Virus record (IMG/VR): IMGVR_UViG_3300032288_001213
Coordinates: 1 to 28,455 of that record
DNA length: 28,455 bases
Origin: a virus
Strand: one strand, 5' to 3'
This document shows, one piece after another, positions 1-28,455 of the stretch. Within the stretch, counting starts at the first letter, position 1, and each line of letters starts with the position of its first letter. The translations under genes and the position numbers were made by a program. The notes below the pieces were generated by a model. It did no database searches, was not told where the DNA came from, and worked only from the letters and a program-made list of their open reading frames with translations.

Positions 1-2
1 AA

Positions 3-1688
3 GAAAGAATGAATGGCTCTCAGGTGGTTACAAAAATCCCCACTTCAACATCTTTTACTGCAAAAATAGACATCGACCAAGCAATTGCAATAAAAAACGG
101 CATAAAACAAAATGGAAGAGTTACTTTTAATGGCTCTATTCCACCCGGAACTTATAACAACATAACCATTTCTTGTTCTTTAGATACTTACGAATTCACT
201 AGAAGACTGATTGATGGGATGGCAACAGATTTTTCTGGAATAAAGTACCCTAACGCAGAAATTAGGGCTGGTATTTCTTATGAAGTAGATATTACTGGCT
301 ACGGAAGACAAGCAAATATTGTGACAATAACCACTTCTGAGCCACACGAATTGACTGAAGGTCAAAAATTTAAAGTGTCGAGTCTGACTGAAGATTTAAA
401 TGGAGAACAAGAAGTTTTAGAAATTATTGATGAAAACACCGTAACTTTTTCCTCCGAAGGAGAAGCGTTTCCATTCCAAACGGTGTCAACTAAAACTGTT
501 TACATAACTAGCAGAACCAGAAGAGGTAAAGTCATTACCTACACTACTTCTACCGCTCACTCTTTTGATTCTGGAGATTATGTAACTATTTCAAATATTC
601 CTTCTACAAAATTTGAAACTCAGGCTTCGCTTTCAAGTAGGGCTGATGCAATAGCAAAGGCTGATAAGGCTGGAAAACCTTTAAGTGCAGAAAAAATTAA
701 AGAATTAGTAGCCAACGCAGTTTATGACAGGTATTACTACAACGGAACTTTTGAAATAGTAGATGCCCCTTCTACAACTAAATTTGGTGTTAGAGCACCA
801 GACCAAAAAATAGACACTAAAAAAGCAGAAACTATATCGCCCGCTGGAGTTGCAACAGTGTCTCCAGTTATTCAGGTTGGCTCGTATGGTCCTTACCCAA
901 ACAACGCAGACATAGGAATAACTTTTGACGAAGAATTTTCTAGCACTGCCTCCGCACCAAAACTTATAAGAGGCGATGAACTGCAAACTTTAAATAAAGT
1001 TTTAGACACTTTTTCAGACGATATTGATGGGTTTGAGTACAGAATAGATTGCGAGTATGACCCAGAGACTAGAAGTTTCTTAAGAATTTTTAAATTTGTA
1101 CCTAGACAATTTCCAGATGCACCACTAGATGGAAGCGTATCTCCAATAACTAGATTTGGTGCCGAGAAAAACTTTTTTGAGTACCCTGGAAACGTTAACT
1201 CCGTAAAAATGGAAGAAAACGCAGAAAATGCTGCAACTCGATTTTTTACAGTTGGCACGAAAGATGGTTCTGGCTCGGATAGTTTTGCACCTTATTCGAT
1301 TGCCTCTGCCGATGATTTATTGTCAGACGGCTGGCTACTTCTAGATGAAGACGAAAAAGTTGATTCAGAAGCAAGAAAAGAAGTTTTGTACCAATGGGCT
1401 GAGCGTTATCTTTTTGAAAGCAGACCGCCTATGGGTGAAATTACAATAACTGTAAACGGAAGCATAGACCCTACAGTTGGCAATTATTATCCAGGAGATT
1501 GGTGCTGTTTAGTAGTTGATGATGATTTTGTTAGGCAACGTTTAGCCAACGGTTTAGAGCCTAGAGATGATGTAATAGTTAGAAAAATTTTGGGTTACAG
1601 TGTAAAAGTAAAAGATGCTTTAGGTGTTCCAGAAGAAGTGACTATTAATTTAATTCCAGATTGGGAGGTGGACACTTTTGCCAAGTAA
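3..1688 (+). CDS. Minor tail protein (siphovirus tail-tip type), possibly 5'-truncated
   Basis: This is probably a structural protein of the distal tail, made in the host cytoplasm and assembled into the virion. The frame is open back to the window edge; an ATG at position 9 gives 559 residues, but the first residues read like the middle of a protein and no clean ribosome site is visible, so the true start may lie outside. Two small beta repeats of the type seen again in the next gene (T-x-x-HxF/L-xxGD/Q...NGxxxI) occupy roughly residues 103-149 and 173-263. The second is interrupted at about 202-241 by a charged, Ala/Lys-rich, probably helical insertion. The C-terminal third (YQWAERYLFESRPPMGEI, then PGDWCCLVVDDD) matches the style of actinophage minor tail proteins encoded after the tape measure. 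It overlaps the next gene by 11 nt. Class call is good; exact tail position is inference. Confidence 0.7.
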   Translation, partial: ERMNGSQVVTKIPTSTSFTAKIDIDQAIAIKNGIKQNGRVTFNGSIPPGTYNNITISCSLDTYEFTRRLIDGMATDFSGIKYPNAEIRAGISYEVDITGYGRQANIVTITTSEPHELTEGQKFKVSSLTEDLNGEQEVLEIIDENTVTFSSEGEAFPFQTVSTKTVYITSRTRRGKVITYTTSTAHSFDSGDYVTISNIPSTKFETQASLSSRADAIAKADKAGKPLSAEKIKELVANAVYDRYYYNGTFEIVDAPSTTKFGVRAPDQKIDTKKAETISPAGVATVSPVIQVGSYGPYPNNADIGITFDEEFSSTASAPKLIRGDELQTLNKVLDTFSDDIDGFEYRIDCEYDPETRSFLRIFKFVPRQFPDAPLDGSVSPITRFGAEKNFFEYPGNVNSVKMEENAENAATRFFTVGTKDGSGSDSFAPYSIASADDLLSDGWLLLDEDEKVDSEARKEVLYQWAERYLFESRPPMGEITITVNGSIDPTVGNYYPGDWCCLVVDDDFVRQRLANGLEPRDDVIVRKILGYSVKVKDALGVPEEVTINLIPDWEVDTFAK

Positions 1689-4600
1689 AAGATTTACGTC
1701 AAAGCGTAGTTTTGGTACACGTTTTAATGACATCAAAGATACAGTTGATACCTCTCAAAAAACCACACCGCCAGATTTAATAGTTAATGACAGCATTGAT
1801 TACTCAAGAATCGATGCCAACTCGATTGACTACTCGACAATTAATTATGGTGGAATTGATGCCAGTAACTTTTCTCAGGCTGCAAAAATTCCTTCTGGTG
1901 AATCTAACCAGCGTGTGCCAGCGGATTTAGACGATGTTAATTATTGGGAGCAAGTAACTTCTGGTCTTTTAGAACTACACAAGCAAGGATTCCACAACGA
2001 CGAAGATATTCAAAACGTTGAATCCACAGCGGAAGGTATTTCTTTTACCCCTACTGCTACAGAAGCAGCAAGAATATATTTAACTGGTAGATTACCCATT
2101 CCTAAAAGCAGAAAAGTATATGCCACTTGGGAAGCAGACAGAGCCACCAATCTCAGATTAATTTGGTGGAAAAATTCGCATCAAGTTGACGTAACGCATT
2201 CTTCTACAACTGCTGGAGTTGCAAAGATAACTACAGCAACTGCTCATGGTTGGGCTGTTGGAAATGAAATACGAGTAACTGGATTAGATGCCAATTACAA
2301 CGGCTATCACACTATTACTGCGGTTGACGCTTATTCTATAAGTTACACAAGTCCTACTTTGACAGTTGATGATGACTTAAATGAAGATAAATGGGAAATT
2401 GTTGGAAAAGTAAATCTAGAAGACTACGTCTATGAAGAACTTGTTGACAAAGTTCAATGGTGGGCTGATTATCGCTCGTCAAACGTATCTAACAAAGTTT
2501 TGACTAGCAATGTCGCTACGCTCACAACAAACGCATCGCACGAATTTGTTGTTGGTGACACCGTAAAAGTAAGTGGCGTAGACCCTACTAATACTTCACC
2601 TCCCATATTTGATGGTGCCCACAAAATTACTGCTATAACTGACACTACTATTAGTTATCAAAAAGAAAATGCAAACGTGGCAAGCACTGCTGTTTCTCCA
2701 GTAGTACAAATTACTAGCGATGACTCTAAATCTGCAACTGAATACGCTGTATACGTAGAAGTAACCGCTGGCTCTGAAAACTTACTATTGAAATCAGCAA
2801 AAGTATTTGAGGTTCTCGGCTATGGTGCAAAAGCACCGCTTTACGCTAATGTAAACAATTCTGTACTAACTAACAACATTGTCACTTTAACTACTGATGC
2901 CGCCCACAATTTTGTTGTCGACAGTTCAGTTGTTATTTCTAATGTAGGTTTTCCTTACGATGGCACTCATATTATTCGTGGAATTGGTGACGGTGTAAAT
3001 ACTTTTACTTACACTTTAATAAACGCAAACGTTGCATCTGCTGTAGCAAACGGTAAGGCTGTTGCTTATGATGGAAAACAACATAGCGAATTAACTCCAG
3101 ACGGATTGCGTTTGTATCAACCAAACGGGACATTGGCTGTTGATTTAACTACCGCTGGTAATTCGGTTTTTAATATTTATTATGATGGAGATGTTGTAAC
3201 TTCAATTTCTTACGACGGCTCTGCTGTATTTGAATCTGTAGATGCAGATTATCATGTGCTTAATTCGGTAGACATAGTTGGAAATTTTGCAAATGCAAAA
3301 TATAACGGATTTCCTTACAATGAATTGAATACCGCAAATGTTGGCGAAATAGAAAAAGAAAATTCATACTTAAATAGGCTACCTAGAGGCACTATTTATG
3401 AAGGATACTTCACCCCTGAAACAGTGGTTTTAACTAACACCACTCCTTATGCAAGTATTGCTTCTGGAGTATTTACATTAGAAAGAAACCGGGCTTATAA
3501 AATTGACCCGTTAATGGCTAATTACTCTATAAACAACACTTCAAATAAAAATGCAATTCTTTATTTAATGATGGGTACAGGGCCATACAGCATTGGCGGA
3601 GTTGCGGATTATGGCAGTCGTTATGTTGTAGGTGCTGGAAATTTTGTTAGTGTAAATATGCCACCAGTTTATGTTGACGCAGATGGAATTGAACTATATT
3701 CAAAAAATATAATTGGTAGAAGGGCAGAAAGCGTCCCAGCAAAAACTGGATTAGTTGCAACTCTATCTACTACTACTGCTAACGTAACCTTGACTACTGG
3801 AAATACTGCAAATTTAATTTCTGGTCAGTCACTTACCAAAACGTCTGGTACGGGTGCTTTTGGCAATGACGGACTTGTTTATGTTGGAAATGTTTACTCA
3901 AGTACTGTTTTTAATGTTGTAGATGAAACTGGCTCTACTACTTTCCACAATACCGCTGGTTCTATAACTTTTACTGCTGCTCAAAGTACAATGGTTAGTT
4001 TGAGAATTGAAGGTGGAACTACTAGGTTTGCTGGAGATGTGGTAGGTGTTTCTGGTGCAACTTATCCCTATTCTGGATACTGGGAAATTAGAAAAAGTGG
4101 CAATTACTCTGATAACTCTAGTTATATTACTTACACTACAGAAGGTATTGCACTTTATACTTCAGACTTGGGAAACGTAGTTACGGGCATAACCGCTACT
4201 TTAACTTCTGGGTCAACTACTGTAACTGTGGCAAATACCGCTGGGTTATATCCTGGATTTAAATTAGACAAAACTAGCGGAACTGGTGCGTTTGGCACTG
4301 GTGCTGTAATTGCTTCTGTAGATAGTGCAACTCAATTTAGCACTACAATAGTTCACGCTACCAGCGGAAGTATAACTTTTAAAGTCACTCAATATGAAAC
4401 CGTAAATACTCCTGAAGCAAAGATTTATTCTAGGCTAGACATAGGTCAGTCCGTAATTAATTATGATGTACCAATTTACTGGAATCTTATGCTAGTTGCT
4501 TCTCCCGTCAGTACAGCAGCCAACACTAGCATAACTCTCAGCGTAGGAGGCTCGCCCACACCAGCAGCAGCATTAGTGGTCTATGATTACGGACCTGCTA

Positions 4601-5280
4601 AAGGACCAAGTTTTGATGAATCATCTGACTTTGGAAGAACGGCAATTGGTAGTCAGTCTTTAGATTTTGATGACCAGAGTGGTCCTCACACTTCTACTGG
4701 CGGTAATGGAACTGGCTTAATTATCACAAAAACAGAAACTTTTGACGCAGACCAGTCTGCTTATTACGACAATTACGGAAGAGGAAGTAGTACAACTTCT
4801 GGAGAATACGCTTATAGATATTCTCTGTACCAAGGTAATCCAGGAACCGCATCTGGAGTTAAAAAGTCAGCGGTGAGATTTGAGGTAGTCTCTCTACCCG
4901 CCAATGCAACCGTAACTAAGGCAGAATTATATTTAAGAAATAGACATTCTTATCTTTCTTCTGGATTAACGGCATACATTGGTGCCCACCTTGATGGTAA
5001 CTTATTAGACCAGACTGTTGCACCTACTGCTATAAATTTTATTGGTACTACCGACATTCTGTCTGTTCATTTTAATAGGGGTCAGGGTAAGTGGGTTACT
5101 CTGCCAGAATCTTGGCTTGCAGATATAGCATCTGGGCAAAACACCTTTAGAGGAGTGCTTATAGGAATTACTGCTGCCACTAATACTTGGTATTCTGGTT
5201 TAAATGATTATGGATACTTTGACGGATATACTATGGCTGACCCGCCAAAACTAAGAATCACCTACCAATATACGGAGTAA
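1678..5280 (+). CDS. Large tail fibre / minor tail protein with repeated beta modules and carbohydrate-binding-like C-terminus
   Basis: This 1200-residue protein is probably a receptor-binding tail fibre or tail-tip protein. The start is a TTG at 1678, supported by the strong GGGAGGTG at 1663-1670 seven bases upstream; an ATG start would lose this site. Residues 38-65 hold a short DYS-I-D-style repeat. Three copies of one beta module (A-T/L-TT...AHxFxVGDxVxVxGV...DGxHxIxAI...ISY) lie near 180-225, 277-328 and 397-447. A different pair, marked by KTSGTGAFG, lies near 700-765 and 845-905. The last ~190 residues (AVRFEV...AELYLRN... ending PPKLRITYQYTE) resemble the DNRLRE/CBM96-type domain found at the end of secreted and phage fibre proteins. 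It overlaps the preceding tail gene, as expected in a tail operon. The receptor is unknown; a polysaccharide ligand is inferred from the C-terminal domain. Confidence 0.75.
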   Translation: MPSKRFTSKRSFGTRFNDIKDTVDTSQKTTPPDLIVNDSIDYSRIDANSIDYSTINYGGIDASNFSQAAKIPSGESNQRVPADLDDVNYWEQVTSGLLELHKQGFHNDEDIQNVESTAEGISFTPTATEAARIYLTGRLPIPKSRKVYATWEADRATNLRLIWWKNSHQVDVTHSSTTAGVAKITTATAHGWAVGNEIRVTGLDANYNGYHTITAVDAYSISYTSPTLTVDDDLNEDKWEIVGKVNLEDYVYEELVDKVQWWADYRSSNVSNKVLTSNVATLTTNASHEFVVGDTVKVSGVDPTNTSPPIFDGAHKITAITDTTISYQKENANVASTAVSPVVQITSDDSKSATEYAVYVEVTAGSENLLLKSAKVFEVLGYGAKAPLYANVNNSVLTNNIVTLTTDAAHNFVVDSSVVISNVGFPYDGTHIIRGIGDGVNTFTYTLINANVASAVANGKAVAYDGKQHSELTPDGLRLYQPNGTLAVDLTTAGNSVFNIYYDGDVVTSISYDGSAVFESVDADYHVLNSVDIVGNFANAKYNGFPYNELNTANVGEIEKENSYLNRLPRGTIYEGYFTPETVVLTNTTPYASIASGVFTLERNRAYKIDPLMANYSINNTSNKNAILYLMMGTGPYSIGGVADYGSRYVVGAGNFVSVNMPPVYVDADGIELYSKNIIGRRAESVPAKTGLVATLSTTTANVTLTTGNTANLISGQSLTKTSGTGAFGNDGLVYVGNVYSSTVFNVVDETGSTTFHNTAGSITFTAAQSTMVSLRIEGGTTRFAGDVVGVSGATYPYSGYWEIRKSGNYSDNSSYITYTTEGIALYTSDLGNVVTGITATLTSGSTTVTVANTAGLYPGFKLDKTSGTGAFGTGAVIASVDSATQFSTTIVHATSGSITFKVTQYETVNTPEAKIYSRLDIGQSVINYDVPIYWNLMLVASPVSTAANTSITLSVGGSPTPAAALVVYDYGPAKGPSFDESSDFGRTAIGSQSLDFDDQSGPHTSTGGNGTGLIITKTETFDADQSAYYDNYGRGSSTTSGEYAYRYSLYQGNPGTASGVKKSAVRFEVVSLPANATVTKAELYLRNRHSYLSSGLTAYIGAHLDGNLLDQTVAPTAINFIGTTDILSVHFNRGQGKWVTLPESWLADIASGQNTFRGVLIGITAATNTWYSGLNDYGYFDGYTMADPPKLRITYQYTE

Positions 5281-5282
5281 AA

Positions 5283-5669
5283 ATGACTGTTCAAATTCAA
5301 ATAAATGATAGAGTACACGCAAGACTTTATAATGAAGATAGAAGCCAAGTTGCTGTCCAAAACTTTGTTGTGACTGCAATTGATGGTTCTGTTTATAGGG
5401 GTGGTGTATTGGATTGCGACATTTCTGCTGGTTGGGAAATTGAATTAATTAGAAAATCTTTAGTTAATTTAAATTTGCCTACAACTTTGTCCGAAATAAC
5501 TGTTTACGATAAAAACAACAAACCTTTTTTGCTGACTGGAAAAGGCGAAATTTGGCGAGACGATAGAGGTAGACTTTTTAACTTAGACTCGGTATTTACA
5601 TGGGAATCTGGTCACATAGAGTTACCAAAGCCACCTGCTAGACCAGTAAAAAGACTGATAGACTTATAA
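5283..5669 (+). CDS. Small protein of the tail operon, function unknown
   Basis: I do not recognise this 128-residue protein. It starts 2 nt after the fibre gene's stop with GGAG at 5274-5277 in front, so it is probably co-translated with the fibre. There is no signal peptide, membrane segment or cysteine. The sequence alternates hydrophobic and polar residues, suggesting a beta fold, and ends in a proline-rich basic tail (PKPPARPVKRLIDL). Position suggests a tail accessory, chaperone or virion component, but that is inference from synteny only. Confidence 0.6.
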   Translation: MTVQIQINDRVHARLYNEDRSQVAVQNFVVTAIDGSVYRGGVLDCDISAGWEIELIRKSLVNLNLPTTLSEITVYDKNNKPFLLTGKGEIWRDDRGRLFNLDSVFTWESGHIELPKPPARPVKRLIDL

Positions 5670-5693
5670 AATAAGGACATTAGAAAGATAAAT

Positions 5694-6164
5694 ATGCATG
5701 AAGTAAAAGACGGCTCAAGAACCCTCCAATTTGAAGGCACGTTGCTAGGAAAATCATCTTCTTATCGACGTGGCTCTACCAGATGGATTGAGTTTGAACT
5801 CTACAAAACTGAAAGTGGTTCTTATGTTTTATCCAGAATTGGGGTATCTCTTGTCTATCACGGGGCTGCTTGCCCTCTTGTAAAACGATACGGATTACAA
5901 GAAATCAGTTTTGGCTTGATTGAAAAAGACTCTATTCCTTGTGAAGAATGTAGACCTTCTGGCGAGGCAGATTTAGTGTTTCCTGAAAAGCACAGGTATT
6001 GGGCACAGGTTAGTGAGGAGCCTTCCGCTGTCTTAGACGCTCTATACAAATACGACCAAGGTGGTGCTCGGTACTTAACTAACGTCGCTCAAAGGTTGCT
6101 AGAAAACGCTTCAGACAAAGACTCGGACATTGAATCTATCTATAGAATAGAAGTGATTCCTTAA
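5694..6164 (+). CDS. Conserved-looking phage protein, function unknown
   Basis: This 156-residue protein is not recognised. The N-terminal half looks like a beta sheet (QFEGTLLGKSSSYR, RWIEFELYKTESGSYVLSRI). The middle has three cysteines in an A-A-C-P...I-P-C-E-E-C-R pattern, which could bind a metal although the spacing is not a classic zinc finger. The C-terminal part is helical and acidic. It follows the tail-operon small protein after 24 nt and precedes another small gene by 15 nt, so it sits at the junction between tail and replication genes and could belong to either. Coding is supported by tight spacing and absence of competing frames. Confidence 0.6.
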   Translation: MHEVKDGSRTLQFEGTLLGKSSSYRRGSTRWIEFELYKTESGSYVLSRIGVSLVYHGAACPLVKRYGLQEISFGLIEKDSIPCEECRPSGEADLVFPEKHRYWAQVSEEPSAVLDALYKYDQGGARYLTNVAQRLLENASDKDSDIESIYRIEVIP

Positions 6165-6179
6165 TCGAAAAGAGCCAAA

Positions 6180-6419
6180 ATGGATGACAACATTCCAGAA
6201 ATCTTTAATTTTGACCCTGAAAATGTCAGCCATTTGGATATGATAGCGATACAACTCAATGAGATGTATCAGTCGCTTCAACGTGGTGGATTTACAAAAG
6301 AAGAATCTTTAGAATTAATCGGCATGATTATGTCTAACGGGTTGTCTTACGAGCCTTCCTCTGAGCCAAATGATTCAATGAACGGATTTAATGAAGAAGA
6401 TGGCGAAGATTTCGTATAA
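6180..6419 (+). CDS. Small acidic protein, function unknown
   Basis: This is a 79-residue, strongly acidic protein that ends in a Asp/Glu-rich stretch (NEEDGEDFV). The middle (SHLDMIAIQLNEMYQSLQRG, FTKEESLELIGMIM) is predicted to form two amphipathic helices, the second reading like a small helical-bundle motif. No metal site, signal peptide or membrane helix is seen. It lies 15 nt after the previous gene and 41 nt before the DNA polymerase. Small acidic phage proteins are sometimes DNA mimics or inhibitors, but nothing here demonstrates that. Confidence 0.55.
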   Translation: MDDNIPEIFNFDPENVSHLDMIAIQLNEMYQSLQRGGFTKEESLELIGMIMSNGLSYEPSSEPNDSMNGFNEEDGEDFV

Positions 6420-6460
6420 GTAGTACAATTTAAAAACAAAATGACAGAAAGAGACAAACA

Positions 6461-8275
6461 ATGAGTCTTGCTGATGTGCAACTCAATCTTGTAGATAGCG
6501 TAGACAAAGCCGAAAAGTTTATGACTTGGCTTGGTCAGCGTAGACCAATGAACGCTATTGCTATTGACACCGAAACGGGTGAACTCCCAAATAGACCGCA
6601 CAAGGACGCTTTATCTCCTTGGCATGGACGACTCCGCCTTGTACAAGTCGGCGATGGTATGACTGGCTGGTCTATACCTTGGGACGAATGGTCTGGCGTT
6701 TTTTATGAGGCTATGGACAAGTTTGACGGTGCTATCGTTTGCCACAATATTGCTTTTGAAGCAAAATGGTTTGAGATTCATTCTCGCTGGTCTATGCCTT
6801 GGCAACGTGCCCACGACACAATGATTATGTCTCAGATTATTGACCCAATTGGTTCGGCTGCTCTAAAAAAACTTACTGCTCAATATGTCGACTCTAAGGC
6901 TGCTGCACTTCAGACTCAACTGGATAATTCTTTACACGAAAACGGTTGGACTTGGGGAACTGTTCCAGTCAACTTTGAGCCTTACTGGGCTTATGGTGCT
7001 TTAGACCCAGTGCTTACTATGCGTTTATTTGAGCAGTTCTGGGAAAAATGTGGAACTGGCGGAATTTATTCGGCACCTTATGAACTTGAGATGGCTACTC
7101 GCAAGATTGCTACCCGTATGGAACTGAACGGTGCTCGTGTTGACCTTGATTACTCTCAGAAAAAATTTGACGAACTTACTGCTTACGGAGAAAGTGTTCG
7201 TAAATGGGGATTTGAAACTTACGGTGCTTCAATTACTAGCAACATTCAATTAGTTCGCATCTTTGAAAAACTTGGTGCCGAGATTACCGAAACAACTCCT
7301 AGTGGTCAAAAGTCTGCATCAAAAGACCAAATCAAAATGTTACTTCGTGATGGTTCTCCAGAAGTGCAACAATTGGCTGAAGTTGTTTTAAAGCAACGTA
7401 AGGCTGACAAGTTGGCTAATACTTACTTTAAGAATTTTCTTGAAGGCAATATTGATGGAATTGTGCACCCATCTATTCGTACGCTTGCTGCACGAACTGG
7501 ACGTATGTCTATTACCGAGCCAGCACTGCAAACTCTTCCATCTGGAGATGCCACTGTTAGACGTGCTTTTATTCCTAAAGACGACGACCACTTAATTATT
7601 TCTTCTGACCTTGACCAAGTTGAGTTCCGTCTTACCGCAAACTTTAGCAATGACCAAGACTTAATTAATTTGTTTAATGAGGCTGACAGAACTGGCGGTG
7701 ACGTTTTTACTGAAATTATGCGTCAGGTTTATCAAGACCCAACCGCACAAAAAACGGACGCTAGACGTAAATTGATTAAGGGTGTGGTCTACGGAAAGTT
7801 GTATGGGGCTGGAGTTTCTACTATGGCTTTAACTGCTGGTGTGTCTGATGCACAAATGAAATCTGTTGTTGATGCTTTTGACCAAAACTACCCAGGTGTA
7901 AGATACATGGCTCAGTCGATTGAAGATGCTGGAATGAAACGTTTGCGTTCTGAAGGAGTTGGCTATGTTAAAACTAGAACGGGTCGTCGACTACCTTGCG
8001 ATGACGACAGAGTATATTCACTTACAAATTATTTGATTCAGGCTAGTGCTGCGGAAGTGTTTAAACAGAACTTAATAAAACTTGACCAAGCAGATTTGAC
8101 TGAATACTTGATTGTCCCAGTGCACGATGAAATTGTTCTAAATGTTCCGAAAGATGATTCTGAAGAAATTATGCAAACTGTAAGAGAATGTATGACTACT
8201 CGTGAAGGTTGGCAGGTTCCGCTAACTGCTGGCGTGGACGGTCCTTTTGAAAACTGGGGGCAAAAGTATGAGTAA
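6461..8275 (+). CDS. polA: Family A DNA polymerase with 3'-5' exonuclease
   Basis: This is the replicative DNA polymerase, extending primers and proofreading. The exonuclease domain shows DTE (D36, E38), HNIAFE (95-100) and YGALD (Y178, D182). The polymerase domain shows motif A SDLDQVEFR (382-390, metal-binding D383), motif B RRKLIKGVVYGKLYG (435-449) and motif C VHDE (554-557). There is no 5'-3' exonuclease domain; 604 residues is normal for phage family A enzymes. At the position equivalent to E. coli Pol I F762 there is a tyrosine (Y444), as in T7 polymerase; in that family Tyr lowers discrimination against dideoxynucleotides. The ATG at 6461 follows AGAAAGAGA. The 3' end overlaps the resolvase gene by 8 nt, coupling replication and junction resolution. 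Identification is secure. Confidence 0.96.
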   Translation: MSLADVQLNLVDSVDKAEKFMTWLGQRRPMNAIAIDTETGELPNRPHKDALSPWHGRLRLVQVGDGMTGWSIPWDEWSGVFYEAMDKFDGAIVCHNIAFEAKWFEIHSRWSMPWQRAHDTMIMSQIIDPIGSAALKKLTAQYVDSKAAALQTQLDNSLHENGWTWGTVPVNFEPYWAYGALDPVLTMRLFEQFWEKCGTGGIYSAPYELEMATRKIATRMELNGARVDLDYSQKKFDELTAYGESVRKWGFETYGASITSNIQLVRIFEKLGAEITETTPSGQKSASKDQIKMLLRDGSPEVQQLAEVVLKQRKADKLANTYFKNFLEGNIDGIVHPSIRTLAARTGRMSITEPALQTLPSGDATVRRAFIPKDDDHLIISSDLDQVEFRLTANFSNDQDLINLFNEADRTGGDVFTEIMRQVYQDPTAQKTDARRKLIKGVVYGKLYGAGVSTMALTAGVSDAQMKSVVDAFDQNYPGVRYMAQSIEDAGMKRLRSEGVGYVKTRTGRRLPCDDDRVYSLTNYLIQASAAEVFKQNLIKLDQADLTEYLIVPVHDEIVLNVPKDDSEEIMQTVRECMTTREGWQVPLTAGVDGPFENWGQKYE

Positions 8276-8741
8276 AAAATTTATCCTGTCTGTAGACCCC
8301 GGCAAGGCTAGTGGAATTTGCTTTTTTCAATACGAAAAGGGTTACGAGCCAAAAATGCTTTGGTCTGGTGAATATCAACAAAACGAATACGCTAACCCAA
8401 TTAGAATGGCTATCCGTTCTTCAATTGAGTTTGGTATTCCAATAGAAATAGTCTGTGAAAGATTTACAATTAACGCTCAAACTGTGCGAAACTCTCAGGC
8501 ACCATACTCGCTTGAACAAATCGGTATTTTGAAGCAAATTATGCTTGACCACAAAATGAACCCAGAAGATATAATATTCCAATCTCCAGCCGATGCTAAG
8601 GCTATGTTTAGCAATGAAAAGTTAAAAGTACTTGGCTTTTGGCATAAAGGCGGAGAAGGACATGCTTTGGATTCAATAAGACACGCCGTGCTTAGGCTTG
8701 TCAAAAGTGGCTGGATACCCACTAAACTACTAAATAGTTAA
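8268..8741 (+). CDS. RuvC-like Holliday-junction resolvase
   Basis: This 157-residue protein is probably an RNase H-fold nuclease that cuts branched DNA during recombination and before packaging. The acidic residues expected for a RuvC-like active site are visible: D10 in ILSVDPGKASG, E64 in IVCERF, and D135 in the GHALDSIRHA motif. The start is placed at the ATG at 8268, inside the polymerase stop (ATGAGTAA overlap) and 7 nt after GGGGG; an upstream in-frame ATG at 8247 would add seven residues unlike the family and is rejected. Placement directly behind the polymerase fits a replication-recombination operon. The family call is strong; substrate preference is inferred. Confidence 0.88.
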   Translation: MSKKFILSVDPGKASGICFFQYEKGYEPKMLWSGEYQQNEYANPIRMAIRSSIEFGIPIEIVCERFTINAQTVRNSQAPYSLEQIGILKQIMLDHKMNPEDIIFQSPADAKAMFSNEKLKVLGFWHKGGEGHALDSIRHAVLRLVKSGWIPTKLLNS

Positions 8742-8754
8742 AGATACTATCCAA

Positions 8755-8808
8755 AAAAGTTTTTAAACTTTTAAAATCTGTGCTAGTATGTATGTAACGA
8801 CGAAAGGA
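8755..8808 (+). promoter_or_regulatory. Extended -10 promoter with palindrome over the -35 region, before the SNF2 helicase
   Basis: TGC-TAGTAT (8781-8789) is a good extended -10 element. The -35 region is weak (TTTTAA at 8761-8766) and lies inside a perfect inverted repeat AAAAGTTT-TT-AAACTTTT (8755-8772). The predicted transcript starts near 8796 and begins with the leader GTAACGACGAAAGGA (8794-8808), which supplies the ribosome site. The same 15-base leader follows the promoter at 15152. The palindrome may be an operator; this is inferred from position. Confidence 0.65.
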
Positions 8809-8818
8809 ATACCACTCC

Positions 8819-10636
8819 GTGGCTATCAATGTAGAACTCGACGAGTTAGACAAACACATTATCATTACGTCAGATTGGCGTTTTAAGGAACTCTGCAAGA
8901 GTATTCCAGGCTCAACCTACGATTCTAAAACTCAGAACTGGAAGGTTCCAGTTTCTTGGTCTGCTTGCCTTGCTTTGCGTTCAACTTTTAAAGATGATTT
9001 AGTGCTTGGCGAAAGAATCAAAACTTGGGCTGTTAACGAACGTGCAAATCGTATTGACCCAGCAAACGCTTTACGTGATTTAGAAGTTTTGCCAGAAGGT
9101 GAAACTGGAAATGAAGACTTATTTCCGCACCAGCGGGCTGGCGTTAAGTTTCTTGCTACTGCTAGACAGGCTCTTCTTGCCGATGAACCAGGGTTGGGTA
9201 AGACCGCTCAGGCTATTCGTGCCCTAAAAGAATTACAAGATAAAGGCGAAGTAGTATTTCCAGCCCTAATTGTATGCCCCAACACTTTAAAGAAAAACTG
9301 GAAACGTGAGTTTGGTAAGTGGTGGCCCAGCGTTAGAGTGCAAATAATCAAAGGCTCCGCTACTCAAAGACGTAAGCAATTTGACGAAGATAATGTCGAT
9401 GTTTATGTAATTAACTGGGAGTCTTTGCGTACCCATTCAAGACTTGCACCTTATGGCTCAGTTGCTCTTGCTAAGTGTCCTGACTGCGGTGGGCACGACG
9501 AGCGTGTAACTTTAAATAAGTGTGAAGTCCACAAGCGTGAACTGAACGAGATTGACTTCAAGGCTGTAATTGCTGACGAGATGCACCGTTCTAAAGAGCC
9601 AAAGTCTAAGCAGACTCGTGCTTTGTGGTCTGCTACTGGAGATGCTGAATTTAGATTTGCACTGACTGGTACTCCTATTGCAAACAACGTGTTAGACATG
9701 TGGTCTATTCTTCACTGGATTTCTCCAGAAGAGTTTCCTAGCAAGACTAGATGGATTGACCGAATGGTTAACACTATGCTTAACGCATTTGGTGGAATGA
9801 TGGTTTTAGGTCTAAAGCCACACATGGAAGACGAGTTTCGTTCTGTAATCAATCCACGTATGCGTAGAATGTTGAAGTCTCGTGTATTGCCTTGGCTACC
9901 TGAAATGATGTTTGAACGTAGAGATGTTGAAATGTCTACAAAGCAGAAAAAGGCTTATGACCAAATGCGTGACACGATGATTGCTGAACTAGAAGGCTCT
10001 AGCGATGCAGTTGTGGCTCCTAGTGTTTTGACTCAGGCTCTTCGTCTACATCAGTTTGCAAGTTCTTATGCTGAGACTGTTGTCGACGAAACTACAGGTG
10101 AATCTAAAGTTCTTTTGTCAGACCCCTCCTGTAAAGTAGATGCTCTGATGGATGACATTAAAAATGGTGACTTTGGAGATGACTCGGTAGCAGTATGTGC
10201 CGTATCTCGCCAGTTGCTAGAACTGTTAAGTGCAAATCTAACTAAAGAAGGAATTGCACACGGAATGATTACTGGTGCTCAGAATGAAGATGAACGCCAG
10301 CAAGCCATTGACGATTTTCAATCTGGAAAGATTAAGTGGATTCTATTTACTGACAAGGCTGGTGGTGTCGGTGTCACTTTGACAGCAGCACGCAGACTCG
10401 TTATGCTACAAAGACCGTGGTCTCTTGTAGACCACAAGCAAGCACTTGACCGTGTTCACCGCATCGGCTCTGAAATTCACGATTCTATTTTGATTATGGA
10501 CTACGTGACAGAAGGAACTATTGAAGAACGTGTAATTCAAGTTCTCGAAACAAAGGCAGAAAACTTCGAACAAATTGTAAAAGATAAATCTAAATTGTTA
10601 GAGTTGCTAAAAGAAGACAAGGCTGGTACTATCTAA
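8819..10636 (+). CDS. SNF2-family (HARP/SMARCAL1-like) DNA helicase/translocase
   Basis: This is a superfamily 2 ATPase that probably remodels or anneals branched DNA during phage replication. Motifs in order: a short N-terminal HARP-like segment (about 15-56), FPHQRAGVKFL (Q-type motif), Walker A DEPGLGKTAQ (122-131), DEMH box (253-256), ALTGTP (281-286), and the SNF2 C-lobe GGVGVTLTAA with QALDRVHRIGS. Between the Walker A and DEMH boxes sits a small zinc-finger-like insertion, CPDC...CEVH (C220, C223, C235, H238). The start is a GTG at 8819 preceded by AAAGGA at 8803-8808; the spacing of 10 is slightly long but no better start exists. It is the first gene of the recombination operon and ends 3 nt before the nuclease gene. 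Confidence 0.93.
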   Translation: MAINVELDELDKHIIITSDWRFKELCKSIPGSTYDSKTQNWKVPVSWSACLALRSTFKDDLVLGERIKTWAVNERANRIDPANALRDLEVLPEGETGNEDLFPHQRAGVKFLATARQALLADEPGLGKTAQAIRALKELQDKGEVVFPALIVCPNTLKKNWKREFGKWWPSVRVQIIKGSATQRRKQFDEDNVDVYVINWESLRTHSRLAPYGSVALAKCPDCGGHDERVTLNKCEVHKRELNEIDFKAVIADEMHRSKEPKSKQTRALWSATGDAEFRFALTGTPIANNVLDMWSILHWISPEEFPSKTRWIDRMVNTMLNAFGGMMVLGLKPHMEDEFRSVINPRMRRMLKSRVLPWLPEMMFERRDVEMSTKQKKAYDQMRDTMIAELEGSSDAVVAPSVLTQALRLHQFASSYAETVVDETTGESKVLLSDPSCKVDALMDDIKNGDFGDDSVAVCAVSRQLLELLSANLTKEGIAHGMITGAQNEDERQQAIDDFQSGKIKWILFTDKAGGVGVTLTAARRLVMLQRPWSLVDHKQALDRVHRIGSEIHDSILIMDYVTEGTIEERVIQVLETKAENFEQIVKDKSKLLELLKEDKAGTI

Positions 10637-10639
10637 ACC

Positions 10640-11596
10640 ATGAATGACGTAACTACTGAAAACAAAGAACCATACCGTCTCTCTAACTCAGAGATTCAGG
10701 TATTCAAAGATTGCCGACGTAAGTGGTGGCTTAACTACTACCGTCGACTACAACCAAAGCAAAAGGACTACACTGGTGCTCTTGCTCTTGGTTCTCGTAT
10801 TCACGAAGCCCTAGACCAGCACTACTCTAAAAATGTAGATTTGCTTGAGGCTCACGCTGCTCTTGTGAAAAAAGACATGGACACTCTAGTTGCTGAATAT
10901 CGTGACACTCACGACTTGGAGGCTGAGGCTGAACTTGGTCGTATCATGCTTGAAGGCTATCTACAGTGGATGGAAGATGAAGGCATTGACGCTGACCTTG
11001 AAATGATATCTACTGAAGAGATTATTGAAATGCCATTGTTTGATGGTGAAGTAATTCTTCAAGGTAAGTTGGATATGCGTGTTCGTCGTCGTTCTGACGG
11101 TGTCCGTATGTTCCGTGACTTCAAAACTGTTGGTGGCTCATTCTCTGATTTTGCTAATCAGGCTCAAATGAATGAACAGATTCTTACCTATATGCTTTTG
11201 GAATCCGCTCAAAACAAGAATCCTGAAGAGCGTTCTGAAGGTGGCATCTTTACCATGCTTAAAAAGGTAAAGCGTACCGCTGCTGCAAAGCCACCGTTCT
11301 ATGAGCAAATCGAAGTTCGTCACAACGTGTTTACAATGCGTTCTTTTTGGCAACGTATTCATGGAACTATCTCTGACCTGATGGGAGTCAAGAAGGCTCT
11401 TGATGCAGGTGCAGACCCTAATTTTGTCGCTTATCCACGTCCTGGAAAGGACTGCAAGTGGAAGTGCCAGTTCTACACTGTATGCCCGCTAATCGACGAC
11501 GGTTCCGCCGCCGAAGCGTTAATCAGTGAGATGTACGAGGTCGCCGACCCGTATGGTTATTACAAATCAGAAGACGAAAAGAAAGGTAGTGACTAA
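10640..11596 (+). CDS. Cas4/RecB-like PD-(D/E)XK exonuclease with Fe-S cluster signature
   Basis: This 318-residue nuclease probably resects DNA ends for recombination. The PD-(D/E)XK core is visible as H55, the GKLD aspartate D145, the D160-F-K162 pair and the Q...Y motif (QMNEQILTY, about 177-184). Cysteine C25 near the N-terminus together with C272, C276 and C282 at the C-terminus (CKWKCQFYTVC) is the arrangement that binds a 4Fe-4S cluster in Cas4 and AddB-type nucleases. It begins 3 nt after the helicase stop and ends 2 nt before the ATPase gene. A helicase, such a nuclease, a Sak4-like ATPase and an SSB in one operon is a recognised phage recombination arrangement. No Cas genes or repeats are present, so a CRISPR role is not suggested. 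Confidence 0.9.
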   Translation: MNDVTTENKEPYRLSNSEIQVFKDCRRKWWLNYYRRLQPKQKDYTGALALGSRIHEALDQHYSKNVDLLEAHAALVKKDMDTLVAEYRDTHDLEAEAELGRIMLEGYLQWMEDEGIDADLEMISTEEIIEMPLFDGEVILQGKLDMRVRRRSDGVRMFRDFKTVGGSFSDFANQAQMNEQILTYMLLESAQNKNPEERSEGGIFTMLKKVKRTAAAKPPFYEQIEVRHNVFTMRSFWQRIHGTISDLMGVKKALDAGADPNFVAYPRPGKDCKWKCQFYTVCPLIDDGSAAEALISEMYEVADPYGYYKSEDEKKGSD

Positions 11597-11598
11597 GC

Positions 11599-12357
11599 AT
11601 GTCAGATGTACAGCGTTCACTAACTCTTATGGTCTATGGCGAGTCAAAGGTTGGTAAGTCAACTTTTGCTGTCACAGCACCATACCCTCGCCTGATGCTA
11701 GACGTTGAAGGTGGACACAGATTCCTTCCAATCAACGTTAAGTATTGGGACCCAATGCGTGAGGAGCCACCAGTGGCTGACGGCACTTGGGACACAGTTG
11801 TAGTACAGGTTCGTGACTACGACGTCGTTATGAAGGCATTCCAATGGCTTCAGAGCGGTAAGCACCAGTTCAAGTCTCTTATCATCGACTCAATTTCTGA
11901 GTTGCAGGTTAAGTGCATGGACAACATCGCTGGTACAGAGCAGATGAAGATGCAGCAGTGGGGCGAACTTCTTCGCCACATGGGTGCACTACTTCGTGAC
12001 CTCCGTGACCTTACGATGCACCCTACTCAGCCACTTGAGGCTGTAGTACTAACTGCTATGGCTAGACGTGGTCAGGATGACCGTATGCACCCTTATCTAC
12101 AGGGTCAGTTGGCTGTACAGGCTCCGTATTTCTACGATGTTCTTGGTTACATTGCAATCGAGACCATTCAAAATCCAGACCCAACTCAGTTGCCTTACAA
12201 GGCACGTCGGATGTATGTGGAACGCACCGATGAAGTCGAGGCTGGAGAACGTGTTCAAGGTCGTCTTGGTCAAATTGTTGAACAAGAAAACCTTGGAGTC
12301 GAGCGTATGCTTGACATGATTTTCGGCGAAAAAGCCGAGAAAAAGAAGTCGGCTTAA
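11599..12357 (+). CDS. Sak4-like RecA-fold ATPase (single-strand annealing/recombination)
   Basis: This 252-residue protein is a single-domain RecA-like ATPase of the phage Sak4/AAA_24 type, which promotes strand annealing with the phage SSB. Walker A is GESKVGKST (14-22); Walker B is LIIDS (94-98), followed by a helix SISELQ. LMLDVEGG (32-39) fits the usual strand after the P-loop. There are no RecA DNA-binding loops or C-terminal domain, so it is not full RecA. It starts 2 nt after the nuclease stop. Its codons end in C more often than those of the tail genes, which may reflect high expression. Family call is strong; activity is inferred from known relatives. Confidence 0.88.
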   Translation: MSDVQRSLTLMVYGESKVGKSTFAVTAPYPRLMLDVEGGHRFLPINVKYWDPMREEPPVADGTWDTVVVQVRDYDVVMKAFQWLQSGKHQFKSLIIDSISELQVKCMDNIAGTEQMKMQQWGELLRHMGALLRDLRDLTMHPTQPLEAVVLTAMARRGQDDRMHPYLQGQLAVQAPYFYDVLGYIAIETIQNPDPTQLPYKARRMYVERTDEVEAGERVQGRLGQIVEQENLGVERMLDMIFGEKAEKKKSA

Positions 12358-12412
12358 CCCTAGTCGATGTCTAAAAGTAAACCCTCAATTCAAGAAAGAA
12401 TAGGTGAGTGCT

Positions 12413-12961
12413 ATGAGTAGCATTAACTGGGGCGATTTAGTAAAGGATGCTGGCGAATCTGCTAGCGGAAATTACGAGCCGTTGCCCGACGGCGATTATG
12501 AACTGAAGGTAATCGAGGCATCTGCCACTGTTTCACAGAGTGGTAAGACAATGTTCAAGATTACAACTGAAGTACAAGGTGGACCTTTCAACAAGCGTCG
12601 CATCTGGGACAACCTAGTTGTCTCCCCTGAAAACAAGAACGCTCTAGGTATCTTCTTCTCGAAGATGGCAGCACTAGGTGTTCCTCGTGAGTTCTTCTCA
12701 AACAACAACCCAAGCAATGCTCAGGTTGAACAGGCTATTCTGGGTAAGACTTTCCGTGCAACTATCGGTAAGCGTACTTGGAACAACGACGTGAAGAACG
12801 AAATTAAGAAGTATCACGTTGGTGTTGCTTCTTCTCCAGTGGCTCAGGCTACGACAGTTGCAAGTTCACCACTTCCACCTGCTCCACCTGCTCCACCTGC
12901 ACCTCCCGCTCCTCCTAGTGCACCAGTTGCAACTTCTGCTCCAACTGACGCACCTTTCTAG
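12413..12961 (+). CDS. DUF669-like single-stranded-DNA-binding protein
   Basis: This protein probably coats single-stranded DNA and acts with the Sak4-like ATPase. The N-terminal 130 residues (PLPDGDYELKVIEASATVSQ, FKITTEVQGGPFNKRRIWDNLVV, GKTFRATIGKR) match the DUF669 style found beside phage recombinases. The C-terminus is a flexible Pro/Ala linker ending in PTDAPF, which resembles the SSB tip (DDIPF) that docks partner proteins. The ATG at 12413 is preferred because AGGTGA at 12402-12407 sits five bases before it (182 residues); a GTG at 12404 would add three residues. It is the last gene before a strong terminator. The SSB role is known for the family and inferred here. Confidence 0.82.
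   Translation: MSSINWGDLVKDAGESASGNYEPLPDGDYELKVIEASATVSQSGKTMFKITTEVQGGPFNKRRIWDNLVVSPENKNALGIFFSKMAALGVPREFFSNNNPSNAQVEQAILGKTFRATIGKRTWNNDVKNEIKKYHVGVASSPVAQATTVASSPLPPAPPAPPAPPAPPSAPVATSAPTDAPF
12875..12916 (+). repeat. Short tandem repeat coding the Pro-Ala linker of the SSB
   Basis: Units of CCACCTGCT occur twice exactly at 12875-12892, then continue with slight changes to about 12916. They encode PPA repeats of the linker between the SSB core and its acidic tip. Copy number is prone to change by slippage. Confidence 0.85.
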
Positions 12962-12976
12962 GTAGAACGTAAAATA

Positions 12977-13017
12977 GGGGGCATCGTTTGCTAGTATTGT
13001 AAACGGTGCCCCCTTTT
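12977..13017 (+). terminator. Strong rho-independent terminator after the recombination operon
   Basis: A 13-bp stem (12977-12989 with 13001-13013, GGGGGCATCGTTT against AAACGGTGCCCCC, one G-U pair) closes an 11-base loop and is followed by TTTTATTT. It ends the transcript that begins before the SNF2 helicase. Confidence 0.93.
12989..12997 (+). promoter_or_regulatory. Possible extended -10 promoter inside the terminator loop
   Basis: TGC-TAGTAT at 12989-12997 is identical to the extended -10 before the SNF2 helicase (8781-8789). A transcript from it would begin near 13004, inside the terminator's 3' arm, so the hairpin could not form in the new RNA and the glycosyltransferase gene at 13033 would be expressed. 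No -35 match is present; the assignment is inference. Confidence 0.4.
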
Positions 13018-13032
13018 ATTTGAGGTAAATAA

Positions 13033-14046
13033 ATGTCAAAAATTTTCTTAACTGGAATGTCTGCCCCGCAAGCATCTCCTTCTGCTAATTCAAAAGCATT
13101 AAGTTTTGCTGGTTTACTAAATAAAGTTTTAGTAGAAGACGGACATGAAGTAGTCTGGGCTAGTCCAAGTGTTTACATGACTAGGGAAACTCTTGAAGAG
13201 TTTGATGCAGTAATTGTTGGCGTCTCACCTATAACAAGCATGGGTGCAAACAGAGTTTATGGTGCACTAAACGTAATTCAAACTTTATGGGACTCGGACA
13301 AACTTACTTTGTTTATCGATACTCCTACTCCTAGTCAAATTGAAGTTGGGTTGAAGTCGGTAATTAACAATCCAGAGAGTTTAATTAAACCCTTCTTTTC
13401 TTATCGAAAAGAATACTCAAATGTGTCAGCAGACAAGCAAATATTTAAAAATTTAGTTAATGCTGTAAACATGCTTTACGAGGCTGACTGGCAAAAAACT
13501 ATTCACTCTAGGTTGCCTTGGAAAACTCTAGAGTCAATAAAACTTTCTCCGAATGTAAAAAAGAACCTTGTTGGCTTAAATCTAGATGCTTATGTGATTT
13601 TTGACGTTGATAGTAGCAGTAACAAGGAAAGAGCAAGTAAGTGGGTTTATGACTCAAATGACTCTAACTGGTACAAAAACGTCACTCAACTACTAAAAAT
13701 GCCAACGTTGCCAATGAAAGTTAGTAAGGGTAGCACTGATACGGATATCTATAATCAAATAGAACGTGCTATCGGAGTGCTAATTTCACCAGATAAACGT
13801 GACGGAACTAATTGGAACTATAGATATGCTCAGGCTTTAAACGCTAGAACGCCTATAGTCACCGATTGGCAAGAGAGTAGCGTTTTAGGAAGTGCTTGGT
13901 CTGTTTTAGGATATAGCATAGAAGAAATGAGTCAAAATAAACGTGACTTAGTGTCTTTGGCACAAAAGGAATCTTACCTAGCCCAGATTCCTACAAAAAA
14001 AGATGGACTAGAAAACTTAAAATCTATTTTAGGAATAGGAAAGTAA
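13033..14046 (+). CDS. GT-B-like glycosyltransferase
   Basis: This 337-residue protein probably transfers a sugar from an activated donor. The N-terminus (IFLTGMSAPQASPSANSKAL...LLNKVLVEDGHEVVWASP) looks like the first Rossmann domain of GT-B enzymes. Near residues 253-290 the sequence GVLISPDKRDGTNWNYRYAQALNARTPIVTDW resembles the donor-binding C-terminal domain, with a helix around an AL-N/G-RTPIVT element. No signal peptide or membrane helix is seen, so it acts in the cytoplasm. GAGG at 13023-13026 lies before the ATG. It opens a new transcription unit just after a terminator. The acceptor could be phage DNA, as for T4 beta-glucosyltransferase, or a virion or host glycan; the sequence does not decide. 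Confidence 0.6.
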   Translation: MSKIFLTGMSAPQASPSANSKALSFAGLLNKVLVEDGHEVVWASPSVYMTRETLEEFDAVIVGVSPITSMGANRVYGALNVIQTLWDSDKLTLFIDTPTPSQIEVGLKSVINNPESLIKPFFSYRKEYSNVSADKQIFKNLVNAVNMLYEADWQKTIHSRLPWKTLESIKLSPNVKKNLVGLNLDAYVIFDVDSSSNKERASKWVYDSNDSNWYKNVTQLLKMPTLPMKVSKGSTDTDIYNQIERAIGVLISPDKRDGTNWNYRYAQALNARTPIVTDWQESSVLGSAWSVLGYSIEEMSQNKRDLVSLAQKESYLAQIPTKKDGLENLKSILGIGK

Positions 14047-14047
14047 C

Positions 14048-14470
14048 ATGGGTAAAATCAACGAAGACTGGGTAAAAGAACAATTTGCACAGGCTGGTGT
14101 AAAACTTGGTATTGGAAATGCCGTTTTAAAACTTATACAGGCTTGGAAAGACGTATCGGTGAGAGAAAGTGATATTCCAGTAGTCATAGAGATTTTTTCT
14201 AAACTTATTAAAGGTCACTCACTTGCTAAGTCTGAAGAATCTAACGGAACTTGGGTTCCAGTGCGTAGAGGTGACATTAAAGTAACTGATTACGTTCGAG
14301 TTAAGGCGGATGCTTTCTCTGGTGACCTTGGAATGATACACAATGGTAGAGAAGGTATAGTCACCGCTATTCGCTCTGGCGACATTATTGTCAAAATGAA
14401 TGACGACAGAATCCCGCCAATAGATGGTGCCCACTACTCCCCAGACAAATTGGAAAAACTTGTTAAATGA
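14048..14470 (+). CDS. Small protein with SH3/KOW-like C-terminal half, function unknown
   Basis: This 140-residue protein follows the glycosyltransferase by 1 nt. The N-terminal half is helical. The C-terminal half (TDYVRVKADAFSGDLGMIHN, EGIVTAIRSGDIIVKMNDD, ending HYSPDKLEKLVK) has the look of a small SH3-like or KOW-like barrel, a fold that often binds nucleic acid or protein. The pattern ending in YSPDKLE is familiar from uncharacterised phage proteins, but I cannot name a function. Its stop overlaps the next start by 4 nt (ATGA). Confidence 0.6.
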   Translation: MGKINEDWVKEQFAQAGVKLGIGNAVLKLIQAWKDVSVRESDIPVVIEIFSKLIKGHSLAKSEESNGTWVPVRRGDIKVTDYVRVKADAFSGDLGMIHNGREGIVTAIRSGDIIVKMNDDRIPPIDGAHYSPDKLEKLVK

Positions 14471-14667
14471 TTAGAGAAAAATTAACTATAAACGTTTCTG
14501 GAAAAAGCAGAATAGAAATCAATAACTTAATCTCTGCTCAGGTTGCCGAGTACCTAAATGTAGACTCTGCTGATGTTGAAAAATTTGTTGACATAGAGTT
14601 AGATATTTGTGCCGAAGAAGAAGGTTTTAGTGCAACTGCTTATGTAAAGGTAAAAACTAATGCCTAA
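14467..14667 (+). CDS. Small acidic protein, function unknown
   Basis: This 66-residue protein begins at an ATGA overlap with the preceding stop and itself overlaps the methyltransferase start by 8 nt, so translation of the three genes is probably coupled. The pattern is strand (LTINVSG), helix (EINNLISAQVAEYLNV), acidic turn (DVEKFVDIELDI) and strand (FSATAYVKVKT). No motif is recognised. Confidence 0.55.
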   Translation: MIREKLTINVSGKSRIEINNLISAQVAEYLNVDSADVEKFVDIELDICAEEEGFSATAYVKVKTNA

Positions 14668-15166
14668 TTCTGACTGGAAAAACAAACCTTGGGCTGCCTC
14701 TGTAATCCAAAAGATGCAACCAAAAACTGCTATTGATTTCGGTGCTGGTGAAGGTATTTATGGTCAAATACTAAGAAAGTATTCTCCAGAAACTTACAAA
14801 GTTGCTGTTGAGATATGGGCACCTTATGTTACAGAATTTAAACTAGACAAAGTTTATGACGAAGTCTGGATTTGTGACGCAAGAATCTACCCCCACTTTA
14901 AGTACGATTTGGTAATTTTCGGAGACATTCTAGAACATATGAGTAAAGAAGATGCCCTTGCTTTGTGGGATAGAGTGTCTAAAGAGGCTAAATACGCTAT
15001 TATATCTATGCCAATTGTTCATTTTCCGCAGGGTCATATTCACGGAAACCCCTATGAAGAGCATGTAAAAGACGACTGGAGCCATGAAGAAATAGTCGAC
15101 TCTTTTAAAGGAATCGTGGCTTTTGAAAAATTTGACGTCACTGGGATGTACTTGGCAAAATTCTAG
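14660..15166 (+). CDS. Class I SAM-dependent methyltransferase-like protein
   Basis: This 168-residue protein has a Rossmann methyltransferase core. Motif I is AIDFGAGEGIYG (24-35), which binds S-adenosylmethionine; the later strand YDLVIFGDILEHMSKEDAL matches the post-motif region of methyltransferases of the Methyltransf_11/23 style, with ILEHM in the usual place. There is no DPPY or PC motif, so it is not an ordinary DNA adenine or cytosine methyltransferase. In phages such enzymes accompany glycosyltransferases and modify sugars or small molecules. Its last bases contain the -35 box of the next promoter. Fold is well supported; substrate unknown. Confidence 0.75.
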   Translation: MPNSDWKNKPWAASVIQKMQPKTAIDFGAGEGIYGQILRKYSPETYKVAVEIWAPYVTEFKLDKVYDEVWICDARIYPHFKYDLVIFGDILEHMSKEDALALWDRVSKEAKYAIISMPIVHFPQGHIHGNPYEEHVKDDWSHEEIVDSFKGIVAFEKFDVTGMYLAKF

Positions 15167-15201
15167 TTTTTGTGTATAATGATTAAGTAACGACGAAAGG
15201 A
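15152..15201 (+). promoter_or_regulatory. Consensus-like sigma-70 promoter and shared leader for the DNA glycosylase
   Basis: TTGGCA (15152-15157), a 17-base spacer and TATAAT (15175-15180) make the best promoter match in the window. The predicted start is near 15187, so the RNA begins with GTAACGACGAAAGGA (15187-15201), the same 15-base leader as at 8794. AAAGGA is the ribosome site, five bases before the ATG at 15207. Confidence 0.88.
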
Positions 15202-15206
15202 CAACA

Positions 15207-15698
15207 ATGCAAACATTTGTACCGTTAACAAGCAGTGCTTCAGACATTGCAAAAGTGCTTGACAACAAGCGTCTCAACAAGCAAGCCCTTGAGGGTTGGC
15301 AGATTCTTATGACTCTGCTTGAATTAGACCCTGAAGGCAACCATCGTAAACCCAAAGGCTGGGTAAACCACCCTGCTGTCAAAATGTGGCGTGGTCACGA
15401 AATGGCTCTATTTATGTATGTTCAAGCGATGGTACATGAGTGGATTAACCGTGGCTATAAGTCAACCATTGGAAATAAGGCTTGGAACACAGTTCAAACT
15501 GCTATGGAAAGAAGACTTATTACTGATGAAATTACTACTCCAGAGTGGCTTGAAAACAAAGAATTGTTTGAGAAAGTGGCATCTAGTCACAGGCTAGCCC
15601 TACTCAACAAAGACTATGAGTGGTACTCACAGTTTGGTTGGAACGAAGATACTGGCACTAGACCAGAGTCTTACGATTATGTATGGCCCGTTAATTAA
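15207..15698 (+). CDS. Pyrimidine-dimer DNA glycosylase family protein (Pyr_excise type)
   Basis: This 163-residue protein matches the layout of the Pyr_excise family, which includes small actinobacterial proteins distantly related to T4 endonuclease V. Recognisable blocks are MQTFVPL at the N-terminus, SDIAKVLDNKRLNKQALEGW (12-31), NHPAVKMWRGHE (53-64), EWINRGYKS and the C-terminal SSHRLALLNKDYEWYSQFGW with YVWPV. The family excises UV-induced cyclobutane dimers, cutting beside the lesion. The start ATG has AAAGGA in front and is driven by the strongest promoter in the window, so it is probably made early and in quantity. Enzymatic activity is inferred from the family; some members are uncharacterised. 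Confidence 0.82.
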   Translation: MQTFVPLTSSASDIAKVLDNKRLNKQALEGWQILMTLLELDPEGNHRKPKGWVNHPAVKMWRGHEMALFMYVQAMVHEWINRGYKSTIGNKAWNTVQTAMERRLITDEITTPEWLENKELFEKVASSHRLALLNKDYEWYSQFGWNEDTGTRPESYDYVWPVN

Positions 15699-15714
15699 AT
15701 AATAGGGCGTGTCG

Positions 15715-15752
15715 TTTAGACAATATTTGTAACAATGTATAATCATTGTTAT
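15715..15752 (+). promoter_or_regulatory. Promoter with the -10 box at the centre of a perfect inverted repeat
   Basis: TATAAT (15738-15743) is flanked exactly by AACAATG (15731-15737) and CATTGTT (15744-15750), a 7-bp perfect dyad. TTTAGA at 15715-15720 is a poor -35 at 17-base spacing. No ribosome site precedes the ATG at 15753, so the transcript may be leaderless or nearly so. A repressor bound to the dyad would cover the -10. Confidence 0.6.
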
Positions 15753-16094
15753 ATGAAAGATTCACGCATCGGTGAAACTCTGTGGAGTGAGTGGACTGGC
15801 AACAACTACGAGCCAGAAAGACTCTTTTCCACAGTTTTTTATACCGAAGAACACGTGGATATAGAGCACGAGGTAGTTCGTCGTGCACTAGCATCTGTAG
15901 TGCAAAGAGACGGACACACTGATTCACTTGGACAAGCATTCAAAGTTTTAGATTTTTGTCATAACGAACAAGGTTATGCAGGAATTGTTGATGGAGATAC
16001 TGAATTTACCCGCTGCGACGTAAACGGAATGACAATTTATGAAGACACAGTAGAAAAAGTTATTCCGATTACGTGGGTGGGTATTAATGTCTGA
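15753..16094 (+). CDS. Small protein co-transcribed with WhiB, function unknown
   Basis: This 113-residue protein is not recognised. The ATG at 15753 is chosen because it lies 9 nt after a TATAAT box; an in-frame ATG at 15735 would lie upstream of the predicted transcription start. The sequence begins MKDSRIGETLWSEWTGNNYEP, has an acidic helical centre and ends in a strand-rich part (MTIYEDTVEKVIPITWVGINV). There is no cysteine motif or membrane segment. Its stop overlaps the start of the WhiB gene by 8 nt, so it is translationally coupled to it and may act with it or be autoregulated through the dyad promoter. Confidence 0.6.
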   Translation: MKDSRIGETLWSEWTGNNYEPERLFSTVFYTEEHVDIEHEVVRRALASVVQRDGHTDSLGQAFKVLDFCHNEQGYAGIVDGDTEFTRCDVNGMTIYEDTVEKVIPITWVGINV

Positions 16095-16557
16095 TTCATT
16101 TAAAGACATGTCTTATCAAAAAGACGGGCTTTGTGCAAAAAAAGAAAATTCTAAATATATGGATTACTTCTTTTCTGAAGAACCAGAGGAGAAGCATCAA
16201 GCAAAAAATTTATGTTTTCAATGTCCAGTTAGGAAAGATTGTATTAAATATGCACTTGAAAGTAAACAAATTTGGGGGATATGGGGCGGTAAAGATGAAA
16301 ATGAAATTCGTAGAACTTTATCTGTGGACGCCAACGGTGACGAATACCGCAGAGGTCGTTATCCCCAGTGTGGTTATTGCTCTGCTCGAACTAGCAAATT
16401 AAAAACTTATATTGTTGATTTACCAGGCGGTGGAAGATGGACAACCGCTCGAATGGTTGAGTGTACAGAATGTGGATTTATTTGGCGTAGTAGAACAAGT
16501 TTTAATGCTATAAATTCTTACAACCAAGACCGCTCTGAAAAAAAGTCTAAGAAATAA
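16087..16557 (+). CDS. WhiB-like Fe-S transcription factor with added zinc ribbon
   Basis: WhiB-like proteins bind a 4Fe-4S cluster and the principal sigma factor and are essentially confined to actinobacteria and their phages. The four cluster cysteines are C16, C43, C46 and C52 (C-x26-CxxC-x5-C), followed by the family turn GIWGG (64-68) and ENEIRR. Beyond it, where most phage WhiB proteins stop, lies a second module with CGYC (C95, C98) and CTEC (C126, C129), a probable zinc ribbon with a basic end. Total length is 156 residues. The start overlaps the preceding gene by 8 nt and the stop overlaps the convergent cytidylyltransferase gene by 11 nt. It probably redirects host or phage transcription. 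Confidence 0.93.
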   Translation: MSDSFKDMSYQKDGLCAKKENSKYMDYFFSEEPEEKHQAKNLCFQCPVRKDCIKYALESKQIWGIWGGKDENEIRRTLSVDANGDEYRRGRYPQCGYCSARTSKLKTYIVDLPGGGRWTTARMVECTECGFIWRSRTSFNAINSYNQDRSEKKSKK

Positions 16558-16978
16558 TTCTGTTTTTTAATTCTGTAGTGCTTATTCCGTTTGTGTAGGG
16601 TAAAAATCCAAATCCAATGTTGTGCTTTTCTAGCCACTCACGAGTAAAACCCATTTGTTTCATGTAATCTTTTTCGCACCAATCGGTACCAGTGACTACA
16701 AAATCTGCTTGAACATCTAAAATTACTTGCCTTGAATCTTCATTTCCATAATTTTCTACTACTAAATCTACATATTTACAAGCAGATACTACTTCAATTC
16801 TTTCTTGTAGCGACATAACTGGTTTGTAGCCTTTAAATTTTTCTACAAATTCATCTGTATTTACGGCAACAATCAATAAGCCGTCTTGACCAGCCATATC
16901 TTTTAATCTTTTTAAGATTCTCACATGACCTGAATGAAATAAATCATAGGTTCCACCGTTGTAAATTCTAAGTCCCAA
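16547..16978 (-). CDS. Cytidylyltransferase-like nucleotidyltransferase (TagD/RfaE-C type)
   Basis: This 143-residue enzyme belongs to the HxGH nucleotidyltransferase family and probably makes a CDP- or ADP-activated sugar or polyol. It shows GGTYDLFHSGHVRIL with the catalytic HSGH (H15, H18), the substrate-side RIEVVSACKYVD block, and ISTTELKNRI (132-141), the family's second nucleotide-binding motif. The start is a TTG at 16978, two bases after the glycosyltransferase stop; no ATG is available before the essential strand. It is the last gene of the leftward operon and overlaps WhiB tail to tail. Pairing with a glycosyltransferase suggests it supplies the donor. Which sugar or polyol is used cannot be read from the sequence. 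Confidence 0.85.
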   Translation of the reverse strand: MGLRIYNGGTYDLFHSGHVRILKRLKDMAGQDGLLIVAVNTDEFVEKFKGYKPVMSLQERIEVVSACKYVDLVVENYGNEDSRQVILDVQADFVVTGTDWCEKDYMKQMGFTREWLEKHNIGFGFLPYTNGISTTELKNRIIS

Positions 16979-16980
16979 GG

Positions 16981-17790
16981 TTAATCTTCTAACTCATTGG
17001 GTGAGATATAAAAATCTTCAATTCCAAGCGACTCTGGATAATTAAAAAGTTGTTTTATTTTTGGCAAAGTAGAGGTAAACCTATCCCAGTCGTACCCAAG
17101 AACGTCTCTGGCATAAAGACAAAATGCATTAATTGTTATATGTCCTTCTTCAGTTGCTCTTGCTCTGTTATAACTGCTAGAAGGCGGGTGTTCCAGTTTA
17201 AGACTTTTATCTCTATAACAATATTTTTCGTTGTAGACGGCATAAAGAGTTAATAAAATGTCAATTCCCCATCCGCTTATCATTTTTTCTGCTTCTATTA
17301 CGTTATTTTCGATAGAAGACCATTTGTAAAAGTCGTTTAAAACTTCACAAATTTCTCTAGACATTGCAAAATAAATTCCGTTGGTGCAAGTAGTTAGGTA
17401 TATGTTTTCATATCTTTTTGAAAATGCAATTCTTGAACGTGCACCAGACCAATCGTCGTTAGTGGCATTAGGAGAAAATCCTATTAATTTTGGATTGTGG
17501 CTAAAAAGTAATTCTATATATCTTGTGTATTTCGCCCAGTCTACGCATTTGGCATCTCCAGCGTTAAAAATAAATATGTCGCTATCTGTCTCTAAAAAAT
17601 CTTTTACTGCATTAAAAAAATGTCTGTAATATCTTAAATCTGGCTTTCTTTCCCAGTTTTTATTTAATTCTGGGTAAGAAGACACGTTAAAAAACTTGTG
17701 AGTTATGTTTCCATTTTCTAATTGATTGCTTATGTTTCGGCAATTTTCTATTGCTCCGTCCCAAGCAATTATGTAAGTTATGCTCTTCAT
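16981..17790 (-). CDS. Glycosyltransferase-like protein (GT-A style)
   Basis: This 269-residue protein probably transfers a sugar. It begins KSITYIIAWDGAIENCRNI, like GT-A enzymes whose first strand binds the nucleotide; the middle has SDIFIFNAGDAKCVDW (70-85), where NAGD (76-79) sits in the usual place of the metal-binding DxD. Later GIYFAMSREIC and GWGIDILLTLYA resemble the acceptor-side motifs of phage and bacterial GT-A proteins. No membrane segment is present. It begins on the last base of the metallophosphoesterase stop (TAATG) and lies 2 nt before the cytidylyltransferase, so the two probably work as a pair. Family assignment is moderate because the DxD is not canonical. Confidence 0.6.
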   Translation of the reverse strand: MKSITYIIAWDGAIENCRNISNQLENGNITHKFFNVSSYPELNKNWERKPDLRYYRHFFNAVKDFLETDSDIFIFNAGDAKCVDWAKYTRYIELLFSHNPKLIGFSPNATNDDWSGARSRIAFSKRYENIYLTTCTNGIYFAMSREICEVLNDFYKWSSIENNVIEAEKMISGWGIDILLTLYAVYNEKYCYRDKSLKLEHPPSSSYNRARATEEGHITINAFCLYARDVLGYDWDRFTSTLPKIKQLFNYPESLGIEDFYISPNELED

Positions 17791-19058
17791 TATTTAACTG
17801 GCAATACGCTTATGTTTTCTCTTGGGTCGTAATCCCCACCGAGAACCATTGTAAGTAATCCAGGCTTTGATTCTAAACCTGCACGGTCACGGAACCATTC
17901 TGAACCTGGGTCAGTTGTTGGGCACTGGCACCACAAGCGGTCACCAATATCCATCGTGCGGAAGTTGTGGAAGTGACCAGAAACCCACACATCTGCACCA
18001 CCTAATGCGGTTTGACCCGCTGACTGTTGAGATAGATACTTTAAAACATTATTTTGATTTGCTTGATGTCCATGAAAAAGACCAAGCATACATCCGTTTA
18101 CATCAACTGTTAAAGTTTGATGACCATGTGATGGATAGCGAAACTCTACATGTTGTAGTGCTGGGTTTTCGGCACATGCGTCTTGCACTGATGATGCAAT
18201 CTCAACGTTCCAGCCGTCGGCTGGGTCAGCAGCAACCTGACGAGTGACCTCGTCGTGGTTTCCGTTAATAACTGGAACAATCATTTTTTCTGCCAAAGGT
18301 GCTAATGCTTTAATCTGTGCCATAAGTAAACGACGTGCAACACGCACTTGCTCGGTCAGTCCAAGGTCAGATGCTGCTAATCCTTGCAAGCGACCGTTCT
18401 GGGATACGTTACCTTCGACGTGGTCTCCTGGTAAACCTAGAACCACTGTTCCAAGTGACAAACCCATTTTTTGTAGACCTTTAAATCTTGTAACCGATGC
18501 TTCAGTCAAATACAAAATTCTTTCTATTGACTGTTCTGTTCCACCAGAGCCGTTCTTTTTACCAATTTGCTGGTCACTAGGAAAAATAGAAAAAGCACCG
18601 CTACCAGTTGATGTTTTAATTCCAGACTGCGGTCTCCACTTTTTGATTTCATCCACAAGTTTTTCCGCATCTAATTTTTCAGCCTGAACTATTCCAGACG
18701 GAGTGACGCTTACTCTGACTGATTCCAACCATTCGCCACTATAAGTTTGCCAACGTGAACGACGTAGTGATGTTACAGTCCACGATGCTGGCTCTAAGTC
18801 AAACTCTTTTAATACTTCTTCGGCATCTGGAATTTCACCCGCAGGTCTTGGCTTAGATACAACAAAACCACCTTTAGTGTCATCGACATCTAAACGTGGT
18901 CTCCAGTCTTCTGGCGTATTTAACGCTTTTATATCTGAGCCAGATTTACCTGGTTCAGAGAATTCTTTTAGTTTGTCTGAAATTCCCAATTTAATTGACC
19001 AATCTGTTGCAGGAACATTCTTTTCTTCTGTGTCTGTCAACGCCACTATTTGATACAT
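17790..19058 (-). CDS. Metallophosphoesterase (calcineurin-like, phage Mre11-like type)
   Basis: This 422-residue protein is a two-metal phosphoesterase of a type frequent in actinophages. Metal-binding motifs in order: IFPSDQQIGK (158-167, with Gln where many relatives have the His of DxH), GLPGDHVEGN (208-217), GNHDE (266-270), FHGHQ (328-332) and SGHFHNF (360-366). The N-terminal part (DWRPRLDVDD, DAEEVLKEFDLEPASWTV) is the typical actinophage extension. The ATG at 19058 follows GAAGAAGG by five bases; an in-frame start at 19088 would lack a ribosome site. The start lies 68 nt inside the preceding helix-turn-helix gene. It may process DNA ends or a nucleotide by-product; the substrate is not known. 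Confidence 0.87.
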   Translation of the reverse strand: MYQIVALTDTEEKNVPATDWSIKLGISDKLKEFSEPGKSGSDIKALNTPEDWRPRLDVDDTKGGFVVSKPRPAGEIPDAEEVLKEFDLEPASWTVTSLRRSRWQTYSGEWLESVRVSVTPSGIVQAEKLDAEKLVDEIKKWRPQSGIKTSTGSGAFSIFPSDQQIGKKNGSGGTEQSIERILYLTEASVTRFKGLQKMGLSLGTVVLGLPGDHVEGNVSQNGRLQGLAASDLGLTEQVRVARRLLMAQIKALAPLAEKMIVPVINGNHDEVTRQVAADPADGWNVEIASSVQDACAENPALQHVEFRYPSHGHQTLTVDVNGCMLGLFHGHQANQNNVLKYLSQQSAGQTALGGADVWVSGHFHNFRTMDIGDRLWCQCPTTDPGSEWFRDRAGLESKPGLLTMVLGGDYDPRENISVLPVK

Positions 19059-19257
19059 CAAAACCTTCTTCACGAAGGATTCTAGCAATTTGGCTATTTG
19101 GCACTCTATTGGGAGAGAGTTCTGGTTGATTTAAAATTGATTCTAAAGTTTCTCTGTCTTCTTTCGGCACGTCAGTTGACACCAAAATTACGCCTATTTT
19201 ACAAAGTTTTACTGATGAAGTTTTAGAAGCGTTATTCAACTTGTCAGAGAGAGACAT
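18991..19257 (-). CDS. Small helix-turn-helix protein
   Basis: This 88-residue protein resembles a small actinophage family with a helix-turn-helix in the C-terminal half: NSQIARILREEGFDVSNSGVDRHRRKECSC (about 54-84). The end RHRR-x-CxC is characteristic, which supports its long overlap (68 nt) with the metallophosphoesterase gene. GAAGGAG lies just before the ATG. It is likely to bind DNA and could regulate this operon or assist packaging or replication; no function is proven. Confidence 0.72.
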   Translation of the reverse strand: MSLSDKLNNASKTSSVKLCKIGVILVSTDVPKEDRETLESILNQPELSPNRVPNSQIARILREEGFDVSNSGVDRHRRKECSCNRLVN

Positions 19258-19311
19258 TGGTACTCCTTCATGTATCTTGTGTCATTACAAATAATAGCGT
19301 CTTTTTAATAA

Positions 19312-19665
19312 TTAAAGTACTTTTTTGGCACGTGTCCTTTTTGGCTTTTCTAGCAATTCAATAGAGTCTTTACCAGTAAGTCCAGCCGATGCGGTGACCA
19401 AGGTTGTAATCAGTTTTACTTCAGCCGAAAGTGATGTCACCGATTTATCGATATTATTTACTCGGTCAGCCAATGAAGTTCCACCATTTTCCCATAATTG
19501 GTGCTCTACTCTGTCTAGCCTTTCTGCCAAAGTACGACCTTCGGAGTCTACTCCAATAGCATCTCCAATTCTTCTGGCTACTCTGTAAATGGCGATAAGT
19601 GCACCTATAATAACACCGATGGCAGTTATTACTGCTGCTACTGTCATAACTAATTCTTGTGGCAT
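19312..19665 (-). CDS. Small membrane protein with coiled coil, holin-like candidate
   Basis: This 117-residue protein has one strong membrane helix near the N-terminus (VMTVAAVITAIGVIIGALIA, about 6-25), a basic segment (YRVARRIGDAIG), a charged coiled-coil-like stretch (RLDRVEHQLWENGGTSLADRVNNIDKSV) and a basic C-terminus (KPKRTRAKKVL). Topology resembles single-span phage membrane proteins annotated as holins or as inner-membrane adaptors. No endolysin gene is in the window to support a lysis role, so it may equally anchor another protein. It is the first gene of the leftward operon. Confidence 0.65.
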   Translation of the reverse strand: MPQELVMTVAAVITAIGVIIGALIAIYRVARRIGDAIGVDSEGRTLAERLDRVEHQLWENGGTSLADRVNNIDKSVTSLSAEVKLITTLVTASAGLTGKDSIELLEKPKRTRAKKVL

Positions 19666-19849
19666 TTGACCTAATCCGTAGTCTAGATTTACTCTATAAT
19701 TGTAACCTAAGGTTGTGCACCTTATTATTATTCAGCACTGAAAACACATTCTGGTTTGCAAGAATTTGTCGTCTCTTAGTGCTATTATGGACACACTAAC
19801 GAAAGGATTCAGATGGAATTACAGTCACAAAGGACGGGTGTTTGATTAG
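19666..19849. promoter_or_regulatory. Divergent intergenic region with promoters and nested dyads
   Basis: This 184-base region separates the leftward operon from the primase gene. Rightward it has TATAAT at 19695-19700 and the extended -10 TGC-TATTAT at 19780-19788, followed by the leader CTAACGAAAGGA (19796-19807). Two overlapping dyads, AACCT-A-AGGTT (19704-19714) and TAAGGT-N5-ACCTTA (19708-19724), are operator-like. The leftward promoter is not clear: TAGACT and TATAGA on the minus strand (about 19680-19699) are candidates only. Confidence 0.55.
19813..19845 (+). CDS. Possible 10-residue leader peptide before the primase gene
   Basis: An ATG with the operon-type ribosome site GAAAGGA six bases upstream opens a 10-codon frame (MELQSQRTGV) that ends four bases before the primase ATG. 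The primase ribosome site AAAGGACGGG lies within it. Translation coupling is plausible but a chance short frame cannot be excluded. Confidence 0.35.
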   Translation: MELQSQRTGV

Positions 19850-22489
19850 ATGTCGGCGTCTCCCAAGTCAGAATATGCTCAAAAAATCTTCAATGGCGTA
19901 GTTTGGTATGCCAAAAATAACTGGAAACTTTTACCTTGCTACGGTATTAACGACAGTGGTCGTTGTACCTGTAATGGTGCTCACACCGAGCCAAAAGATG
20001 TAGGCAAGCACCCAGCCATTGGCGAATGGCAACTTCGTGCTACCGACGACGTAGACGTAGTTTCTGATTGGTGGACTAAAAATCCAGACCGCAACGTTGG
20101 TGTCAATTGTAAGCCATCTGGATTTTTAGTAATTGATATCGACCCACGTTCTGGTGGTATTGAGTCTTTTGAAAAGTTTGAAGAGTTGGTTGGGGGACTT
20201 CCACCTACAGTTGAGGCTCTTACTGGTTCCTACAATCACGGTGGAAAAGTTGTTCGTGGTAGACACCTTTATTACAAAGTAGAGTCAAATGAGCAACTGC
20301 TTGGAAACTTAAAATCTGCTGATTTACCAGGAATTGACATCAAGCACAACGGTTATGTGCTAATTGCACCTTCACGACACTTTTCTGGAGTTTCTTACGA
20401 ATGGGCTAGCGGTAAGGCTCCTTGGGAAATTCAAATGGCTGATGCACCTGAAGAACTTTTACAGTCATTACGTAAACGTAGTCGTCGGTCTAGTACTTCA
20501 TTAGGAGACGCAGACTGGGGATGGATTTCAGATTTAGAATCTGGAAACGGTGAACGTGTAGATATCGCAAAGATTCTTGAAGATGGAATTGACGAGGGTG
20601 GTCGTGCAGTTGGCATCTACAAACTTGCTTGTGCTATTGCAAACAAATTTGGAGTAGAAACTCCTGAAAAGCGTTTGATGATTGAAACAATGATGATTCG
20701 TTTCAACCACGAGAAAGTTCGCCCTCCAATGGAACTTGAAGGTGCTAACTCACTGCTCATGCATACTCGTCGTGCTATGGACTTTGTTGCTGACAATCCA
20801 GTTGCATTCAAACTATATCCAGGATTAGAAAACTGGGTTAATCAATCTCAGAGCGAGACTAGGGCTACTTTTTCTAGCACTAATACCGCCAACGTAAGCA
20901 CTTCAGACCCAGATGATGTGGAACATTTTGATTCTGGATTACCTGGAACTGTTGGTGGTGCTGTCTATGAAGCGACTAAAAACGGAATGTCTATTGCTGA
21001 TGCCTTTGGTTCTGGAAATATTGATATTCCAAAAGACCCCGACGCTATCACTGAAGCCGAGGGTGGTACTCCAGGTAAGCGTACTTTGTCCGATATCGGT
21101 AATGGTCGTAGATTAGTTGACTCTTTTGGTAATGCAATTCGCTACACTCCTGGAATTGGCTGGTTTATTTGGGACGGAACATATTGGAAACCAGATGCCG
21201 AAGATTTAGGTATGCACGAGTTGGCTAAAAAATTGCCACCAATTATTGCTACCGAAGTTGTTCACTATTCAGACCAAGATAAAAAGAATGAAGTCATTAA
21301 GTGGGCAAACGGTGCTAAATCTAACTCACGTTTAAACTCTGCAATTGAGAGTGCCAACTCTGACCCAAGAATTGTTACTTCGGTTGAACGCTGGGATAGC
21401 GATGAATATTTACTTGGTGTAGTTAACGGTGTAATAGATTTGCGTACTGGAGAACTACTTCGTGGTCGTCCAGATTTGTACATTACCAAGCGTGCTGAAG
21501 TAGCCTACACACCAGGATTGCGTAACGTGCGTTGGGAGCAATTTATTGACTACGCAACTGGTGGCGATAAAGAATTGCAAGAGTGGATTCAGAAAGCAGT
21601 TGGCTACACGCTTACTGGTTTGAACAATCAAGACTTGATGTTCTTGGTTTACGGTCCTCCCGGTTCTGGTAAGAACACATTTGTTGAAGCAGTAGTCAAG
21701 GCTCTTGGTACTTCTCAGTATGCATGGCCCTTAGACTCAAGCATTCTGGCTGACAACGGTGGAGTAACTAGCAATACAGATTTGTATCACTGGGCTGAGT
21801 TGCGTGGTCGTCGTATGGTTTGGGTGGACGAGTTGCCAGAATCTGAACGCATCAAAGAAAATGCGGTAAAGAAATTAACTGGTTCATCTGAAATTTCTGC
21901 TCGTTCCCCTGGTGAAAAGCCATTCACATTTAAGGCTCAGGCAAAGATGTGGATTACAACTAACCACAGACCAATGATTAACGATGATGCTATGTGGCGT
22001 CGTATTCGACCTATTCCTTGGAGCAATGTTCCAGAGTCTCCAGACCCAGACTTAAAGGCTTACTTGTTTGACCCCGAAGGCGGTCTTCCAGCAATTTTAT
22101 CTTGGGCTGTCGAAGGTGCAATTAAATATCTAGGCTCGTCTGCTCGTGACCCATTGGGTTGGTGCAAGGCTGTACAAGATGCAGCAGAGATGTACCGCAA
22201 GAATGAAGACCGTATCGGTTTGTTTTTGGACGAAGAAACCAAACAAATGGATGGTGGCTCTTTGTCTGTTAAGGCTTTATTCTCTGTGTACCGCATGTGG
22301 TCTGAAGACCGTGGTGAACGCCCTATGACTCAGATTGCGTTTAACCGCAAACTCTCTGACCGTGGCTTAAACATTGTTGGTCACGGTGCTAAGGCTGAGA
22401 TAAATGGAATGATTTTGCTACCCCGTGCTGTGCCGTCAGCCGAAGTTGACTGGAGTATGGCAACACGATTTGCTAAAAACAATTTTTAG
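19850..22489 (+). CDS. Primase-polymerase / D5-type SF3 helicase fusion
   Basis: This 879-residue protein probably primes replication and unwinds DNA at the fork. The N-terminal Prim-Pol (archaeo-eukaryotic primase) domain has CTCNGAHTEPKDVGKHP (39-55), the metal-binding VIDIDP (D96, D98) and RGRHLYYK (136-143). After a variable linker (about 330-410) come a D5_N-like region and an SF3 helicase: Walker A GPPGSGKNTF (602-611), Walker B VWVDE (D660, E661), WITTNHRP (701-708) and the arginine-finger-like WRRIRPIPW. The frame has a stop at 19847 just before the ATG, so 19850 is the first possible start. It stands alone rightward of a divergent control region. Domain identification is secure; a role at the phage origin is inferred. 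Confidence 0.92.
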   Translation: MSASPKSEYAQKIFNGVVWYAKNNWKLLPCYGINDSGRCTCNGAHTEPKDVGKHPAIGEWQLRATDDVDVVSDWWTKNPDRNVGVNCKPSGFLVIDIDPRSGGIESFEKFEELVGGLPPTVEALTGSYNHGGKVVRGRHLYYKVESNEQLLGNLKSADLPGIDIKHNGYVLIAPSRHFSGVSYEWASGKAPWEIQMADAPEELLQSLRKRSRRSSTSLGDADWGWISDLESGNGERVDIAKILEDGIDEGGRAVGIYKLACAIANKFGVETPEKRLMIETMMIRFNHEKVRPPMELEGANSLLMHTRRAMDFVADNPVAFKLYPGLENWVNQSQSETRATFSSTNTANVSTSDPDDVEHFDSGLPGTVGGAVYEATKNGMSIADAFGSGNIDIPKDPDAITEAEGGTPGKRTLSDIGNGRRLVDSFGNAIRYTPGIGWFIWDGTYWKPDAEDLGMHELAKKLPPIIATEVVHYSDQDKKNEVIKWANGAKSNSRLNSAIESANSDPRIVTSVERWDSDEYLLGVVNGVIDLRTGELLRGRPDLYITKRAEVAYTPGLRNVRWEQFIDYATGGDKELQEWIQKAVGYTLTGLNNQDLMFLVYGPPGSGKNTFVEAVVKALGTSQYAWPLDSSILADNGGVTSNTDLYHWAELRGRRMVWVDELPESERIKENAVKKLTGSSEISARSPGEKPFTFKAQAKMWITTNHRPMINDDAMWRRIRPIPWSNVPESPDPDLKAYLFDPEGGLPAILSWAVEGAIKYLGSSARDPLGWCKAVQDAAEMYRKNEDRIGLFLDEETKQMDGGSLSVKALFSVYRMWSEDRGERPMTQIAFNRKLSDRGLNIVGHGAKAEINGMILLPRAVPSAEVDWSMATRFAKNNF

Positions 22490-22510
22490 TAATCAAGGTG
22501 TAGTATAAAA

Positions 22511-22579
22511 ATGTGTCTTGGGAGAGACGCACAGCAGGGGTCGGGATGCCTCTCGTTCCGACCCCTGTCTAAAACTTAA
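22511..22579 (+). CDS. Possible 22-residue leader peptide spanning a hairpin
   Basis: An ATG preceded by AAGGTG opens a 22-codon frame (MCLGRDAQQGSGCLSFRPLS...) ending six bases before the ribosome site of the glycosyltransferase. The frame covers the strong stem-loop at 22535-22567. It could be an attenuator leader, or a chance frame. Confidence 0.3.
   Translation: MCLGRDAQQGSGCLSFRPLSKT
22535..22567 (+). other. Strong RNA hairpin between primase and glycosyltransferase genes
   Basis: CAGGGGTCGG (22535-22544) pairs perfectly with CCGACCCCTG (22558-22567), and two more pairs extend it to 12 bp around a 9-base loop. A weaker 6-bp hairpin (GTGTCT with AGACGC, about 22513-22530) precedes it. 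No T-run follows, so it is either a terminator without U-tract, as described in mycobacteria, or a structured leader. Confidence 0.65.
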
Positions 22580-22595
22580 TTACTTAGGAGAAATA

Positions 22596-23564
22596 GTGAA
22601 GATTACAATAGCAACGCCGATGTACGGTGGAATTTCGAAAAGCGTATACGTCGCTTGTTTGAGTGAACTTATGTCTAAATTAAGTGATGCTGGACACTCT
22701 GTAAAACACGTGTCTATTACTAATGAAAGTCTTATTACTAGAGCAAGAAATACTCTTACCCATATGTTTTTAAAGAGTGATAGCGATGCTCTTTTGTTTA
22801 TCGATGCTGACCACGGATGGATATCAGACGACATAGTTAAAATGGTCAATTCAGGTAAAGACTTAATTGGTGCTATTTATCCTATGAAATCCATCAACTG
22901 GGATAACGTACATGCTGCTGCTTTAAATGGTAGACCAGCAAACGAACTCCATCTTTACTCTGGAAATTTTGCAATTAACTTTTTGCCAGAAGCCCAGCAG
23001 TTCCAAGGAGACGAGCCGTTTAAAGTTCGTGACATTGGTACTGGAATGATGTTTATTCGTCGTATTGTATTTGACACTCTAAAGCCGTACTGCAAGACCT
23101 ACCACAACAATTCTCCTAGTTCTGATATTGCTATGGGCGAAGAGATGGTGGAGTATTTCCCTACAATTATTACCGAAGAGCCAGAAGCAATTTTGCTATC
23201 TGAAGATTATGCTTTCTGTCACATGTGGCGTCAGGCTGGTCACGATGTCTACGCTGCACCTTGGGTAAGAATTACTCACGCTGGAGAATACAACTTCTCA
23301 GGCTTTTTCTTAAAAACTTTAGAGATTCAGAATCAGATGGCTAGTGAGCAAGAAAACTACAATCCACTAGAAACAGTTGCCGATGATGGAAGTGCTGTTG
23401 TCAACACTCCTAGTCATCAGATGGATGTTCCATTGAGTCAAGCAGATTCTTTACAGTCGTTGGATGCCATTTTCGGAGGTTCTGCGTCGGAATCTGGTCT
23501 TGATTCAGACCCTCAGCAATCTGTCGAAAAGAAAGCCCCGAAGACCTCTCGGAAGAAATCCTAG
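22596..23564 (+). CDS. GT-A-type glycosyltransferase with low-complexity tail
   Basis: This 322-residue protein probably transfers a sugar from a nucleotide donor. The start is a GTG at 22596 with TAGGAG five bases upstream; an earlier in-frame start would read through the hairpin. The N-terminus KITIATPMYGG and NESLITRARNTL (43-54) are typical of GT-A enzymes; the metal-binding DxD is FIDADHGW (D70, D72); SEDYAFC (202-208) and ITHAG with H228 match the catalytic and metal residues expected near the end of the fold. After about 245 the chain becomes polar and ends in lysines (KKAPKTSRKKS). The last 155 nt overlap the convergent recombinase gene. Acceptor unknown: DNA, virion or host glycan. 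Confidence 0.78.
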   Translation: MKITIATPMYGGISKSVYVACLSELMSKLSDAGHSVKHVSITNESLITRARNTLTHMFLKSDSDALLFIDADHGWISDDIVKMVNSGKDLIGAIYPMKSINWDNVHAAALNGRPANELHLYSGNFAINFLPEAQQFQGDEPFKVRDIGTGMMFIRRIVFDTLKPYCKTYHNNSPSSDIAMGEEMVEYFPTIITEEPEAILLSEDYAFCHMWRQAGHDVYAAPWVRITHAGEYNFSGFFLKTLEIQNQMASEQENYNPLETVADDGSAVVNTPSHQMDVPLSQADSLQSLDAIFGGSASESGLDSDPQQSVEKKAPKTSRKKS

Positions 23565-24081
23565 CCTTAATCTCTTCTGGAGTTTTGTTTTTAGGACCCA
23601 TATCTACGCCCCAAACAATGCCACGCTCACGCCTGTCTTTGTGAACATCTTTCTGCCTAGCAGCAATGATGCCTCGTTCCATCTCGGCTAGTGCTGACAT
23701 AATTGTCACCACAAATCTGCCTTGATAGGACGAGGTATCTAAATTTAGGTCTAGCATTACCAATCGCCAATTATTAGTGTTGGCTCGGTCTATGATGCTC
23801 AAAAAGTCCTTCGTAGAACGGGCTAGGCGGTCGATACGGGTCACAAATAAAGCCTGAGCCTCTCCGCTATCCAGTCTTTTTAGGGCTTCTGATAGGGCTG
23901 GACGACCCGAAATTGACTTACCTGAGCGACCTTCTTCTCTAATCAACTCATATCTTGTGAATCCAGCCAACTCCGCTGCTTGTATTAGTTGGCGTTCTTG
24001 AACGTCTAGACTTACGCCATCGTTTACCTGAAGTTGAGTAGAAACTCTGGAATATAGTAAGGCTATTTCGTTCTGTGACAT
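23410..24081 (-). CDS. Small serine recombinase (resolvase/invertase type)
   Basis: This 223-residue protein belongs to the serine recombinases, which cut and rejoin DNA through a phosphoserine link. The catalytic serine is S14 in YSRVST; EGRSGKSISGRPAL (50-63), TRIDRLARS (81-89) and the helix ALAEMERGIIAARQK (130-144) complete the catalytic domain. The C-terminus (GLSFRQIAEGLNQDQIPT, WHPTTVKNLL, 182-214) is a helix-turn-helix related to the first part of the Recombinase domain. It is much shorter than serine integrases, so resolution or inversion is likelier than integration. ATG 24081 is five bases after the previous stop and has no ribosome site, so it is probably coupled. An earlier start at 24147 would add an unconserved stretch. 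Confidence 0.88.
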   Translation of the reverse strand: MSQNEIALLYSRVSTQLQVNDGVSLDVQERQLIQAAELAGFTRYELIREEGRSGKSISGRPALSEALKRLDSGEAQALFVTRIDRLARSTKDFLSIIDRANTNNWRLVMLDLNLDTSSYQGRFVVTIMSALAEMERGIIAARQKDVHKDRRERGIVWGVDMGPKNKTPEEIKARISSERSSGLSFRQIAEGLNQDQIPTQNLRKWHPTTVKNLLDSMEHPSDD

Positions 24082-24086
24082 AAGGA

Positions 24087-24599
24087 CTATCTGTTTAAAT
24101 GAGTTGGTTCTGGAAATGGATTTAGCGAAGTTAATGGATAACGCCATCCAGTAATGTAAGGGTCAATAAAGTAATCGTTGTCAATCACAGTATCAGCCAT
24201 CACCCAGCCGTAGATTTCTACTTCTGTGAAATACTCCATGTCTGTGACTTTACATCCAACTATTGCTTTACCCGAATCCTTACGCCATATTGGTACTCCG
24301 TCATTGGTTCTAACAGTTCTGACTTCCATGTTGCCACCGACGTCAGGTAGGTCTTTGCGGTAAGGGTGTAATTCATTTGGGTACCAAGGCAAGTTATATG
24401 GCTTATTGGTAGCCTTTGCTACTGCGTATTCGGCAACAATGGTGCGAACGTTAGCCAGAAGTTCTGGCTCTAGGCGTCCATCTTTCTTGCCTTCAGCGTA
24501 GTTTGGGCGGTCTGTGCTACCGAACTTCATAAGCCAGCGTTCTACGGCTAGCATGGTGCAAACTCGGATTTCATCTTTTGTCATTTGTACTTTAAACAT
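24087..24599 (-). CDS. Phage protein of unknown function, possible nuclease-like fold
   Basis: This 170-residue protein resembles in pattern a group of uncharacterised phage proteins with an N-terminal helical region, a helix AEYAVAKATNKPYNLPWYP, then DVGGNMEVRTVR, a basic strand and EVEIYGWVMADTVI. The E...D...ExR spacing recalls PD-(D/E)XK enzymes with Arg in place of Lys, but this is only a resemblance. The ATG at 24599 follows an extended -10 (TGG-TAAGAT) by exactly six bases and lacks a ribosome site, so a leaderless transcript is likely. A terminator just upstream isolates it from the ABC-GNAT gene. The serine recombinase follows after five bases. Confidence 0.65.
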   Translation of the reverse strand: MFKVQMTKDEIRVCTMLAVERWLMKFGSTDRPNYAEGKKDGRLEPELLANVRTIVAEYAVAKATNKPYNLPWYPNELHPYRKDLPDVGGNMEVRTVRTNDGVPIWRKDSGKAIVGCKVTDMEYFTEVEIYGWVMADTVIDNDYFIDPYITGWRYPLTSLNPFPEPTHLNR

Positions 24600-24605
24600 A
24601 GGTAC

Positions 24606-24614
24606 ATCTTACCA
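24606..24614 (-). promoter_or_regulatory. Extended -10 for a leaderless transcript
   Basis: On the minus strand TGG-TAAGAT ends six bases before the ATG at 24599, the spacing expected when transcription begins at the start codon. The same layout precedes the ABC-GNAT gene. Confidence 0.5.
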
Positions 24615-24653
24615 CTAAAAACAGAAAACCCGCCTAGCGAACTAGACGGGTTT
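24612..24653 (-). terminator. Rho-independent terminator with UUCG tetraloop
   Basis: Read on the minus strand, AAACCCGTCTAG (24653-24642), loop TTCG and CTAGGCGGGTTT (24637-24626) form a 12-bp stem with one G-U pair, followed by TCTGTTTTTA. It ends the transcript of the ABC-GNAT gene. On the plus strand the same stem has one C-A mismatch and no T-run. Confidence 0.88.
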
Positions 24654-24656
24654 CCC

Positions 24657-24706
24657 ACGAAAGGAGACTGGGTACTATGAACAACCACAATCTGTCAATT
24701 TCTTGA
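24657..24706 (+). other. Orphan plus-strand leader-like element with 9-codon frame
   Basis: ACGAAAGGAG (24657-24666), like the ribosome sites at 8800 and 15193, precedes an ATG at 24677 that opens only nine codons (MNNHNLSIS). Both flanking genes are on the minus strand. A dyad ACTCTT-A-AAGAGT follows at 24706-24718. It may be a remnant of a lost gene or a chance match. Confidence 0.3.
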
Positions 24707-24732
24707 CTCTTAAAGAGTACCACACTTTTAGG

Positions 24733-25806
24733 TTATTTTCCAACATATTCGTGGGAAAAACTCCAACGGTCTGGATTTAACTCCCACCTAGTGGTTCTTC
24801 CGTTCTTGTTCTTATCGGTTCTTTTCATATGATTCTTGGACGTAGGCTTCCATAACGGAGAATTGTCACGATATTCTCCTAGTCTTGGGTGGCTAGTCTT
24901 TGCAAAAAAACGTTTTCCGTTTTCTATATAATGCTGTGCCACTACTTCAGCAATTGTATGTCCAAATCCAAAACCTTGATAGTCAGGTAGAACTACAAGC
25001 CGATGACCTCTGTAAGCATTTTTAACTGTTCCAGACGGATAACTCATAACAGAATAAAAACCTACTACTTGTCCTTCCCAGATTGCCAAGTAGCAGTGTG
25101 AGGCTTTGTTGAGCGATTCGGTGAGATAGTGGTGCGGAGCAAAGAGGCTCCAAACTTCGTTTGAGCATGGATATACTTCAAGTACCATTTCTGGTCGATG
25201 AAGGTACCTTCCCGAAGCCCATTCGCCTCTATCTGTATCTATTACCCAGTCTGGTTCTATAAATTCAAGAATGTCTCTATGGACTGTTGCTAAAACTATT
25301 CCCGTTATTCCGTTTTTTCTGACGTATCTAGACATTGCGGTAGAGGCAGCCTTAGCAACATTTCTATCTACTACAGAAGTAAACTCGTCTATTACTGCAT
25401 TGTTTTTTAAAGACCTTGCCAAATTTGCACGGAACTGCTGTCCGTTTGATAAAACGTGAAATGGTTTTACCCATTCTGGAACCGACATTAATCCTGCTGC
25501 TGAAAGTCTTTCACTGGCATCCACTGCTGATTCAAATTGTGAAGCAATGGAACCGCCGTGCCAACTTATTTTTTCTGGGCTACCAAACTCTTTTAGCAAG
25601 GTGGATTTTCCAGTACCAGATGCTCCGACAATTACCCCGATACCGAAATCTTTAGGCAAATCTTCTGGAATAAGGTATGGATAAAATTCCTCATTTCCGT
25701 CGGACACGTAGTCAAAAGGTTTAATTAATTCTTCAGTAATTTCATCCATAAAAACATAAGAAGTCAGTGGCTTATCTGAACGTTTTAATGGTTGCCAAGT
25801 TGTCAT
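24733..25806 (-). CDS. ABC-ATPase fused to a Mom-like GNAT domain (putative DNA-modification enzyme)
   Basis: This 357-residue protein joins two domains. The first (about 20-205) is a soluble ABC ATPase: Walker A GASGTGKST (61-69), signature LSNGQ (119-123), Walker B NNAVIDE (D140, E141) and H-loop H176. It has no membrane domain. The second (about 215-325) is a GNAT fold: HHYL (225-228), strand CYLAIWEGQVVGFYSV, the acyl-CoA loop RLVVLPDYQGFGFGH (269-283) and AKTSHPRL (302-309). The HY pair and the SHP segment are like phage Mu Mom, which puts a carbamoylmethyl group on adenine and protects DNA from restriction. The gene has its own leaderless-type promoter and terminator. DNA modification is inferred from Mom; the ATPase's role in such fusions is unknown. 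Confidence 0.85.
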   Translation of the reverse strand: MTTWQPLKRSDKPLTSYVFMDEITEELIKPFDYVSDGNEEFYPYLIPEDLPKDFGIGVIVGASGTGKSTLLKEFGSPEKISWHGGSIASQFESAVDASERLSAAGLMSVPEWVKPFHVLSNGQQFRANLARSLKNNAVIDEFTSVVDRNVAKAASTAMSRYVRKNGITGIVLATVHRDILEFIEPDWVIDTDRGEWASGRYLHRPEMVLEVYPCSNEVWSLFAPHHYLTESLNKASHCYLAIWEGQVVGFYSVMSYPSGTVKNAYRGHRLVVLPDYQGFGFGHTIAEVVAQHYIENGKRFFAKTSHPRLGEYRDNSPLWKPTSKNHMKRTDKNKNGRTTRWELNPDRWSFSHEYVGK

Positions 25807-25812
25807 ACGAAT

Positions 25813-25821
25813 AGCCTAACA
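25813..25821 (-). promoter_or_regulatory. Extended -10 for a leaderless ABC-GNAT transcript
   Basis: On the minus strand TGT-TAGGCT ends six bases before the ATG at 25806 and there is no ribosome site between, consistent with a leaderless mRNA. Confidence 0.5.
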
Positions 25822-25847
25822 TTAGAAATGAGATAATTGTAATACCT

Positions 25848-26015
25848 ATGGAACAACAAAATAAAGAACAAGACCCTTGGCAATGTTCGGTTTGTAAAGA
25901 GATTTTTGTAGTTCCTTCTCTTGCCCGTTCTTGCGAAATGAAGCACAGCGGGGTTGTTTTTGTTCGTCAGCCTTATGTCCCTAGACCAAATCAGAGACCT
26001 TTAAATCCTAAATAA
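25848..26015 (+). CDS. 55-residue zinc-finger-like protein
   Basis: A short gene on the plus strand, divergent from the ABC-GNAT gene. The product begins MEQQNKEQDPWQCSVCKEIF and has C13, C16, C29 and H33 in a CxxC-x12-CxxxH pattern that should bind one zinc ion, followed by a Pro/Arg-rich tail (RQPYVPRPNQRPLNPK). No ribosome site is seen before the ATG, so it may also be leaderless. Its stop codon abuts the stop of the convergent gene with no base between. A DNA- or protein-binding accessory role is plausible but unproven. Confidence 0.65.
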   Translation: MEQQNKEQDPWQCSVCKEIFVVPSLARSCEMKHSGVVFVRQPYVPRPNQRPLNPK

Positions 26016-26261
26016 TTACCACTTACCAAGAGGGCATTTGGCTGCTTTTAATTTTGTTTTATATTCCATAAAGCAACCGCATTGTTTGCATTGATTTAGT
26101 CCCTTGATAAGTTCTGGGCACTCTTTGCATATAGCCATGCGACCAGCGGCGTGGCTTTCATCAATTTTTACTACTTTTGGATTTAGCAAATCTAATGGAG
26201 TAACTCCGTTTTTTTCTTTGTACTGCTCCCAGCGGGACTTTTTAGGTTCGTTACTATCCAT
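26016..26261 (-). CDS. Small cysteine-rich (zinc-binding) phage protein
   Basis: This 81-residue protein has five or more cysteines in its second half: CKECPELIKGLNQCKQCGCF, then AAKCPLGKW at the end. CxxC pairs suggest one or two bound metal ions. The end KTKLKAAKCPLGKW is a pattern I associate with small proteins of aquatic phages found near structural genes; no function is known to me. The N-terminus is charged (EPKKSRWEQYKEKNG). Its ATG overlaps the stop of the preceding gene. Confidence 0.72.
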   Translation of the reverse strand: MDSNEPKKSRWEQYKEKNGVTPLDLLNPKVVKIDESHAAGRMAICKECPELIKGLNQCKQCGCFMEYKTKLKAAKCPLGKW

Positions 26262-26649
26262 GATTGTGGAAACGTTCCAATCCAGACATATCCTTATCTA
26301 TAATAACAAATTCTCCGTCTATAAAAAGTGCATTTGGAGATGCAACATACATTCCATATGGATATTCTAGAAGATTCAATACTTGAGGATTGCTCAGCAA
26401 GATGCTTCCAAAATATTCAGAAGTTTGAAACTCTTCAAGTACTTGCCCGTCTTTTAAAAAACGAACTGTTATTCCATCGTGCTCTGGAAAATCTTCAGAA
26501 ATGTCTACTATTTCGTCATAGCCAGTAAAAATAGCAGCGTGCTCAACGGATAGTGGTAAATCGTAAAGACACTGAGTATCTATAACCCAAACTAACGGAA
26601 TTCCGTTTACCCCTTGGTGAATAAAAAATATTGAGTCATCTGTAAGCAT
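26254..26649 (-). CDS. Protein of the right-hand tail cassette, function unknown
   Basis: This 131-residue protein is not recognised. It is rich in beta strands and acidic (SIFFIHQG, GIPLVWVIDTQCLYDLPL, YGMYVASPNALFIDGEFVII) without signal peptide or metal motif. AGAGGA five bases before the ATG, overlapping the stop region of the cysteine-rich gene, supports the start. It overlaps the next gene by 8 nt. Location after a tail fibre suggests a fibre chaperone or virion accessory, by position only. Confidence 0.6.
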   Translation of the reverse strand: MLTDDSIFFIHQGVNGIPLVWVIDTQCLYDLPLSVEHAAIFTGYDEIVDISEDFPEHDGITVRFLKDGQVLEEFQTSEYFGSILLSNPQVLNLLEYPYGMYVASPNALFIDGEFVIIDKDMSGLERFHNHG

Positions 26650-26658
26650 AGTTTCCTC

Positions 26659-26859
26659 TTAACAATCCGAAGTCCAACCGACTCCCTCTGGAGAAGCAGG
26701 TGAACAACTGGCACCCTGACCAAACCAACTTGCTGCACAAACGCCAGTAGAAGTACAACAAGCAACTGATACTTGAAAACTTGTACAGTAATTTCCAGAA
26801 ACTGGTGGGGCAGAGCCAGCCTTGTAACCAACCAAAAGCCCTTGAACGCAACCAACCAT
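26659..26859 (-). CDS. 66-residue cysteine-rich protein after the tail fibre
   Basis: The ATG at 26859 is shared with the tail-fibre stop (TAATG), so translation is coupled; an in-frame ATG at 26889 would overlap the fibre gene further and is less likely. The product has seven cysteines in 66 residues (at about 4, 24, 34, 35, 41, 52 and 66) spaced through a Gly/Ser/Ala-rich chain (NYCTSFQVSVACCTSTGVC, SCSPASPEG), with no charged zinc-finger pattern. It looks more like a disulphide-bonded extracellular domain or fibre cap than a nucleic-acid-binding protein. It is unrecognised. Confidence 0.65.
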   Translation of the reverse strand: MVGCVQGLLVGYKAGSAPPVSGNYCTSFQVSVACCTSTGVCAASWFGQGASCSPASPEGVGWTSDC

Positions 26860-28455
26860 TATGTCAATCCGTTTCCACCAATAATCCAAGAAGTAGAAGT
26901 AATCTTCACTGCGGTAGCCATGCCGTAAGCAGCGAGTGTTCTTGAACCTGTAGTTCCAGTGTTAGCCAAATACATTGTGTCTGTAGTAATTGCAATTGTT
27001 AAAGAAACTGATGCTGGATTAATAAAGGTGATTGTTGAGCCAATTTCAAAAGCAACGTTTGAGTTTGCTGGAATTGTGTGAGTCAATCCAGTAACTGTTG
27101 TGTAGATATGTTTACCAGCGTGAGTTGCAAGAATTGCGGTGTTAGCAGACACGGAAATCTGTGGCATACCGATATAACCTGCTTGGCTGGCTGCTGTAGC
27201 AGCGGCAGCGTTTGCTGGAGTAATAGTTGGAGTTGTTCCGAATACCAAAGCACCCGAACCAGTTTCGTCAGAAATTACACCAGCCAACTGAGCGGAAGTT
27301 GTTGCTGCATAGTAAGTGTTGCTAAGAGTTGGCTGTACCCAGAAAGGTGCGTTGGTGCTTGAGTTAAACGCAAGAGTTGAGTTGTTAGTGGCTGTTCTTG
27401 CCAAGAAAGTAGTTGTGTTTGCTGCCGATTGATACGGTAGCGAACCAGCAGCACCAGCACCTAAGTTTGCCGAAATGCTAGTCGTTGCTGCGTTTAAGTT
27501 TGCAACTTGAGTAGTAGAAGAAACTACAAATGGAGCCGTACCTGTTGCTTGACGAGAAATTAATTGTCCAGAAACGTTTACGTTTATTCCAGTAGCAGCA
27601 CCAATGTTTGGAGTTGTAAAAGTTGGTGTGTTGTTCATTACAACAGAACCAGTGCCTGTGTAAGTTCCAAAATCTGTAAGACCAACTTCCCACCCAGTTG
27701 CGGTATTTGATGTTGTGTCTATACAAGTAACCATTGCGGTTGTGTTTGCTGGAATTGTAATTACTGTTGCAGCATTTGCAAAAGTGTTTGCAGTAACGTT
27801 TCCCGTGCTGTTGTTGACAATATGAAAAGTCCAACCAGTTGCCAAGGTTGCTGTATTTGGTAAAACAACCGTTTGAGTAGTGCTTCCAGTAAATTGTTGA
27901 TAATAAGAACTTGAGTTAGTTAGAGAAGTAAATCCAGCAGCAGTAACAGTAGATGTATACCCCATTAACGAAGTCATTGCTTGAGGTGGGGTAGCCCAGT
28001 ATGGTGCGTTTGTACTTGTGTTGTAAAGCAAAGCCGACATATTTGTTGTCGGTGCGGTTAGTTCTGAAGTAGTGTTTACACCAGACTGATAAACAAGTTC
28101 ACCCTTGTTTGCGGTTCCGCCAGTTAAATTATTTGCAATTCCAGAAACAGCAACATTTAAATTTGCTACTTGAGTTGTTGAAGTTACGGTAAATGGTGCT
28201 GTTCCTGTAGCCACATTTGAAGTAAATGTTGGTGCAGTAACTACTTGGGTGAAAGAACCGCCACTTAAGAATTGAAAGGCAGAGCCAGACTGCTTTGTGA
28301 TAGCAGCGTCACCTAAAGTTATTTTTCCTTGCCCTGTTGTATTAGAGAAAAACTCTCCCGTTGCGGTAACGTTTCCAGAAACGTTTAGGCTTGTTCCAGT
28401 AGCAGCACCGATGTTTGGCGTGGTTAGTGACGGGCTTGTACTAAAAACAACATTC
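26859..28455 (-). CDS. Tail fibre with repeated modules, 5' end beyond the window
   Basis: The frame is open to the right edge, so at least 530 residues are present and the start lies outside; an internal GTG at 28214 is not a convincing start because the same fibre pattern continues upstream (TSPSLTTPNIGAATGTSLNV...). Low complexity, rich in Thr, Ser, Ala and Asn. A module of about 80 residues occurs twice: ATGTAPFTVTSTTQVANLN with NTSTNAPYW, and ATGTAPFVVSSTTQVANLN with NSSTNAPFW. Two shorter copies of TTPNIGAATG also occur. C-terminal to these are strand-rich segments (HTIPANSNVAFEIGSTITF) ending IIGGNGLT, like receptor-binding tips. Such repeats are typical of fibres of aquatic phages. 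The receptor is unknown. Confidence 0.82.
   Translation of the reverse strand, partial: NVVFSTSPSLTTPNIGAATGTSLNVSGNVTATGEFFSNTTGQGKITLGDAAITKQSGSAFQFLSGGSFTQVVTAPTFTSNVATGTAPFTVTSTTQVANLNVAVSGIANNLTGGTANKGELVYQSGVNTTSELTAPTTNMSALLYNTSTNAPYWATPPQAMTSLMGYTSTVTAAGFTSLTNSSSYYQQFTGSTTQTVVLPNTATLATGWTFHIVNNSTGNVTANTFANAATVITIPANTTAMVTCIDTTSNTATGWEVGLTDFGTYTGTGSVVMNNTPTFTTPNIGAATGINVNVSGQLISRQATGTAPFVVSSTTQVANLNAATTSISANLGAGAAGSLPYQSAANTTTFLARTATNNSTLAFNSSTNAPFWVQPTLSNTYYAATTSAQLAGVISDETGSGALVFGTTPTITPANAAAATAASQAGYIGMPQISVSANTAILATHAGKHIYTTVTGLTHTIPANSNVAFEIGSTITFINPASVSLTIAITTDTMYLANTGTTGSRTLAAYGMATAVKITSTSWIIGGNGLT

Follow-up and report, generated by a model that had tools for sequence, protein, structure and literature searches.

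The locus studied here raises the question of what a phage protein that joins an ABC-type ATPase to a GNAT acyltransferase (ABC-GNAT) acts upon. The window (the whole stretch of 28,455 nucleotides of virus record IMGVR_UViG_3300032288_001213) contains one such gene (Table 1), for which a first-pass annotation made from the sequence had proposed a Mom-like enzyme that modifies phage DNA. The ORF starts with ATG and its reading frame is intact over 357 codons; with homologs aligning over nearly the whole protein length (29 to 73% identity) and a match to PHROG 11143, it can be regarded as a genuine gene. In relatives with 69–73% identity, divergence from the window gene is found chiefly at third codon positions (78, 51, and 189 differences at first, second, and third positions, respectively, when compared with locus L003), which indicates that the gene is under purifying selection. 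All ABC and GNAT motifs previously read from the sequence were recovered at their residue numbers; within the GNAT half, VLPDYQGFGFGH occupies residues 272–283 and TSHPRL residues 304–309. The match to Pfam Acetyltransf_1 (32 bits) exceeded the curated cut-off of 20.7, and that to ABC_tran (22.8 bits) was slightly below the cut-off of 25. PADLOC returned only partial ABC matches (mad3 and mad8), which were rejected as generic. The gene had also been credited with its own promoter and terminator. The terminator was confirmed as a hairpin directly following the gene, in a region with five terminator-like sites (1.7 expected); the promoter was not, as no sigma-70-like site was found upstream and promoter-like sites were fewer than the shuffled mean.

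Table 1. Positions of the ABC-GNAT gene, its parts, and associated features (window coordinates unless a locus is named)
Feature	Position	Strand	Remarks
ABC-ATPase-GNAT fusion gene	24733..25806	(-)	357 aa, stop codon included
ABC-type ATPase half, N-terminal	25195..25806	(-)	about residues 1-204
ABC half motifs	residues		Walker A 61-69; signature LSNGQ 119-123; Walker B D140/E141; D-loop D147; H-loop H176
GNAT acyltransferase half, C-terminal	24736..25194	(-)	about residues 205-357
GNAT half features	residues		HHYL 225-228; R269; acyl-CoA loop QGFGFG 277-282; W319; basic C-terminal segment
Intrinsic-terminator-like hairpin	24621..24658	(-)	17 pairs; directly 3' of the ABC-GNAT gene
Serine recombinase/invertase family protein	23410-24147		near the ABC-GNAT gene
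ParB-tail peptides	L027:3747-3872; L031:3756-3902; L179:5828-5968		and 11 other loci

The window protein is matched by PHROG 11143, a family to which no function is assigned, over residues 21–357 (E 2.5e-104), and has the complete ABC motifs, GNAT fold, and acyl-CoA loop that mark this family. A tblastn search with the protein returned 75 phage records, and a profile-based scan found relatives encoded in at least 549 viral and at least 367 prokaryote-genome stretches; T4-like Straboviridae phages are among the carriers. The ABC and GNAT halves are fused in most of the loci fetched. In a minority, they are encoded by two overlapping genes (Lactococcus P335, Oenococcus Vinitor-27, loci L015-L017, Thomasclavelia TR-TP2, and Enterococcus 9184), an arrangement that speaks for the two halves acting together. 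The pair of genes in Enterococcus phage 9184 is embedded in the gene for DNA polymerase (L314:3917-7433), with the GNAT frame continuing into sequence that carries a DNA polymerase annotation. Among annotated phage proteins, the nearest relative of the window protein is QAX98348.1 (48% identity over 95%, with full-length homology). It also serves as the exemplar of a published system, predicted to acylate DNA bases, in which a GNAT is paired with an ABC ATPase (PMC7824862); this source credits the prediction to Iyer et al. 2013. Section 3.4.7 of PMC7824862 assigns QAX98348.1 to Tenacibaculum phage pT24, unlike the database record, which is that of Aeromonas phage AsFcp_2; pT24 also has a homolog. 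Thus, the central idea of the first-pass annotation coincides with an existing prediction and, judged by its sequence, the window gene belongs to a large, already described phage ABC ATPase-GNAT family with a predicted activity. In the literature searched, no assay of any family member was found.

Among 69 relatives, residues G61, S63, G66, K67, S120, G122, D140, E141, and H176 of the ABC half and W219, F222, Y227, R269, V271, P274, Q277, G278, and W319 of the GNAT half are invariant. Both domains are present in the AlphaFold2 model built from this alignment (pLDDT 93.2, pTM 0.87), and a fold search with the full-length model retrieved ABC nucleotide-binding domains and GNAT acetyltransferases. 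The resemblance of the C-terminal domain to Mu Mom that had been proposed for this protein did not withstand comparison. BLASTP yielded no significant homology to Mom (E 0.21), the Mom HMM (PHROG 1384) did not match the window, and a GNAT profile built from 69 sequences, compared with nine Mom proteins by HHalign, gave probabilities of 0.9–3.8% (single-comparison E 0.01–0.06), the alignment being restricted to the segment around HHYL, which was paired with KHYS of Mom. The Mom motifs HYS, ELNRxW, FADxRxG, and A-NF were all present in the Mom members aligned; in the window protein, a counterpart exists for the HY pair alone. When a model of the GNAT half on its own (pLDDT 93.1) was submitted to Foldseek, the closest match was a putative IAA acetyltransferase; the best 50 matches included RimI, Gcn5, Naa50, and phosphinothricin acetyltransferases, and the solved Mom structure 8bv8 was absent from them. 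A placement with ordinary small-molecule or protein acetyltransferases had been named beforehand as the outcome that would speak against Mom-likeness, and it is the placement obtained. Homology of the C-terminal domain to Mom was accordingly not supported; its resemblance to Mom consists of membership in the GNAT superfamily, in which the literature also places Mom, and of the HY pair. As a fold cannot name the substrate, this lowers the notion that the protein is a Mom, but not that it works like one.

With a pI of 9.2 (versus 5.3 for the ABC half) and a family median net charge of +11, the GNAT half is basic, which would be in keeping with nucleic acid binding. The comparison of synteny among homologs that had been suggested as a check was carried out on about 190 loci, in which genes were called, neighbors clustered, and redundancy reduced to 135 groups. 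A ParB-like gene is located directly upstream of ABC-GNAT in 39 of the 135 groups (this and the other neighbor frequencies are indicative, as ORF calling was heuristic and the best-scoring loci were sampled), as opposed to a total of 12 placements of ParB-like genes in any other position or orientation. The two reading frames often overlap by four or more bases. Three ParB neighbors that were scanned matched phage ParB families and PHROG 498; the latter is labeled DNA methyltransferase, and it is its ParB-like part that the ParB partners match. Genes for the large and small terminase lie downstream in many loci, and genes of a recombinase cluster just 3' of ABC-GNAT in several relatives. A formyltransferase with an HPSLLP motif occurs in 14 of the 135 groups, directly downstream where clustered, and the ABC-GNATs accompanied by it fall together into a single clade in the tree of ABC-GNATs (SH-aLRT 100). 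In most of this clade, a stand-alone peptide of 41–81 aa is encoded directly upstream of ABC-GNAT; it matches the ParB partner's C-terminal tail (consensus IPEKFQILVECEDEAEQRELYERLTEEGLKCRVLTL), which renders its annotation as "acr candidate" in Porphyromonas gingivalis phages doubtful.

These neighbors bear on two readings in which DNA is not the substrate. The protein might be an acetyltransferase for small molecules that was combined with an orphan transporter-type ATPase and acquired as a host-fitness gene; in structure, a putative IAA acetyltransferase and transporter ATPases match it best, and the split form is labeled ABC iron transporter in several records. However, no permease is annotated beside the phage copies examined, nor is one found among the recurrent neighbor clusters, and both the occurrence in T4-like Straboviridae phages and the linkage to ParB, terminase, and formyltransferase render this reading most improbable. 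In the phage copies examined, the ABC half therefore does not have the partner permease expected for the nucleotide-binding domain of an ABC transporter. The second reading, modification of RNA (tRNA or phage mRNA) with ATP hydrolysis presenting the base, derives from a structural match of the full-length model to TmcA (2zpa; E 1.2e-5, rank 23), the tRNA(Met) cytidine acetyltransferase. Like ABC-GNAT, TmcA combines an ATPase and a GNAT in a single chain, and its target is a nucleobase. Unlike ABC-GNAT, its motor is a helicase-type ATPase rather than an ABC ATPase, and it acts on RNA; the match itself is weak (TM-score 0.17–0.30) and the recurrent neighbors of ABC-GNAT are DNA-handling genes, so that modification of RNA appears quite unlikely. 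Genomic context thus favors DNA as the target of ABC-GNAT.

A second line of evidence stems from loci in which ABC-GNAT and Mom replace one another. Across 8 kb of tail genes, the P. gingivalis phage 011a is about 91–92% identical to phages 015a and 012a, and the identity in the final 92 bases is 83%. Between these flanks, 011a carries the tail peptide, ABC-GNAT, and the formyltransferase, whereas 015a and 012a carry Mom, which a scan of the whole genome did not detect in 011a. Among ten related Mu-like Porphyromonas phages, the right-end slot holds ABC-GNAT and the formyltransferase in five, Mom in four, and both cassettes in none; phage 010a matched neither ABC-GNAT nor Mom. A whole-genome scan likewise found no Mom in the ABC-GNAT carrier Enterococcus phage 9184, and vB_EfaS_159, which is collinear with it, has Mom just after the DNA polymerase gene. 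For a third possible swap, around Pseudomonas phage Komp_PAO1_1, the collection searched held no close relative. ABC-GNAT and Mom do occur together in Aeromonas phage AsFcp_2, and of 23 records, 3 contained both, an in-frame stop being present in two of these. The exchange at one slot suggests that the two systems are equal in function, although Mu-like phages carry cargo in a slot at their right end, so that a swap there need not imply this.

The same observations have to be weighed against the reading that the GNAT half acylates a protein (e.g., ParB or terminase encoded next to it, host RNA polymerase, or a host restriction enzyme), with the ABC half sensing or regulating and DNA perhaps bound but not modified. 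The protein acetyltransferases RimI, Gcn5, and Naa50 are among the nearest solved GNATs, ParB and terminase are frequent neighbors, and Rac, a GNAT encoded by a phage, is cited in PMC7824862 as acetylating host RNA polymerase. Against this, many phages, including those of the window's clade, keep ABC-GNAT with neither ParB nor terminase nearby, the slot that ABC-GNAT takes is that of a DNA modifier, and fold similarity does not indicate the substrate. We therefore consider protein acylation unlikely.

The window itself represents the plainest form of the system. Its gene falls into a supported clade of 22 rows in the ABC-GNAT tree, in which no ParB, tail-peptide, or formyltransferase partners were detected. 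In the window, neither a ParB gene nor a ParB-tail peptide was found, nor a formyltransferase near the ABC-GNAT gene; the gene is flanked by a recombinase and an uncharacterized gene on one side and by small uncharacterized genes on the other. Among 11 related records of the clade, including contigs of 72–74 kb, neither ParB (0 of 11) nor Mom was present. This clade is, thus, a stripped-down, one-gene version of the ABC-GNAT system. Elsewhere in the window, a pyrimidine-dimer DNA glycosylase (15207-15698; Pfam Pyr_excise, E 5.5e-19) and a cytidylyltransferase-like protein (16547-16978; Pfam CTP_transf_like, E 1.1e-21) are encoded, the latter gene adjoined by that for an unassigned protein of 269 aa (16981-17790). 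The product of 16087-16557 is, judging by its cysteines and GIWGG motif, presumably a WhiB-like protein, which would indicate an actinobacterial host.

The best explanation, and one we hold to be rather probable, is that ABC-GNAT acylates bases of phage DNA and thereby protects the genome from restriction. Of the initial proposal, the role as a DNA modifier stands as a hypothesis, resting on the published prediction, the linkage to ParB and the formyltransferase, and the exchange with Mom; the resemblance to Mom does not. The structural match to TmcA, an ATPase-GNAT with a tRNA base as its target, is also in line with this explanation. The gene and its family, the fold, the intact motifs, the genomic partners of relatives, and the exchange with Mom are observed; we infer DNA as the substrate, the anti-restriction role, ATP-driven access to the base, and the identity of the acyl group. 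The ABC half would probably dimerize upon binding ATP and then clamp, distort, or scan DNA so that a base is presented. The GNAT half, holding acyl-CoA via R269 and the QGxGxG loop, would transfer the acyl group to this nucleobase, and the acylated phage genome would escape cleavage by host restriction enzymes. A ParB-like protein, or just its C-terminal peptide, may act as partner in many relatives, and in one clade the formyltransferase might act next, perhaps elaborating the added group. More tentatively, ABC-GNAT could constitute an ATP-coupled alternative to Mom that produces a novel base modification and exists in two types: a composite operon of ParB-tail peptide, ABC-GNAT, and formyltransferase, leading to a formylated or otherwise one-carbon-elaborated base, and a minimal type of one gene, such as that in the window. 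If the prediction is true, it would entail a way of modifying DNA that, unlike that of Mom, includes an ATP-driven step, and this in a widespread family encoded on hundreds of viral and prokaryote contigs. The acylation of DNA bases had already been predicted; new is the tie between the ABC-GNAT family and Mom through locus exchange. As the exchange occurs in Porphyromonas phages and carrier phages such as Lactococcus phage P335, Pseudomonas phage Komp_PAO1_1, and Arthrobacter phage EastWest are culturable, the prediction can be tested by nucleoside mass spectrometry.

Compared with known systems, the window protein is closest to the PHROG 11143 family and its member QAX98348.1, with which it has in common both domains, their order, and the intact motifs of each; unlike many of these relatives, the window copy is a solo gene with no ParB, tail peptide, or formyltransferase nearby. 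COG2401 probably represents a comparable fusion, of an ABC ATPase with a predicted acetyltransferase. Mu Mom (PHROG 1384; PDB 8bv8, where it is named methylcarbamoylase) is, like ABC-GNAT, encoded by phages, and both contain the HY pair in the aligned first segment. They differ in that Mom is devoid of an ATPase, whereas ABC-GNAT has an ATPase half and, in addition, the canonical QGxGxG acyl-CoA loop.
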